A stretch of DNA of 64,000 nucleotides from Gilvimarinus gilvus. Its GTDB lineage: Bacteria > Pseudomonadota > Gammaproteobacteria > Pseudomonadales > Cellvibrionaceae. The position numbers and the translations under genes are program-made. Each line of letters opens with the position of its first letter. The first letter of the stretch is position 1. The stretch lies in NCBI RefSeq assembly GCF_030518155.1, contig NZ_JAULRU010000514.1, positions 62,001-126,000 on the forward strand. Direction: 5' to 3'. This document shows positions 1-64,000 of this stretch, one piece after another. Under the pieces are notes generated by a model. It saw only the letters and a list, made by a program, of their open reading frames with translations. It was not told the origin of the DNA and did no database searches.

Positions 1-444
1 CTTTGCGGCTAAGGCACGCTCGATGAGCTTCATATCCCCGCGCAAATCGTTCTCTACCAAGTGTCCGGCTAACGACTCCTCATCATCCACCCACGGCTTG
101 AAAGTGACCTGGTGCCGAAAGAATTTTTCGTCGCCGGTCTCTTCCCAAAGCTCCTGCAGAGCTTGAAGACGTGTATTACCGCCGTCGGCAATTTGATACG
201 GATCATCAACACTTTTACGAGTGACATTAAAACGATGATCGAGGCCTCGGGCCTTGATCGAGGCCTTAATATCATCGAACTTTGGGTTCACCGACTGACG
301 CGGATTGAATTCACTGGGTACCAGCTCATCCAAGGTGACCGTGATTTCCGTTGGAATCGCGGGGTCTTTGCGTATTGCCTCGACAGTGCGCGACTGTCGT
401 GTCAGCCGCTCAGACAAATCTACAGGTTTGTTCTTAGAGGCCAT
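1..444 (-). CDS. ParB-family protein of an integrative element (partial, N-terminal 148 residues)
   Basis: The frame is open from an ATG at 444 to the window edge, so the C-terminus is missing. The visible part reads like a ParB/Srx nuclease fold: a basic N-terminus, then LDELVPSEFNPR, a central IADGGNTRLQAL stretch (the usual ParB G-[E/G]-x-R-x-x-A box) and a VENDLRGD segment near the edge. A strong ribosome site (GGAGAGGG) overlaps the end of the upstream gene, and the stop of that gene is 3 nt away, so the three genes to the right form one leftward operon. Residues such as NPRQSVNP-KFDDI recall the ParB group carried by PFGI-1-type integrative conjugative elements rather than chromosomal ParB; that assignment is inference from context (ParA plus tRNA) and memory of the family. 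Confidence 0.82.
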   Translation of the reverse strand, partial: MASKNKPVDLSERLTRQSRTVEAIRKDPAIPTEITVTLDELVPSEFNPRQSVNPKFDDIKASIKARGLDHRFNVTRKSVDDPYQIADGGNTRLQALQELWEETGDEKFFRHQVTFKPWVDDEESLAGHLVENDLRGDMKLIERALAAK

Positions 445-447
445 GAC

Positions 448-846
448 TTAACCCTCTCCATTCTCAGTGTTTTCAGTCCAGTCTCGGTCGTAGGCTTGAG
501 CTTTCTTAAAAGCCGCCTCCAGCCTCTGCTGGTGATACGGTGGCAAAAAGATACCCAGCTGCTCACTGTCACTGCGTCCAGGGTAGGCAAAGGTAATCTT
601 TTGGCCTCGACAGCCAGCCCCAACCAGGTGGGAATCCTCAAAGGCAGATTCGATACAATCTCGCATCAGCTCGTGTTCGGAATTCAAGTTGTAAGCATCA
701 TGCTCGCGCCCATCACACCAGAGCGTGCAGGCCGCTGCCAGACGCTCTTGTGCCTCATCCTTGCTGCTAGCGACCAAAAAGACATAGCCACTTTGGTCGA
801 ACTGGCCTGATGGATCGAAACTTTCCACTACGGCTCGATAGATCAT
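448..846 (-). CDS. hypothetical protein between parA and parB of the integrative element
   Basis: A 132-residue acidic, soluble protein with no signal peptide or membrane segment and no domain that I recognise. The gene starts 2 nt after the parA stop and ends 3 nt before the parB ATG, so it is almost certainly co-translated with them. It contains several Cys and His residues (CTLWCDGREHD, AGCRGQ) but no regular zinc-binding spacing. Its position suggests a role in maintenance or copy control of the element, but nothing in the sequence shows that. Confidence 0.7.
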   Translation of the reverse strand: MIYRAVVESFDPSGQFDQSGYVFLVASSKDEAQERLAAACTLWCDGREHDAYNLNSEHELMRDCIESAFEDSHLVGAGCRGQKITFAYPGRSDSEQLGIFLPPYHQQRLEAAFKKAQAYDRDWTENTENGEG

Positions 847-848
847 GA

Positions 849-1712
849 CTAGGCCTCCACTGCCGATAAGACATCGTGGGGCTTACGGCCAGTCAATTTA
901 GGCTGTAGCTCGTAAGCGAGCTCCAACATGGTTTCCTGCGCGCTCGGGGTCTTTCCCCGGCGCTTCGGTTCAAAGCGATGCGCCGGTTCAGAGCGTCCTG
1001 CAGCTTTGTTGTAGGCAGCAATATCGGGAACGATGGTCTTAAGCACTCGGACCATGCCATCGCCAACTTCATCGAACTCCCTGCTAAGCCATTCAGCCAT
1101 CTCACGTGAGTCGTTGGTTCGCCCCATACGGTTGATCAGTGCGTTACAGGTAGGGAGGGGTCGGCCGGCAATGGTGGTTTTCATGCCTGGCGCCGGGAGA
1201 AAGGAGCGCAGCATATTGACTGTGCCTGTCACAAACTCGGTCGAGTCCAGATAATTGGGCACAACAGGGCTGATTACCTCGTCCGAGGCCAGAATTACGG
1301 CCTCCTGAAGCAGACCAATGGCCCCCTGAGTATCGACAATGATGTAATCGTACTCGGTCGCCAGCTTCTGGAGGGCCATGTGGAAATACAAGACATGACT
1401 GCTGGACTCGCGAAGAAAGGGCAGGATCGGACCGCCTTTGTCGCCCTTGGAGTCATCGTTGACGATGATATCTAAGTTCGTAAATCCGGTGTGGCTGATA
1501 CAGCCCTCGGGGTCTGTCGTGGTAATCAATTGAGTCAGGCCAGAGTCGGCCGGGAAGGGGATATTGAAATACTTGCTCAAGTTTTGAGCGAAGTCAGTAT
1601 CAATAAGAAGTGTGCGTTGCCCTAAGTCTGCAAAGATTGCAGCTAGGTTCACTGAGATAGAAGTTTTACCGACTCCACCTTTGGTGGAAACTAAAGAATA
1701 GACTTTGGCCAT
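849..1712 (-). CDS. parA: ParA/Soj-family ATPase of the integrative element
   Basis: A 287-residue ParA/MinD-type P-loop ATPase. The start at 1712 (MAKVYSLVSTKGGVGKT) is chosen because the deviant Walker A motif KGGVGKT then falls at residues 11-17 as in the family, and GGAGGG lies just upstream; an ATG at 1763 is possible but would place the start close to the tRNA end. DTDFAQNLS and IIVDTQGAIG give Walker A-prime and Walker B. ParA proteins partition DNA or, in integrative elements of the PAPI-1/pKLC102 type, stabilise the excised form (known for Soj of PAPI-1). The gene is the last one before the tRNA, where soj/parA sits in several such elements. First gene of the parA-hypothetical-parB operon. 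Confidence 0.88.
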   Translation of the reverse strand: MAKVYSLVSTKGGVGKTSISVNLAAIFADLGQRTLLIDTDFAQNLSKYFNIPFPADSGLTQLITTTDPEGCISHTGFTNLDIIVNDDSKGDKGGPILPFLRESSSHVLYFHMALQKLATEYDYIIVDTQGAIGLLQEAVILASDEVISPVVPNYLDSTEFVTGTVNMLRSFLPAPGMKTTIAGRPLPTCNALINRMGRTNDSREMAEWLSREFDEVGDGMVRVLKTIVPDIAAYNKAAGRSEPAHRFEPKRRGKTPSAQETMLELAYELQPKLTGRKPHDVLSAVEA

Positions 1713-1791
1713 AGAGCCCTCCAACCGTTGATTTAACGCAACGATTAAGAACTCATGGTCCAAAGAAGTGGGCTTACTACCACTTAGAAAA
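1713..1791. other. putative end (att side) of an integrative element at tRNA-Met
   Basis: The 79 bases between the parA start and the 3' end of tRNA-Met hold no gene. A short inverted repeat (CGTTG ... CAACG, 1727-1744) and the pair CTACCA/TGGTAG (1777-1796), which reaches into the tRNA 3' end, are visible. The second att copy (a repeat of the tRNA 3' end) would lie to the left, outside the window, so the boundary cannot be proved here. Confidence 0.45.
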
Positions 1792-1868
1792 TGGTAGCTA
1801 GGGGCGGACTTGAACCGCCGACCCCAGCATTATGAGTGCTGTGCTCTAACCAGCTGAGCTACCTAGCC
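1792..1868 (-). tRNA. tRNA-Met (CAT), elongator type
   Basis: On the minus strand the sequence folds as a standard 77-nt tRNA: acceptor GGCTAGG with CCTAGCT, anticodon arm CAGCACTCATAATGCTG with CAT in the loop, T-arm GGCGG-TTCAAGT-CCGCC, and an encoded CCA end (1792-1794). The A-rich anticodon 3' side and internal pairing fit elongator Met; a CAT tRNA could in principle be an Ile tRNA with modified C34, which sequence alone cannot exclude. The 3' end faces the parA-parB cluster, the classical integration side for tyrosine recombinases. Confidence 0.93.
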
Positions 1869-1983
1869 ATATCTGAGGGCGCGTATTTTCTCTATCGGGC
1901 AGGGTAAAGTCAAGGTTTAATTACAATTAATCTTGGGTTTAGAATGGGGCGGTAACTCTTGGTGCCGTGGTATATTGATGTTT

Positions 1984-4134
1984 ATGGATAAGCGTATTGA
2001 AATCAGGTTAGGTCAAGGGGGGTTGGCGGTTTTTTGCTGGCTGTTTATTGTGCTGTTGGCTGCTTGTGGTCAGGGTGATAAACCGCCAGCGGCCGAGGCG
2101 CAGGCGAGCAGTTCGGTCGCCTCCGTAGCGCCGGCTGAGAAGGCTGAAAAGAAGCCGGGCTTTGTCAATTTCGTCGAGCAGGGTGATCTCGATGCACTGC
2201 GTCAGCGCGGTGTGGTTCGGCTGTTGGCGCCACTTCGGGAATATCAGGGTTTGCCGCGTTCGGGTATGCCTTCTGAGGGGTACCGTGAGCTCGCCGAGGA
2301 CTTTGTGCAGGCGCTGGGGCTAAAGCCAGTATGGATTATCAAAGAATCTATGCAGGAGCTGATGCCGGCGCTATTGGCGGGCGAGGGTGACTTAATTGTT
2401 GACCATTTGACTCAGACCAAAGAGCGCGATGAGAGGGTGGCCTTTTCGTTGCCCCTGTCGAATGCTACCGAACGGTTAATTACCCCTGCCAGTGCCGGGC
2501 CACTGGAGGCCGTGCAGGATTTAGCTGGCAAGCGTGTGGTGGTACCTAAGGGCTCGTCCTATGTGGGGAGTTTAAAACGCCTTCAGGCCGAAAACGAGGG
2601 GCTTACGTTTGATGTGGTGCCGCTGGCCCTGTCGGGTAACCCCGATGTGGTTGTAGATAAGGTGGTAAGTGGTGAATTTGATGCGACCGTGCTTGATGAC
2701 ACCCTGGCTGAAACCCTAAGCCAGTACCGCGACGATTTTGCGCAGGGTGTAGCGGTATCGCAAACCCGCGCGGTGGCCTGGGCGGTGCGACCGCAGTCGA
2801 GCAAGCTATTGGTGGAGCTCAACCGTTATCTGACCAGTCATACCATTCACTTTTCCAGTATTCAGTATCACAAAGACGACTTGCCGGCGATTAAAGAGCG
2901 CCGCACTTTACGCATGATTACCCGCAACAACCCCGCCAGTTACTTTATGTGGCGGGGCGAATTGATGGGGTTCGAATACGAATTGCTGAGGGAGTTTGCC
3001 AAGGAGCAGGGCTTGCGCCTTGAGGTGGAGGTGGCGCCACCCGGGGTAGACCCCATTGATTGGCTTAATGCCGGCCGGGGCGATGTGATTGCGGCGGCCA
3101 TGACAGTTACCCCTGAGCGGGCCGAGCGCGTCGCTTTTACCCGGTACTACAACAAGGTGGCGGAGCAGTTGGTCACGCGAGCCGAGCAGCCGCCATTGCC
3201 GACTGTGGATGCCCTGGCAGGCAGAACTCTGGTGATTGACCCGCAAACCTCGTATTGGGAGCGTGCACAGGCGCTTAGAGCCCAGGGGGTCGAGTTCGAA
3301 TTGGTGAAGCAGGATGCCTCCACCACCGAGTTGCTGATGGCGGTCGCCGACGGCACCTTTGATGCGACCATTGCCGACAGCCATTTGGTGGATATTGAAA
3401 AACGTTTTGCCACCAACCTTGCGCCGGGTCACCGCTTTGAAGAAAAAGAGCACGCCTGGGCGGTTCGACAATCCAATCCGCAATTGCTGGCCGAACTCAA
3501 CGCGTTTTTGAATGCGAAATACCGGGGCCTGTTTTTCAATGTGGTGTATAACAAGTACTTCAAAAACGAGTCGCGTATTGGCAAATATCAAGGCCAGCGC
3601 CTGACCTTTGCCGATAGCCTGTCGCCCTACGATGATATTGTGAAGCCGCTTGGTGAGGGGTATCAGTTTGACTGGCGGTTGATTGTGGCGCAAATGTACC
3701 AGGAGAGCCGCTTTTACCCAGAGGCGAAGTCGCACGCCGGTGCCACCGGGTTGCTGCAAGTTATGCCGCGCACAGCGGAAGAATTGGGATTCGCCATGCC
3801 ATTCGATGAGCGCTCCGGCATTGAAGCCGGTATCGCCTATTTGGACTGGACGCGAGATCGGTTCGAAGAGTATTTGCCGCTGGAAGAGCGTTTGTGGTTT
3901 GCCCTGGCCGCCTACAACGCGGGCTTTGGCCACGTACAAGACGCCCGCCGCCTGGCGCGCCAGCAAGGTTGGAACCCCGACGTTTGGTTTTACAATGTCG
4001 AGCGCGCCATGCTGCTGTTATCGAAAAAGGAATACTACAGCAAGGCCCGGTTTGGCTACGTACGCGGTGAAGAGCCGGTGCAATACGTGCGCAATATTCG
4101 CGATCGCTATCGGGGCTATTTGTCGGCGGAGTAG
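1984..4134 (+). CDS. mltF: membrane-bound lytic murein transglycosylase F-like lipoprotein with two solute-binding domains
   Basis: MltF cleaves the glycan of peptidoglycan with formation of 1,6-anhydro ends. The protein starts with a lipoprotein signal (LLAAC lipobox). The ATG at 1984 leaves a compact signal of about 28 residues, but ATGs at 1978 and 1933 are also in frame and no ribosome site decides. Two consecutive SBP_bac_3-type domains follow (about 45-265 and 285-505), then an SLT transglycosylase domain (about 545-700) with catalytic Glu in QESRFYPEAKSHAG (E574), GLLQVMP and AAYNAGFGHV. E. coli MltF (518 residues) has a single SBP domain; this one, at 716, has a second, divergent N-terminal copy. 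It stands alone, divergent from the tRNA. Confidence 0.9.
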   Translation: MDKRIEIRLGQGGLAVFCWLFIVLLAACGQGDKPPAAEAQASSSVASVAPAEKAEKKPGFVNFVEQGDLDALRQRGVVRLLAPLREYQGLPRSGMPSEGYRELAEDFVQALGLKPVWIIKESMQELMPALLAGEGDLIVDHLTQTKERDERVAFSLPLSNATERLITPASAGPLEAVQDLAGKRVVVPKGSSYVGSLKRLQAENEGLTFDVVPLALSGNPDVVVDKVVSGEFDATVLDDTLAETLSQYRDDFAQGVAVSQTRAVAWAVRPQSSKLLVELNRYLTSHTIHFSSIQYHKDDLPAIKERRTLRMITRNNPASYFMWRGELMGFEYELLREFAKEQGLRLEVEVAPPGVDPIDWLNAGRGDVIAAAMTVTPERAERVAFTRYYNKVAEQLVTRAEQPPLPTVDALAGRTLVIDPQTSYWERAQALRAQGVEFELVKQDASTTELLMAVADGTFDATIADSHLVDIEKRFATNLAPGHRFEEKEHAWAVRQSNPQLLAELNAFLNAKYRGLFFNVVYNKYFKNESRIGKYQGQRLTFADSLSPYDDIVKPLGEGYQFDWRLIVAQMYQESRFYPEAKSHAGATGLLQVMPRTAEELGFAMPFDERSGIEAGIAYLDWTRDRFEEYLPLEERLWFALAAYNAGFGHVQDARRLARQQGWNPDVWFYNVERAMLLLSKKEYYSKARFGYVRGEEPVQYVRNIRDRYRGYLSAE

Positions 4135-4144
4135 GATAAAAAAG

Positions 4145-4298
4145 GTCTGACGTCGGAGGTCTGATGTCAGATAAAAAAGGCAGTCATCGACGGAACGCTG
4201 TGTCGTAACTGGGCATTGTTAGGCCGGGAATTAAATGGCGCGCCTCTGGTGGCGGGGTTTGAAAAGCTGGGGGAAATCTCGGAGGTCTAATGTCCGAT
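4145..4298. repeat. degenerate 7-bp repeats (GTCNGAN family), two short runs
   Basis: Two runs in the mltF-higB gap: 4145-4172 reads GTCTGAC, GTCGGAG, GTCTGAT, GTCAGAT (four units in register), and 4278-4298 reads CTCGGAG, GTCTAAT, GTCCGAT. They belong to the same NTCNGAC heptamer family, in reverse orientation, as the arrays near 6412 and 7599. The rest of the gap (4135-4537) shows no gene that I can support. Confidence 0.75.
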
Positions 4299-4537
4299 GC
4301 CAAAAAGAGAGATAACATTACTGTGGTGCAAAAAATAGCGAAGGATTGAGTGTGTTTAACCCCGCAAAGGGTTTGGCAGGGGATAAGTTCAGTTTGATAC
4401 GTTGTTGCTAAACGCTTATCAGTCGTTACCACTTATCGTTTTGGGTGCGAGGGAGACGAGGTAAAGCGGCATTGAGCCGTGTCGCGAGACGCGTTACAAT
4501 CGATTAAAGTTGCCGTAAAAAGGTGGGCTGATTAGGG

Positions 4538-4816
4538 ATGATCAAAAGCATTAAGCACAAGGGCTTGAAGGCGTTTTTTGACAAGGGAAGCACGAAAGGT
4601 ATCCGCGCCGATCATGCTGACCGGCTTCGCGACCGCCTAACCGTGCTGGATGTTGCCACCAGCCTTGATGATATTGCCACTGGCAACTGGGGCTTGCACC
4701 CGTTAAGCGGCAAGCTTAAAGGCCAGCACGCTATCAACGTATCGGGTAACTGGCGGTTATTTTTTGAGTTTCACGACGGCAATATCCACCTGCTGGATTA
4801 CGATGATTACCACTGA
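4538..4816 (+). CDS. higB: HigB-family toxin (RelE superfamily mRNA interferase)
   Basis: A 92-residue HigB toxin of the plasmid-maintenance-killer group: MIKSIKHKGLKAFF at the N-terminus, then LHPLSGKLKGQHAINVSGNW and LLDYDDYH at the end, the usual signature blocks. Such toxins cleave mRNA on the ribosome and are held inactive by HigA. The gene is complete and starts 14 nt before a cognate higA in the toxin-first order typical of higBA. It lies between mltF and ychF in an otherwise housekeeping neighbourhood, which suggests local insertion. It differs clearly from the second, frameshifted higB at 30.2 kb. Confidence 0.9.
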   Translation: MIKSIKHKGLKAFFDKGSTKGIRADHADRLRDRLTVLDVATSLDDIATGNWGLHPLSGKLKGQHAINVSGNWRLFFEFHDGNIHLLDYDDYH

Positions 4817-4830
4817 CGGGAGGCGCCACC

Positions 4831-5106
4831 ATGGCCATGCATAACCCTTCGCACCCCGGGCGTATTATCCGGCAACGACTGATCGAGGACGAAGATGGTC
4901 GCAAAATCGACAGCATCGCGATTGTCGCCGACCGACTCGGCTGCCACCGCAATACGCTGAACCGGGTAATCAATGGCAGCGCGTCTGTCTCGCCGGAAAT
5001 GGCACTGGCGCTGGAACAGGTGGGTGCCGGCGGGGCCGAGTTCTGGCTTTCCATGCAGGCTAACTACGATTTGTACCAACTTCGCCATAGTAAGGGCGCC
5101 GCTTAA
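4831..5106 (+). CDS. higA: HigA-family antitoxin
   Basis: A 91-residue HTH_3/Xre DNA-binding antitoxin. HPGRIIRQRLIEDEDG is the standard HigA opening; the helix-turn-helix is around VADRLGCHRNTLNRVINGSASVSPEMAL, and EFWLSMQANYDL is the family's C-terminal helix. The ribosome site GGGAGG is 6 nt before the ATG. HigA normally binds HigB and represses the higBA promoter; a promoter would lie in 4440-4537, where I see no convincing operator. Confidence 0.92.
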   Translation: MAMHNPSHPGRIIRQRLIEDEDGRKIDSIAIVADRLGCHRNTLNRVINGSASVSPEMALALEQVGAGGAEFWLSMQANYDLYQLRHSKGAA

Positions 5107-5208
5107 TCGAGTGATAAACCCCGCTTGCCTCGGTTGAGGCGTCCCGTGTCCGCCTGCGTCCCCCTCTTCCTAGCAGAAGAAATCGTCAGACGTCCGACTT
5201 TTTATCAC

Positions 5209-6300
5209 CTAAACATTAAACCTAAAGTGCACAATATCCCCGTCTTTCACAATGTACTCTTTACCTTCCAGGCGCCATTTTCCGGCGTCTTTGGCGCCTT
5301 GCTCGCCGCCGAGTTCGACAAAGTCGTTATAGCCAACCACTTCAGCGCGGATAAAGCCTTTTTCAAAGTCGGTGTGAATTTTACCGGCCGCTTGCGGTGC
5401 GGTGGCGCCGACGGGGATGGTCCAGGCGCGGACTTCTTTAACGCCGGCGGTAAAGTAAGTGTGTAGCCCTAGCAGATCGTAGCCGCCGCGAATAACGCGG
5501 TTCAGGCCGGGCTCTTCCATGCCCAAGGCCTCTAAAAATTCGGCTTTTTCGTCGTCGTCCAGTTCGCTGATTTCGGCTTCAATTTTGTTGCAAATAGGCA
5601 CAACCACCGCATTTTCTGAGGCGGCGATTTCGCGAACCTGGTCCAGGTGCGGATTGTCCTCAAAACCATCTTCGGCGACATTGGCAATGTACATGGTCGG
5701 CTTTAAAGTCATCAGGCTCAGCTCACGCAATTGCGCGCGTTCATCATCGGTGAGGTCATAGGAGCGCAGTGGCTTGGCTTCGTCCAGGTGCGGCTGAACC
5801 TTTTCCAGCAATGCTTTCATCGCCATGGCGTGCTTGTCTTGGCCTTTGGCGGCTTTTGCAAAACGTTGAATGGCTTTTTCCACGGTTTCTAAATCGGCCA
5901 GTGCCAGTTCAGTATTGATTACGTCAATGTCCGAGGCGGGGTTGATGGTGCCGTCTACGTGAATCACGTTTTCGTCTTCAAAGCAGCGCACAACATGAGC
6001 GATGGCGTCGGTTTCGCGGATATTGGCCAGAAACTTGTTGCCCAAGCCTTCACCTTTCGAGGCGCCGGCAACCAGACCCGCAATGTCGACAAATTCCATG
6101 GTGGTGGCAATCACCTTTTCCGGCTTTACAATCGCGGCAATCTTGTCCTGGCGCGGATCGGGTACGGCGACCACACCGGCATTGGGCTCAATGGTACAGA
6201 ACGGGAAGTTCTCGGCGCCAATGCCCGCTTTGGTCAGCGCGTTAAACAGGGTGGATTTACCCACGTTGGGAAGACCGACAATACCGCAATTAAAGCCCAT
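5209..6300 (-). CDS. ychF: YchF, Obg-family ATPase/GTPase
   Basis: A 363-residue protein, full length for YchF. G1 is GLPNVGKST at residues 8-16; the NXXE-like G4 of YchF ([10 protein letters not shown]) explains its ATP preference; the C-terminal TGS domain ends in [10 protein letters not shown]. YchF binds ribosomes and affects the oxidative-stress response and leaderless translation in E. coli. The gene is downstream of pth, as in many gammaproteobacteria, but here an oxygenase gene lies between them. Two heptamer units (GTCAGAC, GTCCGAC) and a weak hairpin at 5127-5140 follow the stop. Confidence 0.97.
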
Positions 6301-6411
6301 GAAACTGTCTCTTGATTTGAGGGTTTAACAAAGCGCGGAATTATACATGAATAGAGGGGTAAAGCGGAAAATCGCTAGACGTTGGATGTCTGACGTCCGA
6401 TGCTCAATGAT

Positions 6412-6460
6412 GACCTCAGACCTCAGACCTCAGACCTCAGACCTCAGACCTCAGACCTTC
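6412..6460. repeat. tandem array of 7-bp unit GACCTCA
   Basis: Six perfect GACCTCA units (6412-6453) plus a partial GACCTTC. Just before it, 6380-6400 carries degenerate units of the same family in the opposite orientation (GTTGGAT, GTCTGAC, GTCCGAT). The array forms the stop codon and last codons of the oxygenase gene on the minus strand, so the repeat has grown into a coding end. Confidence 0.92.
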
Positions 6461-7416
6461 TCACTCCCCAACACCGTCCGCTTTACTTTTGAGGCAAAAT
6501 TCAGCGTTTTACGAGCCAGCCAGAATGCCTTGTGGTTGGTGAGCTTGTCGAGCATGTCTTGCAGGCGGTGGTTGTCGCGGTACAGGCGCTGCAGATGTTG
6601 ATCGCGCCGCGCCAAGAGTACCTGAATGCGTTGATAGTCTTCATCACTTAACACCTGGCCGGGCTGGATGTGCTCGGGCAGTGGGCGCTCCACGTAGATG
6701 GTGGAGTGGCGGCCTTTGTATTCGTGGGCCGGGCGGGTTTTGCTGTAGAAATACAGGGCGATGGATTTACGCGAGTGCGAGTCTTGGTCGCCATCGGGTA
6801 AATTGATGCGCTCAAAGCCATGCCAGGAGTGGTCGTGGGTGGCAAAAATCACGCAGCGATTAAACAGCGGCGCTACTTTTGTGATCTTGTTTTCCTCAGG
6901 AGGCTTGCGCGGGTCTTGGTGAAACTCTATCAGCCCGCCCCAATCGTCTTGCCACTCTTTGTTGAGGTAGACAATCAAGTTTAGCCGGCGGTGGTAATTG
7001 GTAACGGGGTGGCGATTAAAGTCGACGTGCGGGTCCAGGTCTTGCCCGTGGCAGTTTTCATGGGTGCCACCACCAAAGTAGTCGGGGTCGTAAATTAAGT
7101 CGGGAATGCCTGTGGCCTGGCTCACCCACTGCAAAAATGCCTCGGAGCGGATCATTTCATCCAGTTTTTGATACTGGTTGCCAATATCGCGCAGCTCGGT
7201 GTACACCGCCTTACGGCCAATGGTGCCGTTCTCGTTGCGTGCCTTTTCGTCATCGAACACGGGAAACTCATCCAGTAGCGACTGACAAAAGTCTGGGTCA
7301 AAAAAGTTGTCTACAACGAGGTGCGAGAAAGGCGCGGCTGACTCAAATTTTGCCGCCAGTGATGGCGTAGTGTCGAGGGTCGATGAACTCAAAAAGTCCT
7401 TAAGTGCTGCCGCCAT
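6451..7416 (-). CDS. 2-oxoglutarate/Fe(II)-dependent oxygenase (prolyl-4-hydroxylase-like)
   Basis: A 321-residue protein. Residues about 25-45 carry the FSHLVVDNFFDPDFC opening typical of 2OG oxygenases acting on proteins or sugars; iron ligands are likely H and D in DPHVDFNRHP and the distal H in DHSWHGF, with the 2OG-binding Arg in SRKSIALYFYS. The C-terminal 80 residues are helical and basic (LLARRDQHLQRLYRDNHRLQ) and look like an added coiled coil. Substrate unknown. The gene interrupts the common pth-ychF neighbourhood. Its final codon and stop (GTC TGA) lie in the GACCTCA array, so the C-terminus could vary between strains. Confidence 0.85.
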   Translation of the reverse strand: MAAALKDFLSSSTLDTTPSLAAKFESAAPFSHLVVDNFFDPDFCQSLLDEFPVFDDEKARNENGTIGRKAVYTELRDIGNQYQKLDEMIRSEAFLQWVSQATGIPDLIYDPDYFGGGTHENCHGQDLDPHVDFNRHPVTNYHRRLNLIVYLNKEWQDDWGGLIEFHQDPRKPPEENKITKVAPLFNRCVIFATHDHSWHGFERINLPDGDQDSHSRKSIALYFYSKTRPAHEYKGRHSTIYVERPLPEHIQPGQVLSDEDYQRIQVLLARRDQHLQRLYRDNHRLQDMLDKLTNHKAFWLARKTLNFASKVKRTVLGSEKV

Positions 7417-7489
7417 TATTGTTTTCTCCCGGTGTGCAGTCTGAATAGCGCAGTATAAAGAGTGGGACAGGTTGGGGGAAGGGGGGAAA

Positions 7490-7668
7490 GTCTGATGTCG
7501 GAGGTCTGACGTCTGATGTAAAAAGCAACACTCGGAAGTATTGTGCCGAAGAATGCAGATAAGCGTGTTGACTCTATGGTTTTAAATGCTTTTCATACCA
7601 TCCGACATCCGACATCCGACATCCGACATCCGACATCCGACATCCGACATCCGACATCCGACATCCAA
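7490..7668. repeat. 7-bp repeats between the oxygenase gene and pth: GTCNGAN run and CATCCGA array
   Basis: At 7490-7517 four units in register read GTCTGAT, GTCGGAG, GTCTGAC, GTCTGAT. At 7599-7661 nine perfect CATCCGA units (equivalently GACATCC) follow, with a last partial unit ending 3 bases before the pth stop codon at 7671. The two runs have opposite orientation, so a transcript across both could pair into a stem. The unit differs from the GACCTCA array 1.1 kb away only at the variable positions. Confidence 0.93.
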
Positions 7669-7670
7669 CT

Positions 7671-8252
7671 CTATTTCGTATGCAGCTGGTGCATGGCCTG
7701 GTTCCACTCGCCTTTAACGGCTAGTGGCAGGGCGCTTATGGCTTTGTCGATGGCTTCATCAATCAGTTGTTGTTCGTCGCGGCCGGCGCGTTTGAGTACG
7801 TGGCCGGTTACTTTTGAGGCGTGGCCCGGGTGGCCAATGCCAATGCGCAGGCGCGCGAAGTTTTTGTTGTTGCCTAGTCGTGCGATGGTATCGCGCAGCC
7901 CATTGTGTCCACCGTGACCGCCGCCAATTTTTAAACGAGCGACGCCGGGCTCAAGATCGAGCTCATCGTGAGCGAGCAGTATGGCTTCGGGTTCGATTTT
8001 ATAAAACTGTGCCAGGGCAGCTACAGCCTGACCGCTGCGATTCATAAAGGTGGTGGGGTTGAGCAGATGAACCTGACGGTTGCCGAGCAGTATGCGCGCG
8101 GTTTCGCCAAAGAATTTCTTGTCGGGGGAGAGGCTGGTGCCCGCCTGGCGAGCCAGTTCAGACACCAGATCGGCGCCGGCGTTATGGCGGGTTCTATCGT
8201 ATTCTGCTCCGGGGTTGCCGAGGCCAACGATAAGCTGAACCGGTGTATCCAT
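7671..8252 (-). CDS. pth: peptidyl-tRNA hydrolase
   Basis: A 193-residue Pth that recycles tRNAs from drop-off peptidyl-tRNA. [20 protein letters not shown] at the start includes catalytic His (in TRHNAG); [25 protein letters not shown] and [12 protein letters not shown] are the other family blocks. Full length. It lies downstream of rplY with a 33-nt gap, the standard prs-rplY-pth order. Confidence 0.97.
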
Positions 8253-8285
8253 AACGCCGCGCCTGTAAGCTTGGGAACGAACAGC

Positions 8286-8924
8286 TTATTCGCTGTCGCC
8301 TTCGCCTTCTTCTGCTTCAGACTCAGAGTCTTCGCTAACGCCTTTAGGCTTGTTCACAGTCACAACGGGCTGGTCGTGATCGGAACCGAGAGCCAACTCA
8401 ACAGAGGAGACACCTTTAGGCAGTTTCAGATCAGAGATGTGCACCACTTGACCCAGTTCAACGTCGAGTAAATCTACTTCGATGAACTCAGGCAAGTCGG
8501 CTGGCAGACAGCTAACTTCCAGCTGTACCATGTTGTGAACAATCTTACCGCCTTGCATTTTAACGCCTTTACAGGCTTCTTCGTTTAAGAAGTGCAGCGG
8601 TACGCTGGTGTTCAGTTTCTTAGTTTTCAATACACGCATAAAGTCTGCGTGAATGATTTGTGGCTTGGCTGGGTGACGCTGCAAGTCTTTCAGGATAACG
8701 TCTTCAGATTTCTCACCAATCTTCAAAGAGATGATGTGTGAGTAAAACGCTTCGTTTTCCAGTTGCTTCAGCAGGTCTTTTTGAACCAGGCTGATGTTTA
8801 CAGGCTTTTTGTTGCCGCCGTAAACAATGGCAGGTACTTCGCCAGCCAGACGACGCAGGCGGCGGCTCGCACCTTTCCCTGTGTCCTCACGGCTTGTTGC
8901 ATTCAATACAAAATCTTCACTCAT
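8286..8924 (-). CDS. rplY: 50S ribosomal protein L25, long (CTC) form
   Basis: A 212-residue L25/general-stress CTC protein: an N-terminal 5S-rRNA-binding domain ([20 protein letters not shown]) and a C-terminal beta domain, with a very acidic tail ([16 protein letters not shown]) seen in many gammaproteobacterial long forms. Downstream of prs and upstream of pth, likely co-transcribed. Confidence 0.96.
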
Positions 8925-9026
8925 TGTGAAATTCCTCTGTGTAAACCATACAGGTCCGCGACCAGAACACTATATGGGATAGTTAACACTGCAACCCTAT
9001 GTTGCAGGTTTATCCTGAGCCTCCGC

Positions 9027-9968
9027 CTAGCGGAACATCGCACTCAGAGATTCTTCGTTGCTCAAACGGCGCACCGCTTCAGCTAACATTCTTGACAGGG
9101 TCAACACACGAACACGTTCGCAGTTTGACGCCGCTTCGCTCAGGGGGATGGAGTCGGTAATGACCAGTTCATCCAATACTGAGTTGTTTAAATTCTCGAT
9201 CGCCTTGCCCGACAGCACCGGGTGGGTAGCGTAGGCCACCACTTTTTTAGCGCCTTGCGCTTTAAGTGCCGCCGCGGCGTTACACAAGGTGCCGGCGGTA
9301 TCGACCATGTCGTCCACCAGCAAGCAGGTGCGGTCTTCGATTTCACCGATAATATTCATCACTTCGGCCACATTGGCGGTGGGGCGACGTTTATCGATGA
9401 TGGCCAGATCAACACCCAGTTGTTTGGCCACGGCGCGGGCGCGAACCACACCGCCGATGTCCGGCGATACCACCACCAGATCTTCAAACTGTTGCGACTC
9501 GATGTCCTCCAGCAATACTGGTGAGCCGTAGACGTTGTCCACGGGTACATCGAAGAAGCCCTGAATCTGCTCTGCGTGCAGATCGACCGTAAGCAAGCGG
9601 TCAATGCCGGCGCCTACCATCATGTCTGCAACGACCTTCGCGGTAATAGGCACCCGGGCCGAACGCACCCGGCGGTCTTGCCGCGCGTAACCGAAGTAGG
9701 GCACCACCGCGGTAATACGGCCGGCCGATGCGCGCCTTAAGGCGTCGACCATAACGATCAACTCAATCAGGTTGTCGTTGGTCGGAGCGCAAGTGGGCTG
9801 CACAACGAAGACGTCACGACCTCGAACGTTAACGTTTAGCTCTACCGCGACCTCGCCGTCACTGAATTGGGAGACGGAAACGTCGCCCAGCGTCATGCCC
9901 AGATGATCGACAACTTTTTGTGCGAGCTCTGGGTTGGCATTGCCGGTAAAGACCATCAAGTCCGTCAC
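9027..9968 (-). CDS. prs: ribose-phosphate pyrophosphokinase
   Basis: A 313-residue PRPP synthetase that makes PRPP from ribose-5-phosphate and ATP for nucleotide, His and Trp synthesis. Visible blocks: [16 protein letters not shown], the flexible-loop region [28 protein letters not shown] (Mg-binding His) and the PRPP loop [12 protein letters not shown]. Start at [15 protein letters not shown] is the family start. The 224-nt gap to tRNA-Gln probably holds its promoter. Confidence 0.98.
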
Positions 9969-10192
9969 GTCAGGTACCCTTCTGTTTGTTCATGTTCTTT
10001 CGTTTTTATCCGCCAAACGCAGATAAAACAACAGCACTGCGCGTTCGCACAGTGCTGCGTATGATAACCCGGCGCTGGGGCCAGAGCGAATTCGCGAAGG
10101 GAAAATCCTCTTTGGGAGGAGGGCCCTCAACGCAGAGGTTTAAGTCCTCAAGCTCTAGCGTGGCAAGCTAGCCGTCGGGGTACCGAGGAAAA

Positions 10193-10267
10193 TGGCTGGG
10201 GTGGAAGGATTCGAACCTTCGCATGACGGGATCAAAACCCGCTGCCTTACCGCTTGGCTACACCCCA
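10193..10267 (-). tRNA. tRNA-Gln (TTG)
   Basis: 75 nt on the minus strand: acceptor TGGGGTG pairs with CACCCCA region, anticodon arm GCGGG-TTTTGAT-CCCGT with TTG at the anticodon, T-arm AAGG-TTCGAAT-CCTT, discriminator G and encoded CCA (10193-10195). It sits between ispE and prs, the conserved position in Pseudomonas-type genomes. Confidence 0.97.
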
Positions 10268-10273
10268 GTAGTA

Positions 10274-11134
10274 TCATTCAGGAAGATGTTCAAACAGTGC
10301 GGAGCGGGAAACGCCCTTGGCGACAAATCCGGGTAAGTTGTCCGGTGCCTGCGCTAACACGGCGCGGGCTTCGCCTTCACTGTTGAACGGAGCAAACACA
10401 CAGGCCCCTGTTCCTGTCATTCTCGCATTGTCGTTAAATTTCTTCAACCAAATCAGTGCGTTATCAACTTCTGGATAAAGCTTTCTGACCAGAGGTTCAC
10501 AGTCATTTCGTGTACCCCCCTGCGAGAAGGCCGCTACTTTAATGGGGCGTGTGTCTCTTGTCAAATCTTTATGTGAAAAAACTGTTGCAGTGCTTACATG
10601 ACAGTCAGGTTGGACAACGGTAAACCACTTTGGCGGCAAATCCAGCGCGGTTAATTGCTCTCCGACGCCTTCGGCCCAGGCCGAACATGCGTTGATAAAC
10701 ACCGGTACATCGGCGCCGAGGCTAAGTCCAAGGCTCATGAGCGAGGGTTTGTCTATATTAAGCTGCCACAGTTGGTTGAGGGCGACCAAGGTCGTTGCCG
10801 CGTCGCTGCTGCCACCGCCAATGCCGCCGCCCATCGGCAGTACCTTGTCGAGCTGAATATCGGCACCGAGTCGACGGCTATTACCGCTTGCCTGGGCGGC
10901 TGCCTGCAGTGCGCGGGCGGCACGAACAATAAGGTTATCGCTGTAGTTCACACCCGTTAGATTGCTGGATAAATTTAGCTGACCGTCTGCGCGCGCTCGG
11001 AAAGTTAGCGTGTCGCCGTAATCGAGTAACTGAAAGATCGTTTGCAATTGGTGGTAGCCGTCATTGCGACGCCCTGTGATATGCAAAAATAAGTTCAGTT
11101 TGGCGGGTGCGAGCAACACCAGAGGGTCAGTCAC
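10274..11134 (-). CDS. ispE: 4-diphosphocytidyl-2-C-methyl-D-erythritol kinase
   Basis: GHMP kinase of the MEP isoprenoid pathway, 286 residues. The GTG at 11134 is chosen: it gives [19 protein letters not shown], the family start, and GGGAG lies 7-11 nt upstream; an ATG at 11182 would add 16 unrelated residues inside lolB. The ATP loop is [18 protein letters not shown], and the end has [11 protein letters not shown]. The GTG overlaps the lolB stop by 8 nt, so translation is probably coupled to lolB. Confidence 0.95.
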
Positions 11135-11777
11135 GATCCAACTCCCACTGATGAATCGCGAGGACAACACGGATGCCGTCATCGGTATTTACTGGGCGCT
11201 CGGCGCGAACGTAACCCGGCAAGAGCAGGCCGTCGACCCATTGATGGCGCTTGATCTGCAGTGTCCAGCCCGCTTGTTGAAACTGCTCAAGTGCTCCTGC
11301 GGCGGTATAACTTTGCTGGTCGACGGCATGGTCGGGCGCGGGAACACCACGCACCCAGTAACTGAGTAATCCAACCGGCAGTTGCCAACCGGTGGCTTGA
11401 TACAATAGGGTTTCGGCATCGCGTGCGATAAGGGGCGGTTCACCGCTTTGGGTGAGTGTGACTTGCTGCTCGCTGCCCTCTATGACCACCCGGCCCGTGC
11501 CCAGTGGTCCGGCCAGGCTCAGATGAAACTCCGACCCATGTTGGCGCCAGCTAAGCCGCGCCGAGCCGTTATCATCGGGCAGACGTATACCGAGCTTGCC
11601 CTCTAGTTGCCAGTTATCCAGTTGTTGCAGGCGCGGCAGCTGCTCGCTGTAGTCGACGTCTAAAAGCTTAGGTGGGACCTGGGCGCAGTGAGTGAGCGCC
11701 AGCAGTGCGAGCGCAAAACTGACCAGGCGCCAATTAATGCCGGGCGATATATAGCGGTGGGCTTTACTGATTGTCAT
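11127..11777 (-). CDS. lolB: outer-membrane lipoprotein receptor LolB
   Basis: A 216-residue lipoprotein that accepts lipoproteins from LolA and inserts them in the outer membrane. The signal is long, ending in a lipobox-like LALTHC (Cys about 31). [27 protein letters not shown] and YWVRGVPAP are typical LolB blocks. Downstream of the TPR lipoprotein gene by 3 nt and overlapping ispE. Confidence 0.93.
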
Positions 11778-11780
11778 GAA

Positions 11781-13535
11781 TTATTGCGGGTCCGGCTCTG
11801 CCAGCGCGTCACGCGGTACATCGAGACGCTCCAGAGTTTCCAAAATATAAGGGCTTTCAGGGTGCAGTTCGAGCCCCTGACTCCAAATGCTTTTGGCCTC
11901 ATCACGTTGACTGTTGACCCACAGGGCTTCGCCTAAGTGCGCCGCTATTTCATGGTCCGGGTAAATATGAATGGCCTTGCGCAAATAGCGGATGGCAATT
12001 TCCAGATTGCCCAAACGATAGTGCACCCAGCCCAGACTGTCGATTGTTGCGGGGTCGTCAGGCTGCAGCTCCAGGGCTTGTTTTATAAGCTCGTAGGCCT
12101 CGCTGTAACGCTCGGTATTTTCGGTCAGAATATAGCCCAGTGCATTGAGCGCGGTAGCGTTGTTCGGATCGTATTCAACAATGGTGCGCAAGTCTTGTTC
12201 TGCCAGCTCGTGATTGCCAAGTTGCTCATGCAACATAGCGCGCGAGTAGAGTAGGTCGCTGTTTTGCGGCTCCGCGGTCAAGGGCTCGTTTAACACCTTC
12301 AGTGCTTCGTCGGGCCGCTCAGCCTCTATAAGTCGTTGCTGGTAAATCAGAGTGAGTTGGTCGCGCTGTTCGTCCGGAACATAGTTCAACATGCGTTGGT
12401 AGTGGTTGGCTGCGCTCGCGGCTTGACCCTGAGCCAGGTAGATTGCCAGTATTTGCGCGTTGGCGGCGGCAAACTCGTCGCCGAGTCTGACCCGCGAATA
12501 CTGTTTAAGCGCTTCATCGGGCTGGTCGCGACTTTCGGCTAACTTACCGAGGAAGAAGTGCGCCGCATTGCTGTCTTTGCCCAACTCAAGAAGCGCGTAA
12601 TAGCTGCGCTCGGCGGTGAGTAAGTCACCACGTTGCTCGGCGACCAGCGCCAGTGCATGCAGCATATCGGCATCTTGCGGGTTGGTATCGACCAACTGCT
12701 GAAACTCGCTCTGGGCGGTTTCTAGGTCGGTGAAGGTGAGCAGGCGCGCGTACTGCAGGCGCAGCCGGGTGTTGTCGGGATCACTGGCCAGCTTGCCTTC
12801 GATGAGCGCTAAGGCCTCTGCGTTGCGTTTTTGTTGGTGCATCAGTCCCGAGGCCAATACCAGCGCATGAGTGTTGTTTGGCTCCAGCGCCAGCGCCTGA
12901 TTTGCCAGCGCCAACGCTTGTTCGGGGCGCTGTTGCTGTTGCAATAATAGTCCTGTGCCGATGAGCAGCGAAATATTTGTGGGTTCCTCGGTGAGCAACA
13001 ACTGGTATTGCTCGAGCAGTTGTTCGCGTTGGGTATCGGTTACCTGCTGGGCGTTGGCAGCAATGCTTTGATACAAACTGCCGCTATCGCGGGTGGTGCC
13101 CCGCTTGGTAATGTTAAAGGCCTCCATTAATCGGTCGGCCTCTATGAGCGCCAAGATGGCGGAGGCCTGTGCATCCTGATTGTCGGGTGCGGCTTCGGCC
13201 CAAATGGCTGCCGTGCGCTGGGCCGTCTCTTTATCGCCTAAATAACGGGCAATGCGAAAGGCGCGCTCTGCGACTTTCGGGTCTCGGGTTTGCTCCGCTT
13301 GCTGGGCGTAATTGGCCAGGGCGACATCGAAGCGGCCGCGGCTGCCGGCTATCTCGGCACTCAATAGCGCGTAGAAAGTGTCGCTGGTAAACGGGCGAGG
13401 CGGCAGCTCTGGCGGCTCGACAGGCTCCGCTTTAACCACAGGTTCTTCGACAGGAGGTTCAATAATGGCCTGCTGTACACAACCGGTCAGTGCAATGGCG
13501 ACTAAGGCCGCACCGACCTTTAAAACTGCTTTCAT
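11781..13535 (-). CDS. TPR-repeat outer-membrane lipoprotein
   Basis: 584 residues: lipoprotein signal [19 protein letters not shown], a Pro/Glu-rich spacer (about 20-45), then at least ten tetratricopeptide repeats across the rest, for example [20 protein letters not shown] and [25 protein letters not shown] lipoproteins at this position upstream of lolB are widespread in Pseudomonas-like genomes; the partner and function are not known. First gene of the lolB-ispE operon, divergent from hemA. Confidence 0.9.
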
Positions 13536-13655
13536 TTGGCGATCCTAAATCAGGTACCCTGCGGGGGAATGTCAGTCATAGTAAAATGCCACTTGTCAGC
13601 GGCCTTGCCTAGCTGGACAATGACGCCCCTATTAACGGTACTAGTACACTCTTGC

Positions 13656-14933
13656 ATGACATTATTGGCTTTTGGGATCAATCATACAACCGCTCCTCTC
13701 GCAATTCGAGAGCGGGTAGCCTTTGCCCCCGACGCCATGAATGCCGCCCTGCAGGGGGCCCGCGGTCAAACCGGTGCCAGCGAGGCGGCCATATTATCAA
13801 CCTGTAACCGCACCGAAATATACCTGGAGTCAGAGCAGCAAGCCGAGCAGGTACTGAGTTGGCTGGTGGCTCATTCCGATGTTTCGGAAGCTGAATTAGT
13901 GGATTGTCACTACCTTTTACGCGGCGACGACGCTTTGCGACACATGATGAAAGTCGCCGGCGGTCTCGATTCTCTGGTGTTAGGCGAACCGCAAATTCTG
14001 GGGCAGATGAAGTCTGCGTACGCCATGGCGCGCGAGGCCGGAACCGTCGGCGCTAGTCTGCATGCGGCTTTTCAGCAAGTGTTTGCCGTGGCCAAACAGG
14101 TGCGCAGTCAAACCGGTATTGGTGAGAATCCGGTATCCGTTGCCTATACCGCCGTGACGTTGGCGCAGCAGATCTTTTCTGATCTCAAGCAGGATACAGC
14201 GTTATTGGTGGGTGCTGGCGAGACAATTGAGCTGGTGGCGCAGCATTTGAGCGAGCAGGGCATTCAGCACATTGTTGTCGCTAACCGCACGCTGGATCGG
14301 GCCCAGGCTTTGGCCGGCCGCCATCGCGGCGAAGCGATTTTGTTGTCGGAGATACCGGAGCATTTGCACCGGGCCGATATTGTGATTTCCTCCACGGCGA
14401 GTCAGCTGCCACTACTGGGTAAGGGCGCGGTGGAGTCAGCGCTAAAAGTGCGCAAACACAAGCCCATGTTTATGCTGGATATTGCGGTGCCGCGCGATAT
14501 TGAGGCCGAGGTGGGTGATCTGGCCGATGTTTATCTCTATACCGTTGATGACTTGCAAGTGGTCATTGACCAAAACCTTAAAAGCCGGCAGGAAGCGGCA
14601 GACCGCGCCTTAAATATTATTGAAGGCGGGGTGGAAAACTTCCGCCGTGAACAGCGTGCGCTGGATGCGGTAGACACCATTCGGGCTTACCGCGCTAAGG
14701 CCGAACAGTTGCGAGAACAAGAGCTACTAAAAGCGCTGAATCAGCTGCAAGGCGGAGCGGAACCGGAAAAGGTATTAAACCAATTGGCTCGCAACTTAAC
14801 CAATAAATTGTTACACGCACCGACTACCGCATTGCGCGAAGCCAGTGCTAAAGGCGAATACGACACGCTGCGATTGGCGCACGATCTGTTTGCCATCACC
14901 CAAGACGATATTGAACGCAGCGAGAACGAATGA
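13656..14933 (+). CDS. hemA: glutamyl-tRNA reductase
   Basis: 425 residues from the ATG at 13656 ([20 protein letters not shown]), which is the family start; upstream ATGs at 13536 and 13620 are in frame but add unrelated sequence. It reduces Glu-tRNA to glutamate-1-semialdehyde for haem synthesis. Catalytic Cys is in [11 protein letters not shown]; the NADPH domain has [14 protein letters not shown]; the dimerisation helices end the protein. It overlaps prfA by 4 nt (ATGA). Confidence 0.97.
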
Positions 14934-16012
14934 AAGCTTCTATTTTAGAAAAACTCGACAAGCTTAGTGAGCGCAACGAAGAAGTCAGTGCACTTTTGTC
15001 CGATGGCGACGTTATTACCAATCAGGACAAGTTTCGTGAGTTGTCAAAGGAATACGCTGAGCTTGAGCCGGTTATGGCGACTTATCAGCGCTATCGTACT
15101 GTGCTCGAGGATGTTGAAGAAGCGCGCTCTATGCTCGACGAAGGCGATGCCGAAATGGTTGAAATGGCCCGCGAAGAAATCGACAGTGGTGAGGCCGAAA
15201 AAGAGGCGTTGGAGGTAGAACTACAGAAGCTATTGCTACCGAAAGATCCCAACGATGATAAAAACGTGTTTCTGGAAATTCGCGCGGGCACGGGAGGCGA
15301 TGAAGCCGCCATCTTCTCCGGCGATTTGTTTCGTATGTATTCACGCTACTGTGAGCAGCGCGGCTGGAATATTGAAGTGCTCAGTGAAAATGCCGGTGAA
15401 CACGGCGGCTATAAAGAACTGATTACCCGTATCAGTGGCACCAATGTGTATTCTCAGCTTAAGTTTGAATCGGGCGCTCACCGTGTGCAGCGTGTCCCCG
15501 AGACTGAGTCGCAGGGGCGCATCCACACATCGGCGTGTACCGTTGCAGTAATGCCCGAGGCGGATGAGCTGGAAGAGGTGAATATCAACAAGAATGATAT
15601 TCGTGTCGATACTTTTCGCGCCTCGGGGGCCGGTGGTCAGCACGTTAACAAAACCGACTCGGCTATTCGCATTACGCACATCCCATCTGGTGTTGTCGTG
15701 GAGTGTCAGGACGAGCGCTCGCAGCATAAGAACCGGGCTCGGGCTATGTCGCTCTTGGCCGCTAAACTAAAAAGCTCGCAGGAAGAGTCCGCCGCCGCCA
15801 GCATTGCCGAAGAGCGGCGCTCACTGGTGGGCAGCGGTGACCGCTCTGAGCGTATTCGCACTTACAACTACCCGCAAGGGCGTGTGACCGATCATCGCAT
15901 TAATTTGACTTTGTATAAGCTCGATGAAGTAATGCAGGGTGCACTCAATGAAGTCATTGGGCCCTTGACGCAAGAGTATCAAGCCGATCAATTGGCGGCT
16001 TTGGCAGATTAA
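14930..16012 (+). CDS. prfA: peptide chain release factor 1
   Basis: 360 residues. RF1 reads UAA and UAG. The GGQ loop is in [14 protein letters not shown] and the codon-recognition motif region is [14 protein letters not shown]-like. Start overlaps hemA stop, and PrmC, which methylates the GGQ Gln, is encoded 3 nt downstream, so the substrate and its methylase are made together. Confidence 0.98.
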
Positions 16013-16015
16013 TTC

Positions 16016-16849
16016 GTGCGTATCGATCAAGCGCTCAAACAGGCCGTGCAAACACTGCGAGACAGTGACAGCGCGCGCCTGGATGCCGAAGTACTGCTAA
16101 GTGACGTGCTCGATAAAAACCGCGCGTATTTATACACCTGGCCTGAGCGTGAGCTCTCGGGGCGCGACGCAGAATTGTTTGATAAGCTGATTGCCCGTCG
16201 CGCTGAGGGTGAGCCGGTTGCCTATATAACTCAAGTGCAAGAGTTTTGGTCTTTGCCGCTAAAAACTCATCGTTACACCTTGATCCCACGACCTGAAACC
16301 GAGCTGCTGGTGGAGCAGGCGCTGCTGCTACCTTTAGGTAGAACCGCGCACGTGCTTGATTTGGGTACAGGCACGGGCGCTATTGCCCTGGCACTTGCCG
16401 CTGAGCGTCCCGACTGGCAGATCAGTGCGGTGGATCGTATTGCTGAAAGCGTTGCGCTTGCGCGCGAGAATGCGGCGCACCTAAAGCTGAACATCAACGT
16501 TTATCAAAGCGACTGGTTTGACTGCGTGCCTAATGCGAGCCAGTTCGGATTGATTGTCAGTAACCCGCCATACATTGACGCAACTGACGAACATCTGGCG
16601 CAGGGCGATGTACGCTTTGAGCCAAAATCGGCGTTGGTGGCCAGCGAACAAGGGTTGGCGGATATTCGCCGAATCAGCGAGCAGGCGCTGGCTTATTTAC
16701 AGCCGGGTGGGTTCTTAATGTTTGAGCACGGATGGCAACAAGCCGCCGCGGTACGTGAATTAATGCAATGTTTAGGGTATTTGGATGTGCGCAGTGTAAA
16801 TGATTTGGCTGGCATTGAACGAATGACCATGGGGCAAAAAGCGTTGTGA
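16016..16849 (+). CDS. prmC: release-factor glutamine methyltransferase
   Basis: 277 residues, GTG start at 16016, 3 nt after prfA. Class I SAM methyltransferase with motif I VLDLGTGTGAIALALA and the glutamine-methylase motif NPPYI (in SNPPYIDA). Methylates the GGQ glutamine of RF1/RF2. Overlaps the moeB-like gene by 4 nt. Confidence 0.97.
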   Translation: MRIDQALKQAVQTLRDSDSARLDAEVLLSDVLDKNRAYLYTWPERELSGRDAELFDKLIARRAEGEPVAYITQVQEFWSLPLKTHRYTLIPRPETELLVEQALLLPLGRTAHVLDLGTGTGAIALALAAERPDWQISAVDRIAESVALARENAAHLKLNINVYQSDWFDCVPNASQFGLIVSNPPYIDATDEHLAQGDVRFEPKSALVASEQGLADIRRISEQALAYLQPGGFLMFEHGWQQAAAVRELMQCLGYLDVRSVNDLAGIERMTMGQKAL

Positions 16850-17607
16850 AAGAATTAACCGATTCACAACTGTTGCGCTATTCCCGCCAGATTATGCTGC
16901 CGCAGATGGATGTGGTAGGGCAGGAGAGATTGCTCAATGCCACCGCACTGGTATTGGGGGTGGGTGGGCTAGGCTCGCCGGTCGCGCTGTATTTAGCCAG
17001 TGCCGGGGTTGGCCGGCTGATTTTGGTGGATGACGATGATGTCGAACTTTCCAATTTGCAGCGGCAAATTGCGCATTCCTGTGCAGCTATTGGTCAGCCT
17101 AAAGTTGAGTCCGCCGCGGCAAGTGTGCATAGGCTCAATCCAGACGTGCAGTTAGAATTAATCGGTGAGCGGCCGTCAGCGGCGAAACTACAGCAGCTGG
17201 TCGATAGCGCTGATGTCGTCGTGGATTGCTCGGATAATTTCAGTACTCGCTTTCAGCTCAATGAATGCTGCGTTACAGCGCTTACCCCACTGGTGTCGGG
17301 CGCGGCGATTCGGCTGGAGGGGCAGGTCAGTGTTTTTGATTCACGCCAACCCGAGGCACCATGCTATCGCTGTTTATATCAGCCACAGCCGGATGAAAGC
17401 CTCAGTTGTTCAGCCAGTGGTGTTTTGGCACCACTGGTGGGCACAATCGGTTCCGTTCAGGCGCTGGAAGCGGTAAAGTTACTGACAGGTATAGGGCAGC
17501 CCTTGGTGGGGCGCGTCCAGTTTTATGATGCACTAAGCAGTAGCTGGCGCGAAATGCGGCTACCCAAAGATCCACAGTGTCCGGTTTGTGGCGACAGCGC
17601 GAGTTAG
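16846..17607 (+). CDS. moeB: MoeB/ThiF/HesA-family adenylyltransferase
   Basis: 253 residues, GTG start overlapping prmC. E1-like enzyme that adenylates the C-terminus of a sulfur-carrier protein (MoaD or ThiS). The nucleotide loop is LGVGGLGSPVALYLASAG; DCSDNFSTRF follows; the zinc site is formed by CYRCLY and CPVCG. Position after hemA-prfA-prmC is standard for moeB in this group; ThiF-type function cannot be separated by sequence alone. Confidence 0.9.
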   Translation: MKELTDSQLLRYSRQIMLPQMDVVGQERLLNATALVLGVGGLGSPVALYLASAGVGRLILVDDDDVELSNLQRQIAHSCAAIGQPKVESAAASVHRLNPDVQLELIGERPSAAKLQQLVDSADVVVDCSDNFSTRFQLNECCVTALTPLVSGAAIRLEGQVSVFDSRQPEAPCYRCLYQPQPDESLSCSASGVLAPLVGTIGSVQALEAVKLLTGIGQPLVGRVQFYDALSSSWREMRLPKDPQCPVCGDSAS

Positions 17608-17662
17608 ATGGATTGCGCACAAAAGGACAAATAACAAAAATTAAAATTAAGCAGGGATAAAC

Positions 17663-18967
17663 ATGCAAGAACAACCAACCTACAAAATTGTGTTGCTTGG
17701 CGCTCGCGCCGGCGTGATCGACGTGCAGGCGCAGGCGGGCTTCGCCAAGCTTTTCAAACTTCCCCCTGATAAAGTTGAAAAAATCTTCTCGGAACGGCGC
17801 CGGGTATTAAAAACGGGCCTAAGCCAGGATCAGGCCAATAAATACGTGGAGCGATTATCTGAGGTCGGTGTCGCCTGTGAAATAGTAGAGGAAGTGCCAG
17901 AGCCGGTTGCGCCGCCTGAAACGGCAGCCAGTGCGATTGAAACCGACGCGGAAGGTACGCCGCCCCCACCGCAAACTAATGCGCACGATGCACAGGACGA
18001 TGGCGAAGCGCGCGAGGTCGCGTTCGAATTTACCGGTGATGGCTTTGAGTATTTTAAGATCTGGATCGTCAATATTTTGCTATCCATTGTGACATTGGGT
18101 ATTTATTCGGCCTGGGCCAAAGTGCGCAACAAACAGTATTTTTATGGCAATACGTATTTGGATGACGCCAGCTTTGAATACAGTGCGGACCCAATTAAAA
18201 TTTTAATTGGTCGTGCTATCGCTTTTGTGTTTTTGGTTTTTTACACCGTTAGCGGGCAAATCTCCATTGTGGTTGGTTTAATAACGGGCTTATTGTTTAT
18301 GGTGGCGGTGCCCTGGGTTATTTGTAAGTCTATGCGGTTCAACGCTCGCTACTCTAGTTATCGCAATGTACGCTTCACGTTTAACGGTCGCTTGGGCGAT
18401 GCGGCGCTGGCGTTTATCCTCTGGCCGATTCTGGGCATGCTGACCATCGGTATATTGATTCCCTATGCGATATTTCAGCAAAAAAAGTTTATTTATGCCA
18501 ATCATGGCTATGGCACACAACAATTCGAGTTTAGTGCCACAGCGGGCCAATATTATGTCGCCATTTTGCTGGCGATTGCGATCTATGTGGGAGCCGCTAT
18601 TACATTGCTAATCCCTTTTATCGGCCCGCTCATTGCCCTGGTAATTTACTTGTATGGTTTCGCTTACATCGTTACCGCATTGGCAAATATTAACTACAAT
18701 GCGATAACGCTTGGCAATCACGCGCTCAGTGCCAATTGGGATGCCAAAGAGTATTTAATTCTCGTCGCGGTCAATTCCCTGTTAACGGTGCTGACTTTGG
18801 GATTGTTTATTCCCTGGGCCAAGGTGCGCACGGCCCGGTATAAAGCTCGCTTCACGCAGGCGGTGTTTGTCGGTAATTTCGATACCATGGTTGAGCATGA
18901 GAAGGAGGCGGTTAACGCTTTGGCGGAATCTGTGGGTGATCTGTTCGATATTGAAATCGGCTTTTAA
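17663..18967 (+). CDS. DUF898 (YjgN-family) multi-pass membrane protein with N-terminal extension
   Basis: 434 residues. An N-terminal soluble part (about 1-110), with a helix-rich domain and a Pro/Ala-rich linker, precedes the YjgN/DUF898 domain, which begins at about EFTGDGFEYFKIWIVNILLS and has some eight membrane segments. The repeated LGIYSAWAKVRN and LGLFIPWAKVRTARY motifs are the hallmark of DUF898. Function unknown. The ribosome site GCAGGGA precedes the ATG. It is followed 9 nt later by an M48 protease gene, a pairing seen repeatedly for yjgN. Confidence 0.88.
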   Translation: MQEQPTYKIVLLGARAGVIDVQAQAGFAKLFKLPPDKVEKIFSERRRVLKTGLSQDQANKYVERLSEVGVACEIVEEVPEPVAPPETAASAIETDAEGTPPPPQTNAHDAQDDGEAREVAFEFTGDGFEYFKIWIVNILLSIVTLGIYSAWAKVRNKQYFYGNTYLDDASFEYSADPIKILIGRAIAFVFLVFYTVSGQISIVVGLITGLLFMVAVPWVICKSMRFNARYSSYRNVRFTFNGRLGDAALAFILWPILGMLTIGILIPYAIFQQKKFIYANHGYGTQQFEFSATAGQYYVAILLAIAIYVGAAITLLIPFIGPLIALVIYLYGFAYIVTALANINYNAITLGNHALSANWDAKEYLILVAVNSLLTVLTLGLFIPWAKVRTARYKARFTQAVFVGNFDTMVEHEKEAVNALAESVGDLFDIEIGF

Positions 18968-18975
18968 CGGAGTCA

Positions 18976-20103
18976 GTGGTGTCTATTCACGGTAAGTGGT
19001 ATAGCGGCTCGAGTGCACAGCCGACCGAGGCCCTGCTCAGTGTCTCGGATGATGGCCAGCTGCGTGTCACGGCGCAGTCTGATGGGCGTGTGTTGGCGCA
19101 AGAGCTGGCTGCTGTCGCCGCAATTTCGTCGCGTTTGGGCAATACCGCACGCTTTATCAAGTTTGACAGTGGCGCTTCGTTTGAAACCCGTGACAATGAG
19201 CAAGTCGATGCGATACAAAAGCAGTGGCAGGGCGGACGCAAAGGCCTTCTGCACGCACTGGAGTCGCACATGGGGCTGGTTGTGGCGTCTGCGGTCATTG
19301 TGGCTGCGCTCATGTGGGGTGGCGCGATTTGGGGGGTTCCCGCTGCCTCTAAAGCCATTGCGTATAAGTTGCCGCAAGACTCGCTGGACACGGTTGCCGA
19401 AGAAACCCTGGCCATTCTGGATAGAATACATTTTGCCCCCAGTGAACTTAGCGATGTGCGCAAAGCCGAGTTGCATAAACATTTTGCACCAGTGTTAGCC
19501 GAGTATCCGCAGTTACCTTTAACCGTCATTTTTCGCCATGGTGGTGAAATTGGGGCCAATGCTTTTGCCTTGCCCAATGGCACCATGATTTTTACCGACG
19601 AAATGGTTGAGCTGGCGCACTCTGACGATGAGCTCGTGGCTGTGCTCGCCCATGAAATTGGCCACGTTGCCTTGCGCCACAGTATGCGCGCAGCCATTGC
19701 CAATACAATACTGGGGTTTGTTTATGTGACACTAGTCGGTGACGGTACGGCGTTAAGTGATTTGATGATCGGTTTACCAGTGGCGCTGACGACCTTTTCT
19801 TATTCTCGCAGCCATGAGACTGAGGCCGACGAGTTCTCCGCCGCCTACCTGGATCGCTCCAATATAGATCGCACACGATTCATTGACCTTATGCACAGGC
19901 TTGGAGAAACTGCTGCCTGCACACGCCTGATCGAAGACTCCAAAGAGTACGACCTGGAATCTTTGAACGACGACGAAAGGTTGGAGGTGTGTGAGGCCTT
20001 GGCGAGCGATCATTCCGATGATAGCGCCAGTATGTGGTTGGGGTATTTATCCACGCATCCCGATCTGGAAGAGCGCCTTGAAGCGTTCCGTGCTCAACAG
20101 TAG
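18976..20103 (+). CDS. M48-family membrane metalloprotease
   Basis: 375 residues, GTG start with GGAG upstream. One membrane segment at about 97-120, then a zincin domain with HEIGH ([14 protein letters not shown]) and the downstream Glu ligand in SRSHETEADEFSAAYL. Related to HtpX/Oma1-type peptidases. The 95 N-terminal residues before the membrane segment look like a small beta domain. Probably co-transcribed with the DUF898 gene, and the two may act together in the envelope. Confidence 0.88.
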   Translation: MVSIHGKWYSGSSAQPTEALLSVSDDGQLRVTAQSDGRVLAQELAAVAAISSRLGNTARFIKFDSGASFETRDNEQVDAIQKQWQGGRKGLLHALESHMGLVVASAVIVAALMWGGAIWGVPAASKAIAYKLPQDSLDTVAEETLAILDRIHFAPSELSDVRKAELHKHFAPVLAEYPQLPLTVIFRHGGEIGANAFALPNGTMIFTDEMVELAHSDDELVAVLAHEIGHVALRHSMRAAIANTILGFVYVTLVGDGTALSDLMIGLPVALTTFSYSRSHETEADEFSAAYLDRSNIDRTRFIDLMHRLGETAACTRLIEDSKEYDLESLNDDERLEVCEALASDHSDDSASMWLGYLSTHPDLEERLEAFRAQQ

Positions 20104-20107
20104 GCGT

Positions 20108-20207
20108 CTCTGAGCCAGTATCCCGGGCACTCTGCGCTTCGCCCGTCAGGGGCGAGCCCCGGCCCCCAATTCTCTGCAAACCAAGGGCTCCGGGGGCTGG
20201 CTCAGAG
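20108..20207. terminator. large inverted repeat between convergent genes
   Basis: CTCTGAGCCAG at 20108-20118 is perfectly complementary to CTGGCTCAGAG at 20197-20207, and inner CCCGG/CCGGG stretches extend the stem. It fills the whole gap between the M48 gene and the convergent kinase gene, so a bidirectional terminator or a small repeat element are both possible. There is no T-run. Confidence 0.55.
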
Positions 20208-20218
20208 GTTCAAGCGCA

Positions 20219-21223
20219 TTACTGACCGAAAAAGGATGTTTTCAGCTCGTCGTGTTGCGCCGCTTTTAGGCGAGGTCCGTACTGGGTGACGACTTTAGTC
20301 GCGGCCAGATTGGCAAACCTGCCGGCGCGCTCCATTGTTTCGCCTTGGCTTAGCGCATAGAGGAATGCGCCTGCGTACATATCGCCGGCACCGTTAGTGT
20401 CTATCGCGGTGGCCTTAGCGGTAGGAATTTCCATCAGGTTTTCCCCGTCAAACACCAATGAACCGGCCGCGCCCATTGTAATAGCGAAGGTTTTGGCAAT
20501 AGGCTTTAGGGCCGCAATGGCCGCTTCAATGTTTTCGGTTTGGGTGAAACCCAGCGCTTCATCGCGATTGCAGAACAGTAGGTCAACGCCATCGCCGAGC
20601 ATTTCGGCTAATCCATCTTTGAAAAATTGCACCATGGCAGGGTCTGACAGGCTCAGGGCGACTTTGGTATCGCGGCTCTGCGCCAGTTCTCGCAACTTAA
20701 TGGCCGCCGCGCGGCCAGTGTCGGAGCTGACCAAATAGCCTTCGATATAAGCCCACTTAGAGGCGGCGATAGCGCTCTCGTCCAACTCAGCCGTGGAGAC
20801 AGTGGCACTGATACCGAGGTAAGTGTTCATGGTTCGCTCGGCGTCTGGGGTAATCATCACCAGACACTTGCCGGTTATACCCTCATCGCTACCCACATGC
20901 TTGGGATAGCATACTTTAGCGTCTTCGATATCGTTGAGATAAAACTCGCCGTTGTCGTCATTGGCGACTTTACAGGAGTAGAAGTTGTGACAGCCGAAGT
21001 AACCGGCGGCAATAATAGTGTTGGCACCTGAACCGCCGCTGGCGCGCTGTGACGCCACCAAATGATCCTTCAGATAGTCAATCAACTGATGTTGACGCTC
21101 CTCATCGACCAAGGTCATTACGCCTTTATCCACGCCCATGGCTGTTAAGTCTTCATCGGTGACGGTTATCTCGGTGTCGACCAATGCCGCGCCAATGCCG
21201 TAAATGTCGTATTGCTGTGCCAT
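20219..21223 (-). CDS. PfkB-family carbohydrate kinase, adenosine-kinase type
   Basis: 334 residues. The ATP/anion-hole signature is DTNGAGDMYAGAFLYAL near the C-terminus, and GGSGANTIIAAGYFG is the substrate-side Gly-rich motif. The N-terminal YDIYGIGAALVDTEI fits the adenosine-kinase-like branch common in gammaproteobacteria; substrate (adenosine, inosine or a sugar) is inferred only. Single gene, divergent from mrcB. Confidence 0.88.
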   Translation of the reverse strand: MAQQYDIYGIGAALVDTEITVTDEDLTAMGVDKGVMTLVDEERQHQLIDYLKDHLVASQRASGGSGANTIIAAGYFGCHNFYSCKVANDDNGEFYLNDIEDAKVCYPKHVGSDEGITGKCLVMITPDAERTMNTYLGISATVSTAELDESAIAASKWAYIEGYLVSSDTGRAAAIKLRELAQSRDTKVALSLSDPAMVQFFKDGLAEMLGDGVDLLFCNRDEALGFTQTENIEAAIAALKPIAKTFAITMGAAGSLVFDGENLMEIPTAKATAIDTNGAGDMYAGAFLYALSQGETMERAGRFANLAATKVVTQYGPRLKAAQHDELKTSFFGQ

Positions 21224-21343
21224 AGATTGCCTCGTGAACGGAACGGTGCGAGTGGGTTGGAATCTCGCTCACAGGTTCCTTGTAATTGGGCGCACATTAT
21301 GCAAAATAACCGCGCCCTAATCAAAGCTGGTATTCTGACCCCT

Positions 21344-23686
21344 ATGACCAAACGCCGTACCCGCCCAACCAAGCGCAGCCGCAATAAGAACACCAGCCGC
21401 AGTAAACACAGCCGCTCACTGTTCAAGCTTCTGATTCTCTACAGCTTCTGTATAGCGTTTGTGGCCGTTGGATTGTGGGTGTTGTATCTCGATCATGTGG
21501 TGCGCGATAAGTTCGACGGGAAAAAATGGGCGCTGCCCGCTCGTGTGTATGCGCGGCCTCTGGAGCTATACGAAGGCCTGCCAATTACGCCGAATCTGCT
21601 TGAGCGCGAGCTCAATGCGCTCGGCTATCGCTGGGTCGACGCTGTCAGTAAACCCGGCCAATCTAGCCGCCATGGGGCCGGCGAATACACTCGCTATCAG
21701 GTGTACACCCGTGGGTTTGACTTTTGGGATGGGCGCGACCGACCGCAGAAGTTCGAAGTGGTGCTTGGCCCCGTCGGGGTGGCGCGGTTACTGAGCGATG
21801 GCAGCGCGCTACCTCTGGCCCGGCTGGAGCCCGAACAAATCGGTGGTATATACCCTACGCAAAAAGAAGATCGTCTGTTAGTGCAGTTGAAGGATTTACC
21901 GCCGCTACTGGGCGAAACTCTGCTCGCTGTCGAAGACAAGAACTTTCTGAGGCATTGGGGCGTTTCACCAACCGCGATCGCCCGCGCGGCCTGGGTTAAT
22001 TTTCGCTCCGGTCAGGTGGTGCAGGGCGGCAGTACGCTGACCCAACAGCTGGTGAAAAATTTCTATTTAAGCCACGAACGCAGCCTGGCCCGCAAGGCCC
22101 AGGAAGCGGCTATGTCGGTATTGCTGGAGCTGCATTACAGCAAAGCCGAAATTCTTGAAACCTACATCAATGAAGTGTTTTTAGGCCAGAGCGGTGCCAG
22201 GGCCATTCACGGCTTTGGTCTTGCCGCGCAACATTACTTTCAGGTGCCGGTATCGGAGCTCGATACCCCGAAAGTGGCCCTGTTGGTTGGGCTGGTTAAA
22301 GGTGCGTCCTATTACAACCCCTGGCGCAACCCGGAGCGGGCAAAAAAACGCCGCAATCTGGTTCTGGGCGTTATGCATCGCGAGGGTTTGATCAGTAGCG
22401 CTGAGCTCAACCGGGCACAGGCGGCGCCATTGGGAGTGGTCAAATCTGGTAGTCGTTCCCAGACCACCTACCCGGCCTTTGTGGACCTGGTAAAACGTCA
22501 GCTCGCCCGGGACTATAAAACCGAAGATCTGCAGAGTGAAGGCCTGCGTATTTTCACGACTCTCTCACCGATGGTACAACGCCAGGCCGAGGATGCCGTA
22601 GCCAAGCGTTTGGCCAATCTGGAGCAGGCCTACAACACCGAAAATTTGCAAGCGGCCATGGTGGTTACCTCGGTGGGTGCGGGCGAAGTCCTGGCCGTTG
22701 TGGGCGATAAAAATCCGCGCTACGCGGGTTTCAACCGCGCTCTGGATGCGCATCGGCAAATTGGCTCGCTGATGAAGCCACTGGTGTATTTGTCGGCACT
22801 GGAGCAGCCCGCTCGTTATCACTTAGGCACTCTGATTTCAGATGATCCGGTAACGGTCACCAGCGACGACGGGCAGTTATGGCAGCCACAGAACTATTCG
22901 CGGCAAAGCCATGGCGAGGTGCCTTTGCTGGAGGCCTTGGTGCGCTCTTACAATCAAGCGACCGCGCGGCTCGGTATGCAGCTGGGCTTGCAACAGGTGG
23001 CTTACAGTTTGGAACGAGCGGGCTTTAGCGGGCATATTCCTGCGGTGCCGGCCATGACCTTGGGCGCCGTAGACATGTCACCGATTGAAGTGGCCGGTAT
23101 TTATCATACGCTCGCGGCCGAAGGCACCTATACGCCCTTGCGGGCTATTCGCGATGTGCTCACCGCAACCGGGGAACCTTTAAAGCGCTACCCGCTAACC
23201 ATTGAACAGCGTTTTAGCGAAGCGGCCGCCTTTCAAATTCAGTACGCTTTGCAAGCCGTGCTGCGCGAGGGTACCGGTCGCGCTGTGTATCATCGTTTTC
23301 CGGCGGATTTACCACTGGCCGGTAAAACGGGCACCACCAACGATCAGCGCGATAGCTGGTTTGCAGGTTTTAGCGGGCAACATCTCGCGGTAAGCTGGGT
23401 TGGGCGGGACGATAATAGCCCCATGCCACTGACCGGCAGTGGTGGCGCTCTTAAGGTGTGGGCCGATTTAATGAGTCAGTTACCGACTCGTGGGGTAAAC
23501 TTAACGCCACCCGAATCGGTGTCCTTTGACTGGATTGATGCCCGCACCGGTTTGCTTAGCGCTGAGGGCTGCGAAGGGGCTTTGTGGTTGCCCATGGTGA
23601 CCCGCTACACTCCCAGTGCAGCGGAACCCTGTCGCTTACAGCAAAAGCAACAAGAGCGAAGCTGGTGGCATAGATTCTGGAATTAA
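21344..23686 (+). CDS. mrcB: penicillin-binding protein 1B (bifunctional transglycosylase/transpeptidase)
   Basis: 780 residues from the ATG at 21344, which gives a basic cytoplasmic head (TKRRTRPTKRSRNKNTS) and one membrane anchor (LLILYSFCIAFVAVGLWVL); the ATG at 21212 would extend it by 44 residues. Order: UB2H-like region, GT51 transglycosylase with EDKNFLRHWG and GGSTLTQQLVKN, then transpeptidase with catalytic SLMK (IGSLMKPLVYL), SYN (VRSYNQATARLG) and KTGTTN. Polymerises and cross-links peptidoglycan. The TPR lipoprotein gene just downstream could encode an LpoB-like partner, but this is only a guess from position. Confidence 0.96.
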   Translation: MTKRRTRPTKRSRNKNTSRSKHSRSLFKLLILYSFCIAFVAVGLWVLYLDHVVRDKFDGKKWALPARVYARPLELYEGLPITPNLLERELNALGYRWVDAVSKPGQSSRHGAGEYTRYQVYTRGFDFWDGRDRPQKFEVVLGPVGVARLLSDGSALPLARLEPEQIGGIYPTQKEDRLLVQLKDLPPLLGETLLAVEDKNFLRHWGVSPTAIARAAWVNFRSGQVVQGGSTLTQQLVKNFYLSHERSLARKAQEAAMSVLLELHYSKAEILETYINEVFLGQSGARAIHGFGLAAQHYFQVPVSELDTPKVALLVGLVKGASYYNPWRNPERAKKRRNLVLGVMHREGLISSAELNRAQAAPLGVVKSGSRSQTTYPAFVDLVKRQLARDYKTEDLQSEGLRIFTTLSPMVQRQAEDAVAKRLANLEQAYNTENLQAAMVVTSVGAGEVLAVVGDKNPRYAGFNRALDAHRQIGSLMKPLVYLSALEQPARYHLGTLISDDPVTVTSDDGQLWQPQNYSRQSHGEVPLLEALVRSYNQATARLGMQLGLQQVAYSLERAGFSGHIPAVPAMTLGAVDMSPIEVAGIYHTLAAEGTYTPLRAIRDVLTATGEPLKRYPLTIEQRFSEAAAFQIQYALQAVLREGTGRAVYHRFPADLPLAGKTGTTNDQRDSWFAGFSGQHLAVSWVGRDDNSPMPLTGSGGALKVWADLMSQLPTRGVNLTPPESVSFDWIDARTGLLSAEGCEGALWLPMVTRYTPSAAEPCRLQQKQQERSWWHRFWN

Positions 23687-23738
23687 TGTTTGATTTTACG
23701 TGCAGACAGTCATGCGTTTGACGGTATTGGTAGATTTA

Positions 23739-24248
23739 ATGAAGTGTTTAAGTAGGCAAACTACGTTTTTATGGGTGATATCTGCGTTTCTGGTGACAGG
23801 GTGCGCTACGCACGCTCCGGCGCCCGTCAGTGACGCTTCGCGTGGTCAAGTTTTGGATACCCAGGTAGATAATCCGGCGATAGATGACGCAGGCGGCTCA
23901 GCGAATCAGCCCGTTACTGCAGGGCCGGTTCCGCCAGTGACAAAAGCAGAGGAGCCCTTTGTCCTGCCCCAGGAGCGCGGCCGTCCGTCTGCGGTTGACG
24001 CACTGTTGGAGCGTTCAAGTGATGAGTATCAGCGCGGCGATTACCAGCGCTCTGTGGCAACCGCAGAAAGGGCTTTGCGTATTGACCGACGCAGTGGCGA
24101 GGTCTATTTGTTGCTGGCTCAAAACTACCATCGCCTTGGCAATCCACAACAGGCGGCACAATTTGCCCGTCAGGGGTTGCGCTATAGCAGTGACGACCGC
24201 ACGCTTACCTGGCAGTTAGAGCGTCTGTTGGCGAAAGTCGATGGATAA
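23739..24248 (+). CDS. TPR-domain lipoprotein downstream of mrcB
   Basis: 169 residues from ATG 23739 (MKCLSRQTTFLWVISAFLVTGC, lipobox LVTGC); a GTG at 23700 and an ATG at 23712 are in frame upstream. After a Pro-rich spacer the last 75 residues form two TPRs (SVATAERALRIDRRSGEVYL, LLAQNYHRLGNPQQAAQFAR). Located 13-50 nt after mrcB and probably co-transcribed. Proteins of this type follow mrcB in Pseudomonas-like genomes; role not established by sequence. Confidence 0.8.
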   Translation: MKCLSRQTTFLWVISAFLVTGCATHAPAPVSDASRGQVLDTQVDNPAIDDAGGSANQPVTAGPVPPVTKAEEPFVLPQERGRPSAVDALLERSSDEYQRGDYQRSVATAERALRIDRRSGEVYLLLAQNYHRLGNPQQAAQFARQGLRYSSDDRTLTWQLERLLAKVDG

Positions 24249-24300
24249 CGAGGTGGTGTGAACCTTTTTTCAAAAAGACGCTCTGAGGGTTATACTTGCA

Positions 24301-24391
24301 ACGGTGAACGGTGAACGGTGAACGGTGAACGGTGAACGGTGAACGGTGAACGGTGAACGGTGAACGGTGAACGGTGAACGGTGAACGGTGA
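24301..24391. repeat. tandem array of 7-bp unit ACGGTGA (13 copies)
   Basis: Thirteen perfect copies in 91 bases, in the gap between the TPR lipoprotein and the copper genes. Read on the other strand the unit is CCGTTCA, which fits the degenerate CCGTNNN run at 36914-36961. Both family and period (7) match other intergenic arrays of the window. Because 7 is not a multiple of 3, copy-number change would shift frame if translated, but it lies outside genes. Confidence 0.97.
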
Positions 24392-24435
24392 AGCCTCGAA
24401 GTTTTCCAATAAACACATAACGTTGAATCAAACAA

Positions 24436-24813
24436 ATGTTGGCACGCGGGTTATTCATTACAATTTTTATTCTGCAGGGGCTGTTCAGTTCAGCCTTTGC
24501 TATGCCCGTGGTCAGTAAGTCGCAAGCAGCCATCGCCGAAAATGCTATGGCCACGAATGCTAAGGCCGAGCACGCTATGGCCAATTGTCACGGCGGGCTC
24601 AGCCCGGACTCGTCGCCAGCAATCGCAACGCAAACAGATTCCGAACAGTGTGCCGGTGTTTGTTGTTGCCCTGGTATGTGCAGCTCGGCCCCGATATTAA
24701 CTTTAGAAGTATTCATTTTTCCTCATGTAAATCGCCGCGGTTTTGAGTTAGTAACCGCTCAAGCGGTTATTGCTCGCCCCTCCAGCCTTTATCGTCCCCC
24801 CAATTTAATCTGA
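24436..24813 (+). CDS. small Cys/His/Met-rich secreted protein of a copper locus (CopL-like)
   Basis: 125 residues with a signal peptide (LFITIFILQGLFSSAFA), then Met/His-containing sequence (AEHAMANCHGG), a Cys cluster CAGVCCCPGMC and the C-terminal SSLYRPPNLI. This arrangement resembles the small CopL/DUF2946-type proteins that precede copper-resistance genes; metal binding is inferred from the cysteines. There is no clear ribosome site before the ATG. It lies 88 nt before cusB on the same strand. Confidence 0.7.
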   Translation: MLARGLFITIFILQGLFSSAFAMPVVSKSQAAIAENAMATNAKAEHAMANCHGGLSPDSSPAIATQTDSEQCAGVCCCPGMCSSAPILTLEVFIFPHVNRRGFELVTAQAVIARPSSLYRPPNLI

Positions 24814-24901
24814 CACAGGATAGGTGCGCCTTGCGTTTAAGGGCATCGATTTGGCAGAAACCCTATTTGGGTCAAAAATTTACAAACTGTGAGCAGGTAT
24901 T

Positions 24902-26230
24902 ATGTTTGGGAAATACTTTTCGGTAGCGTTCATCGCGAGCGTTATTGGGTTGTGTGGTGGTTACTTTTTCGCCGCGCAGCTGGACGCTTCAAAAGAGAAT
25001 CCATCGACAGCACCGACTCGTGCGTCGGCTGAACCACTGTATTGGGTTGCGCCCATGGATGCGACTTTTCGCCGGGACGCTCCCGGTCAGTCGCCGATGG
25101 GTATGGATTTGGTGCCGGTTTACGCGGACGATGTTGCTGCCGATGAAGCCGATGTTCAAATATCACCTTCGGTGGTGCAGCAATTGGGGGTGACCACCGC
25201 ACAAGCTCGCGCCCGCGCCCTTAACCCCCAAATTAAAGCGGCAGGTTTTGTCAGTTTTAATAAGCAAACACTGGCACATTTTCACTTGCGTGCGACGGGT
25301 TGGATTTCCAACCTATCGGTCAATGCCGTGGGTGATCCAGTCGCGCCAGGGCAGAAACTGTTTGACTTCTATTCGCCGGATATTCGCAATACTCAGCAGG
25401 AATTCCTACAAGCTCTGTCCAGTGGCAATAACGGTTTAATCCGGGCTTCCAAAGCTAAGCTCGTTGCGCAAGGGGTACCGGCTTCGGAAATAGCAGATCT
25501 TGCCAAAACGCGCCAAATAAAATCGGCAATTGCTTATTACGCGCAAAGCTCCGGAGTCGTTGCGGAGCTTAATGTGGCCAACGGTAGTTATGTTTCCTTA
25601 GAGCAAAATACGCTGTCAATTGGACCATTGAGTAATGTGTGGGTGATTGCCGAAGTGTTTGAGCGCCAAGCGGGGCTTTTGTCCGGAGGGCTTAACGTGG
25701 AGATTCGATCGAGAGCGTACCCCGGGCGAAGCTGGCAAGGGACCATTGATTATGTATACCCCGTTATTAACCCAGCCAATCGCACGACGCGAGCTCGAAT
25801 AGTGGTGACCAATACAGATTTAAGCTTGCGACCGAATATGTTGGCCGAAGTGTTTATCGACACGGACCGTCAAGACGTTCATTTAAGTGTGCCGGAAAAC
25901 GCCGTTATACGAACGGGGCGCGGAGATAGAGTTGTGCGCGAAGTGGCGCCCGGTGTGTTTCGCTCCACAGTGGTCGCCACAGGTATTAGCGCCAACGGCT
26001 ACACCGAAGTCATTGCAGGGTTAGGCAATGGCGATACAGTGGTAACCAACGCCCAGTTTTTGATTGATTCCGAATCCAGCATTCATATTGAACTAGAGCG
26101 TCTTTCGCAGCCGGCTGATAAGACAATGAATCATTCGCAAATGAATCGCTCTGAAATAGATCACGCGGCGATGGACCACAGCCAGATGAATCACTCGCAA
26201 CATAAAGAAGATAATGGAGGCGAGCTGTGA
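24902..26230 (+). CDS. cusB: CusB-type periplasmic adaptor of a heavy-metal RND efflux system
   Basis: 442 residues. An N-terminal membrane/signal segment, then a heavy-metal-binding motif (WVAPMDATFRRDAPGQSPMGMDLVPVY), followed by the membrane-fusion-protein fold (barrel-sandwich, helical hairpin, beta-barrel), ending in a Met/His-rich tail (DHAAMDHSQMNHSQHK). The tail replaces the N-terminal Met sites of E. coli CusB as a likely Cu(I)/Ag(I) ligand. Overlaps cusA by 4 nt. Confidence 0.93.
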   Translation: MFGKYFSVAFIASVIGLCGGYFFAAQLDASKENPSTAPTRASAEPLYWVAPMDATFRRDAPGQSPMGMDLVPVYADDVAADEADVQISPSVVQQLGVTTAQARARALNPQIKAAGFVSFNKQTLAHFHLRATGWISNLSVNAVGDPVAPGQKLFDFYSPDIRNTQQEFLQALSSGNNGLIRASKAKLVAQGVPASEIADLAKTRQIKSAIAYYAQSSGVVAELNVANGSYVSLEQNTLSIGPLSNVWVIAEVFERQAGLLSGGLNVEIRSRAYPGRSWQGTIDYVYPVINPANRTTRARIVVTNTDLSLRPNMLAEVFIDTDRQDVHLSVPENAVIRTGRGDRVVREVAPGVFRSTVVATGISANGYTEVIAGLGNGDTVVTNAQFLIDSESSIHIELERLSQPADKTMNHSQMNRSEIDHAAMDHSQMNHSQHKEDNGGEL

Positions 26231-29200
26231 TTGGCCGAATAATATTTTGGTCGGTAAACAATCGGCCGCTTATTTTGTTGGCGAGTGTGGTCCTGCTGAT
26301 GGTCGGCGTGTATTCACTGCAAAAAACGCCGGTGGATGCGATTCCAGATTTGTCCGATGTGCAGGTGATTGTCAAAACCCGTTACCCCGGTCAGGCGCCG
26401 CAAGTCGTACAGGATCAGGTGACCTACCCGTTGACCTCCGCCATGTTGGCTGTGCCCGGTGCGAAAACTGTGCGCGGTTTTTCTTTTTTTGGTGACTCTT
26501 TCGTTTATGTCTTGTTTGAGGAGGGCACCGATTTGTACTGGGCCCGCTCGCGGGTGTTGGAGTATCTCAATCAAGTCAGTGGGCAATTGCCGGAGACCGC
26601 GCGAACCGAGTTAGGGCCTGACGCCACAGGTGTAGGCTGGGTGTTCAACTACGCCCTGGTGGATCGCACCGGTAAGCATGACCTGGAGGCGTTAACCCGC
26701 TTACAAAACTGGTTTTTAAAATACGAATTACAGGCTGTTGCTGGCGTGTCTGAAGTGGCTACTATTGGCGGCATGGACAGACAGTATCAAGTGGAGGTAG
26801 ACCCAAATCGTTTGCGCGCTTACGGCGTACCTTTGGCACAGGTGGTTACGGCCATTCGTCGAGCCAACGCTGAGGCGGGCGCCTCAGTGGTTGAAATGGC
26901 TGAAGCAGAATATATGGTTCGCACAACCGGTTACATCGAAACGCTCGCGGACTTGCAAGCGGTACCGCTGGGTGTCAGTGATGATGGGACAGCGCTTAGC
27001 TTAGATGATATTGCCGATATTAAGTTGGTGCCGACTATGCGTCGTGGTATAGCGGAACTCAATGGCGAGGGTGAAGTAGTCGGCGGTATCGTTGTCATGC
27101 GCAGTGGCGAGAATGCCGCCGGTGTTATAGCGCGGGTTAAAGATAAAATCAGTGACCTTGAGGCCAGCTTGCCGGAGGGCGTAGAAATCGTTACTACCTA
27201 CGATCGCTCGCGGCTGATTTATGCGGCGGTAAAGAACCTTTATCAGAAGCTGGGTGAAGAGTTTCTGGTGGTAGTATTGGTGTGCGCCCTGTTTTTGTTT
27301 CACTTGCGCTCGGCCTTGGTGGTGTTGGTAAGTTTGCCGCTGGGCATTCTCGCCAGCTTTATCATTATGAAAGGGCAGGGTATCAATGCCAATATCATGT
27401 CACTCGGTGGTGTTGCCATTGCCATCGGTGCCATGGTCGATGGCGCCGTGGTGATGATTGAAAATCTGCACCGCCACCTTGAAGAGCACTCGGGTGAAAA
27501 ACTCACCGGGGAGGCGCGCTGGCGTTTGGTGGCAAACTCCGCCGTGGAGGTAGGGCCGGCGCTGTTCTTCTCGCTGTTGATCATTACCGCGAGTTTCTTG
27601 CCGGTATTTGCTTTGGGCGCGCAGGAAGGCAAACTCTTTAGCCCATTGGCTTACACTAAAACCTACGCCATGGCCTGTGCGGCGGGGTTGGCTATTACGT
27701 TGGTGCCGGTACTCTTAGGTTATTTTGTGCGCGGTAAAATTGTGCCCGAGCGGCGCAACCCGATTAACCGTTTGTTAATCGCCAGCTACCGGCCGCTGCT
27801 TAGCTTGGTGCTGCGCTTTCCCAAACTTACCCTGCTTGCCACAGTGATCATAATGGCCGTGGGTTTGTATCCGGCCACCAAGTTAGGCAGTGAGTTTATG
27901 CCCCCGCTGGATGAAGGCGATTTAATGTATATGCCTACCACCTACGCGGGCTTGTCCATTGGCGAGGCGCGGCAAATACTGCAGCAAACCGACAAGCTGA
28001 TTAAAACCATTCCTGAAGTGGCTACGGTGTTTGGCAAAATCGGCCGGGCCGATACCGCCACAGACCCGGCACCGCTGACTATGATTGAAACGGTCATTCA
28101 GTTTAAACCGCAGGACCAGTGGCGGGCGGGTGTGGATATGAAACAGATCAAGCGCGAGCTTAATCAGCGGATTAATTTTCCGGGTTTAACCAATGCCTGG
28201 GTTATGCCCATCAAAACGCGGATTGATATGCTCTCCACCGGTATTAAAACTCCGGTAGGGATCAAAATAGCGGGGCCTGATTTAAGCGTAATCAATCGCC
28301 TGGGAACCGAGCTGGAGTCTTTGCTGCAAGACGTTGAGGGAACCGCATCGGCTTATGCGGAACGGGTTGCCGGTGGCCGCTATATCAACATTGATATTCA
28401 GCGTGACCAAGCCGCTCGCTATGGTTTGAATATCGCCGATGTGCAGGCGGTAGTGCGCGCTGCCATCGGTGGTGAAATGATTACGCAAACGGTGCAGGGC
28501 GAAGCCCGTTACCCGGTCAGTATGCGCTTTCCGCAAAGCTACCGTGACTCGCCCGAGCAGATCGCGGGCCTGCCCATCGTAACGCCTACCGGTGTCACCC
28601 TGGCACTGGAGGATATCGCGGATGTAGCCGTGGAAGATGGCCCGCCGATGATCAAAAGTGAAAACGCGCGTTTAAATGGCTGGGTCTTTGTCGATACGAA
28701 CACCTCAGACATTGGTGGGTTCGTTGCGCGGGCACAAGCGCACGTTGAGCAACAGCTGGAGCTGCCCCCGGGCTACTCGCTAAATTGGGGCGGGCAGTTC
28801 GAATATATGCAGCGTGCGGCCGAGCGTTTAACGCTGGTCGTGCCGATTACCTTAGCGGTCATTGTTTTGTTGCTCTACTTAAATTTCCGGCAGTTTACTC
28901 CGGTACTGATTATTTTGGTGACCTTGCCGTTCTCATTAATTGGCGGAATTGCGCTGATGAGCCTGCTCGGATTTAACTGGTCGGTTGCCGTTGCCATGGG
29001 CTTTATAGCGCTCGCAGGCGTGGCCGTTGAAATTGGAGTGTTGATGCTGGTGTATCTGGACTTGTCATACCGCGATGCTTGCCAAAAATCCGGGTCGTTA
29101 ACGCCGCAACAGGTAATGGAAGCGGTGCGGGAGGGCGCTCTGCGCCGCTTGCGGCCCATTGTGATGACAGCGGCCACCCTATTTGCGGGCCTTCTGCCCA

Positions 29201-29346
29201 TCTTGGTCAGCACCGGCTCAGGCGCACAAATTATGCAGCGCATAGCCGCACCGATGATTGGGGGGACAATAAGTACTTTATTGTTGACGTTGCTGGTGTT
29301 GCCAGCGGTTTATTTGTTGTGGCGGCGTCGGACGCTTGATGTCTGA
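26227..29346 (+). CDS. cusA: CusA-type RND transporter, Cu(I)/Ag(I) efflux
   Basis: 1039 residues, GTG start overlapping cusB. Twelve membrane segments and two large periplasmic loops; typical HME-RND blocks are TPVDAIPDLSDVQVIV, the TM4 sequence AIGAMVDGAVVMIEN and GVAVEIGVLMLVYLD in TM10. Proton-driven export of monovalent copper or silver through a tripartite complex. No cusC (outer-membrane channel) or cusF follows within the window: the gene is followed by repeat DNA, so an OM channel must come from elsewhere. Confidence 0.95.
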   Translation: MIGRIIFWSVNNRPLILLASVVLLMVGVYSLQKTPVDAIPDLSDVQVIVKTRYPGQAPQVVQDQVTYPLTSAMLAVPGAKTVRGFSFFGDSFVYVLFEEGTDLYWARSRVLEYLNQVSGQLPETARTELGPDATGVGWVFNYALVDRTGKHDLEALTRLQNWFLKYELQAVAGVSEVATIGGMDRQYQVEVDPNRLRAYGVPLAQVVTAIRRANAEAGASVVEMAEAEYMVRTTGYIETLADLQAVPLGVSDDGTALSLDDIADIKLVPTMRRGIAELNGEGEVVGGIVVMRSGENAAGVIARVKDKISDLEASLPEGVEIVTTYDRSRLIYAAVKNLYQKLGEEFLVVVLVCALFLFHLRSALVVLVSLPLGILASFIIMKGQGINANIMSLGGVAIAIGAMVDGAVVMIENLHRHLEEHSGEKLTGEARWRLVANSAVEVGPALFFSLLIITASFLPVFALGAQEGKLFSPLAYTKTYAMACAAGLAITLVPVLLGYFVRGKIVPERRNPINRLLIASYRPLLSLVLRFPKLTLLATVIIMAVGLYPATKLGSEFMPPLDEGDLMYMPTTYAGLSIGEARQILQQTDKLIKTIPEVATVFGKIGRADTATDPAPLTMIETVIQFKPQDQWRAGVDMKQIKRELNQRINFPGLTNAWVMPIKTRIDMLSTGIKTPVGIKIAGPDLSVINRLGTELESLLQDVEGTASAYAERVAGGRYINIDIQRDQAARYGLNIADVQAVVRAAIGGEMITQTVQGEARYPVSMRFPQSYRDSPEQIAGLPIVTPTGVTLALEDIADVAVEDGPPMIKSENARLNGWVFVDTNTSDIGGFVARAQAHVEQQLELPPGYSLNWGGQFEYMQRAAERLTLVVPITLAVIVLLLYLNFRQFTPVLIILVTLPFSLIGGIALMSLLGFNWSVAVAMGFIALAGVAVEIGVLMLVYLDLSYRDACQKSGSLTPQQVMEAVREGALRRLRPIVMTAATLFAGLLPILVSTGSGAQIMQRIAAPMIGGTISTLLLTLLVLPAVYLLWRRRTLDV

Positions 29347-29690
29347 CATCAAGCTATTTTTATTTTTGCCCGGATTTCGCCGGGTCGAGTTACTTTTTAC
29401 TGCAAAAAGTAACCAAAAACGTGCCCCACAACTGGCCCCTGCGGGGTTCCCTCTCTCCAGCCTATTTGAGAGGGCCGCATCTACTCGCCTTGCCCCAGGG
29501 CACCCTCTCTGCCGCTGCTCGTCATTCACCTTGTCCATGGCGAGAAGATGCTTGCGCAAACCTCCTGTTTGCTTACCCTCTCAAATAGACTTGCGTTCGG
29601 CTCAGCTGTAATGGGGCGGTGAGTACTTCGTAGCAAAGCTTTGTTTTACGTCCGACCTCGGACCTCAGACATCAGACTTTCCATTCCCAT
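29343..29690. repeat. modular intergenic repeat element, diverged copy
   Basis: Starts with a left module shared with the copies at 29691 and 31857 (GCTATTTTTATTTTTGCCC at 29353-29371, then GGATTTCGCC), then a hairpin TTACTTTTT/AAAAAGTAA, and ends with a right module (TTCGTAGCAAAGCTTTG) shared with the element ending near 32370. Both ends abut heptamers of the NTCNGAC family (29651-29677). The ORFs through it look non-coding. Confidence 0.75.
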
Positions 29691-29927
29691 CAGACATCAG
29701 GCTATTTTTATTTTTGCCCGGATTTCGCCCGGGCGGGGCGAGTCCCTTTTCGTGACGCGACGAAAAGGAACCCGTCGCTCCTGCGCGCAGCCCAGGCTGG
29801 CCTCTCTATTGCTCCGCAATATTCACCTTCTCCATGCGCTCGCGAGAAAGCTGGCCCCGCGAGCAAAGCGAGTGCAGTGGGTCTTAGTGAATCCATTCAC
29901 GTCAAGGCGCGCCCCGCAACTGGCCCT
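29691..29927. repeat. 237-bp direct repeat, copy 1
   Basis: Nearly identical (about five differences) to 31857-32093, same orientation. Inside are a perfect hairpin CCTTTTCGT/ACGAAAAGG around 29744-29771 and GC-rich palindromes. The two copies bracket the gene-cassette cluster. The remainder up to 30132 (29928-30132) has no supported gene; 30045-30110 resembles part of the diverged element. Confidence 0.95.
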
Positions 29928-30132
29928 TCGACGCTAAGTGCCCGGCTAGTACGCAGAGCGTACTGTCGTTCGATTACGCACAAAGCAATGCTTCATAAGC
30001 GCTAGATCTCACCCCTCGCTCCGATTGAATTTGTAGAGTTGTATCCACAGGCCCTGCCTCAGGGCACTCTCTCTGCCGCTGCGCTCTGTTTTTCCCCAGA
30101 GCACGACGCTACGCGGGCATTGAATCAGCGTC

Positions 30133-30161
30133 TTGACATATGTCACGTGACACGATACATT
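30133..30161 (+). promoter_or_regulatory. higBA promoter with embedded palindromic operator
   Basis: -35 TTGACA (30133-30138), a 17-bp spacer, -10 TACATT (30156-30161). The spacer contains a perfect 12-bp palindrome TGTCACGTGACA (30141-30152), a likely HigA operator. Transcription would start about 7 nt after the -10, at or next to the higB ATG (30168), so the message may be leaderless. Confidence 0.7.
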
Positions 30162-30167
30162 TGGCCC

Positions 30168-30448
30168 ATGATTAAGACTTTCGCCGATAAGCGTACCCAG
30201 GAGCTTTACTCCAAAGGACGAGCCAAGAAGTTCCCGCCTGATGTGGCGCAAAGAGCCGCTCGGAAGCTCGAATATGTGCATTTGGCTGAGAGTTTGGATG
30301 ATAGAGGGTGCCCCCTGGCAATAGGCTCCATCCCCTTTCGGGCGACAGGCAGGGCCAGCATGCTATTTCGATTAATGCGCAGTGGCGCATCTGCTTCCGT
30401 TTTGAGAATGGTGACGCATACGACGTTGAAGTTTGTGATTACCATTGA
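30168..30448 (+). pseudogene. higB: higB toxin gene with a frameshift
   Basis: The reading frame from ATG 30168 gives a good HigB N-terminus (MIKTFADKRTQELYSKGRA ... LAESLDD). At about 30303 the homology jumps to the frame of 30305, which continues with RVPPGNRLHPLSGDRQGQHA, then NAQWRICFRF and ends VEVCDYH before TGA 30446-30448, the normal HigB end. One base is missing (or two gained) at the junction. In the original frame translation runs on to 30458 with unrelated residues. No slippery heptamer is visible, so inactivation, not programmed frameshifting, is more likely; a sequencing error cannot be excluded. Confidence 0.85.
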
Positions 30449-30463
30449 AGTGAGGTAACAACT

Positions 30464-30778
30464 ATGACTATTTCCAATACTACTGGCATTCAGCGTAAAC
30501 CAACTCATCCTGGCGAGATGCTAAGGGAAGACTTTATCCCGGATTACGGTCTGAGCGTCGCGAAGCTTGCTGAATTGCTTGGGGTTTCTCGCCAGTCAGT
30601 GAATGAATTGCTGCGTGAACGTCGCTCACTCAGTCCGGAGATGGCACTGCGGCTGGGTCGCCTGTTTGGTAACTCACCTGAGTTTTGGTTGAATGCGCAG
30701 AGAGCGCTCGATTTATGGGAAGCATCTCAGTCGGCCAAAGATGATGTCGCCAGAATTAAACCACTAGATGCAGCGTAA
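30464..30778 (+). CDS. higA: HigA-family antitoxin of a gene cassette
   Basis: 104 residues, intact, 15 nt after the broken higB. PTHPGEMLREDFIPDYGLS and the HTH segment VAKLAELLGVSRQSVNELL are typical HigA, as is SPEFWLNAQRALDLWEA. The stop codon lies inside the R'' core of the following attC site (30773-30779), the usual arrangement in integron cassettes. With its toxin frameshifted, HigA may survive as a lone repressor or as an anti-addiction module against related HigB toxins. Confidence 0.92.
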   Translation: MTISNTTGIQRKPTHPGEMLREDFIPDYGLSVAKLAELLGVSRQSVNELLRERRSLSPEMALRLGRLFGNSPEFWLNAQRALDLWEASQSAKDDVARIKPLDAA

Positions 30779-30850
30779 CCAAGCCATAAAATTCGCTCCC
30801 TGCGGTCACCGGACCTCGTTTCCCCCGGCTGCTTATGGCGGGCGTTAGAA
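30773..30850 (+). other. attC recombination site 1 (integron cassette end)
   Basis: R'' GCGTAAC at 30773-30779 and R' GTTAGAA at 30844-30850 bound an imperfect 78-bp inverted repeat; GCCATAA (30783-30789) pairs with TTATGGC (30833-30839), and the centre is GC-rich (GCGGTCACCGGACC). The end TTATGGCGGGCGTTAG is close to that of Vibrio VCR sites. The first bases of the next cassette (TTAGAA) are complementary to the R'' of its own attC (site 2), as expected for a real cassette. Confidence 0.85.
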
Positions 30851-30864
30851 TTTCACAGGAGTAA

Positions 30865-31344
30865 ACGAAGTGGTCTGAAGCCGGGAAGCTATTTGAATAC
30901 TCGATAAGAGATGCAGAAAAATTATTAGCGCGATTTGATTCAGATAAACAGGATCCTACCAATGGATCAGAGGCTTTAAAGCGGGCTGGTATGGTCATTG
31001 CGTTGGCCGCTTGGGAAACTTATGTCAAAGATCGGTTTCGTGAAGAAATTGATGTTTGGCTGTGCTCCGTAAAGGGAAGTCAGATATCGAATTTTGTATT
31101 GAAAAAAGTCGAAGAAGAACTCAAGCGTTTCTTCAGCCCAAATCATGATCGTACCAAAAATCTCTTCAAAACCTATTTCGACATTGATATCACTGAGCAT
31201 TGGAAGTGGGATAATTATCAGCCTCATCAAGCGAAGAAGGCTCTAAATGAGCTGATTTCGAAGCGAGGAGATGCCGCACATAAAGCTATCACTAGCCCCT
31301 ATTCAGCACATATTGTGAAGCGAGATGACTTAGAAAGCCATTAG
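30865..31344 (+). CDS. RiboL-PSP-HEPN-domain protein, apparent ATG-to-ACG start
   Basis: The open frame runs from ACG at 30865 to the stop at 31344 (159 codons before the stop). It reads KWSEAGKLFEYSIRDAEKLL and then KRAGMVIALAAWETYVKDRF, the start of a RiboL-PSP-HEPN protein, and ends with the HEPN RNase motif R-x4-H (R134, H139 in KRGDAAHKA). AGGAG (30857-30861) sits correctly for a codon at 30865, which is ACG instead of ATG. The first in-frame ATG (30991) is residue 43, inside the domain. So the gene either uses ACG, is translated as a fragment, or is newly silenced. HEPN proteins of this kind are often RNA-cutting toxins or defence effectors; function here is inferred. Confidence 0.78.
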   Translation, partial: TKWSEAGKLFEYSIRDAEKLLARFDSDKQDPTNGSEALKRAGMVIALAAWETYVKDRFREEIDVWLCSVKGSQISNFVLKKVEEELKRFFSPNHDRTKNLFKTYFDIDITEHWKWDNYQPHQAKKALNELISKRGDAAHKAITSPYSAHIVKRDDLESH

Positions 31345-31396
31345 GTTTTTGAAAGGTTTGGTGAATGCGACTGAACGCGTGAAAATAGCCAAGTAG

Positions 31397-31454
31397 TTCT
31401 AACTAACCACGGACGGCGGACGCTTGAGACGCGCCGCTTCGTTCAGAGTTAAAT
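31397..31454 (+). other. attC recombination site 2
   Basis: R'' TTCTAAC (31397-31403) and R' GTTAAAT (31448-31454) enclose a 58-bp imperfect palindrome; GCGG-A-CGC pairs with GCG-CCGC leaving an unpaired A, the kind of extrahelical base used by integron integrases. R'' is the exact complement of the GTTAGAA that opens this cassette at 30844. The next gene starts 3 nt after R'. Confidence 0.88.
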
Positions 31455-31457
31455 GTC

Positions 31458-31808
31458 ATGCTCATAATCAAGAAAAAATGGTTTCTGATAGTTAGCCTGA
31501 GTCTGATTCTTGGATGTATATTCAGCTACGTGCAGGTGGGCAGAAAAGGCGATCCGGCACAGGCCATGGAATCATTGATTCTGGGAAGTTCCTATAATGA
31601 ATTAATCCAGGTTGCGGGCAAGCCAGATTACCTAACAGATGGTACGGAAGGGCCGGAAAGGAGTTTCAGGAAATCAAAAAATCAGTTAATTTCTGGCTGT
31701 GTTAAAGAGGCTTGGTACCAAAGTCTTCTAAAACTACCAAGTAAATTTTCATTTTGCTTCGACGCTGATGGTAAGCTTCTGTATAAGTACCACTGGTCGT
31801 CCTGGTAA
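31458..31808 (+). CDS. hypothetical membrane-anchored cassette protein
   Basis: 116 residues: an N-terminal membrane/signal segment (WFLIVSLSLILGCIFSYV, with a possible lipobox Cys), then a small domain with GSSYNELIQVAGKPDYL, which recalls the short alpha-beta pattern of BamE/SmpA-like proteins, and ends FDADGKLLYKYHWSSW. No firm family. It is the only gene of the third cassette: it starts 3 nt after attC 2 and stops 3 nt before the next R''. Confidence 0.7.
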   Translation: MLIIKKKWFLIVSLSLILGCIFSYVQVGRKGDPAQAMESLILGSSYNELIQVAGKPDYLTDGTEGPERSFRKSKNQLISGCVKEAWYQSLLKLPSKFSFCFDADGKLLYKYHWSSW

Positions 31809-31811
31809 AAC

Positions 31812-31854
31812 ATTTAACAAAGCGAGGCAGTTCGTTTCGGCCCTGCGGGCCTCC
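31812..31854 (+). other. truncated attC site 3
   Basis: R'' ATTTAAC at 31812-31818 is the exact complement of the GTTAAAT that opens this cassette (31448), followed by AAAGCGAGGCAGTTCG and a small hairpin GGCCCTGCGGGCC (31839-31851). The right half (L', R') is missing: sequence passes directly into the 237-bp repeat at 31857. Confidence 0.72.
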
Positions 31855-31856
31855 AC

Positions 31857-32093
31857 CAGACATCAGACTATTTTTATTTTTGCCCGGATTTCGCCCGGGG
31901 CGGGCGAGTCCCTTTTCGTGACGCGACGAAAAGGAACCCGTCGCTCCTGCGCGCAGCCCAGGCTGGCTTCTCTATTGCTCCGCAATATTCACCTTCTCCA
32001 TGCGCTCGCGAGAAAGCTGGCCCCGCGAGCAAAGCGAGTGTAGTGGGTCTTAGTGAATCCATTCACGTCAAGGCGCGCCCCGCAACTGGCCCT
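31857..32093. repeat. 237-bp direct repeat, copy 2
   Basis: About 98% identical to 29691-29927 in the same orientation, with the same hairpin CCTTTTCGT/ACGAAAAGG. It replaces the second half of attC 3. The sequence continues to about 32370 with the right module of the element (32094-32370; ends GCTTCGTAGCAAGGC), then heptamers GTCAGAC, ATCAGAC, ATCAGAC, GTCCGAC (32348-32375). Confidence 0.95.
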
Positions 32094-32370
32094 CGGCAAC
32101 TGCTCCTGCGTTGCACTAATACACGACATCCATGTAGCTATTCGGGTTCCCAAATTCGAGCTAATTTTGAGGGTCGGAAAAGATCGCGTCAGCCCAGGCT
32201 GCTCTCTCTTCCTCTGCTAGGCATTCACCTTGTCCCAGTGCTTTTCCTTAATTGCACGTCCATTTGCAATTAACCCACAAAATTTGCTTGAATTCGGCTG
32301 GATACGGCGGGAGAGGCGCATGGCGCTTCGTAGCAAGGCTTTTTTTACGTCAGACATCAGACATCAGACG
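32094..32370. repeat. right part of the modular repeat element
   Basis: Shares ATTCACCTTGTCC, a TTCGGCT segment and the terminal TTCGTAGCAARGCTTT block with 29343-29690. Contains the small palindrome AATTGCA/TGCAATT (32251-32272). No coding sequence is supported. The gap 32376-32560 after it shows nothing recognisable. Confidence 0.6.
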
Positions 32371-32572
32371 TCCGACTTCAGGCTTTCCATTCCCATCGGG
32401 CTTTAGACTATGTGTTGATGGTATGCACTGAGAATAATGGTTGAGTGCCTGTCCTGCAATTTTGCAGCCGACAAAAAAAGGTTTCTGGGTAAGCGTCCTC
32501 TAAATTTCCGTTTGTTCGCTCACGAATAGAATCGCTTTCGTAAACACCTCTTTAAAGTATATACTGTACAGT

Positions 32573-33043
32573 ATGCAGCCTATATTCAACCACATCAGCC
32601 AAACAATCGCTGTACGAGAGTTTATCTCGGCAGGTCTTAACGCCTGTACCTCACTGTTGTTTTCCGTCATTATTTGCACGCAGATATTTTCACCTGCTGC
32701 AAGCATAAATACTGGCGAACAAATACAAGATTTCTCTCAAGTTTCAGTACAGCAAGATACTGAGTACTTACGGCTCGGCGATCTTGGCGGAAAAATCAGT
32801 GCTGACCAAGCAGCGGGTTATAGCCACTCATCACAACTCAAACATACCAACAGCTCAATAAACCTCGATAAACCACTGAAATTACTAAGTTTTCTGGAAC
32901 TCTTAGAGTCACCGTCCCCGGTAGATTCCACAGCATGCCAGCTTCCCTGGTTTCAGAAAAATTCTAATAGCAAAAAACACCGCATTTCTGGTTGGAAAGA
33001 TAGTAACCTACTCTACAAAAGCTGTATCCCAGACATCGTTTAG
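32573..33043 (+). CDS. hypothetical protein with N-terminal hydrophobic segment
   Basis: 156 residues, unrecognised. A hydrophobic stretch (ACTSLLFSVIICTQIFSPAA, about 25-45) could be a late signal peptide or an anchor; the rest is polar and Ser-rich. There is no ribosome site; instead a perfect palindrome TACTGTACAGTA (32562-32573) touches the start codon, which could be an operator. A hairpin with T-rich tail follows the gene. Low GC relative to neighbours suggests foreign origin. Confidence 0.5.
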   Translation: MQPIFNHISQTIAVREFISAGLNACTSLLFSVIICTQIFSPAASINTGEQIQDFSQVSVQQDTEYLRLGDLGGKISADQAAGYSHSSQLKHTNSSINLDKPLKLLSFLELLESPSPVDSTACQLPWFQKNSNSKKHRISGWKDSNLLYKSCIPDIV

Positions 33044-33069
33044 TTGCCGTTTCGTTATAGATAATTACA

Positions 33070-33105
33070 TTGCACGTCCTTTATTGGCCCTACGTGCAAG
33101 TTTTA
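33070..33105 (+). terminator. hairpin with T-rich tail after the 32.6-33.0 kb ORF
   Basis: TTGCACGT (33070-33077) pairs with ACGTGCAA (33092-33099), 14-nt loop, followed by GTTTTAT. A plausible weak intrinsic terminator in front of the S41 peptidase gene. Confidence 0.5.
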
Positions 33106-33129
33106 TATTGAATAGAAAAAGGTAACACC

Positions 33130-34155
33130 ATGTTAAACAGACAACAGAAAATATTTCCTATTAATACGGTAGTATTAATACCGCTATTTATCATCTTTTG
33201 CTTTATATTCACCATACCTAATGCGTTCGCCAAAACACCACAACAGGACGTAGCCAAGCTACCTATGAGCGAAACGCAAGTGCGTCAATCGTTAACGCAA
33301 ACGCTCAAAACATTTCAACAGGTGTATGTTTTTCCCGACAAAGCAAAGCAGGTCAGCGATACCATGCTCATGAATTTGGAAAAAGGAAAATACAAAGGCA
33401 TAAAAACGAGGAAGGAATTCGCTGAAACCTTCACGCAGGAATTGAAAATTCTCACCACAGATCGCCACCTAAGCGTAAACCTCGTAGAAGATACAAGTAA
33501 AACACCCACCCATATCGGCACGCATGAAGAAGACTATTTAAAAAATAATTTTGCGCTAGAACGCCTTGAAATTTTGAAGGGGAATGTTGGCTATATCAAA
33601 CTAAATAAGTTTTATAGTGATGAAGAAGCAAGACCGGTCGTAGACGCCGCCTTCACTTTCCTGGAGCGCTCAGACGCCATTATTATTGACCTCAGAGAAT
33701 GTATAGGCGGCTCGCCCGAACTAGTGCGCTACATTGTAAGCTTTTTTGTAGAAGAAGATATCCACCTTTGGAGCATTATCGACAAGCACGGTACCGAGAC
33801 GTATCAGGCGAAGTCGTCAAAAACGGAAGGCAGACCCGTGTTAAAAAAAGATACCCCACTCTACATACTCACGAGCAGTGGTACTGCCAGTGCCGCAGAG
33901 GTATTTACCTATACTCTCAAGCATTTAAAACGAGCAACGGTGGTCGGAGAAAAAACCTTCGGTATTGCTTATCTGGTTGGCTCGGAACGAATTAACGATA
34001 TGTTCGACGGCCGATTTTCTATGGTTAGACCCTACAACCCCATCACAAAGTCAGACTGGGAACTTAAAGGTGTCCTGCCACATTATTCAGTCACAGCTCA
34101 AGAAAGCCTGGGCAAGACCCTCACACTGATAAGCGAACAGCAGAAAAACAACTAA
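33130..34155 (+). CDS. S41-family (CtpA/IRBP-like) secreted peptidase
   Basis: 341 residues with a signal peptide (NTVVLIPLFIIFCFIFTIPNAFA is the hydrophobic region, cut after FA near residue 35). A helical N-terminal domain precedes the S41 core: GNVGYIKLNKFY, IIIDLRECIGGSPELV, catalytic Ser in LTSSGTASAAEVF and the Lys in GEKTFG. No PDZ domain is visible, so it resembles the retinol-binding-protein-like S41 branch. Substrate unknown. AAGG ribosome site. AT-rich and alone. Confidence 0.85.
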   Translation: MLNRQQKIFPINTVVLIPLFIIFCFIFTIPNAFAKTPQQDVAKLPMSETQVRQSLTQTLKTFQQVYVFPDKAKQVSDTMLMNLEKGKYKGIKTRKEFAETFTQELKILTTDRHLSVNLVEDTSKTPTHIGTHEEDYLKNNFALERLEILKGNVGYIKLNKFYSDEEARPVVDAAFTFLERSDAIIIDLRECIGGSPELVRYIVSFFVEEDIHLWSIIDKHGTETYQAKSSKTEGRPVLKKDTPLYILTSSGTASAAEVFTYTLKHLKRATVVGEKTFGIAYLVGSERINDMFDGRFSMVRPYNPITKSDWELKGVLPHYSVTAQESLGKTLTLISEQQKNN

Positions 34156-34174
34156 TTACACCAAATACGGTGGA

Positions 34175-34197
34175 GGTCAGCAGCCCCCCTGCTGACC
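34175..34197 (+). terminator. GC-rich hairpin after the S41 gene
   Basis: GGTCAGCAG (34175-34183), loop CCCCC, CTGCTGACC (34189-34197): nine base pairs without a T-run, 20 nt after the stop codon. Terminator-like. Confidence 0.5.
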
Positions 34198-34590
34198 GCT
34201 ATCGCTTCTAGCAAGTAGAAAAAGGCCACCCACATTTTTACTCGTCATTTACGGTGGCCGTTAGATCACGTTGCTTCGTTGTCTTAGACCCAAAGCGCTT
34301 CGTGGGGCCGATCCTGCCAACTTGCCTCCAGCCCAAGCCTCATGGATGTTCTTGCTCATCAGCTCGCAGCTTTGCGTCCGGCTTCCTTCAGACCTACCCT
34401 CGCGGGCTGGACCTTGCTATGCGCTAGTAGTTATCGTTTAATTACTACTTTGTTGTCGATGGTGATATTCCTACCGAGGACTGTCACCTCATTAGTTGAT
34501 GCCCATACCGGGTGTAAGCAAGGTTATAACGGCGTTAAGCGCCCTGTTCAGCAGAGGTTCATTCTTCATAGGGATAATATCAAATTTTAA
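34198..34590. other. gene-poor accessory DNA
   Basis: No supported gene. GGCCACC/GGTGGCC (34225-34255 region) forms a 7-bp stem directly followed by GTTAGAT, and TATAACGGCGTTAAGC (34527-34542) resembles the right end of an attC site, but no partner R'' half was found for either. An 82-codon ORF at 34342-34590 shows no protein-like features. Confidence 0.4.
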
Positions 34591-34604
34591 AAAGGAGCTT
34601 TTTT

Positions 34605-34976
34605 ATGTATAAATATCTCATATCCGTAGTGGCGTTACTTACTAGCTTTTCCGCTTTTTCAACCGATCAAAGTATCACTTATTTGGTCGCATACGATGGT
34701 GAAGAGCTCGCCTCGACAAAAACGTACAGTGTAGCTATCAATGCAGAGTTTATGGAGACGGTGGAGCTTGATGGTGGGTATTCGCTAGAAGTGGCTAGCT
34801 CGACTGAGGGTATATCTACTGTGTTAATGAGTCCCGCTGGTGAGGTCAGGCTGGTTACGGATCAAAGTACCAGCTCTGCTCTTAATGGCAACTTTTTCCT
34901 CGTTTGTGCTAAAGGCGGCCGGACCAGGCGTATAAGTCCTATTCCAAGAGAGCTGCCTTCCTGTAATCCCACTTAG
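34605..34976 (+). CDS. hypothetical secreted protein
   Basis: 123 residues with a clear signal peptide (MYKYLISVVALLTSFSAFS) and a strong ribosome site (AAGGAG, 9 nt upstream). The mature part is about 100 residues, beta-rich by eye (YSVAINAEFMETVELDGGYS), with two Cys near the C-terminus that could form a disulfide. No family recognised. The sequence after its stop forms a long imperfect hairpin (TTGTGCA/TGCACAA at 35028-35054) and may be a decayed attC. Confidence 0.68.
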   Translation: MYKYLISVVALLTSFSAFSTDQSITYLVAYDGEELASTKTYSVAINAEFMETVELDGGYSLEVASSTEGISTVLMSPAGEVRLVTDQSTSSALNGNFFLVCAKGGRTRRISPIPRELPSCNPT

Positions 34977-35110
34977 CAAGCCATCATGCTCGTCTGAAAG
35001 CGGGCTGGACAAATATTCTGTTGCTCGTTTTGTGCATATTCGCTACGCTTGCACAACACAGTCAACTCCAAATTTACCGCATATGGTGACGTAGGAGCTT
35101 AGGAGATTGA

Positions 35111-35578
35111 GTGTATACAGTCAGAAAAGCTGAACAACGTGATCTCGACTTTATGAATAATGCGCTGTTTGAACTGAACAAGATGCACCATGAAGCAGTT
35201 CCTAGTGAGTTTAAGCCACCAGAAGAAGTTGATGCTAGCAAAAGCTTAACTAGATACATCACTGAAGATTCTTGCTTTGCATACGTCGCTGAAAAAGCAG
35301 GTGAGCCGATTGGCTTTATTGCTGGTCACGTAAAAGAGCTGCTTTCGCCAATAACGAAAAGTAGGTCCATGGGGTCAATCGACGAGTTGTTTGTTGCTGC
35401 AAGCCACAGGAGAGAAGGTATTGGCTCCAAGTTACTTGCTGAGCTAGAGAGTGAGTGCAAGCAGCGCAATGCAACCGACGTGTTCGTTGAAATTTGGGAG
35501 TTCAATGAGAAAGCACGCCAGTTTTATGAAGCCCATGGTTTGTGCACACGAGTTCGTTGGGCGGGAAAAAAGCTTTAA
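35111..35578 (+). CDS. GNAT-family N-acetyltransferase
   Basis: 155 residues, GTG start with GGAG at 35102-35105. GNAT fold: MYTVRKAEQRDLDFMNNALFEL at the start, GFIAGHVKELL in beta4, acetyl-CoA loop in DELFVAASHRREGIGSKLLAELE (R-x-x-G-x-G type), NEKARQFYEAHG near the end. Substrate unknown. After the stop, CTTTAACAG (35574-35582) pairs with CTGTTCAAAG (35660-35669), possibly a remnant cassette end. Confidence 0.85.
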   Translation: MYTVRKAEQRDLDFMNNALFELNKMHHEAVPSEFKPPEEVDASKSLTRYITEDSCFAYVAEKAGEPIGFIAGHVKELLSPITKSRSMGSIDELFVAASHRREGIGSKLLAELESECKQRNATDVFVEIWEFNEKARQFYEAHGLCTRVRWAGKKL

Positions 35579-35668
35579 CAGAAAAATCCATGGTATGCCC
35601 AAACGGCTCGCTCGACCGGACAACTGTTTGGCTGCCCCTGATTTTGGTCGAAGGGTGAGCTGTTCAAA

Positions 35669-35941
35669 GTGATCGTTTATCGCTCGAAGTGGATAGTTAT
35701 AGTGGCGTTTCTTCATTTTATAACGATGCTTCTTGTCGCTGTGTATTGCCTAGAGAATTACTATGAGCAGTACTGTCCTATGGACCGAGTAAGTATGGTA
35801 ATTGACTGGCCTCTCCGCTTAATTGCCCCTGTGTTGGGAGACAATGTGATTTTCAATATTTTATTAGCATTACTGCATAGCTATTTATGGGGACTATTGG
35901 GGGTCAATTTGTATCGAATTGTCAGGTCTCGCGGGCAATGA
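35669..35941 (+). CDS. hypothetical small membrane protein
   Basis: 90 residues, GTG start (35669), two predicted membrane segments (IVIVAFLHFITMLLVAVYCL and VIFNILLALLHSYLWGLLGV). No family recognised and no clear ribosome site. Same strand and spacing as the neighbouring orphan genes. Confidence 0.55.
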   Translation: MIVYRSKWIVIVAFLHFITMLLVAVYCLENYYEQYCPMDRVSMVIDWPLRLIAPVLGDNVIFNILLALLHSYLWGLLGVNLYRIVRSRGQ

Positions 35942-36020
35942 AAATTGCACCGCATGGAGTATCAACGAAACAAGAACCGGCGGTTTTCCTATTCTGTCCG
36001 AGCGCTAGGGAGCAACGCAG

Positions 36021-36380
36021 ATGACAAGATTAAATCGAAGTGCGGATTGTGGTAATTCACCCAAGAACAAGATGGTGGAAGACATAGGTATCGCGCTAGA
36101 AATGCGTGACGCTGAGTATGTTTCTTCTATCCTCGATTCTGAAGCTGTATGGAGTTATACAAGCAGTATTACGAACGCGGCGGAGAAAATTCTGGCTACT
36201 CTTAATAGCTTGGATAAGCCGGTTGCATTGACCATCGATCACGTAATATCCCACGGAAAAATTGGTGCTGTGAATGGCTTTTCCGAACACGGCAGGGGTG
36301 AACAGCGATTTTGCCATATCATCGAATTTACATCGACGAAGTGTAATCGAGTCAAGCGGATTGAGTCATATGGTGGTTGA
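36021..36380 (+). CDS. hypothetical protein, NTF2/SnoaL-like
   Basis: 119 residues, soluble. The pattern VALTIDHVISHGKIGAVNG then GRGEQRFCHIIEFTS and KRIESYGG matches the C-terminal beta-strands of small NTF2-like proteins of the SnoaL type. N-terminal helices (MVEDIGIALEMRDAEYVSSI) fit too. Ligand unknown. Confidence 0.68.
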   Translation: MTRLNRSADCGNSPKNKMVEDIGIALEMRDAEYVSSILDSEAVWSYTSSITNAAEKILATLNSLDKPVALTIDHVISHGKIGAVNGFSEHGRGEQRFCHIIEFTSTKCNRVKRIESYGG

Positions 36381-36518
36381 GGTGCAGGGCGCATCTAATA
36401 AGCCTGTTTCGAGCGGGTGCTCCTGCGGAAGCCCTAAGACGTTTTAGTTTATTATCGAGGCTTTTAGCCTTGTAGGAAGCTGACTTTAGAATCCCTGTTA
36501 CTTGACAAGGCGAGCATT

Positions 36519-36806
36519 GTGGGCTGTTTTAAAAATTCGTTAATATTCGGGCTGATTGCAGGGGGCGTCGGTTTTATTGCCACGCTGATGCATTGGAACC
36601 TTTGGGATGTTTGGGGTGGGCCCATGCCGGGCTATGAATTGCTGGTGTTCCCAGGGCGACTAACACTTCTGTACCTATGGCAGCCACTATTCACCGAAGA
36701 GATCGACTTGGTGGCAAAAGTCGCGTTAATGCTTTTGGGGCAGTTTGCGATAGTTTCGGGAATATGTTTATCAATATGCAAGGTTAGACATATTTTTGAT
36801 CAATAG
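36519..36806 (+). CDS. hypothetical membrane protein
   Basis: 95 residues, GTG start, with two to three hydrophobic segments (LIFGLIAGGVGFIATLMHW, VALMLLGQFAIVSGICLSI). No family recognised. Last of the rightward orphan genes before the TonB receptor. The start codon is uncertain. Confidence 0.5.
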   Translation: MGCFKNSLIFGLIAGGVGFIATLMHWNLWDVWGGPMPGYELLVFPGRLTLLYLWQPLFTEEIDLVAKVALMLLGQFAIVSGICLSICKVRHIFDQ

Positions 36807-36895
36807 GGGCATCGTTAAAGATGGCCATTGCACAGTAAAACCGGAGATTCGTACCCATTGATTCATTAACCGAAATTGCTTCGCGAAAAGAAAAG

Positions 36896-36923
36896 CGGAG
36901 AACGGAATCAACCCCGTTCTCCG
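36896..36923 (-). terminator. terminator of the TonB-receptor gene
   Basis: CGGAGAACGG (36896-36905) and CCGTTCTCCG (36914-36923) form a perfect 10-bp stem with an 8-nt loop; on the minus strand it is followed by CTTTTCTTTT, as expected for an intrinsic terminator about 40 nt after the receptor's stop codon. Confidence 0.72.
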
Positions 36924-36961
36924 TCCCCCGTAAACCGTTTTCCGTGTCTACCGTTTCCCGT
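36914..36961. repeat. degenerate 7-bp repeats, CCGTNNN family
   Basis: CCGTTCT, CCGTCCC, CCGTAAA, CCGTTTT are in exact 7-bp register (36914-36941), then CCGTGTC, CCGTTT and CCGT out of register. The unit matches CCGTTCA, the complement of the 13-copy array at 24301. One arm of the receptor terminator is made of the first units. Confidence 0.7.
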
Positions 36962-36963
36962 CT

Positions 36964-39900
36964 TTAGAAGTCGTACTTAATCCCAATACGAAGCTCCCAA
37001 AGGCTTGAGCGACCTACACGGGTGGGTCCGGCTGGGTCGCGGAACTCCTCGTAAACGTAGCGGCCTTGGTCGTCCATGCTGAAATCAACGGCGGTTTGTG
37101 CACGCGGGAAGCTGGTTTCGTATTGTACGCCCCAGTCGTCGTTGAGCATGTTGCCGAAGTTCTCAATCACCATAAAGATCGATGAGCGGTGGCCATCCAT
37201 AATTCCGGGCAGCTCTTGCTCTACTTTAAGGTCAAACTTAATCCACCAGTCACTGTAGATTTCGTTGCGCTCCATGACCTGACCACGGGTTAGCCCCTCA
37301 TCGTCAACAAGGTTGTAGAATGCATCGACGTCAAAGTTTTCACCATAGACCACGTTCGGGTCGTTTACGTCGGTTGGGACGTAGAGTAGGTGCCTTTCAA
37401 TGAATCCTGTAGAGTCGCCGAATACGAAACCATCGTCCATGGTGTAGCTGTAGGGGCGACCCTCGTTAGCCGAACCAAACAGTGTAATGCGCGTGGCGTA
37501 GTCACCGAAAAAGTCGTGATCAAACGCAATCTTAGTGGTGAAACGGTGCGGAATGTTGTAATTCGACGTTGCCGTGCCAGGGTTTTCCGGATCGGCTGTG
37601 GCCAAGTTAACGTAGTTAGAAAACGCCACTGAGCTGGTCATGGGGTTAACGTCTTCTGAGTCGGTGTAAGCGTAACCGAATGCGGTTTCTAGTCCGAAGT
37701 CCCAGTATTTACTGACCCCCATGGATAGCGTAATCGCTTCACCTGAGTCGCCTTTAACATTGGTCAGCATAAAGTCCTGGCTGCGGCCATCAATACTGCC
37801 GTAAATAGGACGTCCGTCAAAAGAAGAGCCTGTTTGCACACGCGATATATCTGAGACAATTGCCGCATCTTCGTATTGGCTAAATAAAATGTCTGCGGAC
37901 AGTACCAGATCACCGCCAAATTCGTAACTGGTACCAAATGCCAGTTTCCAAACCGATGGAATCTCGAAATTTGGGTCGAGGAGGTTAACACCGCCGTTGC
38001 TGCCTTCATTATTGGCTACGGCATCGTACAGATTTTGGGGAATGTCGTAGATGGGGCGGCCTTCACCGGAGAAGTCCATGTCGAGTACGGAGTCGCCACT
38101 GCGATCCTGAACTTCGATTTGGGTGACGCCATCATTGGAGTAGCTATTAGATATCCAAACGTTGGGGTTACCACCTGAGTAAAGCCCGACACCACCGTGT
38201 ATTTCAAAGGCTTCGCTGATATTCCAGTTAAAGCCCAGGCGAGGTTGAAGGAGGTCCGCTTCATCCAGGTTTTGGCGGGTGTCAATAAAGTAGCTTTCCA
38301 GAATGTCGAGGTTTTGCGTAGGAACGTCGTCGCTTTCGTACCAGTCGTAGCGTAAACCAGCGACGATACGCAGATTACCACTGTCTAAGAATATTTCATC
38401 TTGCAAGTACAGCGTGTTGATAGCATACGCAAACTCGGCGGCCGCGTCGGCTTTCATGTTACTGCCCGCGGCATTCTCGTAGGTAATGCGGCTGGGCGTG
38501 CCGGCGGCAAAGTCTTCAATCGAATCGAACCGGTACTCACCTTCGGCTTCTTGAATAAACATGTTGAAGATATCGAAAGATTCGCGCTCGTAGCCAAGTG
38601 TCCAAGTTTGATGATCCAGGCGGTAGCTACCGGCAATCTTGAGGTTGAGGTTCTCATAGGTCAGTTTGTTGGCGTGGCGAGAATCGTCAGAGCCCATGTA
38701 GACTGTGGCTCGGGAATCGCTGCCATCGTTGTCATGGTCGTTGTAGGTGGTGATTTGAACTTCACCAAATTCGGTGCCACCCAGTGACAGTTGACGATTG
38801 TCTAATTCCTGATAGCCAATCTTTACTTCAGTTGAGAAGTTATCGCTCCAATCCGAGAACAGTTGTGCTACGTACGAGTTCAGCTCGGCGCCACGCTCAT
38901 AGTAGTGATTGGAAAATTCCAGCTCATTGGAGTCGCCATCAGATTGCGCAATGGAAAAACCGTCATTGTAGTTGTAGGTAAACGAGGCCCGTTGCGAGTC
39001 TGTAATGTTCCAATCCAACTTGATTAGTAGCTTTTCATCTTCAACCGGTAAACTCGAGGGCAAAGTGCCTGGGTCGTAGTTATAGACGTCGTTAGCGATA
39101 CGTTCAATTTCTGCCAGCTGCGCGGCGGATACGCCCTCTACCGGGGTGGCCACATTGGCATCCGCTGTGCCTCGATCAAAGGTGTCCACGCCTTCAAGTT
39201 TCTCGTAGGCTGCGAAGAAGAACAACTTGTCTTTAATGATAGGACCGCTTAGGTTGAAGCCGTAGCGCTGTTCGTCGAAAGGGGCTATATCAATGGGGTC
39301 GCCCTCAAGTGAATCGCCCCCTAATGAATCATCGGTGTAGTCATAGAAAATGCCACCGTGGAATTCGTTCTCCCCCGACTTGGTGACGGCGTTGATATTA
39401 CAGGCGCTGAAACCACCATACTGAACATCAAAAGGCGCCAGCTCCACCGCAACTTGCTCAATGGCATCATAGGAAAATGGCATGCGTTCGGTGGGATACC
39501 CGTTGCTGTTTAAGCCGAAGTTGTCGTTCATGCGAACGCCGTCTACGGTTAAACTGTTATAGCGGGGGTTGGCACCGGCACACTGGATAGAATCAACAAA
39601 CGCTTCGTCCACGTAAATACGTGGGTCAATACGAACTAAGTCTTTAAGATCGCGGTTTATGGCGGGTGCGGATGTGAGATCTTCGAGGCTGAAGGTTGAG
39701 TTTGGACCCACTGCCGCGTAGTTCTGTTCTTGCAGGTTGCCAACGACGATCATTTCCTCGGTGGCGGCGCCAACAACGACTTGCAGTTGATAAGCATCGC
39801 CCAACGTCAGGTATAGATCCTGGACTGTGCGGGTACCGTTGGCAGATTCTACGGTCACTGAGTAGGGACCACCTACCCGTAAACCTCTGACATTAAAGCG

Positions 39901-40107
39901 TCCAGATTCACCTAAAGTGACATTGCTTTGGCTGTTTGATGGCTCGTGTACAACAGTCACGGTAGCATCATTGAGAGGGTTTCCTGATGAATCGGTTACC
40001 AGCCCCTGAATGGCTGAGCTGGTTTGCTGCGCCATGGTGGGAACAGCAAGACCCATAGTGGCGGCAATGGCGACTGGTAATGCATTCTTTAAAAACGTTT
40101 TTTTCAT
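36964..40107 (-). CDS. TonB-dependent receptor, Oar-like with carboxypeptidase-regulatory-like domain
   Basis: 1047 residues from ATG 40107, which starts a signal peptide (MKKTFLKNALPVAIAATMG ... TMAQQ); the frame is open to 40311 but the extra 68 residues look non-coding. After the signal comes a CarboxypepD_reg-like domain (SAIQGLVTDSSGNPLNDATV), a plug domain (LTVDGVRMNDNFGLNSNGYP, VDVQYGGFSACNINAVTKSG) and a 22-strand barrel ending in aromatic F (IGIKYDF). Oar-type receptors import large substrates; ligand unknown. A candidate PHO box lies in the divergent gap with the EEP gene. Confidence 0.92.
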   Translation of the reverse strand: MKKTFLKNALPVAIAATMGLAVPTMAQQTSSAIQGLVTDSSGNPLNDATVTVVHEPSNSQSNVTLGESGRFNVRGLRVGGPYSVTVESANGTRTVQDLYLTLGDAYQLQVVVGAATEEMIVVGNLQEQNYAAVGPNSTFSLEDLTSAPAINRDLKDLVRIDPRIYVDEAFVDSIQCAGANPRYNSLTVDGVRMNDNFGLNSNGYPTERMPFSYDAIEQVAVELAPFDVQYGGFSACNINAVTKSGENEFHGGIFYDYTDDSLGGDSLEGDPIDIAPFDEQRYGFNLSGPIIKDKLFFFAAYEKLEGVDTFDRGTADANVATPVEGVSAAQLAEIERIANDVYNYDPGTLPSSLPVEDEKLLIKLDWNITDSQRASFTYNYNDGFSIAQSDGDSNELEFSNHYYERGAELNSYVAQLFSDWSDNFSTEVKIGYQELDNRQLSLGGTEFGEVQITTYNDHDNDGSDSRATVYMGSDDSRHANKLTYENLNLKIAGSYRLDHQTWTLGYERESFDIFNMFIQEAEGEYRFDSIEDFAAGTPSRITYENAAGSNMKADAAAEFAYAINTLYLQDEIFLDSGNLRIVAGLRYDWYESDDVPTQNLDILESYFIDTRQNLDEADLLQPRLGFNWNISEAFEIHGGVGLYSGGNPNVWISNSYSNDGVTQIEVQDRSGDSVLDMDFSGEGRPIYDIPQNLYDAVANNEGSNGGVNLLDPNFEIPSVWKLAFGTSYEFGGDLVLSADILFSQYEDAAIVSDISRVQTGSSFDGRPIYGSIDGRSQDFMLTNVKGDSGEAITLSMGVSKYWDFGLETAFGYAYTDSEDVNPMTSSVAFSNYVNLATADPENPGTATSNYNIPHRFTTKIAFDHDFFGDYATRITLFGSANEGRPYSYTMDDGFVFGDSTGFIERHLLYVPTDVNDPNVVYGENFDVDAFYNLVDDEGLTRGQVMERNEIYSDWWIKFDLKVEQELPGIMDGHRSSIFMVIENFGNMLNDDWGVQYETSFPRAQTAVDFSMDDQGRYVYEEFRDPAGPTRVGRSSLWELRIGIKYDF

Positions 40108-40282
40108 GGCAGTAAGATCTCGTTTGGTTGCTCCATGGTCGTTGGCCAAACTCACGCAAAAAGTCATCCCGCCGGGGCTAATAGCACCAGAGTTGATTTT
40201 GTTATTACGGAATTTATTAGAATTGTTTGCGTGTTGGCTGGAAAACACTAACCCATGAATGCGAACTTTCGGTGACCAAAAA

Positions 40283-40311
40283 ATGACATTCGCTTGACAT
40301 AAATATGACAA
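40283..40311 (-). promoter_or_regulatory. candidate PHO box (three 7-bp direct repeats at 11-bp spacing)
   Basis: On the minus strand TTGTCAT (40311-40305), ATGTCAA (40300-40294) and ATGTCAT (40289-40283) are spaced exactly 11 bp apart with 4-bp AT-rich spacers, the layout of PhoB sites (CTGTCAT repeats). It lies between the TonB receptor (starts 40107, minus) and the EEP gene (plus), and could serve either. The rest of the gap 40108-40420 has no gene. Confidence 0.6.
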
Positions 40312-40420
40312 ACTTGATTCATTTACATGTCATTAATGATGACTATGCTTGTTTGATTCAACGAAATATGGGTAGAGGTTTTAATCCGTGATGGTAGGTA
40401 ATTTAGCAGTGGTAGGCCAA

Positions 40421-41590
40421 ATGCCCTTAATTCGCAAGTTGAGGGTTGGGTTGGCGAGCATTTTCATTGTATTGGCTGGTTGTCAAAATCAACAGGAAAG
40501 CCCTATGGAAAACCTTAGCGTGAGGATTGCAACTTTCAATGTCAGCATGGAGGCGAGAAATTACCAGTCTGATTCCGCTCAGTTAAACGCTGCTGTATTG
40601 GATCAGCAGCTGCAAAGTGATAGTGCACAGATTGCAAATATCGCGGCCATCATTCAGCAAGTTCGGCCGGATATCCTGCTGTTGAATGAGTTTGATCGCA
40701 CGGCTAACCCTGAACAAACAATTGAATTGTTCCAGCAACACTATCTTAATGCCGGTCTCAATCCGATTGAGTTCCCCTATCGTTATAGCGCCCCGGTGAA
40801 TACCGGCGAGCTTTTCCCAATGGATTTAAATGGCGACGGGAACATTAGTAGGCCTGCCGACACCTATGGATTTGGCTTCTTTCCCGGCCACTATGGAATG
40901 TTGATACTGAGTCGATACCCGATTGCGCTCGACCGGGTTCGCACCTTTGCGAAATTCAAGTGGAAGGATATGCCTGCTGCTTTAGCACCGAAGATTAATG
41001 GCAAGCCTTTTTATTCGGCGGCGCAATGGCAGGAAATGCGTCTCTCATCAAAGTCTCACTGGGATGTGCCAGTGCTAATTGGCGACAGGGAAATTCATCT
41101 TCTGGCGAGCCACCCGACGCCTCCGGTATTTGATGGTGCTGAGGATCGCAATGGGCGCCGCAACCACGACGAAATTCGCCTATGGTTCGATTACATATCG
41201 GGGCAAGCTGATTATCTTTATGACGATGTGGGGGAGCGGGGCAGTTTGACCGAAGGGCAATCTTTCGTGATTGCGGGTGACCTCAATGCATCGGCAACCG
41301 AAGGCGATGGTCATCGAGTGATTATGCAGCAACTGCTGAGTCACCCAAAAATTCAAGATCCGGCACCGACCAGTGTCGGAGGCGAGCAGGCGCGACCGGA
41401 TCAACAAGGTAGCGAGTATCATACTGCAGCCTGGGGAATGCGAGCGGATTACGTATTGCCCTCCAGTGATTTGTCGATTGTTGGCAGCGGTGTGTTTTGG
41501 CCAGCGCTTGATGACGCCCAGCATGAGTTGGTGAAAAGCCGGCGGGCGAGCTCAGACCATCGTTTGGTATGGGTGGATATTTCGCTTTGA
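40421..41590 (+). CDS. secreted endonuclease/exonuclease/phosphatase-family lipoprotein
   Basis: 389 residues from ATG 40421, giving lipoprotein signal MPLIRKLRVGLASIFIVLAGC; GTG 40388 and ATG 40391 are in frame upstream. EEP fold: IATFNVSM, metal Glu in LLLNEFDRTANP, IHLLASHPTPP, GDLNASATEGDG and the catalytic His in SSDHRLVWVDI. Such enzymes cut phosphodiester or phosphomonoester bonds (DNase, phytase-like, sphingomyelinase). With the TonB receptor and a PHO-type site next door, release of phosphate from external organic phosphate is a reasonable inference. Confidence 0.88.
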   Translation: MPLIRKLRVGLASIFIVLAGCQNQQESPMENLSVRIATFNVSMEARNYQSDSAQLNAAVLDQQLQSDSAQIANIAAIIQQVRPDILLLNEFDRTANPEQTIELFQQHYLNAGLNPIEFPYRYSAPVNTGELFPMDLNGDGNISRPADTYGFGFFPGHYGMLILSRYPIALDRVRTFAKFKWKDMPAALAPKINGKPFYSAAQWQEMRLSSKSHWDVPVLIGDREIHLLASHPTPPVFDGAEDRNGRRNHDEIRLWFDYISGQADYLYDDVGERGSLTEGQSFVIAGDLNASATEGDGHRVIMQQLLSHPKIQDPAPTSVGGEQARPDQQGSEYHTAAWGMRADYVLPSSDLSIVGSGVFWPALDDAQHELVKSRRASSDHRLVWVDISL

Positions 41591-41610
41591 GCCGCACTTT
41601 TTTACGCGCA

Positions 41611-41636
41611 TAAAAAAGCCGGCTCGAGAGCCGGCT
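41611..41636 (-). terminator. intrinsic terminator of the pectate-lyase gene
   Basis: AGCCGGCT (41617-41624), loop CGAG, AGCCGGCT (41629-41636); on the minus strand the stem is followed by T6. It lies 25 nt after the pectate-lyase stop and could also stop the convergent EEP transcript. Confidence 0.85.
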
Positions 41637-41660
41637 AAGCCTCGTTCGAAGATTTGTGAC

Positions 41661-44600
41661 TTATTGGCAGGGAACCTTGCCCTGCCCAAGTACGTAGTAG
41701 GGCTCGTAACCTAACGGTGAGTTGAATGGTCTTTTACCACTCTTGCCCGCTGTAGCGGTCACATAATCCGCAAGTTCCTGACCAGATCCCAAATAGTTTT
41801 CTGAGATTGCGTCGCGAGACGCTTGCGAATAGTTTTGCGACAAGTCGCTCACGCTGCCTGATGCGTCTGTAATCTCGTACCAAAGTGATGGGTCCAGATT
41901 GCACTGTGCATCTGAGAACCAAACCAACGTGTTCTCGGAGCGGAAGCTGCCGCCGTCGACATCACGCGCCAGTTCTTCGCCGCGCTCTTCCAATGCGCGA
42001 TACACATCATCTTTTTCTTGATGTATACGGTTCATCAACACCATGTTGTCTTCCCACAGAACGGTGGCGCCGACACGAACGCTTAGAATGTCTTTGCGAT
42101 AGTTCATAAAGAAGTTTTCGAACATGTGCGACGTACCACGACGAATCAGCGGAATACGACGCAGCGTGTTGCCCAGGTTGTCGTACTGATCGTCGGTGGT
42201 GATAAACGCATTGTGGTGCATGGTGGTCGTGATCTGCGAATTAATTTCACGGCTGTCACTGGAACCATGCAGCGCGGCGCGCTTGACGTTAATCAACTTG
42301 TTGAACGAGATGGTGATGTCGTAAGCCCCGACTTTCACATCAAACGCCGCGTCACCGGTGGTGTCGAAGGTGTTTTTGTGAATCCAGATGTCGTGTGACG
42401 CACCAGTGTTGCGAATCATGTCCGGGTCCAGGCCGTGGTCTTCGGTGTGGCCCGCGCCGCGGAAATCTAGGTGAGTCAGGATCACACTCTCGGCGGTTTG
42501 CACAGGTTGACCGGAGCTGTCGCTACCAATGGCAAAACCATTAAAGCGGAAGTAGCCGTTCGACATGCGCCCGTCCAAGGTTTTGTTAGAACCTATTTTG
42601 GTATTGCGAATCGGCAAGTCTTTATCGTTTAGGCGGTCATTATAAAACTCTACCGCGCAACTATTGGATGAAATGCCTTTGTCCGCACACCATTGACGAT
42701 AATCGATACACTGAGCCTCACTGCCATCAATAGCACTCAATACATCTGGGTTTGAGCAGTGATTGCGGTGCATTGAGATTTCCGTCTCATTCGCGAAGTC
42801 GAACTTGTCGAATACAATCCAGTTGTGATCATCACCGGTTACCGCATCGAGCAGCTGTTGTTCAACAGAGGTCGAGCTATTCTTGGTAATAATCGTCAGC
42901 TTGCTGTTGCCGGCGGGGTCATAACCGCCGCGGGCGTTTTCACCATAGCCAACTGGTTGTCCCAGTGTTTGCGATAAGCACGCGACAATTTCCTGATCGG
43001 ATTGCAGTGAGGTATCGCGCCAGTTAACGTACGGATCATTCACCAAATCCACACAGTCATCGCTGATTGGACCTGAGTAATCCAGCGACGATGAGCTGCT
43101 GGAGTTGCTGCTCGACGTACTGCTGGAACTGCTGTTTTGCGCAGAACTGCTTGAGCCGGTGTCTGTCGAGCTGCTGGCGCTGGACGTACTGGAGCTGGTA
43201 GATGACGAGTTCGATGAGTCCGCACTTGAGCTGCTGGCAGAACCGGTAGCGTTGTACACTTCGAACTCGGCGATTTGCGGCGCGCTACTGGCGCTGTGGA
43301 TCACTAGGTTGAGTTTATCCGCGTCGCTGGTAAAACCACCGATAATAGCCTCGGCGCCCAGAGTGCTGCCGCTTGCCAGTGTGGTGCCTGAATCGTGCTC
43401 GACCAGTGACCACGAGGTAACGGCATTGTTTAACTCGCGAATAATAACGGTGTTAAAACTACCGGATAAACCTTTTACCGAAATCCGCTCGTCGCTGTCT
43501 GACGCCGGTTGCCAGTAAGAGCTGGAGTCGCCATCTTGCACGCTTCCATAGCTGGTGCCACCACCTTTACTGCTGCCATCGGCGCCGCTATCCAAGGCTA
43601 TGTTGCCACCGAGAACCAAGGGCTCACTGCTGGCTGAACTCGACTGTTCGGAGGAGCTGCTGGAGCTTGCTTCGGAGCTCGACGAACTAGACGCGTCGTA
43701 GCTGCCGTCACAGTTAGCAGGCTGAAGTGTGTTGCGCACCACCATGTTGTCGATATTAGCTAGGCCGGAGCTTGCGGTTGCTTCCAGGCGTATCTCATTG
43801 TATCCGGTCTCTAAGTAGACGGATATCAAACCAGTTTCAGCATAGTCAGCCCAGCCACCGGTGCCACTCATGTCAAGCGACGCTTGCGAGTTGCCATTGA
43901 CCAGAACAGCGGCAGGTCGATTACTGCTGCCGTTGGCATAACGCCACCAGATGTCGTATTGCCCGGCCGTTTGGGCGCCAACAGACCAGGTAACGCCGGT
44001 ACCGGTTTGGTTTTCGGTATTGGCATAGCCCACGCCACCAAAGCCTGCATGCTCATTGTCGATGGTGCCGTCTACCCCGCAAAAACCTGTTTCTTCCTCA
44101 TCAAGAGGGTAGAAGTAGTCCAGGCCGACAGTGTCATCGGAAGAGCTTTGCTCGCTAGACGACGAACTGCTGGATGCCTCGCTCGATGACGAGCTGCTGA
44201 TCACACCGCTGGCGTTGTAAACTTCGAACTCGGCAATTTGCGGAGCACTGCTGGCGCCGTCTATGTAGAGGTTAACTTTATCCGTCGTGGTGTCGGCAAA
44301 GGTAATGACGGCCTCACTGCCTAAACCACTGCCAGAGGCGAGAATGTCGCCGGTGTTGTGGTCTTCCAGCTGCCAGGAGTTGGTGGCATTGTTGAGCTCG
44401 CGAATAATAACGGTGTTAAACGTGGTGTCGCTACTCCATTTAATTGCAATACGCTCGCCACTGGTGCCCGAGGGTTGCCAGTAGGTGCCTAAATCACCAT
44501 CGCGAACGCTGCCATAGCTGCCGGAACCTTTACTTGAGCCGTCGGACCCGGCGCCGATGGCGAGGTTGCTGCCCAGCTCACCCGGTTCGGACGAGTCGCT

Positions 44601-45749
44601 GGAGGAACTGGACGCTTCCGACGAGCTCGAACTGCTCGAAGAGGGCACGCTGCTAGATGAACTTGAACTGCTTGAAACTTCACAGCTGCCGTTTGATTGA
44701 GCAAGGCCGGTGTTTGCGCCAGCCGTTTCGAGAATGATCTGCGGTACACAGGATGCGTCATCCAGAGTGTAAGAGTAGGGAATGTTGATGGACGTGGTTG
44801 ATACCGGATTGGGGCCGGCGGGATGATTGTCATCGCCTTCTGCGGTCCAGGTTATGTTGTCCCATATGTTGCCATTGACTTCCCAGTAACCGATATCGTT
44901 GGTGTAGAAGGTTCCCAGTGGGTTTTTGGAGTCTTGGAAGTAGTTATGTTCGGCCTTAATTTCTCCCCCGATACGAGGGTTCATTCCCGATTTTTGTAAA
45001 CCTACGTAGTAGTTGTTGTAGGCGTGCGCCGTGGCTCCGCGCAGCAATGGTGTGCGAGAGTCTATGTTTTCGTAAAGGTTATGGTGGAACGTTACAGGAC
45101 CATTGTTGGTGTCGCCGTCGCTGGAGCCCACCAGGCCACCGCGGCCAGAATTGCGAAGAATACTGTAAGACAGAGTGACGTACTTGGTGTCCGCTTTCAT
45201 ATCGAACAAGGCATCGTAGCCGGCGCTTTCGCCGCCCTGGGCTTCGAGTGTTAAGTGGTCTGCCCACACATTGTAAACGTCGCTTTCCATGCCGATGGCG
45301 TCGCCGCCGTTAGAGGTGGGTGAGCCTGATTTCTTCACATTGCGCACGTGCAAGTTCTGCAAAATAACGTTAGATGCGCTGCGCAGGTGAATACCCAGTT
45401 CATCGAACAGTGCGCCACTGCCTACACCGATCAGTGAAATATTACTCACTTCTTTAAGCTCAATTTTGTCATCGGCGGTGTTACAGCTATCGCCAGAGAC
45501 TTTGCTGGTGTTGCCGTGGTTAATGGTGCCTTCAACATGAATAATAATAGGGGTATCGCTGGACGCCCGGTTGCACAGTGCGGCGTGAATTTCAGTACCG
45601 CTGGTTGCATACACAACGTTGCCGCCTGCGCCACCGGTAGTGCCGCCGTTACCGGTCGCAAAACCGTCAACCGCAAACGCCGGAGCGCTTGCCCACATGG
45701 CCATAGCGATAGCGCTGGGCCACAGAACCTTTGATGTTGTTAATTTCAT
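41661..45749 (-). CDS. multimodular pectate lyase with two PL1-type catalytic domains, two F5/8-type and one CBM6/35-like module
   Basis: 1362 residues, signal peptide ending ASAPAFA. Order: PL1 domain (about 30-345; VYNVWADHLTLEA, SRTPLLRGATAH with the catalytic Arg, GMNPRIGGEI), poly-Ser linker, discoidin/F5/8-type module (about 395-515), Ser linker, CBM6/35-like module (about 545-680; GQYDIWWRYANGSS), Ser linker, second F5/8-type module (about 705-830), long Ser/Thr linker, and a second PL1-like catalytic domain (about 900-1362; IWIHKNTFDTTGDAAFDVKV, RRIPLIRRGTSHMFEN). PL1 enzymes cleave polygalacturonate by beta-elimination with Ca2+. Two lyase domains in one chain may cover different pectin methylation states or ends. 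Poly-Ser linkers are typical of Cellvibrionaceae. Single gene. Confidence 0.93.
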   Translation of the reverse strand: MKLTTSKVLWPSAIAMAMWASAPAFAVDGFATGNGGTTGGAGGNVVYATSGTEIHAALCNRASSDTPIIIHVEGTINHGNTSKVSGDSCNTADDKIELKEVSNISLIGVGSGALFDELGIHLRSASNVILQNLHVRNVKKSGSPTSNGGDAIGMESDVYNVWADHLTLEAQGGESAGYDALFDMKADTKYVTLSYSILRNSGRGGLVGSSDGDTNNGPVTFHHNLYENIDSRTPLLRGATAHAYNNYYVGLQKSGMNPRIGGEIKAEHNYFQDSKNPLGTFYTNDIGYWEVNGNIWDNITWTAEGDDNHPAGPNPVSTTSINIPYSYTLDDASCVPQIILETAGANTGLAQSNGSCEVSSSSSSSSSVPSSSSSSSSEASSSSSDSSEPGELGSNLAIGAGSDGSSKGSGSYGSVRDGDLGTYWQPSGTSGERIAIKWSSDTTFNTVIIRELNNATNSWQLEDHNTGDILASGSGLGSEAVITFADTTTDKVNLYIDGASSAPQIAEFEVYNASGVISSSSSSEASSSSSSSEQSSSDDTVGLDYFYPLDEEETGFCGVDGTIDNEHAGFGGVGYANTENQTGTGVTWSVGAQTAGQYDIWWRYANGSSNRPAAVLVNGNSQASLDMSGTGGWADYAETGLISVYLETGYNEIRLEATASSGLANIDNMVVRNTLQPANCDGSYDASSSSSSEASSSSSSEQSSSASSEPLVLGGNIALDSGADGSSKGGGTSYGSVQDGDSSSYWQPASDSDERISVKGLSGSFNTVIIRELNNAVTSWSLVEHDSGTTLASGSTLGAEAIIGGFTSDADKLNLVIHSASSAPQIAEFEVYNATGSASSSSADSSNSSSTSSSTSSASSSTDTGSSSSAQNSSSSSTSSSNSSSSSSLDYSGPISDDCVDLVNDPYVNWRDTSLQSDQEIVACLSQTLGQPVGYGENARGGYDPAGNSKLTIITKNSSTSVEQQLLDAVTGDDHNWIVFDKFDFANETEISMHRNHCSNPDVLSAIDGSEAQCIDYRQWCADKGISSNSCAVEFYNDRLNDKDLPIRNTKIGSNKTLDGRMSNGYFRFNGFAIGSDSSGQPVQTAESVILTHLDFRGAGHTEDHGLDPDMIRNTGASHDIWIHKNTFDTTGDAAFDVKVGAYDITISFNKLINVKRAALHGSSDSREINSQITTTMHHNAFITTDDQYDNLGNTLRRIPLIRRGTSHMFENFFMNYRKDILSVRVGATVLWEDNMVLMNRIHQEKDDVYRALEERGEELARDVDGGSFRSENTLVWFSDAQCNLDPSLWYEITDASGSVSDLSQNYSQASRDAISENYLGSGQELADYVTATAGKSGKRPFNSPLGYEPYYVLGQGKVPCQ

Positions 45750-46227
45750 TGGACATTACCATTGTTGGTTTTATTTGAATGTCGCAATCAGTTACCAGCT
45801 GGCATGAAGTATGCCGACCAATCGCAATTCCTACGGATCCAGTGAAGGTGATAGGCGCGCCGATACATCCTTTTACAATCCGCTGTATCGTCGGCGAAAT
45901 GACTAACCTTCGTTGCGTGTGGTTCTGGGCCGAACATCTATGTTCAGGCTAAGGCTTATTATTGGTATGGCCTTATTGGTAAGACAGGTTAGGCCTGATG
46001 GATATATTTGTAAAGCCAGTTTCGTGGCTTTATGTGACAATTATCCTATTTTGTGGCTATTTATGTGATTTCTGCGTGCGTGTTCCGGCTTAAACTGGGA
46101 ATAAGTCGTCGTTCCACCTGTGTGGCAAAAGATAATTACCCTAGTTTTGGTAACCGGTTTCAGGTTTGTATGATGATTGGCATTACCAATAGTGGGTTGA
46201 ATGCAAACTTATAGCTATATCATCTGC
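45750..46227. other. intergenic region upstream of the pectate-lyase gene
   Basis: No gene seen. It is AT-rich around 45950-46090 and should hold the pectate-lyase promoter (minus strand). At 46197-46226 a weak plus-strand promoter (TTGAAT, then TATCAT about 15 bp on) could serve the candidate RNA at 46228. Confidence 0.4.
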
Positions 46228-46436
46228 TCAGGAGGTCCGCTATCTCTATTCGGTTTAATAACAGGCGCGGAATTGGTGGAAGTTTGGCCCATCTGGTCAA
46301 TACTTAAGTTACTGGAGGTTGCACATTAACCCTGTTTCTCCTCCGGTAGACCCAGTGGGTCAACAGGATCTTTCCTTTAAGTTACTCCTAGAATGGTCTT
46401 CTTTACCGACGCTTCCCCCAAGGCGTCGGTTTTTTT
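46228..46436 (+). ncRNA. candidate orphan small RNA with GGA motifs
   Basis: A strong intrinsic terminator at 46405-46436 has no gene before it on the plus strand. The preceding 180 bases contain five GGA motifs (46231, 46269, 46278, 46314, 46366), a nested stem CCTGTT ... GACCC-AGT-GGGTC ... AACAGG (46331-46367) and a direct repeat TTAAGTTACT (46304 and 46377). GGA-rich RNAs can sequester CsrA/RsmA; here this is only a possibility. The 5' end is a guess from a weak promoter. The 84-codon ORF at 46319-46573 runs through the terminator and is not protein-like. Confidence 0.45.
46405..46436 (+). terminator. strong intrinsic terminator
   Basis: ACCGACGC (46405-46412), 10-nt loop, GCGTCGGT (46423-46430) and a run of seven T. 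It lies 114 nt before tRNA-Pro, with no upstream gene on the same strand. Confidence 0.88.
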
Positions 46437-46550
46437 ATCTGTCGCCGTTTGGTGCTTGTCATTTACACTGTTTTTTCCTCTACGCTATAATTCCCCCAGC
46501 TCTTTTTAAGGTGGCCTTGGTCAAGGTAAATTGCGGCCTTAAAACGCAAG

Positions 46551-46627
46551 CGGAGCGTGGCGCAGCCTGGTAGCGCACCTCGTTCGGGACGAGGGGGTCG
46601 GAGGTTCGAATCCTCTCGCTCCGACCA
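46551..46627 (+). tRNA. tRNA-Pro (CGG)
   Basis: 77 nt: acceptor CGGAGCG with CGCTCCG, anticodon arm CCTCG-TTCGGGA-CGAGG with CGG, T-arm CGGAG-GTTCGAAT-CCTC region, encoded CCA at 46625-46627. Stands alone upstream of a membrane-protein gene. Confidence 0.96.
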
Positions 46628-46671
46628 ACAGTCTAATAACAATTTACTCAAAGGATTCGACAAAAAGAGCT

Positions 46672-48105
46672 ATGGCGCGAAACAAGTGTGATTATGTGAA
46701 AGGTGCCAAGGCCGCATGGCGTTGTGATAATTGCGACACCAACTACAGCGAGCAATGCATTCCCGATGGTTACAATTCGCAATGGGGTAAACAAGGCCCT
46801 ATTTGTCTCTTTTGCCATTCCCCGCTAAGAGATTTAGCCGACCCCAGCGAGCAGCTACCCTTTTGGCAGGTGGTGCCCTACTTTTTGGTGTATCCACTGC
46901 ATTACAACGCGCTATTGCTGCTGTTGATAGGTGCGGGTGGTGTGTACGCTGTCGGCGGCGGCATTCCAGGGTATATTTATAGTGTCATATTCTCGATCCT
47001 GTCCATTAAATATTGGCTTGCTGTTGTGCTGAGGCGCGCAGATGGGGGACAGTGGGCGCCAAGCCTTATTGAGCTCGCTAAGCCAGACCCGCATTTTCTG
47101 TTTTTTCAGATGTTGGGTATTTATGTTCTTTTTGCGGTCGAAATCGTAGCCGTGGTTTACGCTGCTATTGTTTGGGCGCCACCGCAGATGACGATATGGA
47201 TCGGGTGGGCGGCGGCAGCGTTTGTTACGCTAGCGTTACCGGCCAGTATGATGGTATTGGCAACAGATAAAAATCTATTCAAAGCGGTTAATCCGCTACG
47301 CCTATTCGGCATGATGTTCGAAATAGGTTTTGGCCCTTATATGGCAATGTGGATTATGACGGCGTTGCTGGGGGTGGCGTCGGGTGCATTGAGTTACTGG
47401 GTAGAATTAAGGGTAAGTGACCAATGGTTGTTGCCGGCTTTGACCGCCATAGGAATTTATTTTACGTTAGTGCTGCATGCCTTGCTGGGCTATGTTCTGT
47501 TCCAGTATCGCGATGTGTTGGATAGTTCTTACGAATCCAATGCGCCAAAGCTAGAAGGGGATGAGTTTCGAAAAGCTCGTTTGTTGGGGGCAATAACGGT
47601 TTTCGAGCGCAAGGGCGATGACAATCGGTTGCGAGAGCCAATGCGCGATTTACTTGATGTCTTTCGCGATGACATTGAGGTACACAAAAGGTATCAATCG
47701 TTGCTGATGCGGCTGGATGATCACGACGCCCTGGCGAAGCATACCGACTACCTGTTAGGTTTGCTGTTTAAAGCCCGAAAAACATCGGATGCCTTGAAGC
47801 TGGTACAAGACGTGCACGCTCACTACCTCGGTTATCGCCTGCGCAATGCAACGACTGCCCTGGCGCTTGCTCAGCTATTGAGTAAAAAGAAAGAATACAA
47901 ATTGTTGGTGCAAGTCACTGCAAATTTGCATAAGCGAGTGCCGACCTGCAATGAGGTGGCTGGAGTGTATAAGCTGGTCGCTCAGGCACTAGCGGGGCCA
48001 TTAAACGAGCCAGCCAAAGCTAAGGCGGTTGCGGCGTATACAATGAAGACGTACCCGTCGGCGCCAGAGGCGAAAGCCTTAGCCAAGCTGGTCAGAAGCC
48101 TTTAA
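46672..48105 (+). CDS. hypothetical membrane protein with N-terminal zinc ribbon and C-terminal helical repeats
   Basis: 477 residues. The N-terminus has CDNCDTNYSEQC and CLFCHS, a likely zinc ribbon; four to six membrane segments follow (about 65-275); the C-terminal 190 residues are helical (YQSLLMRLDDHDALAKHTDY, LVQVTANLHKRVP), resembling TPR-like repeats. No family name recognised. It is convergent with panB (10 nt between stops), occupying the place where panC stands in the Pseudomonas order. Confidence 0.75.
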   Translation: MARNKCDYVKGAKAAWRCDNCDTNYSEQCIPDGYNSQWGKQGPICLFCHSPLRDLADPSEQLPFWQVVPYFLVYPLHYNALLLLLIGAGGVYAVGGGIPGYIYSVIFSILSIKYWLAVVLRRADGGQWAPSLIELAKPDPHFLFFQMLGIYVLFAVEIVAVVYAAIVWAPPQMTIWIGWAAAAFVTLALPASMMVLATDKNLFKAVNPLRLFGMMFEIGFGPYMAMWIMTALLGVASGALSYWVELRVSDQWLLPALTAIGIYFTLVLHALLGYVLFQYRDVLDSSYESNAPKLEGDEFRKARLLGAITVFERKGDDNRLREPMRDLLDVFRDDIEVHKRYQSLLMRLDDHDALAKHTDYLLGLLFKARKTSDALKLVQDVHAHYLGYRLRNATTALALAQLLSKKKEYKLLVQVTANLHKRVPTCNEVAGVYKLVAQALAGPLNEPAKAKAVAAYTMKTYPSAPEAKALAKLVRSL

Positions 48106-48115
48106 TGTGCTTTTG

Positions 48116-48940
48116 CTATGTGAACTGATGTTCTTGCGCGGGAAATGTTCCGGCTTTGACATGGTCGCGGTACAGCTTAAGTGCGCTGGGAATATCGCCT
48201 GCTTCTTGTAAAAAATTCTTGGAAAACTTGGGTGGTTGTGGCGTTAAGCCTAAAATATCGTTAATCACTAAAACCTGAGCGTCGGTTTGATCACCGGCGC
48301 CAATGCCAATAACAGGTATCTCTGAGGCTTTGGTGATCTCCGTACCGAGGGCTGACGGTACGCATTCCACTAACAGCAAATCGGCTCCGGCTTCATTCAA
48401 TATTTTGGTATCTTCTAGTAGGGTTTGAGCCCGGTCAGTTTGCCGTCCCTGTACCCGGAAGCCGCCAAATTTATGCACCGATTGCGGGGTTAAACCAATA
48501 TGCGCGCATACGGGAATACCGCGGTCAGTGAGCATTTGAATGGTTTCGGCGAGCCAGGCTCCACCTTCAATTTTTACCATGTGGGCGCCAGAGCGCATGA
48601 TGCGAGCGGCATTTTCCAGTGCCTGCTGCGGGGTGGCATAGGTCATAAAGGGCAGGTCGCCAATAATCAGTGATTTATTGTTGCCGCGAGCTACCGCTTC
48701 AACATGGTAAATCATCTGCTCCATCGTAACCGGAATAACACTGTCGTACCCGAGTACGGTCATTCCCAGTGAGTCGCCGATCAAAACGGCTTCTACGGAG
48801 CATTTTTGTGCCATAGCCGCCATCGGCGCGTCGTATAGCGAGACCATTACGAATTTTTCCTGCCCGCGCATTTTGTGCAGTGTTTGCAGGGTCACTTTCT
48901 TTTCCAGACCCCCGGTATTGTCTGCTTGAACATAAGGCAT
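48116..48940 (-). CDS. panB: 3-methyl-2-oxobutanoate hydroxymethyltransferase
   Basis: 274 residues. Makes ketopantoate from alpha-ketoisovalerate and methylene-THF in pantothenate synthesis. Blocks: VMVSLYDAPMAAMAQ, VLIGDSLGMTVLGYDS (Mg-binding DSLG), KIEGG and AHIGLTPQSVH, plus LLVECVPSALG with the catalytic Glu. Start MPYVQADNTGG may be one of several; the core begins at KVTLQTLHKMRG. Last gene of pcnB-folK-dNK-panB; panC does not follow. Confidence 0.96.
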   Translation of the reverse strand: MPYVQADNTGGLEKKVTLQTLHKMRGQEKFVMVSLYDAPMAAMAQKCSVEAVLIGDSLGMTVLGYDSVIPVTMEQMIYHVEAVARGNNKSLIIGDLPFMTYATPQQALENAARIMRSGAHMVKIEGGAWLAETIQMLTDRGIPVCAHIGLTPQSVHKFGGFRVQGRQTDRAQTLLEDTKILNEAGADLLLVECVPSALGTEITKASEIPVIGIGAGDQTDAQVLVINDILGLTPQPPKFSKNFLQEAGDIPSALKLYRDHVKAGTFPAQEHQFT

Positions 48941-48957
48941 GGTGTATTTTCCTAGGT

Positions 48958-49641
48958 TTATAGCGCAGGGATAGGGTTGTAGTAATGTCGGCCATTTTTA
49001 ATGGTAACAATATACTCAACAAGTTGGCGAAAGTGATCGCGATTGTCGGCTAAATTCAAATCCTGAGCGTTAACAATGAGTAAAGGCGCCTGATCATAGT
49101 AGTGGAAGAATTCAGTATAGGCGTTGTTGAGAATTTCCAGATACTCATTGCTAATGCTTTGCTCAAAGCGCACGCCGCGTTGCCGCACACGCGTTTGTAA
49201 AACGTCTAAAGGTGCTTGCAGGTAGATCACCAAGTCAGGCCGCGGCGCGTCGAGAGTTAACTTGTCGTACACTTGCTGGTAGATGCTCAGTTCATCATCG
49301 TCCAGCGTCACTTGCGCAAACAGCTGGTCTTTTTCAATCATAAAGTCAGCAATACGGGTGGGGCTGAACATATCATCCTGGCGCAGTTGTTGTATCTGGC
49401 CGGCACGCTGAAACAGGAAAAAAAGCTGCGTCTGAAGCGCTACCGATTTGGGTTCTTGGTAAAAGCGCTCAAGGAATGGGTTTTCTTGGGGTGCCTCGAG
49501 GAGTAAATCGTAATTGAATAATTTGGCGAGGTTTTGGCTCAAAGTGGTTTTGCCAACCCCAATGGGCCCTTCAATAGCAATATAGCCGGGTAAATCGACA
49601 CCGGTTAAATCCAGCGATAGCTTTTCGAAAATATCCGACAC
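48958..49641 (-). CDS. deoxynucleoside kinase family protein
   Basis: 227 residues. P-loop IEGPIGVGKTTLSQNLA, then ENPFLERFY with the catalytic Glu of the dNK/TMPK fold, and the LID-type Arg region RQRGVRFEQ. The family phosphorylates deoxynucleosides (dGuo/dAdo in many bacteria); substrate not fixed by sequence. It lies between folK and panB, 17 nt upstream of panB, an arrangement found in several gammaproteobacteria. Confidence 0.9.
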   Translation of the reverse strand: MSDIFEKLSLDLTGVDLPGYIAIEGPIGVGKTTLSQNLAKLFNYDLLLEAPQENPFLERFYQEPKSVALQTQLFFLFQRAGQIQQLRQDDMFSPTRIADFMIEKDQLFAQVTLDDDELSIYQQVYDKLTLDAPRPDLVIYLQAPLDVLQTRVRQRGVRFEQSISNEYLEILNNAYTEFFHYYDQAPLLIVNAQDLNLADNRDHFRQLVEYIVTIKNGRHYYNPIPAL

Positions 49642-49694
49642 ATTGATCTCCTATTTAGCCGGGATCACATTCTAGCGATACTTAGTGTTCACTA

Positions 49695-50201
49695 CTAGTC
49701 TGATTGCCCGAGCGGGTCGAGTGCGACTAAGTCATCGATATCGCGCTGAGTCACCAACCTATCTAGTGATTGGCCGCCAGGCAGTGTGAGGCCCGGTGCT
49801 ATGTTTGCCAAAGGCACCAGTACAAAGTTTCGCTCGGTAAGGTAGGGGTGAGGCACCTGCAAGCGCTGAGTGTCTATGGTTTGATTGCCGTACAACAGTA
49901 TGTCCAGATCAAGCGTACGGGGCCCCCAGTGCTGTTTGCGCTGGCGTCCGTGCAGCTGCTCAATCGCTTGCAGTTGATCGAGCAGTGCGTGGGCTTCGAG
50001 GTTGGTCTCCATGCAGGCCGCGGCGTTGATGAAGTCGGGTTGATCCTGCGGTCCAACTGGCTTGCTGCGATAAAATGGCGATACGTTAACGAGGCGCGAG
50101 CCCGGGATGCGGCTGAGTTCTTCAAGAGCGCGGTTAAGTTGCGCTAGCGGTTCCTGTAGGTTACTGCCGAGCCCTAGGTAGGTATAAACCGGATCGCTCA
50201 C
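49695..50201 (-). CDS. folK: 2-amino-4-hydroxy-6-hydroxymethyldihydropteridine pyrophosphokinase
   Basis: 168 residues. HPPK of the folate pathway. YLGLGSNLQEPLAQLNRAL at the start, PVGPQDQPDFINAA, then RTLDLDILLYG (Mg-binding Asp pair) and PHPYLTERNFVL. Start overlaps the pcnB stop by 4 nt. Confidence 0.96.
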   Translation of the reverse strand: MSDPVYTYLGLGSNLQEPLAQLNRALEELSRIPGSRLVNVSPFYRSKPVGPQDQPDFINAAACMETNLEAHALLDQLQAIEQLHGRQRKQHWGPRTLDLDILLYGNQTIDTQRLQVPHPYLTERNFVLVPLANIAPGLTLPGGQSLDRLVTQRDIDDLVALDPLGQSD

Positions 50202-51514
50202 TCCGGGTCCCGTTTCTTGCGGTAGTTGCCTTTCGAGCCGCGCTTTTTGGTGCCCCCTTTGACAGATGCCATCATACTTTGGCGCTCTTGCTCATCGGCC
50301 ACCTGAAATTGTGTCCACCAGGCGCCCAAACCGCCGAGGGATTCACCAGAGTCCTCTCGTAGCAATAAGAAGTCGTAGGCGGCCCGGAACCTGGGATGCT
50401 CCAACATCTTAAAGGCGCGGTTGCCGGACCTCAGTGTGAGTCGATGCTGCAAATCCCAAATTTCCCGCATGGGGATTAAAAATCGTTTGGGAATGGAGGT
50501 TCTTGCCAATTGCTGGCTAACGGCATCGGAAGCCGCCTGAGCAAACGCCTGACCTTTGGGTAAGCCCTGAGTTTCTCTCATTATGGCCTGCTGTGGCGGC
50601 CACAACAGCGCGGCAAAAATAAACGCCGGGGTAATAGATTTGCCAGAGCGGATGCGTTTGTCGGTGTTGCTCATGCAATACTCGGCCATGGCTAAGGCCT
50701 GTTCATTGCCCTGCTCAATTAAGGCGTCTATGCCGGGGAATAACTGACCCAGTAACTTGTATTCACGCAGTAGAGAAAAGCTCGCCGTGGCCGAGCCATT
50801 GAGAAACAACTTAAGTACTTCCTCAAAAAGTCGTGCCGGCGGTATGTTGGCCAATAGGGGGGCCGTAGAGCGAATCGGTGCTTCGGTGCCTTTTTCCAGC
50901 GTAAAGCCTAATTTGGCGGCAAACCGAACCGCCCGCAGCATGCGTACAGGGTCTTCCTGATACCGAGTCGTCGGATCGCCAATCATGCGTAGGGTGCGTT
51001 TTTCTAAGTCTTTGATGCCGCCGGTGTAATCATGCACGGCAAAGCCATCGAGTGAGTAGTACAGGGCATTGACGGTAAAGTCGCGGCGCACAGCGTCTGA
51101 ATGCACTGTGCCAAAGACGTTGTCACGCAATACCATGCCGTGCTCGCTGCGAGCCGTTTCGTGATGGCCCCGGAACGTGGTTACCTCAATAATCTCGCGG
51201 CCAAAACGCACGTGAACGATCTTAAAGCGCCGGCCAATAATGCGGGCGCTGCGGAATAGGCTTTTTACTTGTTCGGGTTTGGCATTGGTCGCCACGTCAA
51301 AGTCTTTAGGGTGGCCTCCAAGCAGCAGGTCGCGTACGCCGCCGCCTACCAGGTAGGCCTCGTAGCCATGTTGATTCAGCTGTTTCATTACCCGTACGGC
51401 GGCCTGACTGATCAGCTTACGCGATACATTATGTTGATCGCGAGGGATGATGAGTGGCTGTTGGTGGTCCGAATCGTTGCGGTTGGAAATCAGTTTGAAC
51501 AGCCGTTTTAACAT
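50198..51514 (-). CDS. pcnB: poly(A) polymerase I
   Basis: 438 residues. Adds poly(A) tails that trigger RNA decay. Nucleotidyltransferase motif LVGGGVRDLLLGGHPKDFDVAT, then RRDFTVNALYY and RMIGDPTTRYQEDPVRMLRA, with a C-terminal PolyA_pol_RNAbd domain and a basic tail (KGGTKKRGSKGNYRKKR). Downstream of the CrcZ-like RNA, as in Pseudomonas. Confidence 0.97.
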   Translation of the reverse strand: MLKRLFKLISNRNDSDHQQPLIIPRDQHNVSRKLISQAAVRVMKQLNQHGYEAYLVGGGVRDLLLGGHPKDFDVATNAKPEQVKSLFRSARIIGRRFKIVHVRFGREIIEVTTFRGHHETARSEHGMVLRDNVFGTVHSDAVRRDFTVNALYYSLDGFAVHDYTGGIKDLEKRTLRMIGDPTTRYQEDPVRMLRAVRFAAKLGFTLEKGTEAPIRSTAPLLANIPPARLFEEVLKLFLNGSATASFSLLREYKLLGQLFPGIDALIEQGNEQALAMAEYCMSNTDKRIRSGKSITPAFIFAALLWPPQQAIMRETQGLPKGQAFAQAASDAVSQQLARTSIPKRFLIPMREIWDLQHRLTLRSGNRAFKMLEHPRFRAAYDFLLLREDSGESLGGLGAWWTQFQVADEQERQSMMASVKGGTKKRGSKGNYRKKRDPE

Positions 51515-51677
51515 GTAGGGTTCTGTATTAGTAGAGTAGAAAAAATTAGTTGTTATTGGCTATGTGCCCCAGGCGCAGAAATTGCCGGATACGCTGCCAC
51601 TGAGTCAGGATTCTAGCATGGCCTGCCGGCAGGCGGAAGTTCGGTTGAGTATCACAAATACGTATGGGCCAGACAGC

Positions 51678-51704
51678 AAAACGGGAAAGCCTTGGCTTTC
51701 CCGT
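51678..51704 (-). terminator. intrinsic terminator of the CrcZ-like RNA
   Basis: ACGGGAAAGCC (51681-51691), loop TT, GGCTTTCCCGT (51694-51704): a perfect 11-bp stem; on the minus strand it ends in GTTTTGC. Confidence 0.85.
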
Positions 51705-52078
51705 GAGAATGGGCGGCACTTCTTTTTTGTGGCCGAGGATCTCGGCTGTGTGCACTGTTCCAAATTTGAACAGCTAATGGATTTTTACAAATCCTGCATC
51801 CCTGCCCATTCCGATCAATTGCGATCCCTAGGTGCCTAGTCAGTCTAAAGCTTGTCTTCTTATTATCTTTGTTCTTATTATTTTTCGTTATTTTTACTAA
51901 TGTTCAGTTTCTTATTATTTGTTGTTTTTGTTGTGTTTCCGTTTCTTATTGTTTGTTGTTGTTATTATGTTCTTAATTACTTTTCTAATTGTTTATTGTT
52001 GTTATTAAATTGTTGAACTTTTCTTATTATTTGTTGTTGTTATTAAGTAAGCTTTTTTATTGTTTGTTGTTGTTATGC
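51678..52078 (-). ncRNA. crcZ: CrcZ-like small RNA (Hfq/Crc-sequestering)
   Basis: A 401-nt minus-strand RNA is deduced between a sigma-54 promoter (52091-52106) and an intrinsic terminator (51678-51704). It begins GCATAACAACAAC and carries at least six A-rich blocks with AAYAAYAA motifs (plus-strand 52058-52075, 52024-52045, 51990-52007, 51945-51968, 51912-51932, about 51870-51880), the CA motifs to which Hfq-Crc binds. In Pseudomonas, CrcZ (about 400 nt) is encoded between cbrB and pcnB and is activated by CbrB: position, length, promoter type, 5' end and motif content all agree. It would relieve carbon catabolite repression. No protein is encoded here; the 91-codon ORF at 51564 on the other strand is not protein-like. 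Confidence 0.88.
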
Positions 52079-52090
52079 ACGCCCAATAAA

Positions 52091-52106
52091 GCACTTGCTG
52101 TGCCAA
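52091..52106 (-). promoter_or_regulatory. sigma-54 promoter of the CrcZ-like RNA
   Basis: On the minus strand TTGGCACAGCAAGTGC has the invariant GG and GC separated by 10 bp, with the preferred TTGGCAC at -24. Position -12 is at about 52091, giving a start at 52078-52080. Confidence 0.85.
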
Positions 52107-52186
52107 TGTTGATTTTATCAATAAAATCAATGACATAACTTTTTGAGTGTTGCCCTTATTCACTTTGGTTATTTCGAACGGTTACA

Positions 52187-52387
52187 CCATTTTCCCTTTG
52201 TTGTTACGTTTCTGGTGTTGGGGTAACAAATCACCCATCGGGTTTTGTGTGTGGTGTGGTAACGCTTTGGCACAATAGTGCGCCTGCATTAGTGGTGGGC
52301 GTTACCAAGGTGTGTTGTAGGGGAAGGTATTTTGTGCCAATAAGGCGTACAGCGTAACGCTGGAGGTTACGCGGTTGTAGCGTAAGT
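52187..52387. promoter_or_regulatory. cluster of GTTAC/GTAAC half-sites, candidate CbrB upstream activating region
   Basis: TGTTAC (52202-52207) and GTAACA (52223-52228) form a 15-bp-spaced palindrome like the CbrB-binding consensus reported in Pseudomonas (TGTTAC, about 14 bp, GTAACA). Further half-sites: 52189 (GGTTAC), 52258 (GGTAACG), 52310 (CGTTACC), 52353 (CGTAACG), 52365 (GGTTACG). They lie 85-290 bp upstream of the sigma-54 promoter, the usual distance for enhancer sites. No gene lies in 52107-52469. Confidence 0.72.
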
Positions 52388-52469
52388 GAAGTGCCATTGG
52401 CCGCCGATTATTGGGCTTGCGAGTATAAGGCAGGCTCCAGATAGAGCCCGCCCTGAAGGTAAGAGAAGC

Positions 52470-53873
52470 TTATTTCGCGGTGGACTTCTGACGCGGAATA
52501 CCAAATCGTTGGCGCCTCTCCCACAGGCATTTTCGACTTACGCCCAGCTTTTTCGCCAGTTCAGTCTCACTCATAGTGTCTTGATGTTCCAATACGAAGC
52601 GTTGGAAATACTCTTCCAGTGACAGGTCTTCGCTAGGGTCCTGATGTCTGGGCGCAGTAGACAGGCGCTTAATACCTGCAGCATAGGGATCATCACCTTC
52701 GTCATGCTCGTCAAGGTGGACGAGGTCAAGGTCTATGTCGAGCAGTTCGTGGCCGATCTCTCGCTCGTCTTCACACAAGATAACGGCGCGCTGCATGGCA
52801 TTTTCGAGTTCACGCACATTGCCGGGCCAGGTGTAAGTGGTTATGGCCTGAATGGCTTCAGGTGAGAGTTTCAGGCTCGATTTGTTAAATTGATGGCAGT
52901 AGCGAATCAGCAGGGCTTCGGCGAGCTTTAGGATGTCGCGGCCGCGCTCGCGAAGCGGGGGCAGCTCTAGCTGTACGACGTTGATCCTAAAGTATAAATC
53001 TTCCCGAAATAGCCCCTCTTTGGCAAGCGCACGCAAATCCCGGTGAGTTGCTGCAACCAGACGCACATCTACTTTGCGAGACTCTACCGAGCCCAGCGGA
53101 CGCACTTCGCCCTCTTGCAGTACTCGGAGCAGGCGGGCTTGAGCTTCGAGAGGAAGCTCGCCAATTTCGTCGAGAAATAGCGTGCCACCATCGGCGGCCG
53201 CGACCAGCCCTTCGCGAGTACTCGCAGCGCCGGTAAAAGCCCCTTTTTCGTGACCAAATAGCTCTGATTCAATCAGGGTTTCGGGGATCGCGGCGCAGTT
53301 GACCGAAATCATCAACTCCTTCTGGCGCTTACTTTGTTCGTGCAGCGAGCGGGCAACCAGCTCTTTGCCGGTGCCGGTTTCACCGTGTACCAGTACGGTC
53401 GCGTCAGTAGGGGCGACCTTGGCGATACGCGAATACAGGCTTTTCATGACGTCCGAGGAGCCAATCATACCGCTGACTTTGTTGTCGCCGGTGTTGCCGG
53501 GCTGATTGGCTTTGATGCTGGCCTGAGCCTTGCCGATCACCCGTTTAACCGCGCTGACCATCTCGTCGTGATCAAAGGGCTTGGCGATGTAGTCCACCGC
53601 CCCCATGCGCATAGAGTCGACCGCCGAGCGCAGACTGGCGTAACTGGTCATGATCAGTACGGGCACGTCGCCCGCCAACTTGATTAGGTCGGTACCCGGA
53701 GCGCCGGGAAGGCGCAAATCGCTGATGATTAGGTCAAAATCCGTAATCGTAAATTTGGCTGTGGCCTCGCGTACCGAGGGCGCCTCGCTGACCTCATACT
53801 TGTTGCGTTCGAGCAGCTTGCGCAATGCGTTACGGATAATCGCTTCGTCTTCTACTACCAGGATTTTGCTCAT
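52470..53873 (-). CDS. cbrB: sigma-54-dependent response regulator CbrB
   Basis: 467 residues: receiver (about 1-120; acidic pocket VVEDE, phospho-site in LIISDLRLPG, KPFDHDE), AAA+ domain (GETGTGKELVARS, the sigma-54-binding GAFTGA loop in KGAFTGAASTREG, GGTLFLDEIGELPL) and a Fis-type HTH (MSETELAKKLGVSRKCLWER). Partner of CbrA 15 nt upstream; should activate the CrcZ-like gene directly downstream and carbon/nitrogen use genes. Confidence 0.95.
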   Translation of the reverse strand: MSKILVVEDEAIIRNALRKLLERNKYEVSEAPSVREATAKFTITDFDLIISDLRLPGAPGTDLIKLAGDVPVLIMTSYASLRSAVDSMRMGAVDYIAKPFDHDEMVSAVKRVIGKAQASIKANQPGNTGDNKVSGMIGSSDVMKSLYSRIAKVAPTDATVLVHGETGTGKELVARSLHEQSKRQKELMISVNCAAIPETLIESELFGHEKGAFTGAASTREGLVAAADGGTLFLDEIGELPLEAQARLLRVLQEGEVRPLGSVESRKVDVRLVAATHRDLRALAKEGLFREDLYFRINVVQLELPPLRERGRDILKLAEALLIRYCHQFNKSSLKLSPEAIQAITTYTWPGNVRELENAMQRAVILCEDEREIGHELLDIDLDLVHLDEHDEGDDPYAAGIKRLSTAPRHQDPSEDLSLEEYFQRFVLEHQDTMSETELAKKLGVSRKCLWERRQRFGIPRQKSTAK

Positions 53874-53888
53874 AGTACGTCTCGGACT

Positions 53889-56800
53889 CTATTGCTCTGT
53901 GCCACCTTCATAGCTCGCTTCCGATACGACGGGAGTACCGGTTAGCAGAGAATTAAGATGTCGGGGCAGCTTGATCAATATCTGTGCCCCGCGATTTCTG
54001 TCGCGATCTACCGGGCTGACAATATCCAGTGTGCCCCCGTGATCATCGACGATGCTGTATACCAAGGCCAAGCCAAGGCCGGTACCCTCTCCGGGGTCTT
54101 TTGTGGTGAAAAACGGTTCGAGGATCTGGTCAATATGCTCCTCGGCAATACCTTCGCCGTCGTCCGTAACGGTGATGGTGATATTGTCATCATCTTCAGA
54201 GCTTTCTAGGATAACACGTCCTTCCACCTCGCTGGCATCCCGGGCGTTGGACAAAAGGTTGATAAAGACCTGGATCATCTTCTGCTGGTCGCCGGCGATA
54301 ATGGCATTGACCGCGATTTCATTGTCATAGTAAACGTATTTTTTGTCTTTTTGCAGCGACAGGAGGGAGATGGCCTCGGCCGCGCACTCTCTGAGAATGA
54401 CGGCTTCAAAGGCACTTTTCTTGTTCTGTCCGCTGTGCGAATAGCTGACCAGCGACTGTACAATACGGGTGACGCGGTCCGTTTGGCTCAGAATCTGATC
54501 CGCGGTGTCCAGCACCTCGGGGTTGTCGGTGTCGTAGCGAAGGTTCTGGCAGAGACAGGCAATGCCCGTAATGGGGTTGCCAATTTCATGCGCGACACCG
54601 GCGGCGAGTCGCCCCACTGAGGCCAGACGCTCAGAGTGAATCAGCTCCTGCTCAAGCAGTTGGGTTTCGGTAACGTCCTCTAACAATATTACCTGGTCAT
54701 CTTCCACCTTGGCATAGCCAGGCTGAGGCACGCGGCGGCTGGAAGAGGGGCCTTCAATCGCGGCTTTGTGCAGACTGATCCAGTGCGGGCGCCCCCCCAG
54801 ATTAATTTCATGGCGATATAAGTGTGCGTCCTCGCCCTGGCTAAAGTTCCCCAACAGCTCACACCAAGGTTGCGCCAAATCGTCAAGGTGGGAGCCAATA
54901 ACGTCATCTGAAGTAATGCCTGTGAGCACAGCCATTGCCCGGTTCCACATCAGAATTTCTTTGTCGCGGCCCAGCGAGCACACCGCCATAGGCAGCTCTT
55001 GCAGCGTTTTGCGATGATACAGTCGCAAATTGTTTAACTCCGCGGCCATACCCGTTAAGTGGCTGCGGTACTGGGATAAGCGGTTTTCGATCAGGTTAAT
55101 ATCGACGGTATCGCGCGCCTCGGCCAGTTTATAGGGCAGGTGGTTGTCCATAATCTCGCCGGCAACGTGAATACCGATAAGGCCCGACAAGTTGGCCTCC
55201 AGTTGGTCGCGCAGGCGACGCAGCGCGTACGGGCGTCGCTCGGAAATGGACAGGCCGAGCTGGCGCAGTGCTAAATCTACCTCGCGACTGGCGGTTACCT
55301 TACCCAGTGGTTTAGCCAGCCGGCTTTTAAAGTCACCGGCCGAGTGTACATCCAGTGCCTGGCGTACCGGGTGGGATAACTCGTCGGCGGCGCACAGTTC
55401 GGCACTGTAGGCCTCTTCTTCGGTCTGGCGGGTTAACATCGACACCCCGACAAATATCAAGGTATTGAGGCCGAGAGAAATTAGGGTGATTTCACTCCAG
55501 TGGCTCATACCAACGCTGAGGCTGCCGTCGCCGAAGGGAACTGCAATGTCTTCGATTCCGGTCAACATTGGCACCAGCATGCCCACGGCCCATACAATGG
55601 TGCCGGCGGTTAAGCCCGCGATAACACCACGACGATTGCCTCGCATCCAAAAAACTATGGCAAAAATACCGGGCAAAAATTGCAGCGTTTCAATAAAGGC
55701 CACCAGCGCCAGATGAAATAAACTCTGGCGGTTGTCCAGCATCCAGTAAAACAGGTAGCCGCCCACAAACAGTGAGGTAATAACGGCGCGCCGTAGCCAA
55801 ACTAGCTGGCTGTAGATGTCCTGACGTCGGCGCAACCGCAAAAACGGCAACAGCCAGTGATTCATAACCATCGTGGACAGCGCCAGGGTGATTACCACCA
55901 CAGCGCCTGTGGATGCGGATAGGCCACCGATAAAGGCGATAATCGTTAAAACGGGAGATTCCGCCAATATGGGAACGCCAATGGTGAAATACTGGGCCGG
56001 CAACGGCACCGATAATTCAAACCCAGCCCAGAGAATAGGGAATATCGGCAGCGCCAGGAACAGTAAGAATAAGGGGAAGGCCCAGGTCACGGTGCGGGTG
56101 TTGCGCAAGATAGGATTTTCAGCCACGCCCATATGAAAAATATGCGGCATGGTGACAGCGGTGGCGACAAACACCAGCAATAGCGTGTGCGAGGCACCTT
56201 CGCGAATGGGTGAGTGCAATAGCGCTAAATTTTCCGGGTTGCGTTCCAGCCAGTTTTCCAGCCCGCCAAAGCCGTCAAAGACGCCGTATACAGCCAACAG
56301 GCCAATGGCCATCAACGAGAAGACTTTAATCAGCGATTCAAATGCCATGGCGGTTATCAGGCCGCGATGACGCTCCCGATTGGAACCAAATAGCACCGTG
56401 AACAGCGCCAGAATACCGCAGTAGGTTAGTGCCATCAGGTCTTTGAAGGTGAGGCCCGTACCGACAACCGGAATCGCCGGGTCCCGGCTCACGGTCAGAA
56501 TATGCATGGTGTCGGCAATGGCCTGAATTTGCAGGGCCATTAATGGCAATATACCCAATAGCATGCACAGGGTGGTGAGCGCGCCGATACCGTGGCTGTG
56601 ATAGCGAAATACCAATAAATCCGCTAGCGAGTGAACCTGGTGGCGTCGCGCCAATTCGGTAATGGGCTCCAGCAGCACCGGGGCAAACAAAAACAGAGCG
56701 CCAGTGCCCAGATAATAGGCCAGCGCGCCGTAGCCAAACTGAAAGGCGAGGTCGATGACGCCGTAAAATGCCCAGGCGCTGGCAAAAATACCGAGCGACA

Positions 56801-56930
56801 TAACGTAGGTAATGGGGTGCTCGGTTATCTTGCGGGGGATCCAGTCGCGCTCAGTGAGAGTGGCTATGCCGAAGATAACCAGAAGGTAAAGCAGGCACAG
56901 CAGGGCAACGTGCGTCAGTTCGAAAGTCAT
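53889..56930 (-). CDS. cbrA: sensor histidine kinase CbrA with SLC5 transporter-like domain
   Basis: 1013 residues: N-terminal sodium/solute-symporter-like domain with about 13 membrane segments (1-510), a linker of STAC type (550-650), a PAS domain ([20 protein letters not shown]), HisKA with phospho-His in [16 protein letters not shown], and HATPase_c (N-box [31 protein letters not shown]). CbrA senses carbon/nitrogen status, and its Pseudomonas form can bind histidine. Start codon overlaps the cbrX stop (ATGA). Confidence 0.95.
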
Positions 56931-57097
56931 GAGGGCTTTTTACGGGCCTGTACGGCGTAGGCAATAATGATCACGATCACCCACATTATGTAGGGGCGAT
57001 ACCAGGCGCCCTCGGGATTGACGATCCACGTAAATAGCGTGGGCGAAAATATGTAGGCGATCAGCAGCAGCAGTATGACCAGTCGTTGGTTATTCAT
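56927..57097 (-). CDS. cbrX: CbrX-like small membrane protein
   Basis: 56 residues, too short for usual ORF cut-offs. It starts MNNQRLVILLLLIAYIFSP, then WIVNPEGAWYRPYIMWV, a second hydrophobic segment VIVIIIAYAVQ and a basic end ARKKPS: two membrane segments. It overlaps both neighbours by four bases (ATGA at gluQ-cbrX and at cbrX-cbrA), so cbrA translation is probably coupled through it. A small ORF in this position, called cbrX, is described upstream of cbrA in Pseudomonas. Confidence 0.85.
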   Translation of the reverse strand: MNNQRLVILLLLIAYIFSPTLFTWIVNPEGAWYRPYIMWVIVIIIAYAVQARKKPS

Positions 57098-58011
57098 GAT
57101 GGTGTTAGCGGCAAGATTTGTCCTGCGCCCTTGAGTACCTCTTTATCCCAGTGCGTTTGTGCCCACGTCAACAAAGTGGTGAGCGACGTCCTTTGCAACT
57201 CCTGTGGGGGATTTTGCCTCAGAAACACCAGTGCTCGCCAGATGTTTATTGTTGCATCGGCATTATTGAGGGCGGGCGCGTGATTCTGTTTGCTGAGTTT
57301 TAGTCCGTTAATGGCGGCTACAGGGACGTGAGAATAAGCCGGTATGGACTTGTGCAAGATTTCAAAAAAGCGAATTTGACGGGCGGTGACTGGCAGTAGA
57401 TCGGCTCCCCGCACAATATGGGTAACCCCTTGGTGCAAATCGTCCAGAACCACGGCGAGCTGATAGCCAAACAAACCGTCTTTGCGGCGCACTACGGCGT
57501 CGCCAACTTCTAGTGCTAAATCCTGAACTTGCTCGCCCTGGATGCTATCGATAAAGCGCACCTGGTGGGGCAGGCTTGTCAGTGAGCCAGGCAAGTCATA
57601 AAGCTTTAGTCGCAGTGCAAGCTCTGCCTTATTCTCAGCACCCTGGCGGCATTGACCGTTGTAGATTCCGCCCATGGCTTTAATGTGTTGCCGGGTGCAG
57701 CTGCAGGGGTATATCAGTCCCAGTTGGGTGAGCTCTTCGAGGTGCGCCAGATAGGCTTCGCTGCGGCTGCTCTGCCATAGCACGTCGCCATCCCAGGTGA
57801 GGCCGTGCTGCTCAAGGGTGTGCAGAATAAGGTCGCCCGCGCCGGGCATTTCTCGGGGAGGGTCAATGTCATCAATACGAATTAACCAGCGGCCGCCCGA
57901 TTTGCGTGCATCCAGGAAGCTGGCCAGAGCCGCGACTAGCGAGCCGAAATGTAGCGGCCCAGACGGTGAGGGGGCAAAGCGTCCGGTGTATGGGGAGGTT
58001 TGATCAGGCAC
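57094..58011 (-). CDS. gluQ: glutamyl-Q tRNA(Asp) synthetase
   Basis: 305 residues. A truncated GlxRS that glutamylates queuosine 34 of tRNA-Asp. RFAPSPSGPLHFGSLVAAL with the HFGS (HIGH-type) signature, a CSCTRQHI zinc-type Cys cluster, and LSKQNHAP (KMSKS-type). No anticodon-binding domain. Between dksA and cbrX, the Pseudomonas order. A GC-rich hairpin (58022-58040) separates it from dksA. Confidence 0.95.
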   Translation of the reverse strand: MPDQTSPYTGRFAPSPSGPLHFGSLVAALASFLDARKSGGRWLIRIDDIDPPREMPGAGDLILHTLEQHGLTWDGDVLWQSSRSEAYLAHLEELTQLGLIYPCSCTRQHIKAMGGIYNGQCRQGAENKAELALRLKLYDLPGSLTSLPHQVRFIDSIQGEQVQDLALEVGDAVVRRKDGLFGYQLAVVLDDLHQGVTHIVRGADLLPVTARQIRFFEILHKSIPAYSHVPVAAINGLKLSKQNHAPALNNADATINIWRALVFLRQNPPQELQRTSLTTLLTWAQTHWDKEVLKGAGQILPLTPS

Positions 58012-58055
58012 TGGGCAATCCCGGGCGCGCAGCGCCCGGTGCTAGAGGGCTAAAA

Positions 58056-58499
58056 TTAGCCGCCTATTTGCTTTTCTTTGATCTCGTCCAGTGTTTTACA
58101 GTCAACACACAAGGTCGCTGTAGGACGAGCTTCGAGGCGACGAATACCGATCTCTACGCCGCAAGCGTCGCAGAATCCGTAATCTTCGTTTTCAATCAGC
58201 TCTAAGGTCGAGTCGATTTTCTTGATCAACTTGCGCTCGCGATCGCGGGTGCGAAGTTCCAGACTAAACTCTTCTTCCTGACTGGCACGATCTGCCGGGT
58301 CGGGGAAATTAGCGGCTTCGTCTTTCATGTGGCTCATGGTGCGGTCGACTTCTTCCATCAACTCTCTTCGCCAGGCCAGCAGCAGGTTTTGGAAATGCTC
58401 CAGCTGCTTCTCATTCATATATTCTTCGCCTTTCTTCTCCTTGTAAGGCGAAAAAGTACGCAGCGTGTAACTTTCTGCTTGAGCTGAATTATTGGGCAT
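58056..58499 (-). CDS. dksA: RNA polymerase-binding transcription factor DksA
   Basis: 147 residues from ATG 58499 ([20 protein letters not shown]), with GAGAGG upstream; the frame is open to 58580 but the extra 27 residues are not DksA-like. Coiled-coil tip [23 protein letters not shown] with the acidic DPADRA residues needed for function, and zinc finger C-x2-C ... C-x2-C (CDACG, CVDC). Works with ppGpp on rRNA and stringent promoters. Confidence 0.97.
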
Positions 58500-58758
58500 A
58501 GTGCAACGCCTCTCGATCTCCTGTAGCCGGTGCGCTGTATACGCGACCAGTGAATGGTTACTTGTTGTGCCACTCGACACTTCGCCAACATTCCGCCCCT
58601 AATTTGGGCCCCATTTGGGGAGACAACCGCGGAAGGACAGCGAAGCTACCAGATTCATCGGAACTGCGCCAGTTTTTTTTACATTTTTAGCCTCCGTTGC
58701 TTAACCCGGGAGCGGGTCCGGTTGGCGTATAATATTTGATTTCCCGGTTGAGACGGCT

Positions 58759-59469
58759 ATGCAAGATATGAAACCTTGGGCCAAAGGGCGCTTAATAAAG
58801 CGTTACAAACGATTTTTGGCCGACGTAGAAACCAGCGATGGCAATCAAATAACCATTCACTGCCCCAATACCGGCTCGATGCGTAACTGCATTGCCGAGG
58901 GCAGCGCTTGCTGGTATTCCGAGTCTGACAGCAAAACCCGCAAGTACCCGCACACCTGGGAGGTAGCCACCACCCCGGAGGGCGATTTGGCCGGTATCAA
59001 CACCAATCGCGCCAATCATCTGGTGCGCGAAGCGCTTGTGGCGGGTGTCGTTAAGCCGCTCGCTGGGTTTGAGCAATTGCGCAGCGAAGTAAAGTACGGC
59101 AACGAGAATTCGCGGATCGATTTTCTCCTGACCGGTGCGCACGGCGATTGCTATGTTGAGGTCAAAAACGTCACCCTCAAAGAACAGGGGTGTGGCTATT
59201 TTCCCGATGCAGTCAGTACCCGTGGCGTAAAGCACTTGCGGGAATTGATGCACGTTAAGGCGCTTGGTCATCGCGCGGTTTTACTGTTTTGTGTACAGCA
59301 CAGTGGCATCGATAGGGTGAAGCCGGCGGATCATATTGATTCCACTTACGGTGCCGTGTTGCGCGAAGCTCAGACGGCGGGTGTTGAGCTGTTAGCTTAT
59401 AGCGCCGAATTGTGTCCAGCCCAAAGCCGTATCGAGTTGACGCACGAAGTGCCGGTAGAGCTCGAATGA
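58759..59469 (+). CDS. sfsA: sugar fermentation stimulation protein SfsA
   Basis: 236 residues. [19 protein letters not shown] with an OB-fold start, [10 protein letters not shown], and the nuclease-like core RIDFLLTG ... [12 protein letters not shown] (E-x-K). The family binds DNA or nucleotides; function uncertain. Divergent from dksA, as in many gammaproteobacteria. Confidence 0.94.
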
Positions 59470-59481
59470 CTTTTTCTGGTA

Positions 59482-59829
59482 CTAAGGCCGCGGCGGCTCA
59501 AGGTAGAGGGCGCCATCGCGCTCGACTGTGGCCACTGCAATTAATGATTGGCCATTGCAGGGGCCAGCGATACATTGGCCCGTATCAAGGGTAAATAAAG
59601 CGCCATGATTGGCGCACTGAATCAGGCTTTTGTCGCTGGTCAAAAACTGGTCTGGCACCCACTCCAGGGGAATAAACGCGTGCGGGCAGAGGTTGCGGTA
59701 AGCAAATACGTGCCCCCCTTTGCGCACGGCAAATACAGGGTAGGGGGCGCCATTTATTTGCGGTGCAAATCCGCGGCTTGCGCCCTCTGCCAGCGCGTCA
59801 CTCGCGCATAGCGCGATCAGTTCTGTCAT
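59482..59829 (-). CDS. Rieske [2Fe-2S] domain protein
   Basis: 115 residues, soluble, no signal. Cluster ligands: C-x-H in YRNLCPHAFIPL and C-x2-H in IQCANHGALFTL. Small stand-alone ferredoxin of the nitrite-reductase-small-subunit/dioxygenase type; partner unknown. Starts 3 nt after the protease gene, and is convergent with sfsA. Confidence 0.88.
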   Translation of the reverse strand: MTELIALCASDALAEGASRGFAPQINGAPYPVFAVRKGGHVFAYRNLCPHAFIPLEWVPDQFLTSDKSLIQCANHGALFTLDTGQCIAGPCNGQSLIAVATVERDGALYLEPPRP

Positions 59830-59832
59830 AAA

Positions 59833-60903
59833 TCAATCCAACTGCGGTTCGGCAAGTGTTACCGATGTCTGCTCCAGGCGCCCATCTCTGACGAAGTGAA
59901 CAACGATTTCATCGCCTGGTTGGCGCGCCTCTAAGACGGTAAGAAATTCATCCTGATTGCGCGTGGGGGTGTCGTCAAGTGCAATAACGATATCACCTAA
60001 TTCGACCCGCCCCCAGCTACCGCGCCTGGCACCGCGCAAACCGGCCAGCGCCGCAGGATAGCCCGGAGCTACATGGAGTAAGGCGACACCCTCGACGCCC
60101 GCCTTGCGGGACCAGTAAGCCGGGGCAAACTCAACGCCAAACACTGGCCGCACCAGGCGCCCAAATTCAATGAGCTGCGGCACAATCTCTTTGACGATAT
60201 TGACAGGTATTGCAAAGCCAATACCCGCAGACGCGCCACTGGGGCTGTAGATCATGGTGTTAACGCCAATCAGCTCACCCTCAGAGTTGAGCAGAGGGCC
60301 ACCTGAGTTGCCGGGGTTAATGGCGGCGTCCGTTTGAATAACGTTGCGTATTTTGCGTTGATTGGGGGCTTCAATCTCGCGCCCCAGGGCGCTGACTATA
60401 CCGGTGGTTAAGGTGGCGTCGAGGCCAAAGGGGTTGCCAATGGCAAGTACCTTGCGGCCTACGACCAACTCGTTGGAATCACCCACGGGCAGTGCCCGCA
60501 ATTTGTCTTTGGGCGCGTCAATTTTAAGCACGGCGAGATCTTTATCGGCCGCCAGGCCCACTACCTTTGCCGGCCAGCTGGATTGATCGGGTAACGTAAT
60601 AGAAACTTGCAGGGCTCCCTCCACCACATGGTAGTTGGTAACTATGTAACCTTCCTCACTCCAGACAAAGCCTGTACCCGCTCCGCGGGGGATGGACAGC
60701 AAATCGTAGGAACGGCGATCTCGCACTACTTGTAGGCGGTTAACGTACACCACAGAAGGGCTGGCAAATTCGAAAATTTCAATGGTGTTGCGCTCGTCAT
60801 CCGTGGCAAATTCTGGCGCCGCCATGGCGGCGCTGGCAATGAAAACCGCTATCAGCCAAGCCAGTACATACCCGAGCCTACGGCTTTGAATGAGAGCTGA
60901 CAT
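59833..60903 (-). CDS. HtrA/Deg-type serine protease with one PDZ domain
   Basis: 356 residues, signal or N-terminal anchor (YVLAWLIAVFIASAAMA). Trypsin-like triad: His in VTNYHVVEG, Asp in DKDLAVLKID, Ser in NPGNSGGPLL; one PDZ (PVFGVEFAP ... EIVVHFVRDG). Size and single PDZ resemble DegS, but it is in an htpX-Rieske cluster rather than with degP. Probably envelope quality control together with HtpX, 2 nt upstream. Confidence 0.92.
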   Translation of the reverse strand: MSALIQSRRLGYVLAWLIAVFIASAAMAAPEFATDDERNTIEIFEFASPSVVYVNRLQVVRDRRSYDLLSIPRGAGTGFVWSEEGYIVTNYHVVEGALQVSITLPDQSSWPAKVVGLAADKDLAVLKIDAPKDKLRALPVGDSNELVVGRKVLAIGNPFGLDATLTTGIVSALGREIEAPNQRKIRNVIQTDAAINPGNSGGPLLNSEGELIGVNTMIYSPSGASAGIGFAIPVNIVKEIVPQLIEFGRLVRPVFGVEFAPAYWSRKAGVEGVALLHVAPGYPAALAGLRGARRGSWGRVELGDIVIALDDTPTRNQDEFLTVLEARQPGDEIVVHFVRDGRLEQTSVTLAEPQLD

Positions 60904-60905
60904 GA

Positions 60906-61799
60906 TTACCCTCCCTGCTGCAGCGCTCGAATGCGCTCTTCCAGCGGTGGGTGGCTGGCGAACAGTTTCGCCATGTTTTGCGAAAAGCCGCTGGAAATGC
61001 CAAAGGCCTTCATGCTTGAGGGCATAGAACTTTGTGCCCCGGCTTGCGTTTCCGCCTGCAGGCGCTGTAGCGCCCGAATCATACCGGCCCGGCTGGCAAG
61101 GTTGGCACCGGCTTGGTCGGCGCGGTATTCGCGATAGCGCGAGAAGGCCATAACGATCATGGAGGCCAAAAACGCCAGAACAATTTCAGCGACAAAGGTC
61201 ACGACATAGTAGCCAATACCTAGCCCACGCTCGGTCTTAAACACGACGCGGTCAACCGTATGTCCGATAATCCGGGCAAAGAACATAACGAACGTGTTCA
61301 CGACGCCCTGTATCAGTGTCAAGGTAACCATATCGCCATTCGCCACATGGCCAATTTCGTGAGCCAGCACAGCCCGGGCCTCTTCGCGATCGAAGCGCTG
61401 TAACAAGCCGGCGCTGACCGCCACCAGTGACTTGTTACGGTTCCAGCCGGTGGCAAAGGCATTGGCTTCCGGGGCGGGGAAAATACCCACTTCGGGCATA
61501 CCGATGCCGGCTTTTTGCGACAGCTCGGCGACAGTGTCCAGTAGCCACTTTTGCTCGGCTGTTCTGGGGGTATCAATGATCTGAGTACCTGTGGTTTTTT
61601 TAGCGATAAATTTAGACAAGAATAGGGATATAAATGAGCCGCTAAAGCCAAATACCGCGCAAAATATCAGCAACGATTTAAGGTTAAGCCCGCTTCCGGA
61701 CTCATCCAGAATATGGTTAACCCCAAGTAGGTTTAGGGTGATACTGGCGACAACCAAGACGCCAATGTTGGTTAACAAAAACAAACCAATTCGCAACAC
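60906..61799 (-). CDS. htpX: membrane zinc metalloprotease HtpX
   Basis: 297 residues from GTG 61799 ([20 protein letters not shown] when read as Met), with GAGGAG 8 nt upstream; the ATG at 61925 would add 42 unrelated residues. Two N-terminal membrane helices, [10 protein letters not shown] (zinc HExxH), two further helices and EYRADQAGA with the third ligand. Degrades damaged membrane proteins. First gene of htpX-protease-Rieske. A Fur-box RNA or leader lies upstream. Confidence 0.95.
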
Positions 61800-61896
61800 G
61801 GTGATTACTCCTCGAAAACCGTTAGTCAAAGGGGTATATGACGTCGATTTGGAGGTTTTCAATAGTGTGAGAATTAGACTGGGACGTTGGGGGTGG

Positions 61897-62057
61897 AGAA
61901 AAGTGGCCGCCCGCAGGCGGCCCAAGCAACCGTGATTAGCCTGGGTACTGTAGCAGTACCCGTTGATTTGCCACCTAAAACGGCAAATCAGAGGAGAAGA
62001 TCAGACAATAGACTTGCAGGAATATTGGCCGATCACTGTCAGTGCTAAGCTGACAGT
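61897..62057 (-). ncRNA. candidate Fur-controlled small RNA (or attenuated htpX leader)
   Basis: Downstream of a Fur-box promoter, the minus strand encodes four hairpins in 161 nt: ACTGTCAG/CTGACAGT (62057-62035), GATTTGCC/GGCAAATC (61989-61965), GGGTACTG/CAGTACCC (61961-61943) and GGCCGCC/GGCGGCC (61922-61905), the last followed by ACTTTTC as a terminator. Between the first and second lies an exposed C/U-rich stretch TCTTCTCCTCTG (62000-61989), complementary to ribosome-binding sites. That is the layout of an iron-responsive RNA such as RyhB/PrrF in function, though I see no sequence match. If the terminator is leaky it may instead be the htpX leader. Confidence 0.6.
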
Positions 62058-62062
62058 TATGT

Positions 62063-62092
62063 AACGATAATCATTATCATTAAGGTTGTCAA
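62063..62092 (-). promoter_or_regulatory. Fur box overlapping a sigma-70 promoter
   Basis: The minus strand reads TTGACA (62092-62087), a 17-bp spacer, TATCGT (62069-62064). The spacer and -10 contain AATGATAATGATTATCGTT (62081-62063), close to the 19-bp Fur consensus. Nothing else is annotated in 61923-62163. Confidence 0.75.
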
Positions 62093-62163
62093 CCCTAATA
62101 GGCTGGATTGCTTATTAGGGCAATAAATTGGTTGCCGGCGATAAAGCTTAGAGTGATGGCGAT

Positions 62164-62952
62164 CTAAGCGTCTTGAAGATTGGATATTTGGTGGTTCAAC
62201 TGCTTGATTTTATCCGCCATTTCTTCAATTAAGCCTATGCAGATGTGGGGCTGGTGTTCAACCAGTTCAATAAACTCTTCCTTGCGCACGGTAAGTACCG
62301 TGCAGTCGCTGGTAGCGACTACGCTGGCGATACGTTTTTGTCCGGTAAATACGGCCAGAGCGCCAAATATTTCGTCGTTATGAATTTGTCCAACTCTGAC
62401 CTCGTCGCAGTAGGCCTCGGCATTACCTTCGAGCAGAGTGTAAACCAAGTCTGCCTCGTCGCCCTGACGAATAATGGTTTCTCCGGCGCTGAAGTGCAAA
62501 AATCCGGCACTGGGCTGGAACTCTTTGCGAATTTCCTGACTTAAGGCGAGTTGGTACCAACCGCTGAGGGCGACCAGATAATAGCTCCAGAGTTTTTGTA
62601 AGCTGTCTGTGGAGTTGACGTGGTGAATAAGCTCGTCACGTTCAATGGGCAAAACCGTGATTGCTTCTGCCGATGAGAGCTGACCGGCGGGGAGGTTCAG
62701 CATGCGCTGCAGGCCAATAAGATCTCCCGGCTCAAAAATGACCACACGTTTGCCATTGAGCTCGCAATTGACCTGGCCTTGTTCGATCAAGTAAACCGTC
62801 GCCGGGCTGGCGTCGGCAAAAAGCCGGTCTGCTGCGGGTATGGAGACCGAAGTCGAGGCCGGGCGCAGATCATCCATTAGACTACGGGTGATACTGTGAA
62901 TTTTTTGACCGAGGTTGGTCAATTCGTCGAGTTCATGCGCCGGTAATTGCAT
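62164..62952 (-). CDS. cyclic nucleotide-binding domain protein (two cNMP-type folds, no HTH)
   Basis: 262 residues. A degenerate cNMP-binding fold in the N-terminal half (VYLIEQGQVNCELNGKRV, FEPGDLIGLQRML) and a more typical one in the C-terminal half (HFSAGETIIRQGDEADLVYT, DEIFGALAVFTGQKR, ATSDCTVLTVRKEEF). The phosphate-binding cassette is not canonical, so ligand binding is uncertain. No DNA-binding domain. Role unknown; regulatory scaffold or motility/type IV pilus signalling proteins look like this. Confidence 0.82.
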   Translation of the reverse strand: MQLPAHELDELTNLGQKIHSITRSLMDDLRPASTSVSIPAADRLFADASPATVYLIEQGQVNCELNGKRVVIFEPGDLIGLQRMLNLPAGQLSSAEAITVLPIERDELIHHVNSTDSLQKLWSYYLVALSGWYQLALSQEIRKEFQPSAGFLHFSAGETIIRQGDEADLVYTLLEGNAEAYCDEVRVGQIHNDEIFGALAVFTGQKRIASVVATSDCTVLTVRKEEFIELVEHQPHICIGLIEEMADKIKQLNHQISNLQDA

Positions 62953-63027
62953 AGCCTGTACTGTATGCCTCTGTCTTGTTTGCCGACTTTACTATAGCAG
63001 GTCATGCACCTGGCCTGACAACTAAAA

Positions 63028-63306
63028 TTAAGCGTTTTCTGTGCTTTGGTTCTCTGATTCTGTCACGAGCTGCTGCTTCAATTCCGGGGACAAGTCATTC
63101 CAGTGAACATCCATTAAAGCCCCTTGCAACGCATAGAGCATGACTTTGGAGACACTGATATCGCGTTCTTTAATTTTTAGGTAGGCGTTCACGGCGCCCA
63201 TTGCTTGTAGGTCTTGGTAACTGGAAATGCCAACGGCCCGGAGAATGTTGACCGAAGCCATACCCAGATTTTTTAATTTGAGTAGCTCACATTGTTCATT
63301 TGCCAT
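63028..63306 (-). CDS. TfoX C-terminal domain protein
   Basis: 92 residues from ATG 63306 (MANEQCELLKLKNLGMASVN) with GGGAG about 10 nt upstream; an ATG at 63330 is also in frame. LKNLGMASVNILRAVGISSYQDLQAMGAV is the helix-hairpin-helix TfoX_C signature, usually the second half of the competence regulator TfoX; the N-terminal TfoX domain is absent. Ends in a Glu/Ser tail. Confidence 0.82.
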   Translation of the reverse strand: MANEQCELLKLKNLGMASVNILRAVGISSYQDLQAMGAVNAYLKIKERDISVSKVMLYALQGALMDVHWNDLSPELKQQLVTESENQSTENA

Positions 63307-63471
63307 AACTACAGCGCTCCCTTTTTTCATTATAATTCCAATAGCCAGCTGTTCGCATATATAGCTACAGGTTATATTACATACTTATGTTTCAACTGCA
63401 AGTGGCCCGCTCGCTATCGATTTGCATTCGCGTTAAAGTTGGCGCAATTTATAAATTTCTGGTCCTTTGTC

Positions 63472-64000
63472 ATGTGCTATTCCCTAATCGAACGCCAAGC
63501 GCTGGGCTTGGATGACACTCACCTTGTGGAGTTTTGCGCTACGGCAAAGGTACATCGCGACCTCGTGCAGCCCCTGTCTGACCTATACGAAGGCTTACGC
63601 CCATTTGGTTGCAAATTGGCGGTAGCCAGTGGCTTTCGAAGCTTTGAGCGTCAATTGGCAATATTTAATGCCAAAGCAAGCGGTGAGCGTGCAATACTCG
63701 ATGATCTGGGCAATGTGATAGACATTAGACTGTTATCTAAGCGTGAAACTCTGTGGGCGATTTTGCGCTTTAGCGCACTGCCTGGCGCCTCCCGGCACCA
63801 CTGGGGGACAGACATTGATGTCTACGACAAAGCGGCAGTGAGCGAGGGGTACCGATTGCAGTTGGTCGCTTCCGAGTACGACTGCCATGGTGTTTTTCGG
63901 GTGTTGGGACGGGCATTGCCCGCATGTCTGGAAAACTGTGGGTTTTATCGGCCCTATACGCAGGATAAAAATGGTGTAGCACCAGAGCCTTGGCATTTAA
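63472..64000 (+). CDS. M15-family D-alanyl-D-alanine carboxypeptidase-like peptidase (3' end cut by the window)
   Basis: The frame is open from ATG 63472 to the last base (176 codons) without a stop. The motifs of M15 zinc peptidases are present: AVASGFRSFERQ, SRHHWGTDIDVYD (zinc His and Asp in H-x6-D) and EPWHL near the edge (catalytic Glu/zinc His). It should trim peptidoglycan stem peptides or precursors. No signal peptide is seen, so a cytoplasmic or non-classical form. Divergent from the TfoX-C gene. Confidence 0.88.
   Translation, partial: MCYSLIERQALGLDDTHLVEFCATAKVHRDLVQPLSDLYEGLRPFGCKLAVASGFRSFERQLAIFNAKASGERAILDDLGNVIDIRLLSKRETLWAILRFSALPGASRHHWGTDIDVYDKAAVSEGYRLQLVASEYDCHGVFRVLGRALPACLENCGFYRPYTQDKNGVAPEPWHL

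Follow-up and report, generated by a model that had tools for sequence, protein, structure and literature searches.

The question raised by this locus is what lies in the gap between cbrB and pcnB in Gilvimarinus. Passages of a 2022 review (PMC8871633) describe CbrAB as unique to the Pseudomonadaceae and the cbrA-cbrB-crcZ arrangement as known only in Pseudomonas and Azotobacter, and the abstract of a P. putida paper (PMC6296734) calls the system exclusive of the Pseudomonads. The window, that is the whole stretch of DNA analysed, is 64 kb long. A preliminary description of it had guessed a Cellvibrionaceae-like host, and the genome is indeed from Gilvimarinus, placed in the Cellvibrionaceae by NCBI. 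We consider it highly probable (about 0.9) that the stretch in the gap encodes a CrcZ orthologue, driven by CbrB and RpoN and titrating Hfq-Crc. The sequence basis of this reading is the gene order, the promoter architecture, the array of A-rich motifs, the terminator, conservation and the RpoN, Hfq and Crc-type proteins; transcription, dependence on CbrB and RpoN, binding of Hfq-Crc and an effect on targets are attributed to it by analogy with Pseudomonas and Azotobacter.

The minus strand of the window carries cbrA, cbrB, the RNA gene and pcnB in that order, the place downstream of cbrAB and before pcnB being that of crcZ. cbrA (53889–56930, minus strand) encodes a sensor kinase of 1013 aa with PAS, HisKA and HATPase_c domains; across 999 aligned residues it shares 49.6% identity with the frame preceding cbrB in A. 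vinelandii (locus L161). No Pfam transporter domain was found at E ≤ 5 in its N-terminal 600 aa, and this counts against the CrcZ-type reading. cbrB (52470–53873, minus strand) encodes a sigma-54 activator response regulator of 467 aa with Response_reg and Sigma54_activat domains, 63.6% identical to A. vinelandii CbrB. Both proteins have GxSRKCLWERRQRxGIPR in the DNA-binding end, which fits a shared binding site. CbrB orthologues in eight genomes of the family are 69–82% identical and the listed paralogues at most 53%. pcnB (50198–51514, minus strand), for poly(A) polymerase, matched TIGR01942 with 534.6 bits, over the cut-off. Elsewhere in the window a match to group II intron D1-D4 was seen at 34225–34409 on the minus strand.

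Read along the minus strand, the cbrB–pcnB gap contains TGTTAC, GTAACA, GTAACC, an IHF-like stretch, a sigma-54 element, the A-rich array and a terminator. The minus-strand GG-N10-GC promoter with TTGGCAC that had been described previously is present as TTGGCACAGCAAGTGC at 52091–52106 (TTGGCAC 52106–52100, GG 52104–52103, then N10 and GC 52092–52091), and its TGGCAC and TGC are kept in all eight aligned Gilvimarinus. Three putative CbrB subsites on the same strand precede it, F1 TGTTAC at 52223–52228, R1 GTAACA at 52202–52207, 21 nt from F1, and R2 GTAACC at 52180–52185, 22 nt from R1. Their order and spacing are those of the F1-R1-R2 sites in P. putida, where passages of PMC6296734 describe a forward TGTTAC subsite followed by a pair of reverse GTAACA subsites, their centres spaced by 20–25 bp, help from IHF and, at crcZ itself, an R2 reading GTAACg. 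The composite enhancer-promoter pattern has a single occurrence in the Gilvimarinus genome. Two overlapping one-mismatch matches to the IHF consensus, WATCAANNNNTTR, make up the IHF-like stretch at 52125–52148; with at most one mismatch the consensus was matched in 77% of 132 promoters vs 16% of mononucleotide shuffles. Among these 132 distinct promoter matches, a few of which lack cbrB alongside, F1 and the sigma-54 element were separated by 120–126 nt in 113, 131–136 nt in 13, 112–116 nt in five and 101 nt in one, many of the loci having been gathered with patterns that allow only about 101–139 nt and related genomes being non-independent. Steps of about ten bases, about one turn, point to a need for the enhancer to stay on one face of the DNA helix.

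The predicted RNA (51677–52078, minus strand) is 402 nt long and ends in an intrinsic terminator; CrcZ is about 400 nt long. In four Pseudomonadaceae loci (L119, L147, L152, L161) the Rfam CrcZ match starts 13 nt after the promoter GC, and in a fifth (L139) the offset is 14 nt; applying the 13-nt offset here gives a predicted 5' end at 52078, the same base as had been predicted earlier. Near this end lies an array of A-rich motifs of the AAnAAnAA kind expected of CrcZ, with 17 AAYAAYAA in six clusters (51875–52074, minus strand) and a repeat unit of about 34–40 nt. The first bases of the clusters are 52074, 52044, 52006, 51966, 51926 and 51882. The six blocks of the preliminary description therefore stand, while the spacing measured between them is 30–44 nt and not the 33–40 nt it gave. 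AAYAAYAA occurs 36 times in the whole window, 17 of these within the array, and a count of 17 was never reached when the transcript was shuffled 1000 times with its dinucleotides preserved (mean 0.80, maximum 6), as befits the repetitiveness beyond that of a random gap that had been noted before. Shuffling only the first 204 nt of the transcript gave a mean of 1.74 and a maximum of 8. Eight Gilvimarinus compared with one another show hardly any variation in the first block, CATAACAACAA.AAACAATAA. A coding reading of the transcript was rejected, with stops breaking all three frames.

The terminator (51681–51704, minus strand) has the arms ACGGGAAAGCC/GGCTTTCCCGT followed by TTTGC. It had been called a perfect 11-bp stem; the arms are 11 complementary bases with two between them, so physically the hairpin would have ten pairs and a 4-nt loop. 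It is nearly invariant in the eight Gilvimarinus, and pairing of the stem ACGGGAAAGC/GCTTTCCCGT is kept through two-sided changes across the family. A script found a terminator in 49 of the 57 family loci it examined and none in eight, and the predicted RNAs of loci with a terminator are 192 to 443 nt long, except for L032 (137 nt). Compared with shuffles, folding of the RNA is stronger (z −5.7), and inspection by eye places most of it in the 3' half. In that half (51850–51705), GACTGACTAGGCACC and GTGCC.CCCA are kept in the eight Gilvimarinus and could pair, with one base different in the first of the two stretches in L022. Among the rest of the family loci examined, AGGCAC recurs in L034–L042 and L044, GTGCC recurs in L061 and L063, and GGCACC was found in none.

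The Rfam model RF01675, entitled 'Pseudomonas sRNA CrcZ', matched the window at 51934–51648 with 36.3 bits (E 8e-8). The gathering score is 95, and at that score CrcZ was not found in the window; the match was visible only in a permissive search. When 18 loci were tried, the cut-off was passed by all five from Pseudomonadaceae and by none of the 13 others, and at E ≤ 10 the model also gave matches in nine of 14 control genomes. Given that other CrcZ-type loci outside the Pseudomonadaceae also stay below the cut-off, we take the missed gathering score as a limit of the model and not as the lack of a defining CrcZ feature. This match, the CbrB subsites (52228–52180) and the IHF-like site are absent from the preliminary description and were found here. 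The likeness to Pseudomonas crcZ that it had claimed, in position, size, promoter class and Hfq motifs, agrees with our results and is extended by the subsites and the IHF-like site.

The region of cbrB and pcnB was surveyed across the host family by searching 120 genomes with PcnB and examining 70 loci (30 + 40). An A-rich array adjoins cbrB or pcnB in 68 of the 70 genomes and, by our own count, in 30 of the 31 genera sampled. The enhancer-promoter pattern, slightly relaxed, was present in 59 of the 70 loci, and in 58 of these 59 at least five AAYAAYAA occur in the next 400 nt, the exception, L032, having 0. In six loci (L047, L056, L058, L068, L072, L084) the array is present and the pattern is either divergent or missing. 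Where pcnB is apart from cbrB or on another contig (L024, L046, L070, L073), the array was found behind cbrB (L214, L216, L218, L219). Genus g29 (L047, L058, L216) has cbrB and the array, but a search upstream of the array found no TGGCAY site, so that divergence of the RpoN promoter is possible in this genus. The two genomes without an array are G112 (L032) and G030 (L069), the latter with no array in the 1.5 kb behind cbrB (L220). In L032 the enhancer, sigma-54 site and terminator are kept and the whole A-rich array is gone; this is either a deletion or an assembly collapse, the genome being a draft with 6% contamination.

The predicted RNA shares with the CrcZ of Pseudomonas and Azotobacter (RF01675) its place between cbrB and pcnB, the F1-R1-R2 sites, the sigma-54 site, a length of ~400 nt, the A-rich Hfq motifs and the terminator; it differs in a primary sequence too far from the model for the Rfam cut-off and in its 3' half. 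A. vinelandii L161 has the same enhancer-promoter pattern in the same place. A. vinelandii CrcZ has six A-rich Hfq motifs according to a passage of PMC6292655, and we counted six AANAANAA clusters at L161, whereas the Gilvimarinus RNA has seven, with 29 overlapping AANAANAA vs 12. For a wider comparison 11 loci classed as Pseudomonadaceae (including L203 of family f20, taken by us to be this family), eight of Gilvimarinus and 49 other loci of its family were used. The respective medians were 6, 8 and 5 for AANAANAA clusters and 13, 28.5 and 22 for overlapping AANAANAA, all uncorrected for GC and relatedness. This suggests that the blocks in the family are longer or cleaner rather than clearly more numerous. 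The median of overlapping AAYAAYAA, equally uncorrected for GC and relatedness, was 13 in 59 family loci, 4 in the 11 Pseudomonadaceae and 5 in 38 loci of other families that we picked. The genes of CrcY and CrcX are not known to lie between cbrB and pcnB. These RNAs of some Pseudomonadaceae resemble the predicted RNA in being CbrB-activated small RNAs acting on Crc/Hfq (a passage of PMC8871633); in contrast, the Gilvimarinus genome has one copy of the pattern, and the twin promoters of Dasania and others are arranged one behind the other within the cbrB–pcnB gap.

Further points against a CrcZ orthologue are the Rfam score below the cut-off, with permissive matches in control genomes as well, the two genomes without an array, the TGGCAY site not found in g29, a Crc-like protein that is non-specific by score, and a motif that is not enriched before ATG (the last two described below). 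Other readings of the stretch have to be weighed against that of a CrcZ orthologue. The A-rich stretch might belong to pcnB as a long 5' leader, with transcription running on into the poly(A) polymerase gene and no separate RNA, since it is on the same strand directly upstream of pcnB and one more AATAACAA is found in the pcnB leader (51557–51550). However, a conserved terminator stands about 165 nt before pcnB, the enhancer-promoter serves the start of the array, and in the family genomes G084, G049, G022 and G059 about 3 to 5.5 kb separate cbrB from pcnB and the array is found beside just one of these genes; we regard the leader as very improbable. That the stretch is functionless, low-complexity filler is barely credible. 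A-rich gaps do occur in intergenic DNA, but shuffles with the same dinucleotides never reach the count of the array, and its presence in nearly all genera sampled, with promoter and terminator conserved alongside, contradicts such a reading.

A CbrB-driven RNA with an Hfq-binding array might also be a general Hfq sponge, acting without Crc as co-repressor and thus outside carbon repression of the Pseudomonas type. Hfq distal-face binding needs no Crc, the orthology of Crc is judged here from its sequence, and the array is denser than in Pseudomonadaceae (median overlapping AANAANAA 28.5 vs 13, uncorrected as above). Besides one RpoN and one Hfq, the Gilvimarinus genome encodes five PF03372 proteins, among them a Crc-like protein (L013) and ExoIII (L009). 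The best PDB match of Hfq is 1u1s (2.2e-40) and that of the Crc candidate is 4jg3 (1.7e-73), which bears the name Catabolite repression control protein; both are P. aeruginosa structures. That the candidate is full length, is distinct from ExoIII and has best matches 65–90% identical in 17 other genomes of the family argues against a sponge without Crc, which we consider unlikely. Crc was also tried as a marker of the circuit and was dropped: it was found at E ≤ 0.001 in 366 of 390 genomes of the order, and the score fails to separate Crc from related exonucleases, so that the presence of a Crc-like protein by score is non-specific.

The CrcZ-type arrangement was also sought beyond the family, in 390 genomes from 47 families of the order, with the pattern TGTTACN{13,18}GTAACN{85,110}TGGCAYN{7}GC. 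It matched 95 genomes and, by our own count, 26 families, against five genomes for the reversed control. A cbrB match lay upstream in 18 of the 26 families, one or more examples of each being inspected. No cbrB was found beside the matches examined in f7, f8, f16, f36, f38, f43, f44 and f45, and chance, promoters of another kind or truncated contigs could account for them. In two of the 18 families, at L197 (f9) and L093 (f29), cbrB, the enhancer-promoter and pcnB are present and no AAYAAYAA occurs in the next 450 nt; loss or alteration of the Hfq motif is possible in these RNAs. A stricter scan of 84,980 species, in which R2 had to end in A or C, a form chosen to exclude the GTAACG of family f20, gave 49 stretches. 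By tblastn, cbrB was upstream in 38, pcnB downstream in 37 and both in 31. Several of the misses are contig or locus ends; L140, L157 and L160 have room and gave no cbrB match by the criterion used, and both neighbours are missing at Stutzerimonas L142 and Pseudomonas L162. Named hosts with both neighbours and the pattern include Gilvimarinus, Cellvibrio, Marinimicrobium, Dasania, Oceanicoccus, HTCC2143 and Nitrincola (Oceanospirillaceae). It had been proposed that the circuit extends to polysaccharide degraders; the arrangement is borne out by sequence, and the proposed scope was too narrow, other families of the order having it too.

Tandem CbrB-type enhancer-promoters ~290–490 bp apart were observed in the cbrB–pcnB gap of L115 (Dasania), L136 (HTCC2143), L148 and L150 (Spongiibacteraceae MAGs), L112, L113, L114 and L213, and we read them as putative twin crcZ-type genes. 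A MAG labelled Klebsiella pneumoniae (L129) has a cbrB of 58.5% and a crcZ-type promoter; the label is probably wrong.

Possible repressed targets were sought in the genome sequences. AAYAAYAAN{1,14}ATG was not enriched genome-wide (223 matches vs 199 for the reversed pattern). AAYAAYAAN{0,5}GGAGN{3,9}ATG gave 65 matches in the eight Gilvimarinus genomes vs 10 reversed, a ratio inflated by a reversed control without gene starts, and many of the 65 open only short frames. A Pfam scan covered 28 frames from part of the 65, plus GH97; once frames shorter than 90 aa, the second frame of each orthologue pair and a 96-aa frame (L273) had been left out, 23 distinct frames were counted. Eight of these are carbohydrate-related (GH97, cellulase-type CelD_N, GH16/CBM6, PL14, TonB plug, BD-FAE esterase, ThuA, xylose-isomerase-like) vs four of 40 control frames, the 40 being drawn from 58 motif-free Shine-Dalgarno frames in fifteen 20-kb stretches (Fisher p 0.022). 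When only GH, PL, CBM and CelD_N were counted, the figures were 4/23 vs 4/40 (p 0.45), and a looser count gave 9/23 vs 7/40 (p 0.075). The excess is a lead only, since the classes were chosen after the candidates were known, and it is as a lead that polysaccharide genes with the motif directly before GGAG are named as possible Hfq-Crc targets. One candidate target is the Gilvimarinus GH97 (L178, L232–L234). Its leader has AANAANAA directly before GGAGAG in three of five orthologues (L232, L233, L234), with a near-match in L235 and none in L236, an example biased by having been picked from the list.

By analogy with the known systems, exhaustion of the preferred carbon source would lead CbrA to phosphorylate CbrB, which would bind the three subsites about 120 bp upstream. 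IHF would bend the DNA, and RpoN-polymerase would start at about 52078. Through its tandem AAN/ARN triplets the RNA would then bind Hfq at the distal face and titrate Hfq-Crc off the start regions of catabolic mRNAs, so freeing their translation. This mechanism is of the ordinary CrcZ kind; it is the hosts that are an unexpected and broad group. In the open-access literature, CrcZ was not found together with Cellvibrio, Marinobacter, Oceanospirillales or Gilvimarinus and co-occurs with Halomonas only in unrelated passages; subscription papers are outside this scope and priority is unproven. CbrA and Cellvibrio co-occur in a Pseudomonas virulence paper (PMC7289854).

The distribution suggests that choosing between food sources by means of such a decoy RNA has an earlier origin and a wider spread than the literature describes. 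We propose tentatively, giving it somewhat less than an even chance, that CbrAB-CrcZ-Hfq/Crc is ancestral to most GTDB Pseudomonadales (NCBI Cellvibrionales, Oceanospirillales and Pseudomonadales), with the enhancer under helical-phase constraint, tandem duplication in some marine lineages and a denser Hfq array in Cellvibrionaceae governing translation for polysaccharide utilisation (GH97, GH9, GH16, PL14 and TonB receptors, with a CA motif immediately next to the Shine-Dalgarno site). Should the circuit prove functional in this host, the carbon-choice system of pseudomonads would also steer marine polysaccharide degraders. It would be traceable by its enhancer-promoter signature where the Rfam model fell short, and would offer a handle on how agar, xylan and cellulose are ranked against simple sugars or acids.
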